The notes beneath the pieces were generated by a model. That model was not told where the DNA came from and ran no database searches. It saw only the letters and a program-made list of their open reading frames with translations. From an uncultured Bacteroidota bacterium (lineage in GTDB: Bacteria; Bacteroidota; Bacteroidia; JABEUT01), in contig CAIPDV010000029.1 of assembly GCA_903863935.1 (NCBI GenBank), positions 1 to 49,038 of the forward strand: DNA of 49,038 nucleotides. Direction: 5' to 3'. This document shows positions 1-49,038 of this stretch, piece by piece (positions within the stretch are counted from its first letter, which is position 1; the number at the start of each line of letters is the position of its first letter). Both the position numbers and the translations under genes were made by a program.

Positions 1-19
1 CGGCGGGCGAAGCCCGCCG
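1..19. repeat. GC-rich perfect hairpin at window edge
   Basis: Two 8-base arms (CGGCGGGC and GCCCGCCG) enclose a GAA loop. The GC content contrasts sharply with the AT-rich surroundings. It lies downstream of the thioesterase gene on the minus strand, so it may be a terminator stem or one copy of a dispersed palindromic repeat. The left side is cut by the window edge. Confidence 0.5.
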
Positions 20-83
20 CCACTCCTCCCCTTCAACGCCAAAACTTTGTCATTCCGAACGAAATGAGGAATCTATTTTTGTT

Positions 84-506
84 TTATATTTTTTCCATCG
101 CTTCCCTCAAATCCTTTGGAATATGAACCTTTTCATTTGTTGCAAAGTCGAAGAGGACAATTACATCATGTGCTTCGGCGGAGAGTTCGTTCTTTCCATT
201 CAATATGCGGTGATGCAGACCAATACTGGTGGTTTTTATAAACTCCAGGCGGACCTCAACAGTAATATTATCCGGAAAGAAAAGTGGTTTCTTAAACTGG
301 CACCCTGTAGATACAAGTATCGGTCCTATTTTATCTTTATAATAACCGCTTTCCAGCCCAGCTTTTTGCCAAAACCCGATGCGTGATGCCTGAATGAATT
401 TAAAGAACATAACGTTATTTATGTGGCCATACATATCCATTTCGCTCCAGTCTAAACGCAAGTGCAGATTTAATGGGAAGTGATGAGTGTGGGTTTCTTT
501 TTCCAT
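84..506 (-). CDS. Acyl-CoA thioesterase, 4HBT hot-dog family
   Basis: This is a 140-residue single-domain protein of the 4-hydroxybenzoyl-CoA/acyl-CoA thioesterase type, which hydrolyses acyl-CoA esters in the cytoplasm. The N-terminal half has the family signature: a DWSEMDMYGHINNV segment, in which the Asp/Gly-His-x-Asn region is the usual active-site loop, followed by the long hot-dog helix. The reading frame stays open to a TTG at 530, but that codon overlaps a TATATTTG -7 box (528-535). The ATG at 506 is therefore the likely start. The gene is divergent from the secreted-protein gene at 611. The substrate cannot be read from sequence. Confidence 0.85.
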   Translation of the reverse strand: MEKETHTHHFPLNLHLRLDWSEMDMYGHINNVMFFKFIQASRIGFWQKAGLESGYYKDKIGPILVSTGCQFKKPLFFPDNITVEVRLEFIKTTSIGLHHRILNGKNELSAEAHDVIVLFDFATNEKVHIPKDLREAMEKI

Positions 507-527
507 TTTGATTTGAGGATCTATAGG

Positions 528-535
528 CAAATATA
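528..535 (-). promoter_or_regulatory. -7 box (TATATTTG) for the thioesterase gene
   Basis: On the minus strand this matches the Bacteroidota -7 consensus TAnnTTTG exactly. Transcription would begin around 520, which rules out the upstream TTG at 530 and supports the ATG at 506. Confidence 0.55.
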
Positions 536-594
536 CGTGAGATAAAGTAACGGCAAGGTACGGAGTAATTTCAACTAACCTTTCGCAATATTCC

Positions 595-602
595 TACCTT
601 TG
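595..602 (+). promoter_or_regulatory. -7 box (TACCTTTG) for the secreted-protein pair
   Basis: This is an exact TAnnTTTG match nine bases before the first ATG at 611. The leader would be very short, so either the ATG at 611 or the in-frame ATG at 617 could be the start. Confidence 0.5.
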
Positions 603-610
603 TTAAAACA

Positions 611-1384
611 ATGCGGATGCGTAAACCCCTCCAACTATTTTTTGTTTTTCTATCCTTGAATGTTTGGGGCCAGGATTTAAAGTCGGTTGAACGGAATTTA
701 ATTCAGCATTACCACCGGATTACTGATTGGAAATGGAGTAACGCCAAAGGCGCATACGATTCACTCGAAAGCGAAAATGAAAAATTTAAAAATATTTTAT
801 TGCAGTGCACCTCAACTATTCCGGCCACTTTAACTTATCCTTTCGACAGCCTCCTGGCGGAGGTTGTTACCATTTCTACAGGGATAAATTTTACCGCCTC
901 AACTTCACCAGATAAAAATTTCAGGATTTATTCCTGGGATACCTGGGAAGGTGGAACTATGCACTTTTTCGATAATATTGTTCAATATAAAATTGGCGAT
1001 AAAGTATTTTCAACCATCCTATACAGAGATGAGGCTGAAGGAGACCCCGGTTGTTTTTTTTCAACAATTTATTCTGCCCATCTTGGTGGAAAAACATATT
1101 ATCTTGCAAAGTATATTAGTGTTCTTTCTTCGAAAGATGATTATGCAGGAATCCGGGTATTCACTATAGAAAATGGCGCATTAAATGATACTATTAGCCT
1201 CATTAAAACGACAGCCGGACTAAGAAATGATATAGGATATGGGTTTAATCATACGGGCTTAGCTTTAGAATATGACGATACGAATAAAGTCATTAAGGTT
1301 CCCGAAGTATTGGACGATGGAACTACTACAAATAAATTTGTTGAATATAAATTTACGGGTAATTATTTTGAAGAGCAAAAATAA
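611..1384 (+). CDS. Secreted protein of unknown function
   Basis: A 257-residue protein that I cannot assign to a family. It has a basic start (MRMRKP), a hydrophobic core and a likely signal-peptidase site near residues 19-21 (VWG-Q), so it is probably exported to the periplasm. The mature part is mixed alpha/beta with many aromatic residues. No catalytic motif or lipobox is visible. The next gene begins on the base after its stop codon, so the two are almost certainly co-transcribed and translationally coupled. A second ATG two codons in (617) could also be used. Confidence 0.6.
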   Translation: MRMRKPLQLFFVFLSLNVWGQDLKSVERNLIQHYHRITDWKWSNAKGAYDSLESENEKFKNILLQCTSTIPATLTYPFDSLLAEVVTISTGINFTASTSPDKNFRIYSWDTWEGGTMHFFDNIVQYKIGDKVFSTILYRDEAEGDPGCFFSTIYSAHLGGKTYYLAKYISVLSSKDDYAGIRVFTIENGALNDTISLIKTTAGLRNDIGYGFNHTGLALEYDDTNKVIKVPEVLDDGTTTNKFVEYKFTGNYFEEQK

Positions 1385-1897
1385 ATGAACTACCTTAAAA
1401 AAGTATTTTTATTATTACTTGGATTACTTGCAACAGGTGCATTCTCAAGACCTGTGAAAATCGTTCTGAACCTTACAATTAAGCAGCATAGGGTTTTTAA
1501 TAAAATGACCAGCCCCTACATTGCCAGGATAGGCGAATTGGCATCAACCGACACAACCACTAAAAAACCGGGTACTCCATTCGCCTCGGATTCTTCCTAT
1601 CATTTTTCAATTGAATTGAATGACTCAAATGCCGCATCTTTTCATTTATTTTTTAAGTATGACACCCTGTTTTATGAAATTCCTTTATACTGGCTCACGC
1701 GGACTACCAATAAAGAATCTTTAAATTACTTTTTAACTATAGAAAGCATAGATAAAACAACCGAAAGCAACATTTATATGTATAAATATTTAATGCAAAT
1801 GAGGAGAGATCCGTTACCGGGCAAACATTTAAGCAGCGATGATTACATTATTGGATATTATAAATATGATTTGTGCTATAGGACATGGTACAGGTAA
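1385..1897 (+). CDS. Secreted protein of unknown function
   Basis: A 170-residue product with a clear signal peptide (MNYLKK followed by a Leu-rich core, cleavage near residue 21). It starts immediately after the stop of the preceding secreted-protein gene, which implies an operon and possibly a joint envelope role. The C-terminal third is rich in Tyr and Lys. No known motif is recognised. Confidence 0.6.
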   Translation: MNYLKKVFLLLLGLLATGAFSRPVKIVLNLTIKQHRVFNKMTSPYIARIGELASTDTTTKKPGTPFASDSSYHFSIELNDSNAASFHLFFKYDTLFYEIPLYWLTRTTNKESLNYFLTIESIDKTTESNIYMYKYLMQMRRDPLPGKHLSSDDYIIGYYKYDLCYRTWYR

Positions 1898-2047
1898 GAA
1901 ATTTTCATTGTGTAAATTCGAGCCTTAGAACCATAGTGGCTATTTTTTGCCACAAAGACACAAAGGTTCACTAAACTACAGTTCTATTTACTTAATGATT
2001 ACCGAAAGATTCGTATTGTAAATTATTTATTTTTGGCCGAGAATATT
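1898..2047. other. Intergenic segment with small hairpin and -7 box
   Basis: It contains a GTGGC/GCCAC inverted repeat near 1935-1955, followed by a CACAAAGACACAAAGG-like tract of the kind scattered between genes in Bacteroidota. At 2028-2035 there is a TATTTTTG -7 box for the next gene. Confidence 0.35.
2028..2035 (+). promoter_or_regulatory. -7 box (TATTTTTG) that fixes the start of the membrane-protein gene
   Basis: This exact TAnnTTTG match overlaps the TTG at 2033 that would extend the reading frame. Transcription would start near 2041, so the ATG at 2048 is preferred. Confidence 0.5.
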
Positions 2048-2560
2048 ATGACTGATCCGGAAGAAAACTTAACTATTACCCCTGAAAAAAGTATAAAAAT
2101 ACTTTCAATCCTGTTTTTGATATTATATCTACTTTTTGTGTTCGGGTCGTTGGATTTGTTACGAGGTTGGGTGGCAGATATTCGATTAGGTTTTTACTAT
2201 AAAGGCAATATCAGTGGCTTTCTCAGGATAATTAATCATTCCATTCCGGTTTTACTTCTACCAATTGGTATATATGGATTTTTCAAGGTCAAAAAATATG
2301 GGTGGGCTATTTGTACATTCGCTATTATCAATTTAGTAATACTGTTCGTTTTTGCTGAATTCATTACCAAAAGGGATATCAGGTTTCAACTATTAAATGT
2401 TTTATTAGGTGCTTTTTTTGTAATTCTCTTTATCACCGTCAGCAAGAAAAGACTTGTTACTATTTTTAAAGTATCATCGATTTTTCAACTCGCAACTGTT
2501 CTCTTTTCAATAGTAATTGGTATTATCTATGGCTTCTATAATTATATGCATTTCGCCTGA
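2048..2560 (+). CDS. Multi-pass membrane protein of unknown function
   Basis: A 170-residue hydrophobic protein with about five predicted helices separated by short basic loops (for example KVKKYG and SKKRL). A short acidic head (MTDPEENLTITPEKS) precedes the first helix. No transporter or enzyme signature was found. The stop codon overlaps the ATG of the next gene (TGATG at 2558-2562), so the two are translationally coupled. I chose the ATG at 2048 over the TTG at 2033 because the -7 box overlaps the TTG. Confidence 0.55.
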   Translation: MTDPEENLTITPEKSIKILSILFLILYLLFVFGSLDLLRGWVADIRLGFYYKGNISGFLRIINHSIPVLLLPIGIYGFFKVKKYGWAICTFAIINLVILFVFAEFITKRDIRFQLLNVLLGAFFVILFITVSKKRLVTIFKVSSIFQLATVLFSIVIGIIYGFYNYMHFA

Positions 2561-3036
2561 TGCCCACCATAACCCTCACCACCCCCATCTCCGCCCCTAT
2601 CGAACGCTGCTTCCTGCTCTCACTGAGTGTAGACTTACATTCAATCAGCACCAAAGAAACGAATGAAAAAGCAATTGCAGGAGTAACCTCGGGATTAATG
2701 AAATTGAATGATACTGTGACCTGGAGGGCCAAGCATTTTGGCATTTATCAAAACCTGACGAGCAAAATAACAAAGTACAAATTCCCAACCTGTTTTGTTG
2801 ATGAACAGGTAAAAGGAGCATTCAAATGGATACATCATCAGCACGCATTTCAGCAAACAGACAACGGAACCATTATGACAGACATATTTGAATTTGAAGC
2901 TCCGTTTGGAATATTGGGCAGACTCTTTTCAAAATTGGTTCTAACAAACTACATGAAACGGTTTTTAGAAAAAAGAAATGCAATCATTAAAGAATATGCA
3001 GAAAGCGAGGAATGGAAAAAAATTCTGTCTGAGTAG
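2560..3036 (+). CDS. SRPBCC (START-like) ligand-binding family protein
   Basis: A 158-residue soluble protein with the layout of the polyketide cyclase/START-like SRPBCC fold. The N-terminal strand carries the typical ITLTTPISAPIERCF start, followed by the TWRAKHFG strand and the FKWIHHQHAFQ segment. It ends in the long C-terminal helix (MKRFLEKRNAIIKEYA). These proteins bind small hydrophobic ligands, and the ligand here is unknown. Translation is coupled to the upstream membrane-protein gene by the TGATG overlap. Confidence 0.75.
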   Translation: MPTITLTTPISAPIERCFLLSLSVDLHSISTKETNEKAIAGVTSGLMKLNDTVTWRAKHFGIYQNLTSKITKYKFPTCFVDEQVKGAFKWIHHQHAFQQTDNGTIMTDIFEFEAPFGILGRLFSKLVLTNYMKRFLEKRNAIIKEYAESEEWKKILSE

Positions 3037-3071
3037 GTCAATGACTTTTTAAAAAAAGATATTTCATAATA

Positions 3072-3079
3072 TATCTTTG
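3072..3079 (+). promoter_or_regulatory. -7 box (TATCTTTG) without a convincing gene
   Basis: An exact TAnnTTTG match four bases before an ATG at 3084, the same spacing as for the GbsR gene at 18919. The ORF that follows runs through the tandem repeat at 3222-3311 and into the 3' end of pbpC on the other strand, so its coding status is doubtful. Confidence 0.4.
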
Positions 3080-3221
3080 CGATATGAAAAACTTAATGAC
3101 TATAAATAACCGGACAATTTTAGGGACATTTTTTTCATTTTTCTTCCCTTCATTAATTTTAATTAACAGCGGGAAATTACATAACTCGTTATTTTTCAAC
3201 ACAATTATAAAAATAGCCTAT

Positions 3222-3311
3222 TGTTATTTTACTGTTATTCCACTGTTATTTTTTCTGTTATTTCCTTGTTATTACACTGTTATTTTATTGTTATTTCCCT
3301 TGTTATTTTTG
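3222..3311. repeat. Tandem repeat: eight TGTTATT cores every 11-12 bp
   Basis: The heptamer TGTTATT starts at 3222, 3233, 3244, 3256, 3267, 3278, 3289 and 3301. The spacings are 11, 11, 12, 11, 11, 11 and 12 bases, and each core is followed by a variable pyrimidine-rich tetramer or pentamer. A related CGTTATT lies at 3187. The array sits between the SRPBCC gene and the 3' end of pbpC, just after an orphan -7 box. The near-helical period would put every core on the same DNA face. Confidence 0.8.
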
Positions 3312-3353
3312 GGACATTATTCTACACTTTTACATGCTTACTTAATGAAAAAA

Positions 3354-5696
3354 CTAAATCTCTTTCACCGTAATATGAATGTTGGCAGTTCGGCCTTTAT
3401 CATCCGTGCAGGATATTTTTAGTTTGCCGTTATCGGGAGAGAAAAACACGGCATCCGATGGTTTTGATTTGGCAATGTATTTATCATTCACATACCAGAA
3501 CACCTGGTTAACATCGTTGCCGGCACTGCATTTTAGCTTTAACTGGTGGCTTTCGTTTTTCATTAAAATATATTCCGTGCCGCTAACGGGATATTGAATG
3601 GTAAGCGCATTATCCCGTACAACCCTTGTACAGCTTGGATTATGCTCAGGTATCTTTTGATAGGGTACATGATATAATTCGAAATAGGTTATCATTTCAG
3701 GAGCATAGTTGGGGTATAGTTTCTCTTTGTATCCCTTGGCAGGCAAGCAAGTTTTGCAATAGGAGAATTTTTCTTTGGCATCCACATACACCATTTGTTC
3801 ATGCTCGCAAACATCGGTTGTTGAAACTCCCGGAATGTAATAATCGGATACCTGGTTGGTGCAATATGTGCCGGGCATTTTACCTGTTTCGTTGCACACC
3901 CAACGGATTCCAAGGCCCTTCGGGAATTTCAGCCAGTTGAAATCATTATATACATTAAGGGTTGTAAATATTTTTGTCATCAGCGGAATCGCGCAACTGG
4001 AGCCACTCAGCTCCGGTGATTCAGCATCGTTAAAATTTCCAACCCACACACCAATAGTATATTTATCATTGTATCCTACACACCAGCCATCCCGGTGTCC
4101 ATAAGAGGTTCCGGTCTTCCATGCAATCTTGGGAAAGTCTTCCGCTCCTTCAATATTGGCAGGCACATCAAAGCGCACCATGCCCGTAAGAATATGCGAG
4201 ATCATAAAGGCTGCATTATCCGAAAACAATTGCACAGGTTTACCTTCCTCCTGATCTTTTGTCCAGCGCAAAGGTGCATACACTCCATTGTTGGCGAGTG
4301 CTACATATAATCCTGTAAGTTCATGCAGTTTTAACCCGCAACCGCCCAACACAAGCGATAATCCAAGTCTTTTCTCCTGGTTTACCAAGGAGTGGCATCC
4401 GCCATTTTCAAGCAAATTAATGTACGAATTCACATCCATTTTCGAAAGCATTTTTACTGCCGGAACATTGAGAGAGTTCAGTAATGCATCCTCCACGGTA
4501 ACCTTTCCACGAAATATCAGATCGTAATCATGGGGCATGTAACCATCGTAGTTGCAGGGCACATCATACAGAATAGACTTTGGTGTTGCAAGTCCCTGAT
4601 CAAAGGCCATGGCATAGAGAAAAGGTTTTAATGCACTCCCCGGAGAACGCAGTGCATTTGCTCCATCGCACTGCCCCTGATTTATCACATCATCAAAGTT
4701 AGCAGAGCCCACGTACGATATTACGGCGTGGTCTTTATTCCGGATAATTACAACGGAAGCATTGGTAATATTCCACACGGCGAGTTTTTGTACAAAGTCT
4801 GAAACGATCTGCTGGGTGCGCTTTTGCGTGTTGATATCGATATAACTCTGAACATAATTATCTTTTGCTTTTTTAACTAATCTGTTACACAAATGCGGCG
4901 CAACTTTTGGCATGGCACCTCGCTTTGCAACCAAAGGCTCTGTCATCGCCTGGTCCAATTCCGGTTGTTTGTAAAGGTTCGCTTTGCTTAATCGTTTCAG
5001 CCATTTGTTGCGCTCCTTTACAATGGTCGGGTTATTGATACCTAATTTAAAGTGATTGGGATTGTTGGGCACTATCATGAGTGTAGCAATTTCCGCAGGG
5101 CTTAGTTCAACAGGTTTTTTATGAAGATATATTAACGATGCAGCTTTCAATCCTTCTACGTTTCCACCATAAGGAAGCAGGTTAAAATACATTTCCAAAA
5201 TATCTTCCTTGGAATAATGCCTTTCCAATTGCAATGCCCTGAATATTTCTTTGAACTTATTCAGAAAGGTACGACGCTCGGGACTCAGCATACGCGCCAC
5301 CTGCATGGTTATGGTAGACGCACCCGATACAACCTTCCTTGCCCTTATATCCTGAAAAAACGCCCGCATAAGTGCAAATAAATTCACCCCGGGGTGATAA
5401 TAAAAGTATTTATCTTCTTTAAAAACAAAAGCCTTTTTCAGGTTTTCGGGAATATCCTCTTTCCGTATTTTAATTCTCCATTTTTCATCTTTGCTAAGGT
5501 AGGCTGAAAGAACAGTACCATCGGAAGACACCACAACGGTTGAGTATTGCAAGCGTTCCATCGGCACCGGGAAAACCATATCAAGAAGCAGGAAGAGAAG
5601 AAATCCACCAACAAGAACCCCTGCAAACACAAGCAGGCTCCTTTTCAGGAACCTGCGTGTGAACAGTTTTCTAAACTTATCGCGAAGGGATTTCAA
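3354..5696 (-). CDS. pbpC: Penicillin-binding protein 1C (bifunctional glycosyltransferase/transpeptidase)
   Basis: A 780-residue inner-membrane peptidoglycan synthase. After a basic head and a membrane anchor (about 20-42), the glycosyltransferase domain shows EDKYFYYHPG with the catalytic Glu near 94, then GASTITMQ near 125-132. The transpeptidase has SALK (354-357), SLN (408-410) and KTGTS (527-531). The tail matches the PBP1C-specific C-terminal domain. In many bacteria pbpC sits beside the alpha-2-macroglobulin gene. Here two unrelated genes lie between them. The start appears to be TTG at 5696, with no in-frame ATG upstream of the membrane anchor. It lies only 14 bases after the stop of the preceding cassette gene, so pbpC may now depend on the cassette promoter. 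Confidence 0.93.
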   Translation of the reverse strand: MKSLRDKFRKLFTRRFLKRSLLVFAGVLVGGFLLFLLLDMVFPVPMERLQYSTVVVSSDGTVLSAYLSKDEKWRIKIRKEDIPENLKKAFVFKEDKYFYYHPGVNLFALMRAFFQDIRARKVVSGASTITMQVARMLSPERRTFLNKFKEIFRALQLERHYSKEDILEMYFNLLPYGGNVEGLKAASLIYLHKKPVELSPAEIATLMIVPNNPNHFKLGINNPTIVKERNKWLKRLSKANLYKQPELDQAMTEPLVAKRGAMPKVAPHLCNRLVKKAKDNYVQSYIDINTQKRTQQIVSDFVQKLAVWNITNASVVIIRNKDHAVISYVGSANFDDVINQGQCDGANALRSPGSALKPFLYAMAFDQGLATPKSILYDVPCNYDGYMPHDYDLIFRGKVTVEDALLNSLNVPAVKMLSKMDVNSYINLLENGGCHSLVNQEKRLGLSLVLGGCGLKLHELTGLYVALANNGVYAPLRWTKDQEEGKPVQLFSDNAAFMISHILTGMVRFDVPANIEGAEDFPKIAWKTGTSYGHRDGWCVGYNDKYTIGVWVGNFNDAESPELSGSSCAIPLMTKIFTTLNVYNDFNWLKFPKGLGIRWVCNETGKMPGTYCTNQVSDYYIPGVSTTDVCEHEQMVYVDAKEKFSYCKTCLPAKGYKEKLYPNYAPEMITYFELYHVPYQKIPEHNPSCTRVVRDNALTIQYPVSGTEYILMKNESHQLKLKCSAGNDVNQVFWYVNDKYIAKSKPSDAVFFSPDNGKLKISCTDDKGRTANIHITVKEI

Positions 5697-5710
5697 TTTT
5701 TGAATGAACC

Positions 5711-6211
5711 TTAGAAAAAGTCAGATTTTAATTCGTAAATGTCTTGTATTTTAAACTTACTTACTCTTTTAGGGTCTTTCAGGGCAAGTTGAGAAAGCTT
5801 TTTGAATGCTTGTTTTTTAACATCTGGACTAAATATAATTATGAAATAATCATATAAAGGGATTGCACCTTTTAAAACAGTTTTGGACATACTTGCTTTT
5901 TCCTCTATATCAGTTATACTAAGTTTTTTAAAATCTTCTTTTTTCCTGAATTTAAGTTCAACCATTAAAATCTTCTTCATTTTAGAATTCTTACTGGTTA
6001 CACCAAAAGCCATATCCATTGATTTCTTTCTGCTTTTAGGACGAATTTCCTTTTCAACTAAATCGGTATTTATGACAATTTCCTTTTTTGGAAAGAGGGG
6101 TAGATGCCCTATATAGCCCTCATTTCCTATCAATAAATTTATATCTTGTAAACATTTTTTATGCAATTTAGCAATATGGTGATTTAAAGTAGTGTTACCA
6201 GAGTACTTCAT
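5711..6211 (-). CDS. Small protein with PD-(D/E)xK-like nuclease motif, partner of the AAA ATPase
   Basis: A 166-residue basic protein that I do not recognise by family. A segment resembles the PD-(D/E)xK nuclease core: Asp66 in SMDMAFG, followed 18 residues later by a hydrophobic strand ending in Glu85-Leu-Lys87 (ILMVELKFRK), then a helix with Lys110. This is the D...ExK spacing used by many restriction-type and repair nucleases. The rest is mainly Lys-rich helices. It begins four bases after the stop of the ATPase gene, so the two form one transcription unit. Function as the effector of an ATPase-controlled system is an inference, and a non-nuclease role is possible. Confidence 0.5.
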   Translation of the reverse strand: MKYSGNTTLNHHIAKLHKKCLQDINLLIGNEGYIGHLPLFPKKEIVINTDLVEKEIRPKSRKKSMDMAFGVTSKNSKMKKILMVELKFRKKEDFKKLSITDIEEKASMSKTVLKGAIPLYDYFIIIFSPDVKKQAFKKLSQLALKDPKRVSKFKIQDIYELKSDFF

Positions 6212-6215
6212 TTTC

Positions 6216-7553
6216 TTAAGCCCCGTATTTATTTATTCGTTCCATTGCAATATTAAATGAACCAAAAATTGGCTCAATATCTATACCTAAATGCTTATAT
6301 TTATATATGTATTCATTTTTAGTTTTTTCAGCAAGATAAAAATTTAAGTTTTTATCCACTTTTTGCTTTTCAGCTATGTATTTAATAGCACTAACCATAT
6401 CGGGGTTATGGCTAGCTATAAAAAATTTCATGCCAATTTTTTTATTAAGTAACACTATTAGTCGTGCATATTCAATAATCCATTGTGGGTGAAGATGAGA
6501 CTCTGGTTCATCAATAATCATAAGCGTTTTATCATTTAGTGAACCGTTTTTCAAGAGCAATTGTAAAATACCAAAGGATTTAATTCCAGTTGCGCAATCT
6601 AGCAGATCAAATTTTGAACCATCTCTTCTTTTAAACAAAAAATCACTAAAAGCAAATGCATCATCATCAAAAGAAACATCTCCTTTGATAATTGTAGCAA
6701 TTATTTTTGATAAACCTGAAAATGATAGTTTTCCCTTTTTGTGAAGAAGTATATTTAAATCTTCCCAATGTTGAATGTCAGAATATTCTTCTCCAATTGC
6801 CATAGGAGTATCAATATAAATAGTATTTTGAACATAATAAGGTATTGACAAGCTATCGTTATCTTTAGAAACAATCTTCTCACCATACTCATATACTTCA
6901 AATAATTTAGGTAATTTCTCTTTTTCAAAAACGCTTGCTAAGGCATTATTAAACAAAGAAATTGGGCGGGACTTAACTTTTTCTACCGCTTCCTTAAATT
7001 TAGATTCAACGAAACTTTCTATTTTATCAAAAGGTAGAGATAAATTTTCACCCTTATCCTCTATTTTATTATTTGGAATATCCTTTAGAATATCGATTAC
7101 AATATACCTTAGTCTAATTGTTCTCGAATTTCTCAGGTTTCTTTCAGATAAATTGAATGGGTGATTATAGTATAATTCTGCTGCTTTTTTTATTATTAAA
7201 ATCCATTTCCGCATTTGTTCCTCATTGACGGAAATATTACCACGCAATTCTGATAATTCTTTTCCAATCCCTCTATATTCTTGATTCTTTCCTCTTTCTT
7301 TTAAGGAATAGTGAAATTCTTGCTCAATTATTTCTAAAAAACTAATAACATTTCGTAAATTAAATTGTAGTTCTTCAGCAACAAGCGAATTGTAGTTTGC
7401 TGCGGTTTTATAAAGGAAATATAACAGTTTCGAAAGTGTACTTTTTCCGCTTCCATTTTCACCGGCAACAACAGTTATTCCATTAATGATAATGTCTGCT
7501 TTAGCTATAGCCCTAAAACCATCAGTTTTTATCCTTATTTGCGACGTTTCCAT
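6216..7553 (-). CDS. AAA (AAA_21/ABC-type) ATPase
   Basis: A 445-residue P-loop ATPase of the SMC/ABC-like AAA_21 group found in many defence and repair modules. It has Walker A GENGSGKST at about 31-39, an ATGIKSFG signature-like loop near 321-328, Walker B LMIIDEPESHLHP with Asp348-Glu349, and an ASHNPD switch near 380. Between the Walker motifs lies a mostly helical insert. There is no membrane segment and no TOPRIM domain. The reading frame is open 22 codons upstream, but the ATG at 7553 gives the family-typical start just before the first strand and lies just downstream of a TATCTTTG -7 box. It is followed at four bases by the nuclease-like gene. Confidence 0.8.
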   Translation of the reverse strand: METSQIRIKTDGFRAIAKADIIINGITVVAGENGSGKSTLSKLLYFLYKTAANYNSLVAEELQFNLRNVISFLEIIEQEFHYSLKERGKNQEYRGIGKELSELRGNISVNEEQMRKWILIIKKAAELYYNHPFNLSERNLRNSRTIRLRYIVIDILKDIPNNKIEDKGENLSLPFDKIESFVESKFKEAVEKVKSRPISLFNNALASVFEKEKLPKLFEVYEYGEKIVSKDNDSLSIPYYVQNTIYIDTPMAIGEEYSDIQHWEDLNILLHKKGKLSFSGLSKIIATIIKGDVSFDDDAFAFSDFLFKRRDGSKFDLLDCATGIKSFGILQLLLKNGSLNDKTLMIIDEPESHLHPQWIIEYARLIVLLNKKIGMKFFIASHNPDMVSAIKYIAEKQKVDKNLNFYLAEKTKNEYIYKYKHLGIDIEPIFGSFNIAMERINKYGA

Positions 7554-7569
7554 ATTTTGTTGTGAGTGG

Positions 7570-7577
7570 CAAAGATA
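7570..7577 (-). promoter_or_regulatory. -7 box (TATCTTTG) of the ATPase-nuclease cassette
   Basis: On the minus strand this is an exact TAnnTTTG match 16 bases before the ATPase ATG at 7553. It lies after the probable terminator of the alpha-2-macroglobulin gene, so the cassette has its own promoter. Confidence 0.55.
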
Positions 7578-7624
7578 AAAAGTATTATTGAACCCGATAG
7601 TTAACTGTGGAATGAACAAATACA

Positions 7625-7647
7625 GGGAATGGGTTTAACCCATTCCC
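7625..7647. terminator. Probable terminator hairpin after the alpha-2-macroglobulin gene
   Basis: Two perfect 11-base arms (GGGAATGGGTT and AACCCATTCCC) surround a single central base. On the minus strand the stem lies 15 bases after the stop codon of the macroglobulin gene and is followed by a T-rich stretch. It would separate that gene from the ATPase cassette. Confidence 0.65.
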
Positions 7648-7661
7648 AGCAAAACAAATAA

Positions 7662-10600
7662 TTATTGAACCTCCACATGTCCGCTGCCATTGTAAGAATG
7701 GTAAGAACCATCGTACATAGCATCAGCTGCCACGGGACCCATTACATATTTACCTTTTGCAACCACCCTTACAAGATAATAGTAGTCTTGTTTGTTGGAT
7801 GAGATATTAGTAAAGTACGTAACGCGGTCATCCCGTATATCCAGGAAGTCCGGTTCAGATTTGTCTTTGATCCATGCAAATTCACGTTCCGGATTCAGGC
7901 GCGGGTTTTCAATTTCAAAACATGCCGGAACCACATCCGTAATTGCTACGTTATCCACTGTATTGTTATCAAGCGACTGAACACTTACTTTCACAACTAC
8001 TAATTGGTTTTGTTTGAAGTGTCCGTCACTTATTTCATCACCTTTTGTGTTGTAGAATGTCTTACGTACTTTCAGATAACTATCCTCTTCTTTGAATTTA
8101 TTTCCTGCCGGGATACCTTGTGTTTCGCAATAGTAGTAAACCTCGCCAGTTCCAACAGTGCGGACCTCCACCTTTTTATTGCTGATGTCCTGTTTCACAG
8201 TAAAGCTTACATCATTCGGCCCCATCTCGCCAACCTTAACTCCGTTGATCCAGAGTGAAGCTGAAACATTTGATTTAAGCGCATTCTGCGAAAGTTTGCC
8301 GAGCGCGATAAGTGCAAATGATTCTTCCTGTGTGGATAGCCAAGGTTCTTTTTTCAACTCTTCCGAAATGTGCTTGGCAAGAATTGGTATCTGCGGATTC
8401 TCAGGCTGCGCCTGTAACAATGCCGCAAGTGAAATAGATTCATCACGAATGTAAGAACCAAAGTTTCCGCTTAAGGAACGGGTTGCCCTTTCACCTGAAA
8501 AGCCTTCCGGTAGCAAGGTGGAGAATGCATTTTTATCTCCTGCCATTGAATAGGAAGCAGCAAGCATATACTTACTGTCGAGGGTAAGCAGTTGCTGATT
8601 TCCTTTAAAATAGTTCATCACGGATATATCCGCTTGACCCGCTAATGCCAATACAAACAGTGAATAGAATGTTTCTTCCGGTGCCACAATCCGAGTCCTT
8701 AAAACATCCTGGTAATCCCAATATGTATAGGTCTGTTCAGCACGTTCATTCAGTTGAGATTTAATGTAGGTCTGCAGGTTTGTCAGCACGGTATTATCTA
8801 CTTCAAAGCCTGACTTTTTAGCTTCGAGAAGGAAATGACATGCATAAATAGAGCACCACCAGCTGGTATATGAACCACCCGGCCAGTAAGACAATCCACC
8901 GTTATATTGTTGCGAAGCATATATCTTTTTAATTGCTTCCGAAATAATGTAGTTAGGATTGTAGCGTTGGTTGGTTTCTTTTTGTCCCAAAGCTTTCATT
9001 AAAGCTGAGTAATACAAAACAGGGAATGCAGTAGATACAGTCTGTTCCATGCATCCGTAAGGATACTCAAGCAAATCGTTCAGATGCTTTGAAAACTGTG
9101 CCAGCGGCGATTTGCTTACCATGATATACCCCTTGGTAGTACCACCAATAAAGTCAGTTGTAGAGGTTATTGGGGTGGTAGAGCCACCTTTTACAACTCC
9201 TGCATCCGATACTTTTTCAAGTGGTGTAGACGGGCGAATTGGCAGCTCTTCATGGTCGGTGAAGGTTTCGTGCAACGCTTTCACAGAAATATCCAATGTA
9301 CCTGCATCAAGCCCGGGCTGGGCAACAAGGTTATAAGTCACCGTCCGTTCTGAGTGTGCAGGTATCTCTACACTCTGAGTTGCAGGGCCAACAATTTTCA
9401 TTGGGCCACCAACTTTAATGGTAGCTTCCGCAGTAGTTTTATTGGCTGTGGTGTTACTCAGAATAACATTCAATGTATTATCATCACCAGGAGCCATAAA
9501 GCGTGGCAGCGAAGTTGAAATAACGATAGGGTCGGCAACGATCATTTTCTTTTCGTTGCTTCCATATTTATTTCCTTTATAGGCTACCGCCTCAACACGC
9601 ACCGTTCCCGAGAAATCAGGGATATGGAAGGAATAGGAACACTCTCCATTGCTGTTTGTTTTCAATGGTCCGCTCCAGAATGCAAGCGGGTGCACACGTT
9701 TTCCTTTTGCCGGTGGAAGGCGGCCCGACATTGCCTCGTCACCCGCCATGGTCGACATAAATGACAGTTCAGGCAATACCAATGGATAGAGGTCGAAAGT
9801 TTTTACTTCCAATGCCCGCATTGCATAAAAATAATCGTAAGGATCCGGTGTCTGGAAGTTTGTGATCAGCAAAGTTCCTTCATCCACGGCACCAATAGTA
9901 ACCTCGGTATTTGGCAGTGTTTTGATCTTAATGGTCTGATCGGTTTTGGAGCGTGAATTATCGGCACAGATAATTTTCACATCCAGTTTATTGTCCGGTT
10001 CATCTACTTTAATTGGTACAAATCCACGGGCAATTGTAAGCGGAATTGAATTATCGCTTAACTCGCGAATGAGTGAAGCACCCACGTATACACCGGGCAG
10101 ATCGCCTTTCGATATTGGAAGTTTAAGGCTTGCAGCCTTGTGGTCAGTTTCAATAAAGTATTTTTCAATTACTTCATTTTGTTCAACAGTAACCACAATC
10201 TTACCATCAAAAGGGCAGGTGAATAAAAGGTTTGCCGTTTCTCCCGGTTTATAATCATCCTTGTCGGCTTTTATATCAATATTTCCTTCTTTCGAAACCT
10301 GGAAGGAGTTGTATTGAGTATTACCCGAACCGTATGCATAGAAATATTCAGTAACATACGATTCACTCGTTGAGCTTGCGGCAATACGCACTTCATATTC
10401 CCCTGATTCCTGAGGCAAGAAACTCACAAATGAATTGGTGCCTGACAGATCCACATCTTTAAAGAATACCGTTTTTGTCCGCTCCTGAGATTCATAACGT
10501 GTGTATGAATAATTGTGGGTCAACACAGTTTCCCAATAATGTTTTATAATGGAAACATAGGCATGTGCATTGGTTGCATTTCCTTTTTTATCTGCCGCAA

Positions 10601-13127
10601 CAAATCCAATATCCAGTTGCTTGCTGGTAGATACCCAACTATCAAATCGTTTTATTCCGTAAAAAACATTTTGTGTGAATACCCTGAATTCTTCACTCCT
10701 GTTTACCGGCCTTCCGGTTTCATCAAATACAGATATAATAGCTCTGCCATCAAGAACACCAACATTCTTACTGTCCGGAAGCTGGAATTTAACCGATGCA
10801 TGTCCCTTTTCATCGGTAGTACCATTGTCGGTAAGCTGTTCAAATCTCACACTGGATGGCCTCACTATGCTGAAGGAGTATCCGGGTAATTTATCAGAAG
10901 TGAAGTATCCGTAGCTGATATCGCAGGTAGCATCGTAGTTTTTATTTGCTGCGGGCGGCCCGAAGAGTTCCATAGCCTGCACTTCAATATTTGCCTGCTT
11001 TCCACTTTCAAATTCCTTTCTATCCATTTGCAGATCCACTTTTATGCGCTGCGGCATAAATTCCTCTACCATGAAGCCATAGGTATTTAACAACACATCG
11101 TTACCGGAATACATTTCAAGGGTATAGTCACCTGTAAGGCAGGCGGCAGGAACCGAGAAGTTAATGGCGCAAGAACCTTCGCCGTCCAGTTTGCCTTTTA
11201 TTTCCTGGAGTTGCCTGCCATTTGGCATTTTAACTTTGAATTTTACCGGGATATCCTTAATGGTTTCCCAATTGAATGAACGAACTACCGAGTTAATATT
11301 GATAGTATCTCCCGGACGGTAAATATTCCGGTTGCTGTAAATAAATACATCGTACGGAACATTGTTGGTGGTCTTTCCACCTACATTAAATTGCGATACT
11401 TCAATTCCGTCATAGGTTAATGACATGAAGTTGAAATCCTTTTCATACTTGGCTGTTATAGCCACCACATCATTTCCCGGATATTTTGTTTTATCATAAT
11501 TAAATGTGGCGACGCCGTCGTTATCGGTAACGGCAGTGTAAATATCCTGATTGTTGTTACTTATGAAAGATACCTTAACACCTTCAAGCCTGGAGGCATT
11601 CACAAGTGAATGACAGAAAACGGTGATGTTCTTTTCACCGCGTTTTACAATCATCCCGATATCGGAAACTACAAGTAACTTCCTGTCCTGCACCCAAGGC
11701 TTCTTTTTATCCTGAACTGTTACCAGGTAAATCCCCTTACGGGTTGCATCATAATGCAAATCGGCAAGATTAACATTGAGTAAGGAAGTCATTCCACTTT
11801 TTGGAAGCGTGGAAGTACTGAATTCTCTAGAAGCGATCACATCTCCGTAATCAGGATTAGCAGTGTAGTCTTCAACATAGTGATAACCTCCATCATCATC
11901 TTCTTCTCCATTGCTGGCATTATCGCCATCATCACCTTCATCTCTTCTGTGTCCATAGAATGATTCGTAGTTCTTTCCATTTTTCAGGTAGAACAGAATA
12001 TTGTTCTCATATACTTTATAAATAGAGAACTTTACTTTAGGTACACTTACTATCTGCATAGCAAGGTTGCGGTTACCTTGAGAAGACAAATAAATACTGT
12101 TCTTGTCGGTGAATGCTATATAAGCTGGAGGGTTTCCAAAATGGATGCTTGTCCGGTACGCAGTTTTCAAAGTTTTTCCGAAAATACTTTTAAGGTCCGC
12201 AGACAGCATTAAGTCATAATCGGTCTTATTGGAAAAATCTCCTTTTATGAAAAAGCCGTTAGATTGGTTAACGATCTTAACTTTCACCGAAGGGGTGATG
12301 GTTATAAACTGCTCAATGTCGTTATCCATTAATGGTTGTGATGTCTGAACCGATATATAGGATTCTCCATTCTGGAAAACCGGCAATGCATTTATTACCT
12401 CAAACTCGTCCTGTGGTGGTATTTGTGAAGAATAATCCAATTCCTTATCGGTAACCTTTTGACTGCCTACACAAGCCATACCTTTATCAACACTTACATT
12501 CAGCGCACATGGGTATGTAGCACCTTCTCTTGGTTTAAATATAACACGTACCTGCGCACTGTTATCTGCCGAAACAAGTTCAGGTGTTACCTGGGTACCG
12601 GCGCACATTAACTTAAGTTTTTGTAACACGGCAGGAGGGGAAACCTCGTAGTTAAAGTCAATATTCACACCTACGAATATTCCGAGTGCTGAATTACCAT
12701 CCTTAATGGTCCAGAAGGTTTCAACATTGTTGATCTTAAGGTATGGTGTATGAAATAAAATAGGTTTATCATCAATACCCATGCTCTTTTTGGAATGGCT
12801 GAGAAGTTTTTTAGTCAGGGTGACTTTATAGTCGGTATTAGGCAGAAAAGCCTGTGCCGGCGAAAATGAAAGCTGGTTAGCCGAAAGCCATTCATATACC
12901 CCGCGAACGGCAGGCTGTATATCCAGATATGAGGTGCTATCCCACTTATGCAGGAGCGAATCCCCCACCAGGTCCTTATTAAAAGTAAAAACGATGGCTT
13001 GTTGGGTTTGAACTTCCCCGTCGGGGAAATTCACTTCTTTAACTTTTAGTTTTCCATTCGGGTTACAACCGGTGATTAAGGCTGCCAACAAGGCAACCGG
13101 TAGGATAAGACCTGCAATACGTTTCAT
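7662..13127 (-). CDS. Bacterial alpha-2-macroglobulin, lipoprotein
   Basis: A 1,821-residue envelope protein. The N-terminus is a lipoprotein signal (MKRIAGLILPVALLAALITG followed by lipobox Cys21). The body contains macroglobulin repeats, including the NIYRPGDTI segment characteristic of the family. The thioester motif Cys-Met-Glu-Gln is present at about residues 1359-1362 (YPYGCMEQT), so this is a thioester-bearing form that could trap proteases covalently. An unusual acidic stretch rich in Asp, Gly and Glu lies at about 395-415. Such proteins act with PBP1C in guarding or repairing the cell wall, and pbpC is two genes downstream on the same strand. A probable terminator follows at 7625-7647. 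Confidence 0.93.
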   Translation of the reverse strand: MKRIAGLILPVALLAALITGCNPNGKLKVKEVNFPDGEVQTQQAIVFTFNKDLVGDSLLHKWDSTSYLDIQPAVRGVYEWLSANQLSFSPAQAFLPNTDYKVTLTKKLLSHSKKSMGIDDKPILFHTPYLKINNVETFWTIKDGNSALGIFVGVNIDFNYEVSPPAVLQKLKLMCAGTQVTPELVSADNSAQVRVIFKPREGATYPCALNVSVDKGMACVGSQKVTDKELDYSSQIPPQDEFEVINALPVFQNGESYISVQTSQPLMDNDIEQFITITPSVKVKIVNQSNGFFIKGDFSNKTDYDLMLSADLKSIFGKTLKTAYRTSIHFGNPPAYIAFTDKNSIYLSSQGNRNLAMQIVSVPKVKFSIYKVYENNILFYLKNGKNYESFYGHRRDEGDDGDNASNGEEDDDGGYHYVEDYTANPDYGDVIASREFSTSTLPKSGMTSLLNVNLADLHYDATRKGIYLVTVQDKKKPWVQDRKLLVVSDIGMIVKRGEKNITVFCHSLVNASRLEGVKVSFISNNNQDIYTAVTDNDGVATFNYDKTKYPGNDVVAITAKYEKDFNFMSLTYDGIEVSQFNVGGKTTNNVPYDVFIYSNRNIYRPGDTININSVVRSFNWETIKDIPVKFKVKMPNGRQLQEIKGKLDGEGSCAINFSVPAACLTGDYTLEMYSGNDVLLNTYGFMVEEFMPQRIKVDLQMDRKEFESGKQANIEVQAMELFGPPAANKNYDATCDISYGYFTSDKLPGYSFSIVRPSSVRFEQLTDNGTTDEKGHASVKFQLPDSKNVGVLDGRAIISVFDETGRPVNRSEEFRVFTQNVFYGIKRFDSWVSTSKQLDIGFVAADKKGNATNAHAYVSIIKHYWETVLTHNYSYTRYESQERTKTVFFKDVDLSGTNSFVSFLPQESGEYEVRIAASSTSESYVTEYFYAYGSGNTQYNSFQVSKEGNIDIKADKDDYKPGETANLLFTCPFDGKIVVTVEQNEVIEKYFIETDHKAASLKLPISKGDLPGVYVGASLIRELSDNSIPLTIARGFVPIKVDEPDNKLDVKIICADNSRSKTDQTIKIKTLPNTEVTIGAVDEGTLLITNFQTPDPYDYFYAMRALEVKTFDLYPLVLPELSFMSTMAGDEAMSGRLPPAKGKRVHPLAFWSGPLKTNSNGECSYSFHIPDFSGTVRVEAVAYKGNKYGSNEKKMIVADPIVISTSLPRFMAPGDDNTLNVILSNTTANKTTAEATIKVGGPMKIVGPATQSVEIPAHSERTVTYNLVAQPGLDAGTLDISVKALHETFTDHEELPIRPSTPLEKVSDAGVVKGGSTTPITSTTDFIGGTTKGYIMVSKSPLAQFSKHLNDLLEYPYGCMEQTVSTAFPVLYYSALMKALGQKETNQRYNPNYIISEAIKKIYASQQYNGGLSYWPGGSYTSWWCSIYACHFLLEAKKSGFEVDNTVLTNLQTYIKSQLNERAEQTYTYWDYQDVLRTRIVAPEETFYSLFVLALAGQADISVMNYFKGNQQLLTLDSKYMLAASYSMAGDKNAFSTLLPEGFSGERATRSLSGNFGSYIRDESISLAALLQAQPENPQIPILAKHISEELKKEPWLSTQEESFALIALGKLSQNALKSNVSASLWINGVKVGEMGPNDVSFTVKQDISNKKVEVRTVGTGEVYYYCETQGIPAGNKFKEEDSYLKVRKTFYNTKGDEISDGHFKQNQLVVVKVSVQSLDNNTVDNVAITDVVPACFEIENPRLNPEREFAWIKDKSEPDFLDIRDDRVTYFTNISSNKQDYYYLVRVVAKGKYVMGPVAADAMYDGSYHSYNGSGHVEVQ

Positions 13128-13215
13128 TAGGGATTTATTATTAGGCGGAAATTTGAGAGTATAAAAATATTGATTTTATAATTACGAAACACATTTTATT
13201 GAACCTTTAATTAAT

Positions 13216-13223
13216 TATTTTTG
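13216..13223 (+). promoter_or_regulatory. -7 box (TATTTTTG) for ppk2
   Basis: An exact TAnnTTTG match about 30 bases before the ATG at 13253, leaving a leader of ordinary length. Confidence 0.45.
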
Positions 13224-13252
13224 TAAATAATTTTCACCGGCAAATAAAGCAT

Positions 13253-13984
13253 ATGATGAATTTATCAAAAACCTCAACCGAACCGGACAAGGATATTGAC
13301 AAGAAAAAAACGGAAGAAGAAACGCTGGATCTATATAAGCAGCAGGCCCCGCTTCAAAATCTTTTATATGCCGAGAAGAAACATAGCCTGTTGATCATCC
13401 TGCAGGGAATGGATGCAGCAGGCAAGGATGGAACTATTAAACATGCATTTTCGAGTATGAACCCAATGGGTATTGAAGTTAAAGCTTTTAAAGCACCCAC
13501 TGACGAAGAAAAAAACTATGACTTTTTATGGAGGGTACATCCCCATACTCCTGCAAAAGGGATGGTTCAGATATTTAACCGTTCACATTATGAGGATATA
13601 CTTGTACCAACGGTGCATAAATCACTAGATAAACAGATTATTGAAAGACGTTATGATATAATCAACAGCTTTGAGCAATGCCTTGTTGATTCAGGCACCG
13701 TGATCCTGAAGTTTTTCCTGCATATCTCGAAAGAAGAACAGAAGAATAGAATTGCAGAACGCCTTAACATTCCGCATAAGCGATGGAAATATGACCCGGC
13801 TGATTCAACAGAGGAGAAAAACTGGGATGCTTACGTTGAGACGTATGAAAAGATCTTTGAAAAATGCAGCAAGGAACTGCCTTGGTTTATAGTGCCTGCA
13901 GACCGCAAGTGGTATAGGAATTACTTTATTGCAAACGAGATCGTTAAAACACTGAAAGCACTTAAAATGAAATACCCTGAATAG
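13253..13984 (+). CDS. ppk2: Polyphosphate kinase 2 family (polyP:nucleotide phosphotransferase)
   Basis: A 243-residue cytoplasmic kinase. The P-loop GMDAAGKDG lies at 52-60, and the PPK2 signatures WRVHPHTPAKG and FNRSHYEDIL follow near 93-116. The lid has the usual basic residues (RLNIPHKRWK), and the C-terminal WFIVPADRKWYRNY block is present. Members move phosphate between polyphosphate and AMP, ADP or GDP; the short single-domain form fits the classes that phosphorylate nucleotides from polyphosphate. The exact nucleotide cannot be read. Two ATG codons are adjacent (13253, 13256). An MgtC-type membrane protein follows on the same strand after about 35 bases. Confidence 0.9.
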   Translation: MMNLSKTSTEPDKDIDKKKTEEETLDLYKQQAPLQNLLYAEKKHSLLIILQGMDAAGKDGTIKHAFSSMNPMGIEVKAFKAPTDEEKNYDFLWRVHPHTPAKGMVQIFNRSHYEDILVPTVHKSLDKQIIERRYDIINSFEQCLVDSGTVILKFFLHISKEEQKNRIAERLNIPHKRWKYDPADSTEEKNWDAYVETYEKIFEKCSKELPWFIVPADRKWYRNYFIANEIVKTLKALKMKYPE

Positions 13985-14018
13985 AAAAGCATATCTTAGT
14001 ACATAAATACTTCTGCAT

Positions 14019-15293
14019 TTGAACAGCGAAATACTGCAAGACATACCTCCTGACCTGATAAACTTCCTTTTGGTAGTTGTATTCTCATTATTAATAGGGC
14101 TTGAACAAAGGAGGCATCATATAAACGAGGCTACAGAAACATTATTCGGAACAGACAGGACATTTACTCTATTGGGTATTGCCGGGTTTATCCTATATAT
14201 AATAAGTCCTCAAAACCTCACTCCCTTTATTATAGGAGCAATTATTTTTGGCGGGTTATTGAGTGTTTTTTACTTTCAGAAGATAAAGATCCAGCAGAAA
14301 TTTGGAATGACGTCTCTGGTTACCGCTTTGATAACCTATTCTTTAGCACCTCTGGTATATACCCAGCCTAAATGGATGGTACTTTTAATTGTAGTAAGCA
14401 TCCTTATCATATCAGAGATAAAGGAAACCTTGCTTAATTTCTCGAAGAAATTCGATAACGATGAATTCATAACACTGGCTAAATTCCTTGTTCTGGCAGG
14501 TGTAATATTACCACTGCTGCCTAATGAACCTATTTCAGCTGTGCTGAACTTTTCCCCCTATAAGTTTTGGCTGGCTATTGTGGTAGTTTCAAGCATTTCC
14601 TATGTAAGTTACCTGCTTCGTAAGTTTGTTTTTCCCGACACGGGAATATTGCTGACAGGTATACTTGGCGGGTTATACAGTAGCACAGCTACCACCGTAA
14701 TTCTTGCCCGGAAGAGCAAAGAAAATGTTGCGGGGAATCGCATTATTGCTGCTATTTTTCTTGCTATTACAATGATGTATTTGCGGATTTTTATTTTGGC
14801 TGCATTCTTCAATATAGAAGTTGCAACCAGGCTTATACCTTATTTTGCTGTCCTTATATTAGTAAGCACATTAATTGCGGTTTATTTTAGCGTACTAAAA
14901 AAAACAATTATTGGAACTGGCAGTGAAGTTGTTGCAGCATCCAGTCACACCAATCCACTTGAGTTTAAGACATCCGTATTATTTGGCGGTCTGTTTATTT
15001 TATTTGCCGTTGTAACCGGATACGTGGTAGGCCATTATGGAGAACATGGAGCTAAAAACCTTGCTTTTGTGGTGGGAGTTACTGACATTGATCCCTTTAT
15101 CATCAACCTTTTTCAGGGCAAATGGAATTTGAGTGATTCGGTTATTTCACTTGCAGTGCTGAATGCAATAACAAGCAATAATGTATTGAAAATGATTTAT
15201 GCAATTACCCTTTCAAACAAAGCATTGAGGAAAGAAATCTTTGTTAGTTTTATGGTGCTGATTGTAGCAGGTATTATTGCCGTTATAGTTTAA
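14019..15293 (+). CDS. MgtC/SapB-type membrane protein with DUF4010 domain
   Basis: A 424-residue inner-membrane protein with about 12 predicted helices. The N-terminal part (about 15-145) carries the MgtC/SapB pattern FSLLIGLEQRR and FGTDRTFTLLGIAGF. The C-terminal part is a DUF4010 region with GILGGLYSSTATTVILARKS and GVTDIDPF motifs. The role is unproven; members have been linked to ion homeostasis or transport. The reading frame begins with TTG at 14019, and the first motif follows closely, so this start is plausible. It follows ppk2 on the same strand and may share its transcript. Confidence 0.8.
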   Translation: MNSEILQDIPPDLINFLLVVVFSLLIGLEQRRHHINEATETLFGTDRTFTLLGIAGFILYIISPQNLTPFIIGAIIFGGLLSVFYFQKIKIQQKFGMTSLVTALITYSLAPLVYTQPKWMVLLIVVSILIISEIKETLLNFSKKFDNDEFITLAKFLVLAGVILPLLPNEPISAVLNFSPYKFWLAIVVVSSISYVSYLLRKFVFPDTGILLTGILGGLYSSTATTVILARKSKENVAGNRIIAAIFLAITMMYLRIFILAAFFNIEVATRLIPYFAVLILVSTLIAVYFSVLKKTIIGTGSEVVAASSHTNPLEFKTSVLFGGLFILFAVVTGYVVGHYGEHGAKNLAFVVGVTDIDPFIINLFQGKWNLSDSVISLAVLNAITSNNVLKMIYAITLSNKALRKEIFVSFMVLIVAGIIAVIV

Positions 15294-16174
15294 TAGTATT
15301 CTATTTTCCGCTCTGTAATATACTCCGGCTTACCGTTCTCATAGTTTACTTCCTTAACGTAATTGCCCATTTTATCATATACATAAATATATTTGGAAGT
15401 ACGAGGTAATTTGCTGCGCTCTGTGTAGGTTTTCATTTCAATTTGGTTTCCGTTATAATCAAATTTTTTTGTGAATCTTCCAAAGCTTCCATTTCCATAA
15501 ACAATTGAGTCTTCAATTTCATTACCTGCACTGTCGTATTTAAAAACACTCATTCCGCTCACGCTATCAACTGGCCGGCAATTGGTTATTTTAGTAATAT
15601 TTCTTTTGTCATCATAAGTGTATAGAATCTTTTCAACAAAATTTATCCCCTTTTCATATTCGTCCTCTTCAATCATATTTCCCTTATCATCATATTTATA
15701 TATGACTTTAAAATCTAACCTTGTTATTTCAAAACCATAATCATAAACCTCAATCAACTTTCCATTACCATCATATTTATTTACCGATTTAGTTGCGAAG
15801 CCTTAATCCCGTTTTAAGCTGCCATCCTTGTTAAAGAATGGGTCATCATACATTTCTATTATTTTTCCATTTGCATCATACTTGTAATAGTGTGTATTAT
15901 TAATAGTGTCCCCTTTATAAAATCCATCACAGTCATATTCTGATTTCAGCAGTTCATTTCCAAGGCTGTCATACTTCCATAGAACTACATAATTAAGTTT
16001 TCCTTTAACGGTTTTTCCATCTTTCTGTTTTGCATAAAAACAATGCTCATACATGTATTTAACCTTCCCTTTCAGGCCTTTCCTTTTCAAGCTATTATCG
16101 CTCTTTTCCCACATAAATGAGAGAAAAATAAAGCCGGAAATTATTAGTATGGTTGAAATGAAAATCCTTTTCAT
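15290..16174 (-). pseudogene. Secreted YD-repeat (RHS-like) protein gene interrupted by an in-frame TAA
   Basis: The first part (16174-15803) encodes an N-terminal membrane or signal segment (MKRIFISTILIISGFIFLSF) followed by repeats of the type YDxxGN. It ends at TAA (15803-15805). The same frame continues without a shift as GFATKSVNKYDGNGKLIEVYDY and carries further repeats to the stop at 15290. The whole frame spans 295 codons with only this one internal stop. The repeat register is kept across it, so a single nonsense mutation (or a base-call error) is the simplest explanation. The second part could restart at the TTG at 15757. Function is unknown; the repeats resemble short wall-associated or toxin-shell YD repeats. 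Confidence 0.7.
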
Positions 16175-16251
16175 ACATCAAATCTATCATTTATTTGAAA
16201 CCAAACCATTTCGGTCCAATCCAATTAACTAATATAATTTGTAATATTTAT

Positions 16252-18693
16252 TCAGGTCCCGAACTTCAATTCTTTCTGTTCGGTTTCGGCAAGAATTAAT
16301 TTAATCTGGGTGATGGCATATTCAAGCCTGTCGAGCGTTTCGAAATAAGGAAATCCAAAACGTAAAATGTGATATTCCTGATCTCCGATTTTATGGTTTT
16401 TTATGCATTTGATATGTACCTGCCGATGATCTAAAGCTTTATATAATGGATATGGGTCAAAACTCTTAAACCCAACACTGATAAACGGGGCGTTCAGGGT
16501 AGTATTTAAAAACACATAATCTGATTTCGAACCAACAAACGCATCTGCCAGCTTCTTTTGAAACCAGTTTGCGAGCATAGCTGATCGCTGGAAAACTTTA
16601 TTTTTCCCCACGCTCTTATATAGCTTTAAAGACTCCAGAACAGCCGGATAGAGCATAAAATCCTGCCCACCGGGAATACTTATTGATTCCAAATCGGAGT
16701 CATTGGATATTCCATGTCCACTCCAGTAAAGTGATTGTATCCAGTTCTTGAATTTATTCTTCATCCAAATCAATCCGCCACCATGCGGGCCAAATAACCA
16801 TTTGTGTGTACTACCAACCAAAACGTCTGCATCGCCAAAAGGCAGATCCATTATGCCGAGAGATTGAGCAACATCAATAATAACTTTACAATCGGGAGCA
16901 AATCTTTTAAAGAGTTTAGCCCATTCTTCCGAAGGTGTTTTACTACCCGTATCATAGTAAACATGAGAAAAAAATGCAATATTGGGTTTGATATCCTCTA
17001 TTTTCTTTTTAAGTAGTTCTTTATCTTCAAGCGTCTTGTCATTCAGATAATGAACTTCATATTCAGGCATATTTTCAAAACAGCCTATGCCGCCCTGATG
17101 CTCATGTTCGGTGGTTATAATTCTATACGGCCCTTTACCTTCACTATGCAATACACGTAACATAGATAATGCTAAATGGTTCAGCGTTTGCGAGGTACTG
17201 TGCACTACCATTGAATGATATCCGGGAGAATTCCATAACTCATTGCATAATGTCTGTATTTCCTCCTGGCATATTCTTCCATATTCATACAGCCCTAGCG
17301 GATGTGCGTCAATTTCATCTGACTTTGCAGTAAAAATACGGGCATGTTTTACAGCCTCAGAAGGGGTTCCAAGAGTTCCGGGATTTAAATTAATACGTCT
17401 TGAATGGAAATTCTCTTTCCTGAATTTAGCCCAATATGCCTCATTGGTAATCTTTTCTTCTCCCTTTTCATCTATTAATATTCTGGTTTCTCCCAGTACC
17501 TTTTCTTTCATTTTCTCATCGTGCGCCCAGTTAATAATAGGCGGGAACACATTAAGAGAAACCCGGTCTTTATTATTTGCAATTAGCTTAAGGGTTTCCC
17601 TTATAATATCTATAAATGGAGAATGAACAATTTTTTCATCCAGGTAATCGGTATGTATCCCAAATTCCAGTTTCTTGTCAGGCCGTTCCATCCGCGGATC
17701 AAAAGCATCGTGCTTAATGGTAACTTTATACCCTTCCTGAAGGGCGATAAACTTCACAGCCTCCGCCAGTTCATTTATTGAGAAATCTGTTACGGTAACG
17801 TGGTTTATTACACGATGTTCAGCCGCTTTTGGAGCATCATCTGCCAAATTAGCCAATGAATTAACCGAATCTTTCAGGCACATTAAACCGGTCCGTTGTT
17901 TACCGGTTCCATATACCGAAAGCGGGTAGCCTACAACCGCTTGCGCTAAAAAGCGATTAAGTACCGTTCCAAAAGCTTCATCATAATCCAAACGTGTGCA
18001 AAGTTCAGGATGCCCCATAATCTCTTCGGTTACATTACCGAAAATAGTGGATTGCATTACATCCGTTATTTTAAGCCCCCATTTACGGCAAGCCATTGCA
18101 ACGTAATTGGTGTCATTTATCTTAGATACATGGTAAATATCATCCGCCTCGCGGGGAAATGGCATGGGTTTACTTGCTTTTTTACCTTTATATTCAGGTT
18201 CAAAATATCCTTCTGCAATATCAATACCCGACTTAGAATACTCGCCAAATGAGCCCAATTTAATAACATGGGCATCAGGCACATGCCTTTTTACTGACCA
18301 TAGCAGACGCATATTACCGGCCTCATTATTAATAAGGGTGAACATGGCTTCTTCCTCTCCTTTCATTGAATATGGAGCTGAGCATTGCTGGGCCAAATGA
18401 TAAATAATACCTGGCTTTTCCCGCTCAATAACCTCGTCAAGTGAAGTGCTATTAACATCCATATTTATATATTGAATGTTGCTTAATCCATGTACCTTTT
18501 TAAATGCAATAATTCGTTCTTCGGGAGTGGCAATAGGAATAATAGAATCAGAACCCTGACTTTTAACCACATTCCGTCTCCATTGATTATCAACAATGAT
18601 TATGTTACTGCTTGGATGCTTTACAGCCAGCCTCATTGAGAGGGGCCAGCCGAAATATCCGTCACCGCCCAGTATAAGGAATGTTTTGTACAA
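16252..18693 (-). CDS. Fusion of a UDP-sulfoquinovose-synthase-like domain and a class V PLP-dependent domain
   Basis: An 813-residue fusion. Residues 1-395 resemble SQD1-type short-chain dehydrogenases: GGDGYFG at 9-15 for NAD, the CSAPYSM loop near 104-110, the YHVSK catalytic pair (Tyr187, Lys191), the GSFGEYS loop with Ser148 where SQD1 has Thr, and the LDYDEAFGTVLNRF block. Residues about 430-805 form a class V aminotransferase/cysteine-desulfurase-like domain: NPGTLGTPSEA, the TTEHEH loop, Asp607 in IIDVAQS, and PLP-binding Lys631 in STHKW. SQD1 joins sulfite to UDP-glucose. Some class V enzymes (CsdA type) release sulfite from cysteine sulfinate, so the second domain might supply sulfite. 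That is inference; a sugar or amino-acid transaminase or an epimerase is possible. The start seems to be TTG at 18693, and no sulfolipid glycosyltransferase is nearby. Confidence 0.82.
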   Translation of the reverse strand: MYKTFLILGGDGYFGWPLSMRLAVKHPSSNIIIVDNQWRRNVVKSQGSDSIIPIATPEERIIAFKKVHGLSNIQYINMDVNSTSLDEVIEREKPGIIYHLAQQCSAPYSMKGEEEAMFTLINNEAGNMRLLWSVKRHVPDAHVIKLGSFGEYSKSGIDIAEGYFEPEYKGKKASKPMPFPREADDIYHVSKINDTNYVAMACRKWGLKITDVMQSTIFGNVTEEIMGHPELCTRLDYDEAFGTVLNRFLAQAVVGYPLSVYGTGKQRTGLMCLKDSVNSLANLADDAPKAAEHRVINHVTVTDFSINELAEAVKFIALQEGYKVTIKHDAFDPRMERPDKKLEFGIHTDYLDEKIVHSPFIDIIRETLKLIANNKDRVSLNVFPPIINWAHDEKMKEKVLGETRILIDEKGEEKITNEAYWAKFRKENFHSRRINLNPGTLGTPSEAVKHARIFTAKSDEIDAHPLGLYEYGRICQEEIQTLCNELWNSPGYHSMVVHSTSQTLNHLALSMLRVLHSEGKGPYRIITTEHEHQGGIGCFENMPEYEVHYLNDKTLEDKELLKKKIEDIKPNIAFFSHVYYDTGSKTPSEEWAKLFKRFAPDCKVIIDVAQSLGIMDLPFGDADVLVGSTHKWLFGPHGGGLIWMKNKFKNWIQSLYWSGHGISNDSDLESISIPGGQDFMLYPAVLESLKLYKSVGKNKVFQRSAMLANWFQKKLADAFVGSKSDYVFLNTTLNAPFISVGFKSFDPYPLYKALDHRQVHIKCIKNHKIGDQEYHILRFGFPYFETLDRLEYAITQIKLILAETEQKELKFGT

Positions 18694-18718
18694 TTATTTT
18701 ATAAATAATAGGTTTTCA

Positions 18719-18743
18719 AGCGTAAAACTACAGTTTTTACGCT
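18719..18743. promoter_or_regulatory. Inverted repeat upstream of the fusion gene
   Basis: AGCGTAAAA and TTTTACGCT (9 bp) face each other across a 7-base centre. The repeat sits about 26-50 bases before the start of the minus-strand fusion gene. It could be an operator or a leader hairpin. The rest of 18694-18877 is AT-rich with nothing else recognised. Confidence 0.35.
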
Positions 18744-18877
18744 AATAACATAAAAAAGTTCCAAATATTTTACTTTTTCGGAGATTAAGCTCTTTTATAT
18801 ATCACAAATAAGGGGGCCTGTTTAATATGTTATTGTCAAACGTCCTTCATCCAAACCTATTTATTATTTTATTTTCA

Positions 18878-18903
18878 ATAATTACTGAAAGTTCAGAAAT
18901 TAT
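18878..18903. promoter_or_regulatory. Operator-like palindrome in the gbsR promoter
   Basis: ATAATTACTGAA and TTCAGAAATTAT form 12-base arms with one mismatch and a 2-base centre. The palindrome ends three bases before the -7 box at 18907, where a dimeric repressor would block RNA polymerase. The adjacent GbsR-type gene is the obvious candidate to bind it. Confidence 0.55.
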
Positions 18904-18906
18904 ATA

Positions 18907-18914
18907 TATCTTTG
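18907..18914 (+). promoter_or_regulatory. -7 box (TATCTTTG) of the gbsR operon
   Basis: An exact TAnnTTTG match only four bases before the ATG at 18919. The transcript is probably leaderless or nearly so. Confidence 0.55.
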
Positions 18915-18918
18915 TGCC

Positions 18919-19422
18919 ATGAAATACAAAGAAGCAAAACAACAATTCATCCAAACCTGGGGAAAACTAGGCAGTGAGTGGGGCATTAACCGGACTATGG
19001 CACAAGTACATGCGCTTTTATTAATTGCGCCGAAACCCTTATCCACCGATGATATTATGGAAGAACTCCAAATTTCCCGTGGCAATGCCAACATGAATCT
19101 GCGGGAACTTATCAACTGGACCTTGGTATCCAAAGAACTGGTTCCGGGCAACCGCATGGAGTATTTTGTAGCCGAAAAAAATATTTGGGAAGTTGCCCGC
19201 CGTATTGCAAGCGAGCGTAAGAAAAGGGAAATTGAGCCCGCAAAACAAGCCCTGCTTAAATTGAAAGAAACCGAAGGGGACAAAAAAAATGAAGAAGTGA
19301 AAGAGTTCATAAAGATGATGACGCAACTGAGCAACTTTGTAAATAAGATGGATAAAACCGTTGAAACGATGATGAAAGCAGAAGAGAACTGGTTCTTCGG
19401 AACACTCTTTAAAATGATGTAA
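18919..19422 (+). CDS. GbsR/MarR-like transcriptional regulator
   Basis: A 167-residue winged-helix DNA-binding protein of the GbsR-type MarR group. The start (MKYKEAKQQFIQTWGKLGSEWG) and INRTMAQVHALLLI block are typical. The recognition helix lies near DDIMEELQISRGNANMNLREL (about 35-57). The C-terminal half is a charged helix suited to dimerisation. A palindrome at 18878-18903 next to the promoter suggests autoregulation. The DCC-type membrane protein gene starts two bases after its stop and a TIGR01777 epimerase follows, so these are the likely targets. Confidence 0.88.
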   Translation: MKYKEAKQQFIQTWGKLGSEWGINRTMAQVHALLLIAPKPLSTDDIMEELQISRGNANMNLRELINWTLVSKELVPGNRMEYFVAEKNIWEVARRIASERKKREIEPAKQALLKLKETEGDKKNEEVKEFIKMMTQLSNFVNKMDKTVETMMKAEENWFFGTLFKMM

Positions 19423-19423
19423 A

Positions 19424-20236
19424 ATGAAAACGCTCAAAAACTATACGCTGGTTTTCGACAATGCATGCCCCATGTGCACAGTATACAGCAAGGCCTTTGT
19501 AAAGGCAAAAATGCTGGATGAAAGCGGAAGAAAATCGTATCAGCAAATGAGTAATGAGATTTCATCTTCGATTGATACGGACAGGGCTAAAAATGAAATT
19601 GCCTTAGTGAATACTCAAACGGGAGAAGTTTTTTATGGCATCGACAGCATATTCAAAATCCTTGCAAATGCATTCCCCATTTTTGGCCCACTATTTAATT
19701 TCCAACCATTTAAATGGTTAATGAAAAAGGTGTATTCATTTATTGCTTACAATCGTAAAGTAATTGTTCCGGGAAATGATAAAAACGATACTTGTGTGCC
19801 AGATGTTAATCTTACATACCGCTGGGCTTACATCCTTATTGCTTGGCTTTTAACTTCCCTTATTCTAACTCATTATTCATACCACCTCATTGGATTAGTG
19901 CCTCCCACCAAGTTCTTCCGGGAGTTCATTATTTGCGGGGGACAAATTATTTTTCAGTCCGGTGTAATTTTTCTCCTTGCCAAAAATAAAATCCTCGACT
20001 ATCTGGGAAATATGATGACTATTTCTTTTGCCGGAGCTTTGCTTTTGGTATTGTTTTTATTTATTGGAAAAATATTCGGGTTCCGTAATCCTTATTTATA
20101 TGCAGGGGTCTTTATGTCGGTTGCTGGGTTGATGTTGCTTGAACATTTCCGAAGAGTAAAACTTTTAGGCATTCATTGGAGTGCCTCAGCCGGATGGGTT
20201 ATTTATCGTTTAATTGTTTTGTGGATTATACTATAG
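19424..20236 (+). CDS. DCC-type thiol-disulfide domain fused to a membrane domain
   Basis: A 270-residue protein. The N-terminal domain resembles DUF393/DCC thioredoxin-like proteins, with the redox pair Cys15-Pro-Met-Cys18 in FDNACPMC and the later QTGEVFYGIDSIFKIL segment. From about residue 125 there are four to five membrane helices. Placement between a GbsR-type regulator (one-base gap) and a TIGR01777 epimerase (four-base gap) indicates an operon. The DCC plus TIGR01777 pairing is common in Bacteroidota, but the pathway is unknown. Confidence 0.75.
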   Translation: MKTLKNYTLVFDNACPMCTVYSKAFVKAKMLDESGRKSYQQMSNEISSSIDTDRAKNEIALVNTQTGEVFYGIDSIFKILANAFPIFGPLFNFQPFKWLMKKVYSFIAYNRKVIVPGNDKNDTCVPDVNLTYRWAYILIAWLLTSLILTHYSYHLIGLVPPTKFFREFIICGGQIIFQSGVIFLLAKNKILDYLGNMMTISFAGALLLVLFLFIGKIFGFRNPYLYAGVFMSVAGLMLLEHFRRVKLLGIHWSASAGWVIYRLIVLWIIL

Positions 20237-20240
20237 CATT

Positions 20241-21173
20241 ATGAAAAAATATTCGAAAATAGTTTTGGCAGGTGGCAGCGGCCAGATAGGAACTGCACTG
20301 GTTGAATATTATAAAGACATCGCACAAAGTATTGTAATTCTTAGTCGTGCACCGGAAAAACACGAGGGAAATATTCACACGTTAACTTGGGATGGTAAAA
20401 CACTTGGGTCTTGGGCAAAAGAATTGGACGGTGCAGATATGTTGATTAATCTTGCAGGAAAAAATGTTAATTGTCGCTATAATAAAAAAAATTGCGAAGA
20501 GATAATTAACTCGCGGGTTAATTCAATTAATGTTTTAACGGATGCCATTAAACTTTGTAAAACTCAACCAAAACTTTATATCCAATCTGCATCAGCTACG
20601 ATATACCGCCATGCGGAAGACAGACCAATGACTGAAGAGAATGGAGAAATTGGAGAAGGTTTCTCAGTTGGGGTTTGCAAAATATGGGAGAGCACCTTTT
20701 GGGAGCAAACAAAACAATTCACACAAATGCGAAAAGCTGTTTTGCGCATCAGTTTAGTATTCGGGCCGAAGGAAGGAGTATTTCCACGGCTGAAGAATTT
20801 GGTAAAGTTTGGGTTAGGTGGAAAACAAGGTAACGGCAAACAAATGGTGAGTTGGATCCATGAAAAAGATGTAGCCGGTATTGTAGATTGGATTGCAACA
20901 CATCCGGAAATTGAAGGAACATTTAATTGCACTTCGCCAACACCTGTAAATAATAAGGCGATGATGCAGATCATTCGAAAGGCCTGTGGAATGCCAATCG
21001 GCTTGCCTGCTCCTACCCTACTTTTGGAAGCTGGAGCCATTTTAATAGGAACCGAAACCGAACTGATTTTAAAAAGCAGGTGGGTTTTGCCGGACAAGAT
21101 TCTTAAAACCGGATATCAGTTTTTGTTTCCTGAAATGAAAACGGCTGTGGCAGAAATCATATCCGGGAAATAA
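20241..21173 (+). CDS. TIGR01777 family NAD-dependent epimerase/dehydratase
   Basis: A 310-residue extended short-chain dehydrogenase. The Rossmann motif GGSGQIG sits at about 11-17, and the NLAGKNV and SASATIYR segments typical of TIGR01777 follow. The C-terminal DUF1731 part starts around FNCTSPTPVNNKAMMQ. The substrate is unknown. The frame opens at 20214 but overlaps the preceding gene; the ATG at 20241, four bases after that stop, is the natural start. It is the last gene of the gbsR operon. Confidence 0.88.
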   Translation: MKKYSKIVLAGGSGQIGTALVEYYKDIAQSIVILSRAPEKHEGNIHTLTWDGKTLGSWAKELDGADMLINLAGKNVNCRYNKKNCEEIINSRVNSINVLTDAIKLCKTQPKLYIQSASATIYRHAEDRPMTEENGEIGEGFSVGVCKIWESTFWEQTKQFTQMRKAVLRISLVFGPKEGVFPRLKNLVKFGLGGKQGNGKQMVSWIHEKDVAGIVDWIATHPEIEGTFNCTSPTPVNNKAMMQIIRKACGMPIGLPAPTLLLEAGAILIGTETELILKSRWVLPDKILKTGYQFLFPEMKTAVAEIISGK

Positions 21174-21481
21174 AAACCAGCATTCTATTTTTTGGGCATT
21201 CCAAGTTGAAGGGTGAATGCTTATGGTTTACTTCCTGAAAATTCTGTGACTTTTATCTCACAAATATATCTTTTTATAAATTAATTTTTACCTTGAAATT
21301 GAAAATTCAAATTGAAATTTATTTTTCATAAACGCCTGTATTACTTAACCATACAGAGACATCTTTCTGGTATTGGGGATTGCTTTTTCAAAGCATGATA
21401 AAACTCAAATTATTCTGTGACTAATGTCATAACCGCTCTTTTACATAGGCTGTTTATTTGCATTATCAAATTTAAACACCA
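21174..21481. other. Intergenic region upstream of the oxidase operon
   Basis: About 300 bases without a gene. It contains a loose TGTGA-N8-TCACA dyad at 21245-21262, an AT-rich stretch of TTGAAATTGAAAA-type direct and inverted repeats around 21292-21322, and near its end the Crp-like site and -7 box for coxB. Confidence 0.5.
21416..21431 (+). promoter_or_regulatory. Crp-like binding site upstream of coxB
   Basis: TGTGACTAATGTCATA is a dyad of TGTGAC and GTCATA around four bases. Its centre lies 33 bp before the centre of a -7-like TTTATTTG (21453-21460), matching class II activator placement. The same motif occurs at five other promoters in the window. Confidence 0.7.
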
Positions 21482-22186
21482 ATGACAATATTCCCGGAAA
21501 ACGTCAGCACGTATGGACAAGAAATAGACAATCTGTTTTGGTTGATTCTTGTTTTTGCAGCCATAGCTTTTTTTATAAGCTTGTTTGTTTTGCTCTATCC
21601 ATTGATAAAGTACAGTTCAAAAAATGGTAAGCGAGCGGAGTATATAACGGGTGAAAAAAGAAAGCATTACAAATGGATAACCTATGCCTTGGTAGCACTT
21701 TTACTAAGTGACTTTGTAATATTATATGTAGAACATGACACTTGGGGAAACATTGAAAGTGTTCCTGCTATTTCAAAAAATGATGTTCATGTTGGTATTA
21801 TTGCCCGCCAGTGGAACTGGATATTTGTTTACCCCGGACCTGATGGGGTTTTAGGAACCCGTGATGACGTGGTTATTGATAGCATGAACAGTTCATTGCA
21901 TGTACCTATAAATGCTAATGTTATTTTCGAATTACGTTCTACCGATGTTATTCATAGTTTCTTTCTTGCTAATGCAAGATTGAAACAAGATGCACTACCG
22001 GGCAGAACCGTAATGCGCTGGTTCAATATTACAAAACCGGGCAAGTATGACATTTCGTGCACCCAGATATGTGGAATACTCCATTCTAAAATGAGAAACT
22101 ATGTTTTGGCTGAAACACCGGAGCAATACAAGCATTTTACCGATTCATTATATAATGCGAATAAAGTAGTAACGTCAAGTAAATAA
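21482..22186 (+). CDS. coxB: Cytochrome c oxidase subunit II
   Basis: A 234-residue membrane-anchored subunit with two N-terminal helices (about 17-42 and 65-83) and a periplasmic cupredoxin domain. The CuA ligands are visible: His158, Cys193, Cys197, His201 and Met204 in the block ISCTQICGILHSKM. Gln-Ile replaces the more common Glu-Tyr or Glu-Leu between the cysteines. The WNWIFVYPGPDG segment carries the aromatic entry residues. There is no C-terminal cytochrome c domain. It leads an operon II-I-III-IV-III-ctaB and has a Crp-like site upstream. Confidence 0.95.
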   Translation: MTIFPENVSTYGQEIDNLFWLILVFAAIAFFISLFVLLYPLIKYSSKNGKRAEYITGEKRKHYKWITYALVALLLSDFVILYVEHDTWGNIESVPAISKNDVHVGIIARQWNWIFVYPGPDGVLGTRDDVVIDSMNSSLHVPINANVIFELRSTDVIHSFFLANARLKQDALPGRTVMRWFNITKPGKYDISCTQICGILHSKMRNYVLAETPEQYKHFTDSLYNANKVVTSSK

Positions 22187-22213
22187 ATATTCAAGAATAA
22201 ATTATTAAGCAAC

Positions 22214-23911
22214 ATGGAAAACCTTCATCAAAATAAAAGTTTCTGGAGCAAGTATGTTTTCTCCACCGACCATAAAACAATCGGTACCCAATACATGATT
22301 ATGGGCATGATTATGGCTGGAGTAGGCGGTTATCTTGCGTATGTATTCAGGTATAATTTGGCATTCCCCGGTAAGAGTATCCCATTTTATGGAATGCTTG
22401 GTCCGCAGGCATACAACGCTTTTGTTACCATTCACGGAATGATCATGGTGTTTTGGGTTGGTATGCCGGTGCTGCTATCAGCATTGGGAAATTATCTTAT
22501 TCCAATAATGATAGGCTCGGATGATATGGCATTCCCTACTGTAAATATGCTTTCCTTTTGGATATTTGCCGTGAGTGCATTAGTGCTGATTGCTTCTTTC
22601 TTTGTTCCGGGCGGTGCTTTTGGCGGCGGCTGGACCATGTATCCTCCCTTTTCAGCACAAGGTTATGTAAATCACAATCCAAATTTCTTTACTGCGCTTT
22701 TCTCAGGCACCAGCCTGTTAATTTTAGCTGTTGCACTTGAACTGGTAGCTATGTTAATGGGTGGTATCAACTTCCTTGTAACAACGATAAATAAACGCGC
22801 AAAAGGAATGACCCCATGGAGAATTCCGGTTATTATTTGGTTTATAAATATTGCCGCGGTAATATTTATGTTCTCAGTAGGCCCATTGGTGGCAGGAGCA
22901 TTCATGTTATTGTTTGATAATGTTCTCGGCACGGGGTTTTATGATCCGCACCGCGGAGGCGACCCGATGCTTTGGGAACACTTATTCTGGTTTTTTGGCC
23001 ATCCTGAAGTATATGTATTGTTATTACCATCACTCGGAGTATTGGCTGAAATCGTTCCGGTATTCTCAAGGAAACCTTTGTTTGCTTATAAAACAGTAAT
23101 ATATCTTGCGCTATTATCTGCATTCTTATCTGTTTTAGTTTGGGCTCACCACCAGTTTGTAGCAGGTATAGATCCACGTATGGCTACCTTCTTCAGTATT
23201 GGTACCATATTAATATCAATTCCATTTGCCGGCATCTTCCTATCCTATATGGCAACCCTTTGGGGTGGTTCAATCCGGATGAAATTACCAATGTTGTGGG
23301 CTATCGGATTTATTGGGTTATTCCTAGTAGGTGGTTTAACCGGGTTGTTCCTGGGTTCAAACACCTTCGATATTTATGCACATGATACGTACTTTGTAGT
23401 TGCCCACTTCCACTATACTTTGTTTCCCGATATTTTCTTCGGCTTCTTTGCTGCATTCTATTATTGGTTTCCGAAATTCACAGGTAAAGAACTTAATGCA
23501 AAGCTTGGCAAATGGCATTTCTGGCTGACTTTTATTTTCTTCAACGGAGTATTCTTCCTGCTATTCTTCAATGGACTGGCAGGACAACACAGAAGAATAA
23601 ATGATTACTCTTCATTCAGCCTTATTTCGAGAGAGCCTTATCAAACCTTTGAACAGATAGCAACCGTCTGCGCAATTGGCCTGATGTTATCACAATTTAT
23701 TTTCCTGTATAATTTCATTACCAGCTTCAGGAAAGGTAAAAAGGCAGTTAAAAACCCATGGGAATCTACTACACTTGAATGGCAGTCTGACTCCCCGCCT
23801 CCGCATGGAAACTTCAATCCGTATCCTGAAGTGCACAGAGGTGCTTATGACTATAGTCTCCCGGAAGCAAAAGAAGACTTTACTCCTCAAAATGTACCCA
23901 ACGTTAATTAA
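22214..23911 (+). CDS. ctaD: Cytochrome c oxidase subunit I
   Basis: A 565-residue, about 12-helix catalytic subunit of a heme-copper oxidase. The metal ligands are in place: the heme a His in TIHGMIMVFW, the CuB His and cross-linked Tyr in GHPEVYVLLLPSLG, the CuB pair in WAHHQF, and both heme axial ligands in VAHFHYTL. The full length and these blocks fit an A-type oxidase that reduces O2 and pumps protons. The C-terminal tail is soluble and rich in Pro and Asn. It starts 27 bases after coxB. Confidence 0.97.
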   Translation: MENLHQNKSFWSKYVFSTDHKTIGTQYMIMGMIMAGVGGYLAYVFRYNLAFPGKSIPFYGMLGPQAYNAFVTIHGMIMVFWVGMPVLLSALGNYLIPIMIGSDDMAFPTVNMLSFWIFAVSALVLIASFFVPGGAFGGGWTMYPPFSAQGYVNHNPNFFTALFSGTSLLILAVALELVAMLMGGINFLVTTINKRAKGMTPWRIPVIIWFINIAAVIFMFSVGPLVAGAFMLLFDNVLGTGFYDPHRGGDPMLWEHLFWFFGHPEVYVLLLPSLGVLAEIVPVFSRKPLFAYKTVIYLALLSAFLSVLVWAHHQFVAGIDPRMATFFSIGTILISIPFAGIFLSYMATLWGGSIRMKLPMLWAIGFIGLFLVGGLTGLFLGSNTFDIYAHDTYFVVAHFHYTLFPDIFFGFFAAFYYWFPKFTGKELNAKLGKWHFWLTFIFFNGVFFLLFFNGLAGQHRRINDYSSFSLISREPYQTFEQIATVCAIGLMLSQFIFLYNFITSFRKGKKAVKNPWESTTLEWQSDSPPPHGNFNPYPEVHRGAYDYSLPEAKEDFTPQNVPNVN

Positions 23912-23944
23912 CAACCAATTACGAAACTTAATAACAGAAAGAAA

Positions 23945-24553
23945 ATGGAAACACAACAAAATCACCTTACCATTCCAATCATAAAAATCCCTCAGGGAAG
24001 GCTTGGAATGTGGGTTTTGATAGCCGGTGAATTAGTGATCTTCGGAGGATTAATTTGCTTTTACTTGCTTAACCGTATTCGTTATCCGCATTGGGGCGAT
24101 ATGGCGGCACACACCAATACCTTTATTGGAGCACTTAATACAGTAGTATTGCTGGTGAGCAGTTACACAGTTGTACGAGCACATCAGGCTGCCTTAAAAA
24201 TGGATGTAGCTAAAGTACGTTTGTGGTTAAGCTGCACCCTCCTTGGAGGTATTTTGTTCCTGGTAGATAAAAGTATTGAATACGCACATGAAATTTCTGA
24301 AGGCTTCACATTCACCAGCCCTAAACTGGTTGCAGCCGGAGACCATGTTGGTTCTCTTTTCTGGTCTTATTATTATATCATGACTGGTTTGCACGGTGCG
24401 CACGTTTTGGCGGGAATGACTGTAATGCTTATCATTCTTATACAAACACGAAAAGGTAAAAATATGCACCGTGTAGAATTAGCCGGTATGTATTGGCACA
24501 TGGTAGACTTGATCTGGATTTTCTTGTTCCCTCTCCTTTATATCGCAAAATAA
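23945..24553 (+). CDS. ctaE: Cytochrome c oxidase subunit III (first copy)
   Basis: A 202-residue protein with five predicted helices. The subunit III blocks are present: GMWVLIAGELVIFGGL near the start, MTGLHGAHVLAGM in the middle, and YWHMVDLIWIFLFPLLYI at the end. It lies 33 bases after ctaD. A second subunit III-like gene follows after the subunit IV gene. Confidence 0.92.
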   Translation: METQQNHLTIPIIKIPQGRLGMWVLIAGELVIFGGLICFYLLNRIRYPHWGDMAAHTNTFIGALNTVVLLVSSYTVVRAHQAALKMDVAKVRLWLSCTLLGGILFLVDKSIEYAHEISEGFTFTSPKLVAAGDHVGSLFWSYYYIMTGLHGAHVLAGMTVMLIILIQTRKGKNMHRVELAGMYWHMVDLIWIFLFPLLYIAK

Positions 24554-24576
24554 TAATTTCTTAAAAACTAAAAATT

Positions 24577-24993
24577 ATGGCAACAACAATTTTATCACCC
24601 GGCATTCAAGTTGGACTTGAAGATTCTCATGGACCTGGCAACTTTGAACCAATTCACCATAGTCCTGATCACGACAATGTAGTATTTGCCGATCCGGCAA
24701 CCAACTACCATGGTCACCCGCATTACGGACGTATTTTGATTACACTACTGGCCCTGTTGGCAGTTAGTTTAACCGTAGGATATGTATTTTCACCTGCATT
24801 GGCTATCGTACTTATTTTCGCCACAGCCGCCTGGAAGGTAGCTATTGTGATGCGAAATTTCATGCATGTAAAATATGAGCCGCTGTTTATTTTCATAGCA
24901 ATTGCTGCTGTGTTGCTTATCATTTATGCTTTCTTTTTTGGAGTATATCCTGATATCACCGCAGTTCCACGTGATGTAACTTTTCCCCGTTAA
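24577..24993 (+). CDS. Cytochrome c oxidase subunit IV
   Basis: A 138-residue protein with a His-rich soluble head (HHSPDHDN, NYHGHPHYG) and three helices. The block AAWKVAIVMRNFMHVKYEP is the hallmark of the bacterial caa3-type subunit IV, and an acidic or His head is usual in Bacteroidota. It lies between the two subunit III genes. Confidence 0.88.
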   Translation: MATTILSPGIQVGLEDSHGPGNFEPIHHSPDHDNVVFADPATNYHGHPHYGRILITLLALLAVSLTVGYVFSPALAIVLIFATAAWKVAIVMRNFMHVKYEPLFIFIAIAAVLLIIYAFFFGVYPDITAVPRDVTFPR

Positions 24994-25018
24994 TCTGTAA
25001 TCTTTAACTATCCACCCC

Positions 25019-25639
25019 ATGGACGCAATAGCAACATCAAAACCATACCAAAGGAAATCAGTACCAAACGGAGTACTGGCAATGATTCTTCTCCTTGTAA
25101 CAGAAGCAATGCTGTACGGAGGATTGATAAGTGCCTATATTGTCAACAGAGCAGGAGCTACCGTTTGGCCACCGCCAGACCAGCCAAGGCTCCCGGTTGA
25201 AGTTACAGGTGTAAATACCCTGATACTTTTATCAAGTGCTGTGGTGCTGTTTCTTTTCAATAAGAGAATAAATAAGGTAGGTAAGCTTGATGCAAAATCG
25301 ACTAACATATTATTGATTACTATTTTACTCGGTGCAACATTTCTTACTATACAAGGTACAGAATGGGCCAGGCTAATCGGGTACGGACTTACAACACATT
25401 CCAGCATATACGGAGCATTTTTTTACACCCTGATAGGTGCTCATGGTCTTCATGTTTTTGCCGGATTATGCATACTGTTCTACCTGTACTTTTCCATTAG
25501 AAAGGCCCGCCTGAACGGCTCAGTCGGGCAGGCTTCTACCTTTGAAATAGCTAAAAACAAAATCTCTACGTGCATATTGTATTGGTATTTTGTTGTAGCT
25601 ATTTGGCCCATTCTGTATCGCCTTGTATACTTCAATTAA
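25019..25639 (+). CDS. Cytochrome c oxidase subunit III (second copy)
   Basis: A 206-residue, five-helix subunit III homologue. It keeps VTEAMLYGGLISAYIV and GAHGLHVFAG, but the C-terminal block reads YWYFVVAIWPILY, where the first copy has YWHMVDLIW. The loss of the His-x-x-Asp pair suggests divergence or a structural role. Two subunit III genes around subunit IV are common in Bacteroidota oxidase operons. The ctaB start overlaps or abuts its stop. Confidence 0.88.
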   Translation: MDAIATSKPYQRKSVPNGVLAMILLLVTEAMLYGGLISAYIVNRAGATVWPPPDQPRLPVEVTGVNTLILLSSAVVLFLFNKRINKVGKLDAKSTNILLITILLGATFLTIQGTEWARLIGYGLTTHSSIYGAFFYTLIGAHGLHVFAGLCILFYLYFSIRKARLNGSVGQASTFEIAKNKISTCILYWYFVVAIWPILYRLVYFN

Positions 25640-25640
25640 G

Positions 25641-26546
25641 ATGATTTCAGGTATTAGTATATCTTTGCCAACCGTGAAAACAATTCAAGCCCGATTATCT
25701 GACTATGTACAGCTCATTAAAATGAGATTGTCATTCCTTGTGGTATTCTCAGCATCAATGGCTTACCTATGGGCTACCCAACGTCATGTAGATCCTTTCA
25801 CCATCTGGTTTTTATCCATTGGAGGCTTCCTTATTACCGGAGCGGCAAATACCTTTAATCAAATCATAGAACGCCGTTCTGATAAATTAATGAAACGCAC
25901 TTTAACCCGCCCCCTACCCGATGGCCGCATGAGTGTTACTGAAGCTTTAGTTTTTGGAATTACCCTGGGAATAGTTGGAGCATTTTTCCTTTTTAAAATA
26001 AATACGCTCTGCGGTATCTTGGGTGTTTCTGCCATGCTTATTTATGCAGGCATTTATACTCCGCTGAAAAAGATTACTCCGCTTACTATTTTCCCGGGAG
26101 CGGTGGCTGGTTCATTACCTGTTGTAATTGGATGCGTTGCCGCAACGGGCAGCATTACTGTTGGAGCAATTATACTTTTCGCAATTCAGTTTATCTGGCA
26201 GTTCCCGCACACATGGTCTATCGCTTGGTTGCTGGATGAAGAATATAACAAGGCAGGCATTAAAATGCTACCTACTTCCGGAGGACGAAACAAAGCTTCA
26301 GCTATTATCATTTTACTTTCTACTTTCCTTATTATTCCTGCCGGATTACTTTTATACATGTACCAATCGGCAGGTGTGAACGTAACCTGGTTGCTCGTAT
26401 TAGCCGGTGTCGGGTTTTCAGGATTCGCTTATAAATTATACACCGACAGAACTAATAAAAACGCATTGCGATTAATGTTCAGTTCATTTGCTTACTTGCC
26501 TTTTGTATTATTTGTTTTGGTGCTCGCTAAATTTCTTTCAATATGA
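25641..26546 (+). CDS. ctaB: Protoheme IX farnesyltransferase (heme O synthase)
   Basis: A 301-residue UbiA-type membrane prenyltransferase that converts heme B to heme O for the oxidase encoded just upstream. The prenyl-diphosphate motif NTFNQIIERRSDKLMKRT with TRPLPDG is intact, as is the second Asp-rich region (AWLLDEEYNKAGIKMLP). About eight helices are expected. The frame is open from 25623, but the ATG at 25641, directly after the subunit III stop, is preferred. Its end overlaps the next small gene by four bases (ATGA). Confidence 0.93.
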   Translation: MISGISISLPTVKTIQARLSDYVQLIKMRLSFLVVFSASMAYLWATQRHVDPFTIWFLSIGGFLITGAANTFNQIIERRSDKLMKRTLTRPLPDGRMSVTEALVFGITLGIVGAFFLFKINTLCGILGVSAMLIYAGIYTPLKKITPLTIFPGAVAGSLPVVIGCVAATGSITVGAIILFAIQFIWQFPHTWSIAWLLDEEYNKAGIKMLPTSGGRNKASAIIILLSTFLIIPAGLLLYMYQSAGVNVTWLLVLAGVGFSGFAYKLYTDRTNKNALRLMFSSFAYLPFVLFVLVLAKFLSI

Positions 26547-26746
26547 AATTTAAAATCTTTTCTCTCCTGTCTTTTCTCTTGTTTATTGGATATTCTTTAT
26601 CCGCTTGCCCATTATGCCAGGCAGGAGCAACTAAGAAAACTCAATCAGCCTATCTCGACACAACTTTTCTATTAATGTCAATTCCAATTATTAGCGGGGC
26701 CATACTTTTCTTTTGGCTGAAAGGCAAATACGGGAAGGGAGAGTAA
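26543..26746 (+). CDS. Small Cys-containing membrane protein of the oxidase operon
   Basis: A 67-residue protein with a signal or anchor helix ending in SACPLCQAG, then a second helix near residues 43-58. The Cys-Pro-Leu-Cys pair faces the periplasm in the likely topology and could bind copper or act in thiol chemistry. It overlaps ctaB by four bases, so it is translationally coupled and probably serves oxidase assembly. Family not named; role inferred from context. Confidence 0.7.
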   Translation: MKFKIFSLLSFLLFIGYSLSACPLCQAGATKKTQSAYLDTTFLLMSIPIISGAILFFWLKGKYGKGE

Positions 26747-26747
26747 A

Positions 26748-26760
26748 GTCGGAGCCCGAC
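26748..26760 (+). terminator. Possible terminator stem after the oxidase operon
   Basis: Arms GTCGG and CCGAC enclose AGC, two bases after the last stop codon. No clear T tract follows. A similar stem at 27073-27087 suggests it may be a repeat copy instead. Confidence 0.35.
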
Positions 26761-27212
26761 TGGCTCTTAGCAAACTAAATTTTCAGACCTGATTCCATTG
26801 AAATTCAACCGATTTTACTAAAATTTTTTCCAAAATAACAGGAGCAATAACAGATGCTTATCAGGAAAGGTAACAGAAAGGGTCATTTTTTGCCTCTTAA
26901 TTATGAATATGTTACGACAAAATCCCCTGTTAATAACAGGGAATTTAATTTTTAGTTGTACTCCCGAAATTGTTCTTGAAATGTTTATTTTATTTATCAT
27001 TTTATTTATCTTGAAGGGTACTTTGTTCTCCTTCAAGACAAATTTACTTCATGAAATGTAATTTTCAAAAAAGGTTGGTGCCCGACCGGCAATAATTTAT
27101 GAACAGTGGTATAAAAACGATATGCAGTGCGCAGATTCTCATCCTTGGAGGGACAAGGGTGGGTTGCCTTGAAACTGTTTCTTTAAATTAACAGAGAGAA
27201 CAGCCCAAAAAA

Positions 27213-27275
27213 GTCACTGCAAGCAATTGAATCAGTCTACCCCATGATGAGATTGATTCTTTTACTCGCAGTGAC
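27213..27275. repeat. Dispersed palindromic repeat (GTCACTGC...GCAGTGAC hairpin)
   Basis: Outer arms GTCACTGC (27213-27220) and GCAGTGAC (27268-27275) are perfect. Inner arms GAATCAGTCT (27229-27238) and AGATTGATTC (27250-27259) pair with one G-T. On the minus strand it reads GTCACTGCGAG...GAATCAATCTCAT, close to the GTCATTGCGAG...GAAGCAATC palindromes scattered between bacterial genes. Confidence 0.65.
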
Positions 27276-27299
27276 AAAGAACTGCCTATTAAACTAACC

Positions 27300-27428
27300 T
27301 TAATGTATAAAGGTCTTCTCGCAAATAACTACTATTAAACCAAGAATGGTAAATAGTACAACATACATTTCGCAGTAATAAGAAAGAGTGTTACTTCCTT
27401 TGTGTTTTGAATGACTTAATGTTTCCAT
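27300..27428 (-). CDS. Candidate 42-residue single-helix membrane protein
   Basis: The minus-strand frame from the ATG at 27428 encodes a polar head (METLSHSKHKGSNTLSYY), one hydrophobic helix (about 22-36, VVLFTILGLIVVI) and a short charged tail. It is divergent from crp. The perfect Crp-like dyad at 27480-27495 lies 52 bases upstream, and its centre is exactly 33 bp from a CTTCTTTG box (27451-27458, minus strand). Small size and lack of homology evidence keep confidence modest. Confidence 0.4.
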   Translation of the reverse strand: METLSHSKHKGSNTLSYYCEMYVVLFTILGLIVVICEKTFIH

Positions 27429-27479
27429 TTTGAGTTGAGTTTTATGAATGCAAAGAAGCATCAAAGCAGCCCGAATAAC

Positions 27480-27495
27480 TGTGACTGTAGTCACA
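27480..27495. promoter_or_regulatory. Perfect Crp-like dyad between crp and a divergent small ORF
   Basis: TGTGACTGTAGTCACA has 7-base perfect arms and is the most symmetric site in the window. Its centre is 33 bp from the centres of -7-like boxes on both sides (27451-27458 minus, 27517-27524 plus), so it could serve both divergent promoters. Confidence 0.7.
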
Positions 27496-27513
27496 TTTGC
27501 ATTAATTTACATA

Positions 27514-27529
27514 TATGATTTTTATCACA
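27514..27529 (-). promoter_or_regulatory. Second Crp-like site overlapping the crp -7 region
   Basis: Read on the minus strand it is TGTGATAAAAATCATA, one base from the common motif. It covers the proposed crp -7 box (27517-27524), the position expected for negative autoregulation. Confidence 0.5.
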
Positions 27530-27600
27530 ATTTACTGCTGACAACCCTCATACTCAACACCCTCTTATCTGCACAAATTTGCAGTTGTAAAATTTACCCC

Positions 27601-28308
27601 ATGAACTCAACAGAACATCATTCCTGCCTTGTCTGTAATTCCAGATTCAAATCGATTTTCAGCGATGTAGGCTCCATTGATCTTCAGGATCTGGACACCG
27701 CCAAAATTTGCCAAACCTTTAAGAAAGGACAAACCATATTTGAAGAAGGTACATATCCGCATGGTCTTTACTGCATAAACAGCGGAAAGATAAAAGTAAC
27801 ACAAACAGGTGTTGACGGGAAAGAACACATTGTACATCTCAGTAAAGATGGGGATGTAATGGGCTACCGTGCTGTGCTTAGCGGAGACAAATATTCCTGT
27901 TCGGCAATAGCATTGGAAACTTCATCCATCTGTTTTATTCCAACCAAAGTATTTATTTCCATGGTGGAAAAAGATCCAAAACTGGCTTTCAAGATCATTA
28001 ATTTATTTTCAAATGAACTGAAAACAGCCGAGCGGAATATTACCAATATTGCACAAAAAACTGTAAAGGAAAGATTGGCACAAGGTATACTCCTTTTAAA
28101 GGAAAGTTACGGTCTGGAAGCAGACAATCTTACACTGAATATTGTTATGACACGCGAAGATATTGCTAATATAGTAGGTACCGCCCGCGAAACTGTTATT
28201 CGGCTGCTTTTTGAAATGGACCGGGAAGGAACTATTGGCCTTGAAGGCAAAAAAATAAAAATTCTTGACCAAAATAAACTCTTAAGACTTGCTAACATTT
28301 TTGATTGA
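27601..28308 (+). CDS. Crp/Fnr family transcriptional regulator
   Basis: A 235-residue regulator with an N-terminal cyclic-nucleotide-binding-like beta barrel (about 25-140), a dimer helix and a C-terminal HTH_Crp domain. The recognition helix reads TARETVIRLL with Arg196, Glu197 and Arg201. This is the same R-E-T-V-x-R pattern with which E. coli CRP reads TGTGA, and unlike FNR (TTGAT). Cys9 and Cys12 form a CxxC near the start; Cys37, 58, 100 and 111 are scattered and do not form a clear FNR cluster. The frame is open from 27448, but that part is covered by two Crp-like sites and has no domain, so the ATG at 27601 is chosen. Effector unknown. Confidence 0.9.
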   Translation: MNSTEHHSCLVCNSRFKSIFSDVGSIDLQDLDTAKICQTFKKGQTIFEEGTYPHGLYCINSGKIKVTQTGVDGKEHIVHLSKDGDVMGYRAVLSGDKYSCSAIALETSSICFIPTKVFISMVEKDPKLAFKIINLFSNELKTAERNITNIAQKTVKERLAQGILLLKESYGLEADNLTLNIVMTREDIANIVGTARETVIRLLFEMDREGTIGLEGKKIKILDQNKLLRLANIFD

Positions 28309-28325
28309 GTACAACCGAATCAAAC

Positions 28326-28341
28326 TGTGATGAAAGTCATA
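28326..28341 (+). promoter_or_regulatory. Crp-like site upstream of hmgA
   Basis: TGTGATGAAAGTCATA; its centre is 33 bp before the centre of a -7-like TAGTATTG (28363-28370). Confidence 0.7.
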
Positions 28342-28412
28342 CTTAAAGCCTGAAACTGTGTATAGTATTGTAAAGTTAAAACTCAACTAAAACAAACAAA
28401 CACCAACCATTC

Positions 28413-29600
28413 ATGCCACACTATAGTAAAGCGGGCATCATCCCCAATAAACGGCATACTGTATTTCGCAAAAAAGACGGTTCACTATTTCAGGAAGAAT
28501 TAGTCGGCACGCAAGGTTTTTCAGGCAATTCATCTTTGGTTTATCATTTATACCCTCCAACACTAGTTACACGAATTGAAAGTTCGGTTTCACTGGAACC
28601 TAAAATTGCAGTTAAGAAAGGGATGAAAGCGCGCAGCTTCAAAACCTTTAATATAGAAGGACACAGCGATTATATCAAAAGCAGAAAAACACTTTTAGTT
28701 AATACTGATCTGCACATTGGCATTGCTGCTCCACAAAAATCAACACCCTATTTTTACAAGAATGCTGATGCCGATGAACTGATATTTATTCATAAAGGTT
28801 CTGGGTTGTTAAAAACCCTTTATGGCAGTATCCCTTTTGAATATGGCGATTATCTTACCATTCCGCGCGGTACAATTTACCAGATGGAATTTGAAAGTGA
28901 AGATAATAAACACCTGGTGGTAGAATCATTCAGCCCAATATCCCTGCCACGCCGCTACCGCAATGATTACGGGCAATTGTTGGAACACTCACCGTTTTGC
29001 GAGCGCGATTTTAAAATCCCTTCCAACCTTGAAACTCATGATGAGCATGGTGAATTTGATGTGATGATTAAAAAACAAGGAATCCTATATCATTATGTTT
29101 ATGGAACCCACCCTTTTGATGCTGTTGGTTGGGATGGTTATCACTATCCGTACGCTTTTTCAATTCATAACTTTGAACCTATCACCGGAAGGTTGCACAT
29201 GCCCCCTCCTATTCATCAAACATTCGAAGGCAACAACTTCGTAATATGCTCTTTTGTGCCACGTATGTATGATTATCATCCGCAAGCCATTCCAGCCCCT
29301 TATCATCATAATAATATTGATTCAGATGAACTCCTTTATTATGTAGATGGAGATTTTATGAGCCGCAACAATATTGAAAAAGGTCAAATCACACTTCACC
29401 CGGGTGGAATACCTCATGGGCCGCATCCCGGTGCAATTGAACGCAGCATTGGTAAAAAAGAAACCAATGAACTAGCTGTTATGATTGATCCTTTCAGGCC
29501 AATGATGATTACTGAAGAAGCACTTCAACTTGAAGTTAAAGACTATTATAAATCATGGATTACTCAACCCGATAAAATTCTTGAAAATGGCACGCGATAA
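28413..29600 (+). CDS. hmgA: Homogentisate 1,2-dioxygenase
   Basis: A 395-residue cupin-fold iron dioxygenase that opens the ring of homogentisate in tyrosine and phenylalanine breakdown. The C-terminal half carries the metal-site region TLHPGGIPHGPHPGAIE, and the family segments IHKGSGLL, YGTHPFDAVGWDGYHYPYAF and HQTFEGNNFVICSFVPR are present. It is somewhat shorter than eukaryotic forms, as usual for this bacterial branch. A Crp-like site lies upstream. A 36-codon ORF overlaps its last codons and fills the gap to hppD, which makes the substrate for this enzyme. Confidence 0.93.
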   Translation: MPHYSKAGIIPNKRHTVFRKKDGSLFQEELVGTQGFSGNSSLVYHLYPPTLVTRIESSVSLEPKIAVKKGMKARSFKTFNIEGHSDYIKSRKTLLVNTDLHIGIAAPQKSTPYFYKNADADELIFIHKGSGLLKTLYGSIPFEYGDYLTIPRGTIYQMEFESEDNKHLVVESFSPISLPRRYRNDYGQLLEHSPFCERDFKIPSNLETHDEHGEFDVMIKKQGILYHYVYGTHPFDAVGWDGYHYPYAFSIHNFEPITGRLHMPPPIHQTFEGNNFVICSFVPRMYDYHPQAIPAPYHHNNIDSDELLYYVDGDFMSRNNIEKGQITLHPGGIPHGPHPGAIERSIGKKETNELAVMIDPFRPMMITEEALQLEVKDYYKSWITQPDKILENGTR

Positions 29601-29697
29601 AAAACCACTACCGCTTTTGTTTCTTGAGAACCTCTTATGGATCGCCTCAGGAGCATGTTTACTACTTGTAATATTCGAACAATTCACTAAAAAATAA
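29587..29697 (+). CDS. 36-residue single-helix membrane protein between hmgA and hppD
   Basis: An ATG at 29587 overlaps the last codons of hmgA in another frame. The ORF ends with TAA at 29695-29697, three bases before the hppD ATG, so it fills the gap precisely. The product has a basic head (MARDKKPLPLLF), one hydrophobic helix (about 15-31, LLWIASGACLLLVIF) and a basic end (EQFTKK). The positive-hydrophobic-positive layout fits a small membrane protein. No family recognised. Confidence 0.55.
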   Translation: MARDKKPLPLLFLENLLWIASGACLLLVIFEQFTKK

Positions 29698-29699
29698 CA

Positions 29700-30833
29700 A
29701 TGGAAAATACCCTGGCAATAATGGATCATGAAAAAGTATCGGACACCGATATTTTCACGATCAACGGAACAGACTTTATTGAACTTTACGTAGGCAATGC
29801 CAAGCAGGCAGCCCACTACTATAAAACCGCATTTGGGTTCCAATCGCTTGCTTATGCGGGACTTGAGACTGGGCTGAAAGACCGGACCTCATACGTATTA
29901 AGACAAGGGAAAATAACACTTGTTCTAACTACTCCACTTATACCCGATTCTGACATTGCCGAACATATAAAAAAACACGGGGATGGTGTTAAGGTAATTG
30001 CCTTTTGGGTAGATGACGCCGAGGAATCCTATAACGAAACAATTAAAAGAGGTGCACGTTCATACCTAAAACCAATCAGTGAAACAAACTCAGAAGGTTC
30101 AGTAAAACTTTCAGGGATTTATACGTATGGTGAAACAGTTCACCTTTTTGTAGAACGCAAAAACTTCGAAGGAGTTTTTCTCCCTGGATATGTTAAATGG
30201 GAATCACATTACAATCCAACTTCAACAGGTTTGGAATATGTAGATCATTGTGTGGGCAATGTGAACGTTGGCGAAATGAATAAATACGCCAAATTCTATG
30301 AAGATGTGTTAGGTTTTAAAAACCTCATCACCTTTGATGACAAAGACATTTCAACAGAGTATACAGCACTTATGAGCAAAGTAATGGCTAATGGAAACGG
30401 GAGAATTAAATTCCCTATAAATGAACCTGCCAAAGGAAAGAAGAAATCTCAAATTGAAGAGTACCTCGATTTTTACCAGGGACCAGGTTGCCAGCACATA
30501 GCAGTGCACACGCCTGATATTATTTTTACGGTTACCGAATTATATAATAGAGGTGTGGAATTTCTTTATGTTCCGGGTGCTTATTATGACACTGTGTCTG
30601 ACAGAGTCGGAAAAATTAAAGAGGATCTAAACGTATTGAAAAAACTTGGAATTATGGTTGACAGGGATGAAGAAGGATACCTTCTTCAAATTTTCACCAA
30701 GCCGGTGGAAGACAGACCAACTCTATTTTTTGAAATTATTGAACGGGTGGGAGCCAAATCTTTCGGCAAAGGAAATTTTCAGGCTTTGTTTGAATCTATA
30801 GAAGCCGAGCAGGCAAAGAGGGGTACTTTATGA
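29700..30833 (+). CDS. hppD: 4-hydroxyphenylpyruvate dioxygenase
   Basis: A 377-residue two-barrel vicinal-oxygen-chelate enzyme that turns 4-hydroxyphenylpyruvate into homogentisate. The iron triad is visible: His in EYVDHCVGNV, His in CQHIAVHTPDI, and Glu in TLFFEIIERVG. The QGPGCQHIA block is the family signature. It sits between the small ORF after hmgA and the tryptophan dioxygenase gene, with which it overlaps by four bases (ATGA). Confidence 0.96.
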   Translation: MENTLAIMDHEKVSDTDIFTINGTDFIELYVGNAKQAAHYYKTAFGFQSLAYAGLETGLKDRTSYVLRQGKITLVLTTPLIPDSDIAEHIKKHGDGVKVIAFWVDDAEESYNETIKRGARSYLKPISETNSEGSVKLSGIYTYGETVHLFVERKNFEGVFLPGYVKWESHYNPTSTGLEYVDHCVGNVNVGEMNKYAKFYEDVLGFKNLITFDDKDISTEYTALMSKVMANGNGRIKFPINEPAKGKKKSQIEEYLDFYQGPGCQHIAVHTPDIIFTVTELYNRGVEFLYVPGAYYDTVSDRVGKIKEDLNVLKKLGIMVDRDEEGYLLQIFTKPVEDRPTLFFEIIERVGAKSFGKGNFQALFESIEAEQAKRGTL

Positions 30834-31747
30834 CCAACGATGAAGCCACTGAAGCAGTAATCAGAAAGTTTAAATCGGTAAAACAAAATCCTGATGTGTA
30901 TTTGGAGGGATTAATGTATAGTAAACCAATAACGTATTGGGACTATATACAAGTTGATACCTTATTGAGTCTTCAAAAAACACGCACTGAACTTCCCGAT
31001 GAGGAAATCTTCATTATGTATCATCAGGTTACGGAACTTTATTTTAAAATGATTTTATCGGAGTTGAAGCAAATTTCAAACCATTCTTATCTCCGGAAAA
31101 GTTTTCTTATCCCGAGAATACAAAGAATTAACCGTTATGTAGGTGCTTTAACCATGACCTTCGATATCATGTCTGATGGCATGGAGGTGGAACAATATTT
31201 GAAATTCCGCAATGCGCTTACGCCTGCAAGCGGTTTCCAGAGTGCCCAATACCGGATGATAGAACTATGCTGTACAGATCTTGACCAGCTGATAGATGCA
31301 AGAGACCGCAAAATAGTATCGAAAACTGACACACTCGAAAAAAAATTCGCACATATATATTGGCTGGCAGGTGGCAAACATCCTAAAACGGGAGACAAAA
31401 CCGTTACGTTGTCGTTGTTTGAAGAAAAATACAATAAACTACTATTGGATCATGCAAACCAATATGCAGAAACAAATTTGAGAAAAAAATATACTTCCCT
31501 CCCTAAATCTGAAAGGCTTGATGAGGAATTGATAGATGCACTGCGGGAATTGGATAGAAAAATAAATATTGAATGGCCTCTGGTACATTACAATACTGCT
31601 AAAAAATATTTGGTTGCCAAAGGCGAAACCCAGAAGGCCACAGGTGGCAGTGATTGGGAAAGATATTTGCACCCCATGTACCAAAAGCGCATTTTTTTTC
31701 CTGAGTTATGGAGTAAAGAGGAAATCGAAAACTGGGCGAAAAAATAA
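30830..31747 (+). CDS. kynA: Tryptophan 2,3-dioxygenase family protein
   Basis: A 305-residue all-helical heme dioxygenase. The substrate-pocket block FIMYHQVTELYFKMILSELKQI is intact, the likely heme-ligand His253 lies in WPLVHYNTA, and the ATGGS loop (270-274) that closes over the amino-acid substrate is present. It would open the indole ring of tryptophan to N-formylkynurenine. No other kynurenine-pathway gene is in the window. It overlaps hppD by four bases. Confidence 0.9.
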   Translation: MTNDEATEAVIRKFKSVKQNPDVYLEGLMYSKPITYWDYIQVDTLLSLQKTRTELPDEEIFIMYHQVTELYFKMILSELKQISNHSYLRKSFLIPRIQRINRYVGALTMTFDIMSDGMEVEQYLKFRNALTPASGFQSAQYRMIELCCTDLDQLIDARDRKIVSKTDTLEKKFAHIYWLAGGKHPKTGDKTVTLSLFEEKYNKLLLDHANQYAETNLRKKYTSLPKSERLDEELIDALRELDRKINIEWPLVHYNTAKKYLVAKGETQKATGGSDWERYLHPMYQKRIFFPELWSKEEIENWAKK

Positions 31748-31822
31748 ATTATTCCTATTTATTCATAAAAAAACAACACTGATGGAAGCTTACCCGGCGG
31801 CATGATAATAATCAAAAATGAA

Positions 31823-31838
31823 TGTGATAAAAGTCATA
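31823..31838 (+). promoter_or_regulatory. Crp-like site upstream of the cytochrome c gene
   Basis: TGTGATAAAAGTCATA; its centre is 33 bp before the centre of a -7-like TACTTTTA (31860-31867). Confidence 0.7.
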
Positions 31839-31901
31839 ACCAACACCTGAATTTCAAAATACTTTTACAAAAAATATATAACATTATACTTTTTCAAAAC
31901 C

Positions 31902-32486
31902 ATGAAAACAAAACTTATAGTTACAGCTATTGCACTTATTGCAATTCCATTCACAAAAACATATTCACAGGACGGAGGTACTCTCTTCAGAACTAATTGC
32001 GGAGCTTGCCATTCAGTAGGTAAAGGAAAACTTGTAGGACCTGATCTTAAAAATGTACAGGACCGCCATTCTGAAGAATGGATCCTTAAATGGGTTAAAG
32101 GTTCTCAGGCTATGGTAAAAGCAGGTGACAAAGATGCTGTAAAGCTTTTCGCTGATAATAATTCAATTCCAATGCCAGATCAGGCTCTTGCCGATAATGA
32201 TATTAAATCCATTCTGGCATTTATTAAAACAGAAGGTGCTCCTGTAACAGCGGCTGCTCCTGCAACAACAAACGGATCAGCAGTTCAATCATCGGGTACC
32301 GATAATATTACAACAGCTACACAAAAAGTAGCCGATGATGAGAAAGCAGGGCCATCACTTATTGCAACATTTGGATTCACCAATTATTTAGTGATGTTCC
32401 TCATCGGAATTCTGTTGATCGTGATTTGGGTTTTGGCTTTATCAATAAAAACGCTTACACAGGAACTTAAAGCAAGAAAACAATAA
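31902..32486 (+). CDS. Membrane-anchored cytochrome c
   Basis: A 194-residue protein with a signal peptide (cleaved near YSQ, residue 23), one class I cytochrome c domain and a C-terminal helix. The heme site is Cys33-Gly-Ala-Cys36-His37, with Met91 in IPMPDQ the likely sixth ligand. An Ala/Thr/Ser-rich linker (about 112-145) joins it to a membrane helix (about 159-180) and a basic cytoplasmic tail. It could carry electrons to the CuA oxidase encoded 10 kb upstream. A Crp-like site precedes it. Confidence 0.9.
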   Translation: MKTKLIVTAIALIAIPFTKTYSQDGGTLFRTNCGACHSVGKGKLVGPDLKNVQDRHSEEWILKWVKGSQAMVKAGDKDAVKLFADNNSIPMPDQALADNDIKSILAFIKTEGAPVTAAAPATTNGSAVQSSGTDNITTATQKVADDEKAGPSLIATFGFTNYLVMFLIGILLIVIWVLALSIKTLTQELKARKQ

Positions 32487-32533
32487 TAATTAAAAAAAGT
32501 CACCTGCAATTCTAACTATTTTATCACTTTTTC

Positions 32534-33364
32534 ATGGGGTATAATGTAAATTTTCAATATCGGAAATTTCATTTGGGTGATAAGTTGACGGAGGACCAGG
32601 TGGCTTTTTTTAACAAGTACGGGTTCCTCCATTTTCAGGAGGTTCTATCGAAAGCAGAAGTTAACGCAATCATAGATTCTTACTACGAAGCCCAAAATAA
32701 ACTTATTGCAGAAAACGCAAAAGATATTAACGGTGTCCCACTATTTATGGGTGGTGATATTGATGGAAGTAAGATAATTCATCGTTTCCCGTTCTTTTCG
32801 CAGCATAGTAAGCCTATGCATGAGTTTATCATCAGCGGTAAGTTGAAACCTTTACTGGGTTTGCTGAAAGGCTTTAAAGCAAGAATTGCAGAGAACGAAA
32901 AAGACGGTGTAGTATTCAATCATTACGTAAACACACCATACAGCAAATTCAAACAGATGGGCTGGCATACCGACAGCATCCGTGATCTGTTTTATGACGG
33001 TAAAGTACTCCCCATGTTAAACATCGGGGTTTATCTGGATGATTCATCTGAAACAAACGGAGGATTAAGGGTTTTGCCAGGAACACATAAACAGAAACTG
33101 TTTCAGCTTCTATTCAAAAAAGCCTACTTTTTAAATGGTAAAGCAGATAAAAAAGAAGCGTTAGTAACCGCGCATGCGGGAGATGTAGTTGTGCATCATG
33201 GTCACCTTTGGCACAGGGTTGGACAATCTCCGTTTACTGGAGAAAAAAGCAGAAGGCGTGTTATGTATATTCCTGCTATTTGCGGCAAATTCATACCAAA
33301 GAACAAAGAAAGTAAAACAAAGCTTTATCACAAGCTACGACCAGTAACCAAGGATTGGTTTTAA
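32534..33364 (+). CDS. Phytanoyl-CoA dioxygenase family (Fe/2-oxoglutarate) protein
   Basis: A 276-residue cupin-type oxygenase. The facial triad is visible: His145 and Asp147 in GWHTD, and the distal His227 in HLWHRVG. An Arg-rich stretch (KSRRRVMY) could hold 2-oxoglutarate. N-terminal FFNKYGFLHFQEVLS is the usual PhyH start. The substrate is unknown. It follows the cytochrome c gene after 47 bases and may be co-transcribed. Confidence 0.85.
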   Translation: MGYNVNFQYRKFHLGDKLTEDQVAFFNKYGFLHFQEVLSKAEVNAIIDSYYEAQNKLIAENAKDINGVPLFMGGDIDGSKIIHRFPFFSQHSKPMHEFIISGKLKPLLGLLKGFKARIAENEKDGVVFNHYVNTPYSKFKQMGWHTDSIRDLFYDGKVLPMLNIGVYLDDSSETNGGLRVLPGTHKQKLFQLLFKKAYFLNGKADKKEALVTAHAGDVVVHHGHLWHRVGQSPFTGEKSRRRVMYIPAICGKFIPKNKESKTKLYHKLRPVTKDWF

Positions 33365-33403
33365 TTTGTCTTCTCAACAACGGCACTCAAGCATATATGG
33401 CTT

Positions 33404-33419
33404 TATGACAAAAGTGCAT
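33404..33419. promoter_or_regulatory. Degenerate Crp-like site, distal, upstream of PTPS-hemN
   Basis: TATGACAAAAGTGCAT; one half (TATGAC, complement GTCATA) fits well and the other poorly. Its centre lies about 55 bp before the -7 box, a class I-like distance. Confidence 0.35.
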
Positions 33420-33426
33420 TCTTATT

Positions 33427-33442
33427 CATGAGAATGGTCATA
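33427..33442 (+). promoter_or_regulatory. Crp-like site, proximal, upstream of PTPS-hemN
   Basis: CATGAGAATGGTCATA; the right half matches the motif fully and the left half partly. The centre lies 32 bp before the centre of an exact -7 box TAAATTTG (33463-33470). Confidence 0.5.
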
Positions 33443-33504
33443 TTTTAAGAAACTACACGCTATAAATTTGCACTTATTAACCCCATGCCTCTCTACTACA
33501 CCCC

Positions 33505-33951
33505 ATGAATGTAATAAGGATAACAAAGGAATTTGATTTTGAAATGGCACACGCCCTTTTCGGATATACAGGTGCATGTAAAGATATTCATGGTCATTCT
33601 TACAAACTTTCAGTTACAGTTATCGGCAGCCCGATTACAGATAAAGCCAGACCGGAGCTTGGAATGGTAATTGATTTTACCGTTTTAAAAGGCATCGTTA
33701 ATACTTCTATTATTGAACACTTCGACCACTCACTTGTTTTGAATAAAGAATTCCCCCAAAGCAAATTGGAAGGAATAAATAAAATCTCTGGCAGACTACT
33801 GTTAGCAGATTATCAACCGACTTGCGAAAACCTATTGTTAGATTTTGTTGAGCGCATCAGGAAAAATCTTCCTGAAAACGCAATTTTACACCATTTAAAA
33901 CTCAGGGAAACCGCCAGCTCTTATGCTGAATGGTTTGCCACAGATAATTAA
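33505..33951 (+). CDS. 6-pyruvoyl-tetrahydropterin synthase / 6-carboxytetrahydropterin synthase (QueD-like)
   Basis: A 148-residue T-fold enzyme. The zinc site is His16 (EMAHAL), His29 and His31 (DIHGHSY), with the catalytic Cys25 in GACKDIHGH. The family converts dihydroneopterin triphosphate to a pterin intermediate of queuosine or biopterin synthesis. The Cys-x3-His-x-His arrangement fits either. The window holds no other queuosine gene. Its stop is six bases before the hemN start, so the two are co-transcribed. Confidence 0.88.
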   Translation: MNVIRITKEFDFEMAHALFGYTGACKDIHGHSYKLSVTVIGSPITDKARPELGMVIDFTVLKGIVNTSIIEHFDHSLVLNKEFPQSKLEGINKISGRLLLADYQPTCENLLLDFVERIRKNLPENAILHHLKLRETASSYAEWFATDN

Positions 33952-33957
33952 TAAACT

Positions 33958-35316
33958 ATGGATAATTCATTGATAAAAAAATATAACGTTCAGGCACCCC
34001 GTTATACCAGTTACCCAACCGTTCCATATTGGGAAAATAACCTCTCAAAAGACCAATGGAAACTGGAGGTGAAAAAATCATTCGACAAAACCAATGCCAA
34101 TGAAGGATTGAGTTTGTATATCCATCTTCCCTTCTGCCAAAGCCTTTGCACCTATTGCGGATGCACCACACGCATCACTGTTAACCATGCTGTTGAAGTA
34201 CCCTACCTGAAAGCCATATTAAAGGAATGGGAAATGTATGTTGATTTGTTCGGAGCGAAACCAAGGATCAGAGAAATCCACCTTGGAGGAGGAACCCCCA
34301 CTTTTTTCAGTCCGGCAAATCTTAAAGAAATGCTGGAAGGCATTCTGGCAAAAGCTGAAATATGTGAAAATTATGAATTCAGTTTTGAAGCTCATCCAAA
34401 CAATACTACTTATGAGCATCTGAAAACTCTTCGGGATTTGGGCTTTACCCGATTAAGCCTCGGCATACAGGATTTTGACCCCAAAGTTCAGGAAATTGTA
34501 AATCGAATTCAAACATTTGTTAATGTAGAAAAGGTAACCAAACAAGCACGGGAATTAGGATACAAATCCATAAACTTCGATTTGATTTACGGTTTGCCAC
34601 TTCAAGAAAAATCAAGCGTAATTAATACAATTCATAAAGTAAATATTTTAAAACCGGATCGAATTGCACTTTACAGCTACGCACACGTTCCATGGGTAAA
34701 ACCCGGCCAGCGAAAGTTCACAGAATTGGATTTACCAAAAGATGAAGAAAAGCGTAAATTATATGAAACTGCCCGTGCAATGCTTGAGGAATCAGGGTAT
34801 GCTGAAATTGGAATGGATCATTTCGCACTGAAAAGTGACTCACTTTTCAAAGCTTCTCAGCTAAAGAAACTGCACCGCAATTTCATGGGGTACACTCATA
34901 ACTACACTGAATTCATGCTCGGTTTGGGAGTATCTTCCATTAGCGATACCTGGAATGCCTTTGCGCAAAATGTTAAAGTAGTGGAGGAATATTATGACAT
35001 TGTAAACAAAGGCGAATTACCCATTTTCAGGGGGCATTTGCTGAATGAAGAAGATTTAGTTTTAAGAAGGCATATCCTGAATATTATGTGCAAATTTGAA
35101 ACGTCCTGGGTTGAGAAAGGAGAACAATGCGCCTCGCTTTACAATGCTGTTGGCCGACTTAAGGAAATGGAAGCGGATGGCTTAATACAACGTTATCCTT
35201 TCAAATTAATTGTAACTGAAGAGGGTAAAAAATTCATACGTAATATTTGCATGGCCTTTGATTCACGCTTGTGGAGCAACACCCCACAAAAAGAGATATT
35301 CAGCAAGGTTATCTGA
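33958..35316 (+). CDS. hemN: Oxygen-independent coproporphyrinogen III dehydrogenase
   Basis: A 452-residue radical SAM enzyme making protoporphyrinogen IX without oxygen. The N-terminal RYTSYPTVPYW signature of true HemN (rather than HemW) is present. The 4Fe-4S motif is Cys60-x3-Cys64-x2-Cys67, followed by the extra Cys69 typical of HemN, then LGGGTPTFF. The C-terminal HemN domain runs from about 360. Heme supply matches the nearby oxidase and cytochrome genes, and hemN is a classical Fnr/Crp target. Two Crp-like sites precede the operon. Confidence 0.95.
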   Translation: MDNSLIKKYNVQAPRYTSYPTVPYWENNLSKDQWKLEVKKSFDKTNANEGLSLYIHLPFCQSLCTYCGCTTRITVNHAVEVPYLKAILKEWEMYVDLFGAKPRIREIHLGGGTPTFFSPANLKEMLEGILAKAEICENYEFSFEAHPNNTTYEHLKTLRDLGFTRLSLGIQDFDPKVQEIVNRIQTFVNVEKVTKQARELGYKSINFDLIYGLPLQEKSSVINTIHKVNILKPDRIALYSYAHVPWVKPGQRKFTELDLPKDEEKRKLYETARAMLEESGYAEIGMDHFALKSDSLFKASQLKKLHRNFMGYTHNYTEFMLGLGVSSISDTWNAFAQNVKVVEEYYDIVNKGELPIFRGHLLNEEDLVLRRHILNIMCKFETSWVEKGEQCASLYNAVGRLKEMEADGLIQRYPFKLIVTEEGKKFIRNICMAFDSRLWSNTPQKEIFSKVI

Positions 35317-35356
35317 AATGAATTAAAAAGCTTTGTAACTTAGCAAAGGAAAATGA

Positions 35357-36925
35357 ATGGGTAATTTGGCTAAACCAGATTATGCAACCAGCCTGTTCAT
35401 TCTGTACAAAATGAAAAAAAAGCCAACCAAATCAACTAATAAGTTAAAAGTTCGCCGGCTTGGAATAGATACTCAAAAGGAGCATGTGGCATATATCCGC
35501 GCTGATTCTCATGTTGTAATTTCTGAAGGTTTTGAAGCACTGGCAAGAGTTCGTATCAAAAAAGGGATTCTTTCAATCGTAGCAAGCTTGCACATAGTAC
35601 ATTCCAATTTATTGAGCAAAGGAGAAATCGGTTTATCCGAAATAGCCTTTAGTTCTCTGAACATAAAAAATGGAGATATGATTGAGATCATTCACCTGGA
35701 ACCATTAGTTTCACTGGGATATATACGTGCAAAAATTTACGGTAAAACCGTTGACGAAAAAGGCATGAATGAAATAGTGGAGGATGTTTTACTGGGGAAC
35801 TACTCGAACATTCATCTTTCATCTTTTATTACAGCATTTGCAGGAGACCACATGAATCTTAATGAAATCATATCGCTTACAAGGGCCATGATAATTAGTG
35901 GTGACCGTATTAAATGGAAACAGAAAATGGTGGTTGATAAACACTGCATTGGTGGATTGCCGGGTAACCGTACTACACCCATTATTGTTTCCATTGTTTC
36001 AGCCTTAGGACTAACCATGCCAAAAACTTCATCGCGTGCTATCACTTCACCGGCAGGAACCGCCGACACAATGGAAGTAATGGCACCGGTTAACTTGTCC
36101 ATGAAGAAAATTAAAGATGTTGTAGACAAGCAAGGTGGATGTGTAGTATGGGGCAGCGGAGCCAATTTAAGTCCGGCAGATGACATTCTTATCCGTATTG
36201 AAAGAGCACTTGATTTGGATAGTGAAGGACAATTAATTGCTTCTGTTTTATCTAAAAAAGTGGCTGCAGGTTCAACACATTTAGTAGTAGACATGCCGGT
36301 TGGTGATACTGTAAAACTTAGAAGCATTGAAGCTGCCAACCATCTTAAAATATTAATGGAACAAGTTGGCAATGCGGTAGGCTTAAAACTCAAAGTGGTG
36401 GTTACTGATGGCTCGCAACCGGTTGGAATTGGCTTAGGCCCTTCGTTGGAAGCAATGGATATCTTATCTGTTTTAAGGAATGAGAAAAATGCCCCGGCTG
36501 ATTTAAGAGAAAGATCTCTTTTACTTACGGGAGAACTTTTGGAATTGGCAGGATTTGTAAAAAGTGGCAAAGGTTATGAGACTGCCGCCAAAGTACTTTC
36601 ATCCGGCGATGCTTATAAAAAGTTCCGTGCCATTTGCAAAGCCCAGGGGGGATATACAGAGCCTGAATTTGCAAAATACCGGCACGATATTCACGCAAAC
36701 CATTCCGGAATTGTGCGTTCGATAGACAACCGAAAAATTTCGAGGGTTGCAAAACTAGCCGGCGCACCAGATCATCCACGCGCAGGGGTAAGATATTTTG
36801 CACCACTTGGAAAAGCAGTAAAGAAAGGGGATTTGCTCTACACTATATTTACAGAAACCGAAGGTGAATTGTATTATGCGCTTCAATATGTAAAAATTGA
36901 AAGCGATATTATTCTAATAAAATAA
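35357..36925 (+). CDS. Archaeal-type thymidine/AMP phosphorylase family protein
   Basis: A 522-residue nucleoside phosphorylase of the long archaeal-type branch, with an extra N-terminal domain (about 1-105) before the core. The phosphate and nucleoside site block VDKHCIGGLPGNRTTPI and the long SSRAITSPAGTADTMEV block are typical of AMP phosphorylase and its bacterial relatives. In archaea such enzymes split AMP to adenine and ribose 1,5-bisphosphate. In bacteria the substrate is less certain. A PRPP synthetase-like gene follows after eight bases, linking both to ribose-phosphate metabolism. A second ATG (35411) could also be the start. Confidence 0.85.
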   Translation: MGNLAKPDYATSLFILYKMKKKPTKSTNKLKVRRLGIDTQKEHVAYIRADSHVVISEGFEALARVRIKKGILSIVASLHIVHSNLLSKGEIGLSEIAFSSLNIKNGDMIEIIHLEPLVSLGYIRAKIYGKTVDEKGMNEIVEDVLLGNYSNIHLSSFITAFAGDHMNLNEIISLTRAMIISGDRIKWKQKMVVDKHCIGGLPGNRTTPIIVSIVSALGLTMPKTSSRAITSPAGTADTMEVMAPVNLSMKKIKDVVDKQGGCVVWGSGANLSPADDILIRIERALDLDSEGQLIASVLSKKVAAGSTHLVVDMPVGDTVKLRSIEAANHLKILMEQVGNAVGLKLKVVVTDGSQPVGIGLGPSLEAMDILSVLRNEKNAPADLRERSLLLTGELLELAGFVKSGKGYETAAKVLSSGDAYKKFRAICKAQGGYTEPEFAKYRHDIHANHSGIVRSIDNRKISRVAKLAGAPDHPRAGVRYFAPLGKAVKKGDLLYTIFTETEGELYYALQYVKIESDIILIK

Positions 36926-36933
36926 CTGTTAAA

Positions 36934-37812
36934 ATGGATAAAATTGTTTTTGCATTGCCTGGAAATGAGGAACTGGCAAAGAAAATCGCTGCTCATTTAA
37001 ATTGTTCTCTTGGGAGTTTTGCCTATCACCGTTTTCCCGATGAAGAGTCATACATACGCCTTGAAAGTGATGTCTCCGGAAAAGAAGTTATTCTTGCATG
37101 CACACTCGATAGACCGGATACAAAATTCCTTCAGCTATATTTTTTATCAGAGATAATACGAGATGCCGGAGCTGACAAAATAACTCTTGTCTCTCCTTAT
37201 TTATCTTACATGCGGCAGGACAAGAAATTCAATCCCGGGGAATGTATTACCTCCGAACATTTTGCGAATCTTTTATCGTCCTTTGTTGATGAGTTGATTA
37301 CGGTAGACCCTCACCTCCACAGGATAAATTCACTTGAGTCCATTTATCCTATTCCAACAAAAGTTTTTCACTCATCTGCCCATATTTCGAAATGGATAAA
37401 AGAAAATGTAGAACATCCGGTTTTAATTGGTCCGGATATGGAAAGCAAGCAATGGGTTGGTGAGGTGGCAAAAGAAGCCGGAGCTCCTTATACTGTATTG
37501 TCTAAAATCAGGACTGGAGATAAAAAAGTAAAAGTATCAATTCCTCAAATTCATAAATACATATCTAAATATACTCCGGTAATTGTGGATGACATTATAT
37601 CTACTGCCGCAACTATGATAAGGACTATAGAGCATTTGCAGGAAGAAGGCTCAATCCCTCCGGTTTGTATAGGAATACATGCTGTTTTTTCAGGAATGGC
37701 TTATAATGACCTGCAAAAATCCGGACCATCAAAAATTATAACTTGTAATACAATTCCACATATTAGTAATGGTATTGATTTGAATTCAGGAATTGCCAAC
37801 TTGTTAAAATAG
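36934..37812 (+). CDS. Ribose-phosphate pyrophosphokinase-like protein
   Basis: A 292-residue PRPP synthetase homologue, about 20 residues shorter than the housekeeping enzyme. The N-terminal half keeps FPDEESYIRL and the YLSYMRQDKKFNPGE loop that binds ATP and Mg; VDPHLH is present; the PRPP loop is VDDIISTAATM. It is the type often paired with the archaeal-like phosphorylase, as here (eight-base gap). It might use the AMP or sugar phosphate linked to that enzyme. A housekeeping Prs may exist elsewhere. Confidence 0.85.
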   Translation: MDKIVFALPGNEELAKKIAAHLNCSLGSFAYHRFPDEESYIRLESDVSGKEVILACTLDRPDTKFLQLYFLSEIIRDAGADKITLVSPYLSYMRQDKKFNPGECITSEHFANLLSSFVDELITVDPHLHRINSLESIYPIPTKVFHSSAHISKWIKENVEHPVLIGPDMESKQWVGEVAKEAGAPYTVLSKIRTGDKKVKVSIPQIHKYISKYTPVIVDDIISTAATMIRTIEHLQEEGSIPPVCIGIHAVFSGMAYNDLQKSGPSKIITCNTIPHISNGIDLNSGIANLLK

Positions 37813-37863
37813 TATTAAGAAACATCCGGATAAAACAAAACGGTTTTAGTTTCTGATATCAGA

Positions 37864-37965
37864 CTACTCTACCTTTAACTCTTTTTTAGTCCAGAATTTT
37901 TTAAACTCAGAACCTTCCATTGCAGCCACCAGACAAAGGATAAAGACAATTGACAGGATAAGCAT
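37864..37965 (-). CDS. Candidate 33-residue single-helix membrane protein
   Basis: A minus-strand ORF in the 270-base gap between the PRPP synthetase and mlaE genes. It begins with a hydrophobic helix (MLILSIVFILCLVAA), followed by a charged tail with Trp25 and many Lys (FKKFWTKKELKVE). The amphipathic pattern is not what random AT-rich sequence usually gives, but no clear promoter or homologue is known to me. Convergent with the gene to its left. Confidence 0.4.
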   Translation of the reverse strand: MLILSIVFILCLVAAMEGSEFKKFWTKKELKVE

Positions 37966-38082
37966 TTAAATATATTTTGTGTTAAAGTAAATACGTAAGC
38001 CGTAAAACAAGCATGATTATTGTCAGTTGCCTGCATGATATTTTACGTTTTTAAACTACCTTTAATATAAGAATTTAGCACT

Positions 38083-38859
38083 ATGGCAAACTCAACACTT
38101 AATGGATTTAAGAGCTTTCTTATTGAAATGGGCGAAATATCTCGGTTCACGGGCCGATTTTTTGCTGAGGTTTTCAAGCCCAGGTATGAAATCAGGGAGT
38201 TTTTCAAACAATGCTTTTTAATCGGATATAAATCTCTTCCTCTTACCGGGGTTACAGCCTTTATTATGGGTCTTGTTTTAACCATGCAGTCAAGACCTAC
38301 TCTGGCCGAATTTGGTGCTGAATCTTGGTTACCAGCCATGGTTGCCGTTTCACTAGTCCGTGAAATAGGGCCTGTAATAACAGCCTTAATATGCGCAGGG
38401 AAAATAGGCTCCAGCATTGGGGCCGAACTAGGGTCTATGAAGGTTACCGAACAAATAGATGCAATGGAAGTTTCAGGAACCAACCCATTTAAATTTCTTG
38501 TTGTAACCCGTGTTCTTGCCACAACCTTCACTATTCCAATTCTTGTTATTATTTCAGATGGAATTGCCATGTATGGCAGCTATCTTGGAATAAACATGAA
38601 AGGAGTAACAAGCCCGCATATTTTTTTAGCACACGTTTTCAATAAACTTTCCTATGGTGACCTTCTTCCGGCTTTTATTAAAACTTTCTTCTTTGGATTT
38701 GCAATTGGCATTGTAGGGTGCTACAAAGGGTATAACTCAAACAAAGGAACCGAAGGGGTTGGTGAATCAGCCAATTCATCGGTAGTTGTAGCTTCTTTGT
38801 TAGTTTTTATTTTGGATTTAATGGCAGTTCAGGTCGCCGATTTACTTGGTTTAACATGA
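38083..38859 (+). CDS. mlaE: MlaE-type ABC transporter permease
   Basis: A 258-residue inner-membrane permease of the lipid-trafficking MlaE family with five to six helices. Diagnostic segments include GYKSLPLTGVTAFIMGLVLTMQ, the SLVREIGPVITALICAGKIGSSIGAELGSM coupling region, and EQIDAMEVSGTNPF. It would move phospholipid between the inner membrane and the periplasmic MCE protein. It overlaps mlaF by four bases (ATGA). Confidence 0.93.
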   Translation: MANSTLNGFKSFLIEMGEISRFTGRFFAEVFKPRYEIREFFKQCFLIGYKSLPLTGVTAFIMGLVLTMQSRPTLAEFGAESWLPAMVAVSLVREIGPVITALICAGKIGSSIGAELGSMKVTEQIDAMEVSGTNPFKFLVVTRVLATTFTIPILVIISDGIAMYGSYLGINMKGVTSPHIFLAHVFNKLSYGDLLPAFIKTFFFGFAIGIVGCYKGYNSNKGTEGVGESANSSVVVASLLVFILDLMAVQVADLLGLT

Positions 38860-39635
38860 CAGTGCAAGAAAATAATATTCATAATTCCGCTACTCCGGTT
38901 TCCAACCGTGAGCCTGTAATTGAAATCGAACATTTATATAAATCGTTTGGAGACAATCAGGTATTAAAGGATTTTGATATGAAACTATATAGAGGCGAAA
39001 ACCTTGCCATACTTGGTAAATCCGGTTCCGGAAAATCTGTACTAATAAAATGTATAATCGGTTTGTTAAAGCCGGAACAAGGGTCTATTAAGGTTTTTGG
39101 GGAGAGTATTCCCGATCTTAAAAGGGATGCGTTAGATAAAATGAGAGTTCGTATTGGGTTTCTGTTTCAAAGTAATGCACTGTATGATTCAATGTCTGTC
39201 AGGGAAAATCTTGAATTCCCTCTACGTGTTCGCCTTGAGAAGTACACCAAATCTTCGGTAAATGAACTGGTGATGGAAGCACTGACAAATGTAGGATTAG
39301 CGCACACGGTAGATATGATGCCCGCTGAATTATCAGGCGGAATGCGGAAAAGAATAGGACTGGCGAGAACCTTAATTTTAAAGCCCGAAATTATATTATA
39401 TGATGAACCAACAACAGGTCTTGATCCTATAACCGGTAAAGATATAAGCAACCTGATTGTTGAAGTTCAAAAAAAATATCGTACCTCCTCAATGCTGATA
39501 TCACATGACATGAGTAATATCCGCATAACATCAAATAGAATAATATTATTATGGGAAGGGAAAAGGTATGCCGATGGAACATACGATGAATTGAACAAAT
39601 CCGGTGACCCTAAAGTGAAACAATTTTTTGAATAA
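38856..39635 (+). CDS. mlaF: MlaF-type ABC transporter ATPase
   Basis: A 259-residue ABC ATPase. Walker A is GKSGSGKS (54-61), the signature is ELSGGMRKRIGLARTL, and Walker B is ILYDEPTTGLDP followed by the LISHD switch. It powers the MlaE permease encoded just upstream (four-base overlap). The MCE protein gene begins four bases after its stop, completing a three-gene MlaFED-type exporter/importer of lipids. Confidence 0.95.
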   Translation: MTVQENNIHNSATPVSNREPVIEIEHLYKSFGDNQVLKDFDMKLYRGENLAILGKSGSGKSVLIKCIIGLLKPEQGSIKVFGESIPDLKRDALDKMRVRIGFLFQSNALYDSMSVRENLEFPLRVRLEKYTKSSVNELVMEALTNVGLAHTVDMMPAELSGGMRKRIGLARTLILKPEIILYDEPTTGLDPITGKDISNLIVEVQKKYRTSSMLISHDMSNIRITSNRIILLWEGKRYADGTYDELNKSGDPKVKQFFE

Positions 39636-39639
39636 AATC

Positions 39640-40635
39640 ATGGAAAAGACAATAGCAAAAAACATAAGATTGGGCCTTTTTGTATTGGCAGGTAGCTTAT
39701 TCCTCATTTATGCGCTTTATATGATAGGAAGCAAACGTAATCTCTTTGGTTCAACGTTCAAGATAAGCGCAGTATTTCATAATGTAAACGGGTTAATGAA
39801 GGGAAATAATGTACGCTTCGCGGGTATTGATGTTGGAACTGTTGAAAGTGTAAAAATTATTAACGACAGCAGTGTTAATGTTGTTATGATAATTGAAAGC
39901 GATGTTCAAAAATACATTCGTAAAAATGCACTTGCCAGTATAGGAACTGATGGCTTAATGGGAAATAAACTCATTAATATTAATCCATCATCCATTGCAG
40001 CACCGGGGGTTGAAAAGGATGATACATTAAAAGTTTTAAAAGCTATTGAAACGGACGAAATGCTGAGAACACTTAACAGGACCAACGACAACATTGCAGT
40101 TATTACCGATAACCTGAAAGTGATTACAACCAAGTTTAACAGCCCGAATACTTTGTGGAGCCTATTAATGGATACAGTGGTTGCAGATAATGTAAAGCAG
40201 GCCATTGTAAACATCCGTATTACAGGCTCAAATTCTGCAACAATAACAGGTGATTTGAGTAATATTATAAGTGAGATAAAAAATGGGAAAGGGGCATTTG
40301 GAGCTTTGCTAACTGATACGGCATTATCCAATCACGTAAGGCAAACGGTTGTAAAGATAAAACTCATAAGCGATAATACGGCAATGATATCGGGCAATCT
40401 GAGCAACATAACTGGCCGGGTTGATAGTGGAAAAGGAATGGTTGGAAGGCTTTTAATGGATACTACTTTTGTTCCAAATCTTGATAAAAGCATGCAGAAT
40501 TTGAAAACCGGTTCCCAGGGATTAAATGAAGTTATTGAAGGCCTGAAACATTCCTGGCCACTAAGATCATACTTCAGGAAGCAAGAAAAACTGGCAAAAA
40601 AACGAAAAGCTGATTCGGCAAGAGGAATAAAGTGA
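39640..40635 (+). CDS. mlaD: MCE-domain (MlaD-type) lipid-binding protein
   Basis: A 331-residue protein with an N-terminal membrane helix (about 12-32), one MCE domain (about 40-125, with VRFAGIDVGTVESV and GTDGLMGNKLININP), and a long helical C-terminal region with repeated heptad-like blocks ending in a basic tail. It is longer than E. coli MlaD, as usual in Bacteroidota. The frame opens at a TTG at 39628 inside mlaF; the ATG at 39640 is preferred. MlaB and MlaC genes are not seen. Confidence 0.9.
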   Translation: MEKTIAKNIRLGLFVLAGSLFLIYALYMIGSKRNLFGSTFKISAVFHNVNGLMKGNNVRFAGIDVGTVESVKIINDSSVNVVMIIESDVQKYIRKNALASIGTDGLMGNKLININPSSIAAPGVEKDDTLKVLKAIETDEMLRTLNRTNDNIAVITDNLKVITTKFNSPNTLWSLLMDTVVADNVKQAIVNIRITGSNSATITGDLSNIISEIKNGKGAFGALLTDTALSNHVRQTVVKIKLISDNTAMISGNLSNITGRVDSGKGMVGRLLMDTTFVPNLDKSMQNLKTGSQGLNEVIEGLKHSWPLRSYFRKQEKLAKKRKADSARGIK

Positions 40636-40652
40636 ACTATATCACTTTTTCT

Positions 40653-40668
40653 TTTGATATTTGTCATA
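40653..40668 (+). promoter_or_regulatory. Crp-like site upstream of the dnaJ-type gene
   Basis: TTTGATATTTGTCATA has one change in the left half. The centre is 33 bp before the centre of a -7-like TAATTTTA (40690-40697). The box ends five bases before the ATG at 40703, so the transcript would be nearly leaderless. Confidence 0.5.
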
Positions 40669-40702
40669 CATCATGACTAACTCCTAATCTAATTTTATAC
40701 CC

Positions 40703-41623
40703 ATGGATTTCAAAGACTATTATAAAATACTGGGTGTTGATAAGAAAGCAACTCCGGATGAAATTAAAAAAGCATACCGGAAACTTGCCATAAAATACCA
40801 TCCCGATAAAAATCCTAATAACAAGGCTTCCGAAGAAAAATTCAAAGAAATAAATGAAGCCAATGAGGTTCTGAGTGATCCGGAAAAAAAGAAAAAATAC
40901 GATGAACTGAGTTCTAACTGGAATCAATACAGCCAACAACCGCAAGGTAACAGAGAAGGTAATTTTGACTGGTCGAAATGGACCCAGGGGCAAACAGGAC
41001 GAAGCACCTATTCCGGTGAAGATTCCTTTAATAACGAAGGTGAGTTTTCTAGTTTTTTTGAATCCATCTTTGGAGGAGGCTTCAACCAGAGAGCCACTAC
41101 TAAAACAAAAGGACAAGATTACAGGGCTGAAATTGAGGTATCACTTGAAGATGCTTACCATGGCACATCTACAAGGATTGAGGTGAATGGAAAAACACTT
41201 CAAATGAATCTTAAACCCGGAATAAAAAACGGGCAGGTTTTAAGAATAAAAGAAAAAGGCGGACCGAGCAGAAGCGGAGGACCAAAAGGTGATATTTATC
41301 TTACATTGATAATTCCGCAACACCCGCACTATGAAAGAAAAGAAGATGACCTTTATTGTGACACCCCGGTTGACATTTATACAGCAGTGCTAGGAGGAAA
41401 GCAGCTCGTATCAACTCTTAAAGGCAGTATACGTATTGACATCCCGGCCGGAACAGACAATGGAAAGGTATTGCGGCTAAAAGGACTTGGAATGCCTAAG
41501 TTTGGTAAACCCACTGAATTTGGCGACCTTTATGCAAAAGTGTCAATTCAGATTCCTAAAAACTTGTCGGAAAAAGAAATCACATTATTTAAAGAACTTG
41601 CTAAAATTCGAAATAATAAATGA
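40703..41623 (+). CDS. cbpA: DnaJ-type co-chaperone (CbpA-like)
   Basis: A 306-residue J-domain protein. The HPD motif is at 33-35 within [13 protein letters not shown] Gly/Phe-rich segment follows (about 70-125), then two C-terminal substrate-binding beta domains with no Cys-rich zinc finger, which distinguishes CbpA-like proteins from DnaJ. It stimulates the DnaK ATPase. A ribosome hibernation factor follows after 34 bases, so this looks like a stress group, and a Crp-like site precedes it. Confidence 0.92.
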
Positions 41624-41657
41624 CCTTAATACATAACTTAGTTAAATAAAAAACATT

Positions 41658-42002
41658 ATGGAAATCAAAATTGAATCACCTCACTTCACTGTTACCTCTC
41701 AGCTAAATGATTATTTAATTGAGAAAGTGGGCAAACTTGAACGTTTAAATGAACGTCTTATCCGCAGCGAAGTATGCCTTAAACTTGATAAATCAGCAAC
41801 CGACGATAACAAAATCTGCGAAATAAGATTAGTTGGCCCACAGAAGAATTTATTTGCAAGCACCCGTTGTATGACCTTTGAAGATGCCATTATTGAAACC
41901 ATTCACGCACTCGAAAAACAATTAAGAAAGCAAAAAACAAAAAAAGAAAAAGGAAGAGAAAAAATTCAGGTTACGGATTCTACTACGGAAGAATCTGAAT
42001 AA
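41658..42002 (+). CDS. hpf: Ribosome hibernation-promoting factor (short HPF/RaiA type)
   Basis: A 114-residue protein beginning with the sigma-54 modulation/HPF domain (MEIKIESPHFTVTSQLNDYL). The domain ends around residue 95, and a Lys/Glu-rich tail follows (KKEKGREKIQ). Such proteins bind the 30S decoding region to silence idle ribosomes. There is no long dimerisation domain. It sits between the co-chaperone and a beta-CASP nuclease. Confidence 0.88.
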   Translation: MEIKIESPHFTVTSQLNDYLIEKVGKLERLNERLIRSEVCLKLDKSATDDNKICEIRLVGPQKNLFASTRCMTFEDAIIETIHALEKQLRKQKTKKEKGREKIQVTDSTTEESE

Positions 42003-42036
42003 TCTTTCCATCTTCACACAAATCCATATTTAAATT

Positions 42037-43413
42037 TTGACAAACAAAATCTCAATTAAATTCCTTGGTGCAGCATCAACTGTTACCGGATCAAAGCATT
42101 TACTGCAAACTCCGGAACAAAACATTTTAATTGATTGCGGACTTTTTCAGGGAATAAAGTCACTACGTCTGAGAAACTGGGAACCGCTGCCTGTCAATGT
42201 TTCAGAAATTAAAACAATAATTATCACGCATGCCCATTTAGACCATTGTGGTTATTTACCACTTTTGGTAAAATCCGGCTTCAAAGGGAATATATTAATG
42301 ACTCGTCCTACACGGGACCTTGTTGAGATAATACTCCGCGATAGTGCAAGAATTCAGGAAGAAGACGCTGAAAGAGCTAATAGGTATGGATACTCAAAAC
42401 ATAAGCCTGCTCTGCCTCTCTATACTGATAACGATGTAGAAAAGACACTCGGCTTATTTAAAGCATATAACGACAAAAAATGGATAACACTTTCCGGTGA
42501 TATCCGTTTTCGATTTACTAAGAATGGGCATATACTTGGTTCCTGTTTTGTTGAAATGGAATGCTACAATAAAAAAATCGTTTTTTCAGGCGACATCGGA
42601 AGAAACAAATCAGAGCTTTTGCAAGCACCGGAAAAAATTGATTCGGCCGATTTTCTGATAATGGAAAGTACATATGGAAATCGCTTGCACAGTAATGGCG
42701 ATGTAAGCGAGGAATTAAGTTCTGTAATTAATTCAACCATTCATAAAAAAGGAAACCTTCTTATTCCAAGTTTTGCAGTTGGCAGGGCCCAGGAACTCAT
42801 GCATATGATTTTGCAATTGAAACTCAAACTTCATATTCCGGATATTCCAATTTACATGGATAGCCCCATGGGTGCAGATGCTACAGAGATTTTAACCCGG
42901 TATCCGGAATGGCATAAATTAAGTGAACCTGAGTGCCGTGCACTATCCCACCAGATTACCATTATAAGGGATTGGCATGAAACGGAGAAAGTCATAAAGA
43001 AAAAAGGAAGCAAAATTGTTATAGCTGCAAGCGGAATGCTCACCGGGGGAAGGGTTCTGGAATATATAAAGCATTATATCATAAACAAGAAAAACACGGT
43101 TTTATTGGCAGGTTATCAGGCTGAGGGAACACGCGGTAGGGCTTTAAAAGAGGGTGTTCATGAATTAAAGATCCATGGAAAATATTACCCCGTTCATGCA
43201 AACATTTGCGAAATAAGTTCGCTTTCTGCCCACGCAGACCAGCAAGAGATGCTTGATTGGCTAAGGCAATTCAAACAAAAACCGGGCAAAATATTTTTAG
43301 TTCATGGCGAACCTATGGCCCTGGAGGCATTCAGGGTTAAGATAAATGATACCTTGGGTATAGATACAATTATCCCGCTTCAAAATGAGGAGCATACCTT
43401 ATTTAAGCTTTAA
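42037..43413 (+). CDS. Metallo-beta-lactamase/beta-CASP RNA exo-endonuclease family
   Basis: A 458-residue protein of the Ysh1/CPSF73-like group. The metal motif is His65-Ala-His67-Leu-Asp69-His70. The beta-CASP region carries LIPSFAVGRAQELM and the YMDSPMGADAT motif, and the RMMBL end reads SLSAHADQQEMLDWL and FLVHGEP. These enzymes cut or trim RNA. The start seems to be TTG (42037), as the family fold begins at once with ISIKFLGAA. A role in stress RNA turnover fits its neighbours. Confidence 0.9.
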   Translation: MTNKISIKFLGAASTVTGSKHLLQTPEQNILIDCGLFQGIKSLRLRNWEPLPVNVSEIKTIIITHAHLDHCGYLPLLVKSGFKGNILMTRPTRDLVEIILRDSARIQEEDAERANRYGYSKHKPALPLYTDNDVEKTLGLFKAYNDKKWITLSGDIRFRFTKNGHILGSCFVEMECYNKKIVFSGDIGRNKSELLQAPEKIDSADFLIMESTYGNRLHSNGDVSEELSSVINSTIHKKGNLLIPSFAVGRAQELMHMILQLKLKLHIPDIPIYMDSPMGADATEILTRYPEWHKLSEPECRALSHQITIIRDWHETEKVIKKKGSKIVIAASGMLTGGRVLEYIKHYIINKKNTVLLAGYQAEGTRGRALKEGVHELKIHGKYYPVHANICEISSLSAHADQQEMLDWLRQFKQKPGKIFLVHGEPMALEAFRVKINDTLGIDTIIPLQNEEHTLFKL

Positions 43414-43440
43414 AACTCACTACTCTATACTTAATTAAAC

Positions 43441-43839
43441 TTATAAAGCTACCGATACAGGCTTACCTGATTTTTGCCCTTCTTCATTTTGCTGGTCAAG
43501 CGTATAGTCACTATTTTCGCTGATCTTAACCCAGCCATCTGATGATTTACGCAACACTTCCAAAGACAGCCCATATACATCCCTGAAACTTTGTTCAAGT
43601 TCAGCCACCGTCATTTTAGATTGAATTTTGATGTGCCCTGAATTATGAATAGTTCTGCATTCAGCAATTGTTTTACTGATATGTTTCATTGGCTTTTTTG
43701 AAGGAATTCCGCCTTCTGTATTTGATTTAGAATAGAATTCTAATTTCAAAAACGGAAAGAAGTCACTAAATTCTTTTTGAATAGCAAAAATCTTTCTTTG
43801 ATCGTTGATTGTAATTTCCATAATACAAAATTTATTCAT
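43441..43839 (-). CDS. Conserved-looking protein of unknown function in the Usp-DoxX group
   Basis: A 132-residue soluble protein. The sequence begins with a strand-helix pattern (MEITINDQRKIFAIQKEF) and contains KPMKHISKTIAECRTI and MTVAELEQSFRDVYGLSLEVLRKS, a layout that looks like a small alpha/beta domain. No catalytic motif is evident. The start is either 43839, which overlaps the upstream usp gene by eight bases, or the ATG at 43821 just after it. It is the last gene of the DoxX-Usp group. Confidence 0.6.
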   Translation of the reverse strand: MNKFCIMEITINDQRKIFAIQKEFSDFFPFLKLEFYSKSNTEGGIPSKKPMKHISKTIAECRTIHNSGHIKIQSKMTVAELEQSFRDVYGLSLEVLRKSSDGWVKISENSDYTLDQQNEEGQKSGKPVSVAL

Positions 43840-44650
43840 GTATACTCAATAGAGGTACATGTGTTAGAAAAGCCATCTCTTTGGTGGCACTATGATGAAC
43901 CATACCCTTTAAAAAACTATAGTGATGCGGAAACATGGTAATTATTTCTGCATTATGTCGTTCTGCGAATGAATTGATCTCATCCTTCAGGTTTTCACTG
44001 GCCGGGAAATAAAGCGAGTGTTCCAGATCGGCAAGTGCATTTTCAAGATTGACTTCTGTTGCTGCTTTCTCATACGTGGCAAGTTCAAGGGGCTTCAGCA
44101 CGTTAAGTACTAATACTTTTGCGTTAAATAAGCGTACAAACGATTTAAATTTATTTACAGCCTCATCCGGCAGAATTGATTTATAATCGCATGCAAGCGC
44201 AATAACCTCCGGCTTTTTAAATTTATAGCCTTTCGGAATTACCATAACAGGGCTGGCAGCATGGTGCATTACCGAGGTTGCATTACTTCCCAGCATACCG
44301 GGAGATTTACCAGCTCCGGTTACACCCATTACAACCATGTCCACCCTGTGCTCTTTTGTAAACGTAATAATCTCATCAACCACAAAACCCGGTTGGGTTC
44401 TCAATTCAATTTCAATTTTACCATGTTTTGCTTTTATCCTTTTATCCATTGCATGCAGCAATTTCATGTTTTCCTTTTCAATATCTTCCATTGGTACTGC
44501 AATTACCGGGGTATCGGCTACAGGCACAGGAACTGTAAAAACATAATATAAAATAAGTTTGGCATTCGTAACTTTTGCAAGCTCCGCAGCATAATCAGCG
44601 GCTGAATCAGATACTTCGGAAAAGTCGGTTGGAACAAGAATATTCTTCAC
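43832..44650 (-). CDS. Universal stress protein, tandem-domain
   Basis: A 272-residue protein made of two UspA domains. The first keeps the nucleotide-binding pattern GVTGAGKSPGMLGSNA followed by SPVMVIP. The second (about 150-272) has lost that glycine-rich loop, ending with a weaker MFPHHYSFLKGMVHHSATKEM block, so only one ATP site is expected. The start KNILVPTDFSE is typical. DoxX precedes it by ten bases. Confidence 0.9.
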   Translation of the reverse strand: MKNILVPTDFSEVSDSAADYAAELAKVTNAKLILYYVFTVPVPVADTPVIAVPMEDIEKENMKLLHAMDKRIKAKHGKIEIELRTQPGFVVDEIITFTKEHRVDMVVMGVTGAGKSPGMLGSNATSVMHHAASPVMVIPKGYKFKKPEVIALACDYKSILPDEAVNKFKSFVRLFNAKVLVLNVLKPLELATYEKAATEVNLENALADLEHSLYFPASENLKDEINSFAERHNAEIITMFPHHYSFLKGMVHHSATKEMAFLTHVPLLSIHE

Positions 44651-44660
44651 ATTAAATTAT

Positions 44661-45107
44661 TTAAAAAGTTGATTTTACAAATCTTATAAAAGACCATACA
44701 TGATCAATTGAAATCACATCCCATTGTGATGGGATAATAAGCAGAAACAGGAGCAGCACTAGTCTGGGAAATATATGTTTCATATCCCAAACAGGTTCAA
44801 TTATACCAAATGCAAATGCTGCAAAAACCAGATCAAACCCCAGCAAACAAAGACAGTAATACTTAACAAACCCTATAATGAGAAGAGCACCACAAATAAG
44901 CTCTATATAAGAAGTAAAATAAGCACCTGTTGAAATAATAAACCGGGGAATTCCCTTTGAAGCGAGGGGTTCATAAACTGTTTGCACAACTTGTTTTACC
45001 CCAAGGCGAATAACCTTATCAAAACCCTGAAGAAAAAACAAACCGCCAAGAAACACCCTTGCTATTAGGGCGGCATCCATTTCGCGTACTTGTATTGAAA
45101 AACTCAT
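44661..45107 (-). CDS. DoxX family membrane protein
   Basis: A 148-residue protein with four helices. The head ARVFLGGLFFLQGFDKVIRLG and the IELICGALLIIGF helix match DoxX/SURF4-like proteins. Function is uncertain; relatives have been linked to oxidoreductase partners or quinone metabolism. It leads an operon with the tandem Usp and an unknown gene. A TACTTTTG -7 box lies at 45127-45134. Confidence 0.82.
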   Translation of the reverse strand: MSFSIQVREMDAALIARVFLGGLFFLQGFDKVIRLGVKQVVQTVYEPLASKGIPRFIISTGAYFTSYIELICGALLIIGFVKYYCLCLLGFDLVFAAFAFGIIEPVWDMKHIFPRLVLLLFLLIIPSQWDVISIDHVWSFIRFVKSTF

Positions 45108-45126
45108 AGGGTTGAAATTCTAACAT

Positions 45127-45134
45127 CAAAAGTA
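45127..45134 (-). promoter_or_regulatory. -7 box (TACTTTTG) for the doxX operon
   Basis: An exact TAnnTTTG match on the minus strand 20 bases before the ATG. A half Crp-like sequence (ATCATA on the minus strand) lies at 45155-45160, centre-to-centre about 32 bp for a full site, but the other half is poor. Confidence 0.5.
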
Positions 45135-45213
45135 ACGATTTTTCGCCAGCTATTTATGATTGGTACTAATATCGTATTCCAACCTAAATAAACCCTATTA
45201 AATTCAGCGTTAT

Positions 45214-45221
45214 TATCTTTG
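45214..45221 (+). promoter_or_regulatory. -7 box (TATCTTTG) for the small accessory genes
   Basis: An exact TAnnTTTG match ending one base before the ATG at 45223. Transcription would start inside that codon region, which favours the next in-frame ATG at 45247. Confidence 0.5.
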
Positions 45222-45246
45222 TATGGAAACAAATATACTTATATCA

Positions 45247-45432
45247 ATGAAAACGGTAACAACAGTAACGGAATATCAGGATTGCATAGATGAGGTAAGA
45301 GGCACAAAAATTTCTATGAAGGTTATAGTAGATATGACTGATGAAGAATTGGAGAAAGCGATGGAGGAGTTGGATATGGAAGGAATAGAAGTAATCGTTG
45401 GAGACGAATACGATGAAATTAAACCCGTATGA
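45247..45432 (+). CDS. Small acidic protein of unknown function
   Basis: A 61-residue, strongly acidic protein (MKTVTTVTEYQDCIDEVRG, then an EELEKAMEELDMEG stretch). The frame is open to an ATG at 45223 (69 residues), but the -7 box at 45214-45221 almost touches it, so the ATG at 45247 is preferred. The next gene starts 30 bases after its stop and encodes a very basic protein. An acidic-basic pair could form a complex, but there is no direct evidence. Confidence 0.5.
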   Translation: MKTVTTVTEYQDCIDEVRGTKISMKVIVDMTDEELEKAMEELDMEGIEVIVGDEYDEIKPV

Positions 45433-45462
45433 TTCAGTTATAGTAAGAGAAATTACTAAGAG

Positions 45463-45702
45463 ATGAATAAACGTCGAATTATTCCATTAAGTGAAGTTTA
45501 CGAAAAGGTTGAAATAGAAAAAGCATCTAAAGTTGTAAAAGCGGATGAAGGAGGTGGTGAAGCTTTTAAGGAATGGAAAGAAAGGAGAAAAAAGAAAGAG
45601 GCGAAAATATTTACTAAAAGAAAGATGAAAAAATCCAAAAAAGTCAAAGGTTCAATTATTGGTTATGTTAATGAAACTGGTGACCCAATATTTGCGAAAT
45701 GA
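45463..45702 (+). CDS. Small Lys-rich basic protein of unknown function
   Basis: A 79-residue protein with very high Lys content (WKERRKKKEAKIFTKRK, then KMKKSKKVKG) and a short folded-looking C-terminal part (SIIGYVNETGDPIFAK). It may bind nucleic acid or the acidic protein encoded just upstream. Its stop overlaps an ATG of a further small ORF (ATGA at 45699). Confidence 0.5.
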   Translation: MNKRRIIPLSEVYEKVEIEKASKVVKADEGGGEAFKEWKERRKKKEAKIFTKRKMKKSKKVKGSIIGYVNETGDPIFAK

Positions 45703-45833
45703 AAAAGAAAATAAGAAAAATAATCCTTAATGTTAAGATATTTTTGATTCCTAAAAAAGTTAGTCGAGAAATCCTAACAAAGGCGCAGAGTTGCCTTTGG
45801 CACTCGGTGGCTCAACATATGTTTGACCAATAA
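45699..45833 (+). CDS. Doubtful 44-residue basic ORF
   Basis: It starts at an ATGA overlap with the preceding gene, which favours translational coupling, and begins MKKKIRKIILNVKIFLIPKK. However its second half lies antisense to the 3' end of a better-looking minus-strand ORF (45760-45951). Only one of the two may be real. Confidence 0.25.
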   Translation: MKKKIRKIILNVKIFLIPKKVSREILTKAQSCLWHSVAQHMFDQ

Positions 45834-45951
45834 GTTTATGATATTCTCTCATAAAAGCACCCTTCCTATTATCAGGCACATATTCCTCAAAAAGCACCTG
45901 TATTATATTTTCTAATTGTTTTATTTTTTCTTTAGATTCTTGTTCGTTCAT
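45760..45951 (-). CDS. Small helical protein of unknown function
   Basis: A 63-residue ORF on the minus strand with a coiled-coil-like head (MNEQESKEKIKQLENIIQVL), a FEEYVPDNRKGAF segment and a Pro/Gly-rich end. The composition looks like a real soluble protein. It faces the small plus-strand genes and lies upstream of a perfect hairpin (45988-46017). No family recognised. Confidence 0.45.
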   Translation of the reverse strand: MNEQESKEKIKQLENIIQVLFEEYVPDNRKGAFMREYHKLIGQTYVEPPSAKGNSAPLLGFLD

Positions 45952-45987
45952 GGTCTTTTATTTTAATTGGTTAAGACTGCGATTTTT

Positions 45988-46017
45988 GAAAATACACCAC
46001 GCATTTGGTGTATTTTC
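45988..46017. repeat. Perfect 12-bp hairpin upstream of the transposase
   Basis: GAAAATACACCA and TGGTGTATTTTC are perfect arms around the six-base loop CGCATT. It lies about 160 bases before the transposase ATG and 37 bases upstream of the minus-strand ORF. It could be an operator, an IS-end feature or a small dispersed palindrome. The next 150 bases to the transposase hold nothing else recognised. Confidence 0.7.
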
Positions 46018-46179
46018 CATTTCAAACATACGGAAAAACCCTCAAATTTCAATGAATTTATCAAATTTTATTCGCCTGAATGTCAAAATATTGTGGTAAT
46101 TTCCCAAAAATACCTCTTGTTTTTCCTTTAACTTTATTCATTCGTCGTTATGTATATTTATAATCAATCAATGTGTTAA

Positions 46180-47106
46180 ATGGAAAACAGATTTGTGTTT
46201 AAAGGCTTGAGTTCTTTTTTGGAAACTTTCCACGATGATAATTCATGCCGTAAATTTTTAGAATATCTATTATGGGAAGGAAAACCAATATGCCCTTATT
46301 GTGAACATCGGAAAAAGATTTATGCTTTTAAAAACTTGAAAACTTTCAAATGTTCGGATTGTAAACGAAATTTCACGGTAACGGTTGGAACTATCTTTCA
46401 CAGCAGTAATATCCCCATTAAAAAATGGTTTATCGCAATGTATCTTTTATCCTCCCATAAAACGGGAATATCATCCTATCAAATTGCGAAGCATTTAGAA
46501 ATAGCACAACCCAATGCATGGTATATGTTGCATAAAATAAGAAAGGTGATGGCGGGTAGTGACCAATTTAAAGATATGTTACAGGGAATAATTGAAGCGG
46601 ATGAAACTTATGTAGGAGGAAAGAATAAGAATAGACACTGGGATAAGAAATTCAAGTATAGCCAGGGGCGGTCAATAGTGGATAAAACTCCAGTGTTCGG
46701 AATTTTACAGCGTGGAGGAAAAGTTATTGTTTGGACTTTGGATTCATTGAATGGAAGCAATATGCGAAGGTTAATCAGATTGAACGTGGAACAGGGCTCA
46801 ATAATCTGTACGGATGAATATAAAGCATATAAGGGACTAAACAAATACTTTGAACATGGTATTATAGACCATAGCAGAGGAAGACATAAGGAAGGAATTT
46901 ATCACACTAATAATATTGAGGGATTCTGGAACTTCATTAAACGGGAAATAATGGGGACTTACCGCAAGGTGAATAAAGACTATTTGAATAGATATGCGAG
47001 AGAAGCGGCATACCGATACAATACCCGCAAATTATCAGATAAAGATAGGTTCATTGGGCTGTTAAAGGAATCGTTATGTGTAAAGATTACCCGTAAACAC
47101 ATTTAA
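46180..47106 (+). CDS. IS1595-family (ISXO2-like) transposase
   Basis: A 308-residue transposase that looks complete. The N-terminal zinc ribbon has Cys38, Cys41, Cys58 and Cys61. The helix-turn-helix follows (about 98-124). The catalytic core shows Asp141 in EADETYVGGK, Asp212 in CTDEYKAY, and the HTNNIEGFWNFIKR block that ends the active site. The C-terminal RYNTRKLSDKDRF segment is typical. I could not identify matching terminal inverted repeats, so it may be an IS with weak ends or a stranded copy. A 10-base direct repeat flanks it (45997-46006 and 47304-47313). Confidence 0.9.
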   Translation: MENRFVFKGLSSFLETFHDDNSCRKFLEYLLWEGKPICPYCEHRKKIYAFKNLKTFKCSDCKRNFTVTVGTIFHSSNIPIKKWFIAMYLLSSHKTGISSYQIAKHLEIAQPNAWYMLHKIRKVMAGSDQFKDMLQGIIEADETYVGGKNKNRHWDKKFKYSQGRSIVDKTPVFGILQRGGKVIVWTLDSLNGSNMRRLIRLNVEQGSIICTDEYKAYKGLNKYFEHGIIDHSRGRHKEGIYHTNNIEGFWNFIKREIMGTYRKVNKDYLNRYAREAAYRYNTRKLSDKDRFIGLLKESLCVKITRKHI

Positions 47107-47366
47107 TACAACGCTCATTTTTCTTACCGAAATTTTACCTATATTCGTACTTGCAAAAATACTTGCGTGAACTCTGTTAGGCTCTAAACGTCGAAATTTA
47201 ATCCTAATACACAGTGAACAAGTTACCGCTCTGCGCATGCGTGGGAGTAATTTGTCTGTGTATAGGTTTTCGACGACCTTGAGCCTGCAAGTTACATACA
47301 ATCCCACGCATTTATTTACTGAATAAATAATACTCTTGGGGATTGTGGGTGTAAATAAATACGCTC
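47107..47366. other. Structured non-coding region after the transposase
   Basis: 260 bases with no ORF. It contains a tandem ACTTGC pair (about 47150-47166), the long imperfect palindrome at about 47170-47293, an ATGCGTGGGA/TCCCACGCAT inverted pair (47237-47246 and 47302-47311), and a GCATTTATTTAC/GTAAATAAATAC stem (47308-47319 and 47351-47362) just before the next gene. Confidence 0.6.
47170..47293. repeat. Long imperfect palindrome (about 124 bases)
   Basis: Matching arm segments, outer to inner: AACT/AGTT, GGCTC/GAGCC, CGTCGAAA (47189-47196) with TTTCGACG (47268-47275), CTAATACACAG (47204-47214) with CTGTGTATAG (47256-47265; one bulge), and ACAAGTTAC (47218-47226) with GTAATTTGT (47247-47255; one G-T). 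The centre contains the 8-base palindrome CGCATGCG (47234-47241). The alternation of paired blocks and bulges is like a folded RNA or single-stranded DNA. Confidence 0.75.
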
Positions 47367-47993
47367 ATGAAAAAAGTATCGTTATTTCTCTGTGTATTCT
47401 TATTTTCATTTGTAGCATCTTCTCAGGAAATAAGAAAAAATACAAAAAATGTAAATTGTAATATTGTAGGAAAAGGAAAGAAAATAATTAATTCCTATCA
47501 GACAGATTATATTACAGCGTTCCGAATGGGGGCTGATACACTTCTATTGGAAGTTATAGTCAATAATAATGGAGGAAGGATTGCAAGGATTATTGTTCGA
47601 TATGAAAAGACTAATTTGTTTTATCTCTATACCTCTTTAAGTGATAATATGGTTACCGATGGGGCTGAAATTGTATCGCATAATTATGAAGAGGTAATAG
47701 AAGATGAAGAAGATGGTACAATTGTTTCAACTAATTCACAATACAGCAGCGGTGTAAAAATCGCCAAAATGGATACTTCATACTACAAATTGTTGCGATT
47801 ATCCGTAACAACAAAAGCAGGAGATATTGAAACGACCAATTACACTTACACAACTCCAGTTGTTAAGAAAACTCAACCTAAGAAAACTGCTCAGGTTAAA
47901 AGCGATTCCAAGCCTTTAACAGATGAAGAATTGAGAAGGAAATTGCGTGTTCCTCCATATCAGAATGGTAAAGATACTGCGAAAAAAAGATAA
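47367..47993 (+). CDS. Secreted protein of unknown function
   Basis: A 208-residue protein with a clear signal peptide (MKKVSLFLCVFLFSFVASS, cleaved near residue 19). The mature part is mostly beta-strand-like with acidic and Ser/Thr-rich stretches (EEVIEDEEDGTIVS). A Lys/Pro-rich linker leads to a short basic end. No domain recognised. It lies next to the transposase region and may be part of the accessory cargo. Confidence 0.6.
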   Translation: MKKVSLFLCVFLFSFVASSQEIRKNTKNVNCNIVGKGKKIINSYQTDYITAFRMGADTLLLEVIVNNNGGRIARIIVRYEKTNLFYLYTSLSDNMVTDGAEIVSHNYEEVIEDEEDGTIVSTNSQYSSGVKIAKMDTSYYKLLRLSVTTKAGDIETTNYTYTTPVVKKTQPKKTAQVKSDSKPLTDEELRRKLRVPPYQNGKDTAKKR

Positions 47994-47996
47994 CTG

Positions 47997-48018
47997 TTAG
48001 AATCCTTTGGGGTTCTAA
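47997..48018. terminator. Shared hairpin between convergent genes
   Basis: TTAGAATCC and GGGTTCTAA pair over nine positions (one T-G) around TTTG. It lies four bases after the plus-strand stop and overlaps the stop of the minus-strand gene at 48015. A bidirectional terminator is likely, though the T tract is short. Confidence 0.5.
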
Positions 48019-48200
48019 GACCTTTCTATTGCTTTGCCTAAAATGTAAAAAAAGCCTCCTATCATAACAGAAGTTATAATTATTTTTCCCATTTCTCGTA
48101 TGGCTTCATTTCCTACTGCTTCAACTGAAACAGAGTTATAGGGATTGGCCAATGTAATTTTCATGGCTTGAGGATTGGGGTTTGGTACTAATTGCGTCAT
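48015..48200 (-). CDS. Small single-helix membrane protein
   Basis: A 61-residue protein. A Pro/Asn-rich head (MTQLVPNPNPQAMKI) is followed by SVSVEAVGNEAIREMG and one membrane helix (about 40-57, ITSVMIGGFFYILGKAI) with a short charged end. Its composition favours a real gene. No family is recognised; it belongs to the accessory stretch around the transposase. Confidence 0.5.
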   Translation of the reverse strand: MTQLVPNPNPQAMKITLANPYNSVSVEAVGNEAIREMGKIIITSVMIGGFFYILGKAIERS

Positions 48201-48442
48201 AATGTTGATTAATGGTTAATGTACAGTATAATAACACCAATATACGCATTTTATTGTGTTTTTCCGAAACCTATAACAGGATTAACTATTTTTGTCTGAT
48301 GACTTCCTTTAAACGCCTGATAATAACCGAATAAATATTTCAGGGTTTAAATACGATATTAATACCTTATGATTTTACTCATCAAGAAAAGTGAAGTACG
48401 TCACCTTGAGCTTGAATTAGCCCCTAACCAGGATTTTATTTA
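48201..48442. other. Intergenic stretch with an orphan -7 box
   Basis: About 240 AT-rich bases. A TATTTTTG box (48287-48294) points to the right, but only very short ORFs follow (one of 25 codons at 48369). Nothing else recognised. Confidence 0.35.
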
Positions 48443-48883
48443 TTAATCTTCGGACGTAGTAACAATCATTACCGGAATTTTAGAATGCCTTATAACATGT
48501 TCAGCTACACTGCCCATAAACAGATGCCTTAACCCTGTTCTCCCGTGAGTTCCCATAATTATCAAATCCGCATTTCTTCTTTCTGCAATAGAATTAATTG
48601 CCTCCTGGGGAATTCCCTCCTCACAAATTAATGTTGCTTTTGGGTAAGGATACTTCTTTATTGCATTTTGAAGAACCTGTTCGGCTTCCTCCTTAAATAC
48701 TAAGTCAATATCTTTATCAATAATGGCACCAACAGCTGCATTATCCACCATCGTAGTCATATCAATAACGCAAAGAAGGATAACATCTGCCGAAAGCTCT
48801 TTTGCAAGTTCAATTCCTTTGTTCACAGCATTTAATGAACATTCGCTTCCGTCAATCGAGATTAATATAGTTGAATAAGCCAT
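48443..48883 (-). CDS. Universal stress protein, single domain
   Basis: A 146-residue UspA protein. The start MAYSTILISIDGSECSLNAV and the ATP-binding end MGTHGRTGLRHLFMGSVAEHVIRHS (Gly-x2-Gly-x9-Gly-Ser) are intact, so it should bind ATP. The frame is open to 48976, but the ATG at 48883 gives the usual start. A TATATTTG -7 box (48910-48917, minus strand) lies 27 bases upstream. Confidence 0.92.
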   Translation of the reverse strand: MAYSTILISIDGSECSLNAVNKGIELAKELSADVILLCVIDMTTMVDNAAVGAIIDKDIDLVFKEEAEQVLQNAIKKYPYPKATLICEEGIPQEAINSIAERRNADLIIMGTHGRTGLRHLFMGSVAEHVIRHSKIPVMIVTTSED

Positions 48884-48909
48884 AATCGTTTTGTGTATTA
48901 AAATTGTAA

Positions 48910-48917
48910 CAAATATA
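48910..48917 (-). promoter_or_regulatory. -7 box (TATATTTG) for the single-domain usp gene
   Basis: An exact TAnnTTTG match on the minus strand that places transcription start between the longer frame opening and the ATG at 48883, supporting that ATG. The remaining bases to 49038 show no feature. Confidence 0.5.
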
Positions 48918-49038
48918 TATAATTCCAACAGAGATTTCTGTATTGACTCATAAATCCCCGGAAACATATAGAGCAAATAAAATACAGAATATTAAGTTTA
49001 AATTACTGAATACATGCATGTTTCCCACATGACAAAAG

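Follow-up and report, generated by a model that had tools for sequence, protein, structure and literature searches.

An SQD1-like sugar domain fused to a class V PLP domain in a lake Bacteroidota bacterium, a possible sulfur-to-sugar enzyme

Introduction

Sulfite is the substrate of both the plant enzyme SQD1 and its archaeal homologue Agl3, and the route by which it reaches SQD1-type enzymes in vivo has been described as unknown (PMC4388408). A gene from a Bacteroidota bacterium living in a lake raises this question directly, as it encodes an SQD1-like domain and a class V PLP domain in a single polypeptide. The original prediction for this gene, made from the window (the whole 49,038-nucleotide stretch of DNA that was analyzed), was that the second domain is cysteine-desulfurase-like and could release sulfite from cysteine sulfinate straight into a sulfonated sugar. 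Does the fusion bring its own sulfur to a sugar, and if so, in what chemical form?

Results

The fusion gene lies at positions 16252 to 18693 on the minus strand of the window. Its reading frame, which opens with a TTG start codon, is uninterrupted and translates into one protein of 813 aa with two domains, so the coordinates and length originally given are correct. A SQD1-like NAD/nucleotide-sugar domain (residues 1-392, positions 17518 to 18693) is connected, via a linker (residues 393-430, positions 17404 to 17517), to a PLP domain of the Aminotran_5 type (residues 431-813, positions 16255 to 17403), all on the minus strand. The residues on which the prediction was built, namely the GGDGYFG motif, Ser148, Tyr187, Lys191 and the Lys631 of STHKW, are all found at the positions it named. 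A structure prediction for the full-length protein, based on a two-row alignment, is poor (pLDDT 38).

The original prediction proposed searching for the same fusion elsewhere, and it indeed recurs in a MAG of the same genus (G010, contig CAIWVW010000086.1), as a syntenic, full-length gene encoding 818 aa with 80% identity. Because the gene is intact in this independent MAG, it is not an assembly artefact. The DUF4010/MgtC and PPK2 genes downstream of the fusion are also kept in G010, with 79% and 77% identity respectively, so vertical inheritance at a constant position in the genome is the simplest account of the fusion gene. In the window, the fusion gene is separated from the DUF4010 gene by two small ORFs (positions 15290 to 16174), one of which matches an RHS repeat; no such ORFs lie there in G010. 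The window's own genome contains a second, truncated copy (G000:C98; L006 1728-3998), 88% identical over residues 1-726, which is located 20 bases past an IS66 transposase and whose 3' end is cut off and runs into unrelated sequence; either a paralogue in decay or a mis-binned contig would explain it. The TTG start and the first residues of the protein are identical across all three copies.

Both domains have been maintained by selection. Identity to the G010 protein is 83% in the SQD1-like domain and 78% in the PLP domain, and it drops to 67% in the part of the linker spanning residues 401-430, the least conserved segment of the fusion. Among the three copies, synonymous sites are saturated and dN is only 0.08-0.17 in both domains; wherever a dS estimate was obtained, dN/dS is ~0.03. 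This amounts to strong purifying selection on both domains and, together with the intact copy in G010, rules out an assembly artefact or read-through.

The fusion is rare. Outside the genus, none was found among ~790 draws, made up of 394 genomes from Bacteroidota and 395 from the class, and a wider scan of genome contigs produced a match only in G010. Phage records yielded no match, and on plasmids there are only stand-alone SQD1-like genes. In IMG/VR, 147 SQD1-like places were picked up by a profile scan, and 80 of them were kept for examination; none of these 80 loci encodes a PLP-domain homologue, fused to or beside the SQD1-like gene. A phage or plasmid origin of the fusion was rejected, as the plasmids and viral contigs sampled hold the SQD1-like gene in stand-alone form only. 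Since these searches are samples, the fusion can safely be called rare but not unique. We found no description of such a fusion in the open-access literature searched.

Sequence and structural comparisons bear out the SQD1-like nature of the N-terminal domain. The NCBIfam profile for UDP-sulfoquinovose synthase (NF041015) covers residues 5-341 (E 8e-101, 337.8 bits), and a PDB sequence search matches Arabidopsis SQD1 to residues 3-390 (E 4e-70). An AlphaFold model of the domain, produced with 45 aligned sequences (pLDDT 89, pTM 0.90), is highly similar to the SQD1 structure 1qrr in Foldseek (TM 0.94, rmsd 1.7, 35% identity), and thus displays the SDR fold of ~390 residues seen in SQD1, including its C-terminal sugar-binding part. 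The top Foldseek matches are three SQD1 structures, with target-normalised TM values of 0.93-0.94, and other NDP-sugar SDRs are listed at 0.67-0.84. The GxxGxxG motif and the Ser148/Tyr187/Lys191 triad are kept in all three copies, the catalytic YxxxK of SDRs corresponding to Tyr187-His-Val-Ser-Lys191 (positions 18121 to 18135, minus strand). His99 is kept as well. In common with SQD1 and Agl3, the domain has the GGDGYxGW motif, the Ser/Thr-Tyr-Lys triad, an equivalent of Agl3 His95, and the SAPYSM and LDYD..FGT..NRF motifs.

The active site nevertheless departs from that of known UDP-sulfoquinovose synthases. In Agl3, alanine mutants at His95, Arg101, Met145, Tyr182 and Lys186 are inactive, whereas T144A retains full activity (PMC4388408). 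The original prediction had pointed to Ser148 in place of the SQD1 Thr. The residue is there, but the substitution is trivial and carries no weight, because the T144A mutant of Agl3 is fully active. The prediction overlooked two replacements of residues essential in Agl3, which occur in all three copies. Cys104 (codon at positions 18382 to 18384, minus strand) occupies the position of Agl3 Arg101, and Phe149 that of Met145, which turns the [ST]MG signature of these synthases into SFG (Ser148-Phe149 codons at positions 18247 to 18252, minus strand). The Glu-Gln-Arg of SQD1 and Agl3 is Gln-Gln-Cys in the fusion, and their Ser180 is Asp185. A Cys at position 104 is not seen in any of 73 other SQD1-like proteins, of which 39 have Pro there, 33 have Arg and one has Ala. 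In a phylogenetic tree, the Arg-type proteins and AtSQD1 form one clade (support 100/98) outside which the fusion domain falls, and the NF041015 score of the domain is below the curated cut-off of 575 bits. The placement of the domain beside three T4-like phage proteins (L048, L052 and L070) was given no weight, the join being flagged as long-branch. The domain is SQD1-like, yet differs from UDP-sulfoquinovose synthases in three of the features tested (the Met of the [ST]MG signature, Arg101 and the NF041015 score). With two Agl3-essential residues replaced, its sugar chemistry may differ, and sulfite is not to be assumed as the nucleophile. The loss of these residues could even be taken to mean that catalysis by the sugar domain is impaired and that it instead serves the PLP enzyme in scaffolding, sensing or substrate binding. 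We consider this very improbable, since the triad, His99 and the glycine motif are kept and the two domains evolve equally slowly.

SQD1-like genes occur in other settings. A genome from another family of Bacteroidia (G450; L105 8985-10172) encodes a stand-alone, Arg-type SQD1, the picture of an ordinary, canonical one, within a polysaccharide gene cluster that also holds DegT-like aminotransferases, glycosyltransferases and an ABC exporter; a surface glycan containing sulfoquinovose may be its product. On viral contigs from IMG/VR (L023-L102), SQD1-like genes are common and many have Pro at the position of the essential Arg101. Some of them (e.g., L048 5998-7152 and L070 5998-7176) have a clamp loader and a PurC-like gene as neighbors, in T4-like phage replication regions. 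On a plasmid of Rhodobacteraceae M382 (L017 4992-8755), an SQD1-like gene is followed by a sulfotransferase and then by a PAPS reductase, which makes sulfite.

As for the PLP domain, Pfam Aminotran_5 covers residues 480-762 (E 8e-15, 55.2 bits versus a gathering threshold of 21.5). The domain keeps the Schiff-base lysine, Lys631 (codon at positions 16801 to 16803, minus strand), together with Asp607, Gln610, the stacking His532 and the carboxylate-binding Arg778. Its nearest solved structures, by sequence, are PvdN, Egt2 and C-DES, and cysteine desulfurases come after. With the desulfurases SufS, IscS and CsdA it shares the superfamily, Lys631 and the stacking His532, but it does not reach their family cut-offs and lacks the GHHC loop that bears the persulfide cysteine of SufS, the nearest cysteine in the alignment (Cys763) being about four residues off. 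The host's true SufS, with a GHHC loop, is encoded on another contig (C26), beside SufD. A canonical cysteine desulfurase is thus ruled out. The part of the original label that placed the domain among class V sulfur-handling enzymes stands, while "cysteine-desulfurase-like" is too restrictive, given the lack of the persulfide cysteine loop and the identity of the closest structures, PvdN, Egt2 and C-DES.

EgtE and Egt2, which are hercynylcysteine sulfoxide C-S lyases, and the cyst(e)ine lyase C-DES share the class V PLP fold, judged by sequence, and likewise have no persulfide-cysteine loop. Their Lys, Asp, Gln and carboxylate-binding Arg are matched in the fusion (in MsEgtE, Lys203, Asp180, Gln183 and Arg348 correspond to Lys631, Asp607, Gln610 and Arg778), and His532 is at the position of Tyr106 in EgtE. 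In contrast to these enzymes, the PLP domain here is joined to a sugar domain, and the similarity is weak (30-36 bits); for the EgtE family TIGR04343, the score is 34 bits against a cut-off of 400. The top single match, in both PDB and NCBIfam, is the pyoverdine-tailoring enzyme PvdN (38-41 bits), whose cut-off of 650 is far above the score of the fusion. PvdN is not known to be a C-S lyase. It is periplasmic and stand-alone, whereas the PLP domain of the fusion is C-terminal to the sugar domain and has no export signal of its own. The domain is ~20% identical to the host's class V proteins and attains no NCBIfam cut-off, and no further homologues were found to enlarge its alignment. A class V enzyme of the C-S-lyase type, with a predicted function, is the most fitting description.

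The resemblance to PvdN, and the catalytic versatility of class V folds, leave room for a PLP domain without sulfur chemistry. It would then be of PvdN type, or else an aminotransferase or epimerase, paired with an SQD1-like domain that works as an NDP-sugar epimerase or as a 5,6-dehydratase; the product would be a modified, perhaps amino, sugar, unless the fusion merely couples two steps. SQD1-like proteins of the Pro type, which are without Arg101, are common in phages and haloarchaea, and we know of no sulfite use by them. To our knowledge, however, sugar aminotransferases belong to the DegT/DnrJ family rather than to Aminotran_5, and the pattern of sulfur genes described below would have to be a coincidence. 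On balance a non-sulfur role is unlikely, but it stays a rival given the versatility of class V PLP enzymes and the uninformative neighborhood of the gene.

There are indeed no sugar or sulfur genes beside the fusion gene, and we recognized no glycosyltransferase or other sulfolipid genes in the window. This agrees with the original observation that the sulfolipid glycosyltransferase is not nearby, and a sulfolipid operon in the window was rejected on this ground. The sulfur-assimilation genes of the host are more telling. Neither of the two fusion-bearing genomes (98% and 96% complete) encodes the PAPS reductase CysH or sulfite reductase, PF01507 being represented by CysD only. In the window's genome, this single PF01507 protein lies beside CysN, and neither a NIR_SIR sulfite reductase nor a cysteine dioxygenase was found. 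By contrast, CysH and sulfite reductase are both present in two genomes of the genus without the fusion, G009 (99% complete) and G001 (84%), and CysH is also present in G003; CysH was assigned from sequence in G001 and G003, and in G009 by the length of a second PF01507 frame (230 aa). This pattern rests on three near-complete genomes, all of them MAGs, which makes the absences provisional. Across the genus, CysH and sulfite reductase are present or absent by species, whereas CysD is almost universal; in some species, PAPS may thus be used for sulfotransfer alone. As PAPS reductase and sulfite reductase are absent, the ordinary sulfite supply looks absent from the fusion-bearing genomes. The pattern is consistent with an enzyme that is its own supplier of organic sulfur, and an organic donor is plausible. 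The idea of a sulfur supply in situ thus fits these genomes, unlike the cysteine sulfinate proposed as its source, since the absence of a cysteine dioxygenase argues against cysteine sulfinate made by the known dioxygenase.

Discussion

The explanation that we favor, with a probability of about 0.45, is that the fusion is a bifunctional sulfur-to-sugar enzyme. Its PLP domain would release the sulfur of a cysteine-type donor, to be placed on C6 of a nucleotide sugar. The SQD1-like domain would bind NAD+ and an NDP-hexose, probably UDP-glucose, oxidize C4 and eliminate the C6 hydroxyl, generating a 4-keto-5,6-ene as in SQD1 and Agl3. In the PLP domain, Lys631 would form an aldimine with a cysteine-type amino acid, the Cβ-S bond of which would be broken by β-elimination. 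The sulfur, originating from this organic donor and not from sulfate assimilation, would end up on C6 of the sugar, after which C4 would be reduced. It could arrive as sulfite, giving sulfoquinovose, or at the thiol level, giving a 6-thio sugar. Both activities, the channelling between them and the product are inferred, whereas the fusion, its folds and residue sets, its conservation and selection, and the missing sulfite-supply genes were observed. The replacement of Arg101 and Met145, the weak match of the PLP domain to C-S lyases and the lack of informative neighbors count against this explanation.

The two forms of sulfur can be weighed against each other. If the PLP domain freed sulfite from cysteine sulfinate or cysteate, the SQD1-like domain could convert it to UDP-sulfoquinovose. 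SQD1 and Agl3 use sulfite, no inorganic source of which was found in the fusion-bearing genomes, and a persulfide cysteine is not required for class V enzymes to desulfinate cysteine sulfinate. On the M382 plasmid, an SQD1 homologue lies near a sulfite-producing PAPS reductase. Against this stand Cys and Phe in place of the Agl3-essential Arg101 and Met145, a score of 338 bits versus a cut-off of 575, a position outside the Arg-type clade and a genome in which no cysteine dioxygenase was found, and we regard the sulfite route as distinctly unlikely. The original interpretation is upheld in its SQD1 fold, its sulfur-handling class V domain and its fit to the missing sulfite-supply genes, but not in sulfite as the nucleophile or cysteine sulfinate as the source.

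The change from Arg to Cys in the sugar domain suggests that thiol chemistry would be at least as likely. Cysteine, or a persulfide on Cys104, might add to C6 of the 4-keto-5,6-ene, and the PLP domain would then split the cysteine conjugate into pyruvate, ammonia and an NDP-6-thio-sugar. Addition of a thiol to such an ene is chemically natural, cysteine needs no extra oxidation, no cysteine dioxygenase was found, an anion-suited Arg has given way to a Cys seen in 0/73 homologues, and the nearest relatives of the PLP domain are C-S lyases that, like it, are without the persulfide-cysteine loop. An enzyme that attaches cysteine to C6 of a 5,6-ene nucleotide sugar is not known to us. A functional precedent for the cleavage, by analogy, would be LmbF of the lincomycin pathway, a PLP enzyme by which a thio-sugar is released from S-glycosyl-cysteine (PMC11794154). 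The likeness is one of function only, β-elimination on a sugar-bound cysteine. LmbF is stand-alone, acts on the S-glycosyl-cysteine of a thiooctose instead of a nucleotide sugar, and is not among the listed sequence matches of the PLP domain. The thiol route, which we reason from chemistry, is also unlikely when taken in this specific form. Bolder still, and quite improbable, would be a new type of enzyme that makes a 6-thio (or cysteinyl) nucleotide sugar within one polypeptide, cysteine or a Cys104 persulfide replacing sulfite and the PLP domain freeing the thiol, in a host without sulfate reduction.

The bifunctional sulfur-to-sugar reading gives the fusion its wider interest. A sugar enzyme joined to a probable sulfur-mobilizing PLP enzyme makes the question of sulfite delivery directly testable. 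Kept by selection in genomes apparently without sulfate reduction, the fusion suggests a self-contained machine for placing sulfur on a sugar, and it may reveal a sulfur sugar new to Bacteroidota.

What the first reader, a model, noticed from the sequence alone, without database searches (positions are those of the whole stretch)
47170..47293. Long folded palindrome behind an IS1595 transposase
About 124 bases form five matched blocks with bulges around a CGCATGCG core. This is too long and ordered for a simple terminator. It could be a structured RNA, a single-stranded DNA recombination site, or a remnant of paired IS ends. Nearby blocks (ATGCGTGGGA and its complement; the GCATTTATTTAC stem) add alternative pairings with the next gene's leader.
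Basis: seen in the sequence. Interest (0 to 1): 0.55.

Follow-up and report, generated by a model that had tools for sequence, protein, structure and literature searches.

The report
Unlisted leader RNA in Bacteroidota
The palindrome is one copy of a large, shape-shifting RNA found just before genes for exported proteins in many Bacteroidota, some of them riding on transposons, and it matters because the RNA is absent from the public RNA catalogue and looks like an uncharacterised genetic switch.

Summary
The palindrome at 47170-47293 is real (z about -6). It is the rod of a larger RNA, about 47161-47366, ending at the start codon of a 208-aa exported-protein gene. RNA and gene are cargo of a 3.2-kb IS1595-family transposon (45162-48366; inverted ends, perfect 8-bp target duplication). 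The copy is single in its genome, but relatives occur in 9 of 11 genomes of the genus and 50 of 395 sampled Bacteroidota genomes, including (separate search) Parabacteroides distasonis. In 59 aligned sequences 39 of 45 pairs show changes on both sides. Features outside the search model also co-vary in sequences not used to build it: a second pairing of the central strand with the 3' strand (often followed by U-runs, like a terminator), a short helix that fits only that fold, and a hairpin before the start codon whose loop pairs back (pseudoknot). First downstream genes are mostly exported proteins (35 of 53 against 30 of 133 other ORFs, crude rule). No Rfam 15 family covers it. Best reading: a two-state cis-regulatory leader (riboswitch- or attenuator-like, signal unknown). 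A ssDNA recombination site or paired IS ends are not supported. Transcription, switching and signal are untested.

The parts
45154..45161 (.). Left 8-bp target duplication TTATGATT
45162..45184 (+). Left inverted end of the IS1595-family transposon
   Evidence: 17 of the first 20 bases match the right end
46180..47106 (+). IS1595-family transposase, 308 aa
47161..47345 (+). Leader RNA, part covered by model R1 (P1 rod to pseudoknot PKa)
   Evidence: the window sequence is one of the 14 that built R1
47164..47168 (+). P1 5' strand TGCGT, partner 47306-47310
47180..47184 (+). P2 5' strand GGCTC, partner 47281-47285
47189..47196 (+). P3 5' strand, partner 47268-47275
47208..47214 (+). P4 5' strand TACACAG, partner 47256-47262
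47218..47226 (+). Strand A (rod partner of M), pairs with 47247-47255
47238..47254 (+). Central strand M, pairs with A (rod) or with T (alternative fold: TGCGTGGGA:TCCCACGCA plus GTAATTTG:CAAGTTAC)
47264..47267 (+). AGGT, alternative-fold helix with ACCT 47276-47279
   Evidence: 35 of 44 new sequences
47288..47310 (+). Strand T; followed here by a broken U-run AUUUAUUUAC
47299..47305 (+). PKa 5' strand CAATCCC, partner 47339-47345 in the P7 loop
47330..47352 (+). P7 hairpin (47330-47335 with 47347-47352), loop holds PKa 3' strand
47347..47366 (+). Hairpin 47347-47353 / 47360-47366 touching the start codon; shares its 5' strand with P7
47367..47993 (+). 208-aa cargo protein with a signal-peptide-like start; no family above a curated cut-off
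48344..48366 (-). Right inverted end of the transposon
48367..48374 (.). Right 8-bp target duplication TTATGATT

Best explanation
A cis-regulatory leader RNA of about 190-215 nt, transcribed with the exported-protein gene that starts at its 3' end. SHOWN by comparison: a conserved rod P1-P6; a loop-to-strand pseudoknot (P7/PKa) just before the start codon in most members that abut a gene; and a central strand M with two conserved, mutually exclusive partners, strand A (rod) or strand T (alternative fold). INFERRED: in the rod state T is held by P1 and PKa and the gene is read; in the alternative state M:T forms a hairpin, mostly followed by a U-run, that ends transcription, or in copies with a weak U-run such as this one changes access to the start codon through P7 and the hairpin next to the AUG. 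Which state is ON, and what flips it (metabolite, ion, protein, temperature), is unknown. The copy in the window travels as cargo of an IS1595 transposon.
For: Covariation: 39 of 45 pairs with changes on both sides in 59 distinct sequences; 29 of 53 pairs in 14 sequences aligned by sequence alone. Helices not in the model, in sequences not used to build it: M:T 0 of 100 swaps as good, also outside the constant core; A:M 0 of 100; AGGY:RCCU 35 of 44, 0 of 500; PKa 22 near-ATG sequences, 0 of 300; P7 21 of 21 with at least 4 bp, 0 of 500. U-run of 4 or more after T in 43 of 58. Gene start within 35 nt in 33 of 58. Exported first ORF 35 of 53 against 30 of 133 others. TAnnTTTG box upstream in 31 of 58 against a mean of 2.1 in shuffles. 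Leaders up to 89% identical stop being alike at the ATG.
Against: No transcript data. The window copy has a broken U-run and a 5-bp P1. 15 of 58 lack a run of 4 U. Receptor-type copies (for example L284, L286, L288, L290, L293) lack PKa and lie about 200-700 nt before the gene. Strand-swap controls do not remove relatedness; A6 is fitted to the rod. Downstream proteins share no function beyond export, and 18 of 53 were not called exported.
Confidence: 0.62

Rival explanations
1. A stand-alone small RNA with its own promoter and terminator that acts in trans; the downstream gene is reached by read-through.
For: U-run after P1/T in 43 of 58; promoter-like box upstream; receptor-type copies lie about 200-700 nt from the gene.
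Against: In 33 of 58 the ORF starts within 35 nt, and PKa/P7 reach to the start-codon region.
Confidence: 0.18
2. A mobile regulatory cassette or ssDNA recombination site (integron attC-like) that moves ORFs between elements.
For: Leader homology ends sharply at the ATG before unrelated ORFs; frequent mobile neighbourhood.
Against: Conserved block includes upstream sequence, one copy per locus in the ten loci scanned, attC end boxes absent by reading, IS1595 ends and duplication explain the mobility of the window copy.
Confidence: 0.04
3. A plain long intrinsic terminator of the transposase gene or remnants of IS ends.
For: Lies about 60 nt after the transposase stop codon.
Against: Ends of the element are elsewhere; the same RNA lies next to other genes and on the strand opposite to the transposase (L093); extensive covariation with a pseudoknot.
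Confidence: 0.03
4. A retron-like ncRNA template.
For: One member (L282) lies 428 nt before a retron-type reverse transcriptase.
Against: No reverse transcriptase noticed at the window or elsewhere by reading (ORF starts of 16 of 58 loci; first downstream ORF of 53 of 58); a rod, not separate msr and msd hairpins; the gene start abuts the element.
Confidence: 0.02

Closest known systems
Riboswitches and transcription attenuators with terminator/antiterminator exchange (general kind, recalled)
   Same: 5' leader, aptamer-like rod with a pseudoknot, a shared strand with two partners, U-run after the alternative hairpin
   Different: No Rfam 15 family matches; ligand unknown; found before diverse exported-protein genes, several on transposons
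IS1595-family transposons with passenger genes
   Same: Transposase domain, inverted ends, 8-bp duplication
   Different: Here cargo is headed by a structured leader RNA in 4 of 11 delimited elements
Integron attC sites (recalled)
   Same: Long imperfect palindrome between mobile genes
   Different: No attC end boxes by reading, single copies, conserved upstream sequence and a pseudoknot reaching the start-codon region
Retron ncRNA (recalled)
   Same: Long folded RNA closed by a terminal helix
   Different: No adjacent reverse transcriptase except near L282; different fold

Membership tests
IS1595 family (the carrying element) | IS1595/ISXO2-like DDE domain and zinc ribbon above curated cut-offs | tested here: met
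   PF12762 133 bits, PF12760 38.5 bits; NF033547 190 bits against 75
IS1595 family (the carrying element) | Terminal inverted repeats and 8-bp target duplication (length recalled) | tested here: met
   45162 and 48366, TTATGATT on both sides
Any Rfam 15 family | Match at or above the gathering score | tested here: not met
   No match at or above the gathering score over the RNA; only weak chance matches below it, in 22 loci
Riboswitch | Conserved aptamer-like fold in a 5' leader | tested here: met
Riboswitch | Mutually exclusive pairings linking the aptamer to gene output | tested here: met
   Pairings supported by covariation; link to gene output not measured
Riboswitch | Direct binding of a small ligand | not testable with these tools
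   needs in-line probing or similar
Intrinsic terminator | Stem followed at once by a U-run | tested here: inconclusive
   43 of 58 members have 4 or more U; the window copy does not
Integron attC | RYYYAAC / GTTRRRY boxes at the ends (recalled) | tested here: not met
   By reading alignments A5 and A6; no attC program was available
Integron attC | Integron integrase in the genome | not tested
   -
Retron | Adjacent retron reverse transcriptase | tested here: not met
   At the window: neighbours are transposase and an unassigned 208-aa protein. Elsewhere seen at 1 locus, L282; other loci read only by ORF starts, not scanned with a model

The most novel reading that the evidence does not exclude
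An orphan riboswitch-like class, widespread in Bacteroidota and absent from Rfam 15, in which a central strand toggles between a pseudoknotted rod and a terminator-like hairpin; it controls a scattered set of exported proteins (TonB-dependent receptors, lipoproteins, secreted proteins) and is carried between genomes as the ready-made switch of transposon cargo.
Probability: 0.4. Interest if true: 0.87.

Novelty: new variant of a known kind. Interest (0 to 1): 0.74.

Why it matters
A conserved RNA of nearly 200 nt with a pseudoknot and two supported folds, found in at least 50 of 395 sampled Bacteroidota genomes (a lower bound) but in no Rfam 15 family, is an open target: a signal to identify, in species that can be cultured such as Parabacteroides distasonis. 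It would also show that transposon cargo can arrive with its own RNA switch.

Tried and rejected
Led nowhere: blastn of the leader against plasmids and within the family beyond short matches (of the three looked at, two are the same short stretch of methylmalonyl-CoA mutase coding sequence, name recalled, and one is another chance match). First pattern, too narrow: 1 of 395 phylum genomes, the own one, and 4 viral contigs judged unrelated by reading. Second pattern in viral contigs: 114 stretches, most of them chance. As a decoy check R1 was run on 100 contigs, 96 of those 114 plus the 4: 98 had no match, 2 strong matches, L179 and L142, read as true members. L241 (G671) was dropped as chance. 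No relatives of the 208-aa protein in phages or viral contigs. L253 (same place as the window) and L298 (partial match) were dropped before all counts on 58 sequences. A fixed-column count of AGGY:RCCU on A6 was poor (26, 30, 35 and 46 of 58 paired in the four columns) because the flank is gapped; the per-sequence test replaced it. The first M:T test cut strand T short by three bases and was repeated. Of 13 further IS1595 loci, 9 gave ends with a perfect 8-bp duplication; L092, L100, L101 and L102 did not. Only 4 of the 11 delimited elements (window, L088 and these 9) were found to carry the RNA.

Considered and rejected: IS ends (the ends are elsewhere); attC; retron ncRNA (one case only).

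Full report
OBSERVATION. The palindrome exists and is far more stable than chance: z -5.98 for 47150-47310, -6.33 for 47150-47369. In its own genome the element is single (model search).

SETTING. The neighbouring gene is an IS1595 transposase. The element's ends are not the palindrome: inverted ends at 45162 and 48366 with the same 8 bases, TTATGATT, on both sides. Inside are small ORFs, the transposase, the RNA, a 208-aa ORF with a signal-peptide-like start and a small reverse ORF. A relative, L088 (same contig as L015; 63% identical transposase), has perfect 20-base ends and an 8-bp duplication, and carries the same RNA before an unrelated gene. Nine of 13 further IS1595 loci of the genus could be delimited in the same way; two of these, L093 and L094, carry the RNA, so 4 of 11 delimited elements do.

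FAMILY. A pattern built on the first four copies found 10 copies in 7 of 11 genomes of the genus and 7 more in other families of the class after one chance hit, L241, was dropped. Leaders are homologous from about 30 nt before P1 to the ATG and then stop: G001C153 and G004C9 are 89% identical over 256 bases and share nothing behind. A covariance model R1 (14 sequences) then found 23 copies in 9 of 11 genus genomes and matches in 50 of 395 genomes drawn from the phylum, 7 of them outside the class. In one search only six candidates per genome were scored, so this is a lower bound; E-values of R1 are rough. Named carriers: Parabacteroides distasonis (two loci) and Bacteroides finegoldii (one locus, before a lipocalin-family gene). 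Rfam 15 has no match at a gathering score over the RNA in 22 loci scanned.

STRUCTURE. On a sequence-only alignment of 14 members, 83.2% of cells pair against 72.4% shuffled and 36-45% slid; 29 of 53 pairs have changes on both sides, P2 in 7 of 7 pairs and P3 in 7 of 9. On 59 distinct sequences aligned by R1 it is 39 of 45 pairs, with all four Watson-Crick types nearly equally common at one P3 pair; that alignment leans towards the model's structure. The remaining helices were not in the model, A:M partly excepted, and were tested within sequences against strands swapped between sequences, on the 44 of 58 sequences that had not been used to build R1: strand M (window 47238-47254) with strand T (47288-47310), own -19.5 against -15.6 kcal/mol, 0 of 100 swaps as good, and outside the constant 7-bp core -7.6 against -5.1, 0 of 100; M with its rod partner A, -19.3 against -16.9, 0 of 100; AGGY with RCCU, 35 of 44 against 21.6 expected, 0 of 500. 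Pseudoknot PKa: 5.64 against 3.91 bp in 22 near-ATG sequences, 0 of 300. P7, the hairpin that presents PKa's loop: 21 of 21 new sequences that have PKa show 4 bp or more, 0 of 500 swaps as good. These controls do not remove relatedness, so they overstate significance to an unknown degree; the variety of compensated pairs (for instance GUUCC:GGAAC, AACCC:GGGUU, GCCCC:GGGGC, UUCCC:GGGAA) argues that it is not the whole cause. P1 and PKa gave 0 of 2000 swaps in the first 17 members, whose cores were partly fixed by the search pattern.

TWO FOLDS. M can pair with A inside the rod or with T. M:T and AGGY:RCCU fit together, and AGGY:RCCU needs P3 open; A:M, P2, P3, P1 and PKa fit together as the other state. 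T is followed by a run of at least 4 U in 43 of 58, which makes M:T look like an intrinsic terminator, at its longest in copies before SusC-type receptor genes. In the window copy the U-run is broken (AUUUAUUUAC) and P1 is short; there P7, PKa and the hairpin that touches the AUG make control of translation the likelier output. Which state is on is not known.

GENES. The first ORF starts within 35 nt in 33 of 58 loci. By a crude signal-peptide rule 35 of 53 first ORFs are exported, against 30 of 133 other ORFs of the same loci (Fisher p 3.7e-8). Of five first ORFs sent to Pfam two are TonB receptor plugs, one a PKD-domain protein, one a PLD-like protein and one had no family; a divergent neighbour (L284) is a helix-turn-helix protein. 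A TAnnTTTG box, the recalled Bacteroidota -7 element, lies upstream in 31 of 58 against a mean of 2.1 in shuffles; its distance to P1 falls into two groups. An IS1595 transposase lies within 1.5 kb in 5 of 23 genus copies and 4 of 35 others, so mobility is frequent but not required.

NOVELTY. Eight answered full-text searches listed no paper that by title or start of abstract describes this RNA; I saw search listings only and read no paper. Subscription papers and preprints are not covered. The general kind, a switching leader, is known; this family, its fold and its link to transposon cargo appear unlisted.

VERDICT. My estimates: a real RNA family about 0.95, a cis-acting leader about 0.8, working by exchange of M's partners about 0.6. 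Signal unknown.

Noticed in passing
L093-L099, L103, L104: Nine IS1595-family elements in the genus carry cargo genes between matched ends with perfect 8-bp duplications; together with the window and L088 this is a sizeable set of cargo transposons.
   Followed up: partly
window 45223-45432; L088 7575-7763; L089 5952-6140: A small ORF ending in EYD.IKP-like residues precedes the transposase in all three closest elements, so it looks like a conserved passenger or regulator.
   Followed up: no
L282 114-1073 (minus): A retron-type reverse transcriptase (PADLOC) lies 428 nt after a member of the RNA family.
   Followed up: partly
L284, L286, L288, L291, L293, L297: Receptor-type copies lie before SusC-like TonB-receptor genes with a divergent regulator-like gene upstream in several; they end in a strong U-run and lack the pseudoknot.
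   Followed up: partly
L274, L275, L277, L278: Outside the genus the RNA again sits next to a divergent IS1595 transposase.
   Followed up: partly
L179 13247-13437; L142 3163-3392: Two IMG/VR contigs carry strong members of the RNA family before signal-peptide-like proteins.
   Followed up: no
L088 9083-9156 (minus): A tRNA gene with a two-base anticodon call lies between the transposase and the RNA in L088.
   Followed up: no
L025 1037-1193: A hairpin unit of about 79 bases repeated twice with GGGGATTGTGGGT, apparently unrelated to the leader.
   Followed up: no
window 48893-48976: The stretch just before the universal stress protein start is 89% alike to G000:C80:152932-153015 (28 codons).
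   Followed up: no
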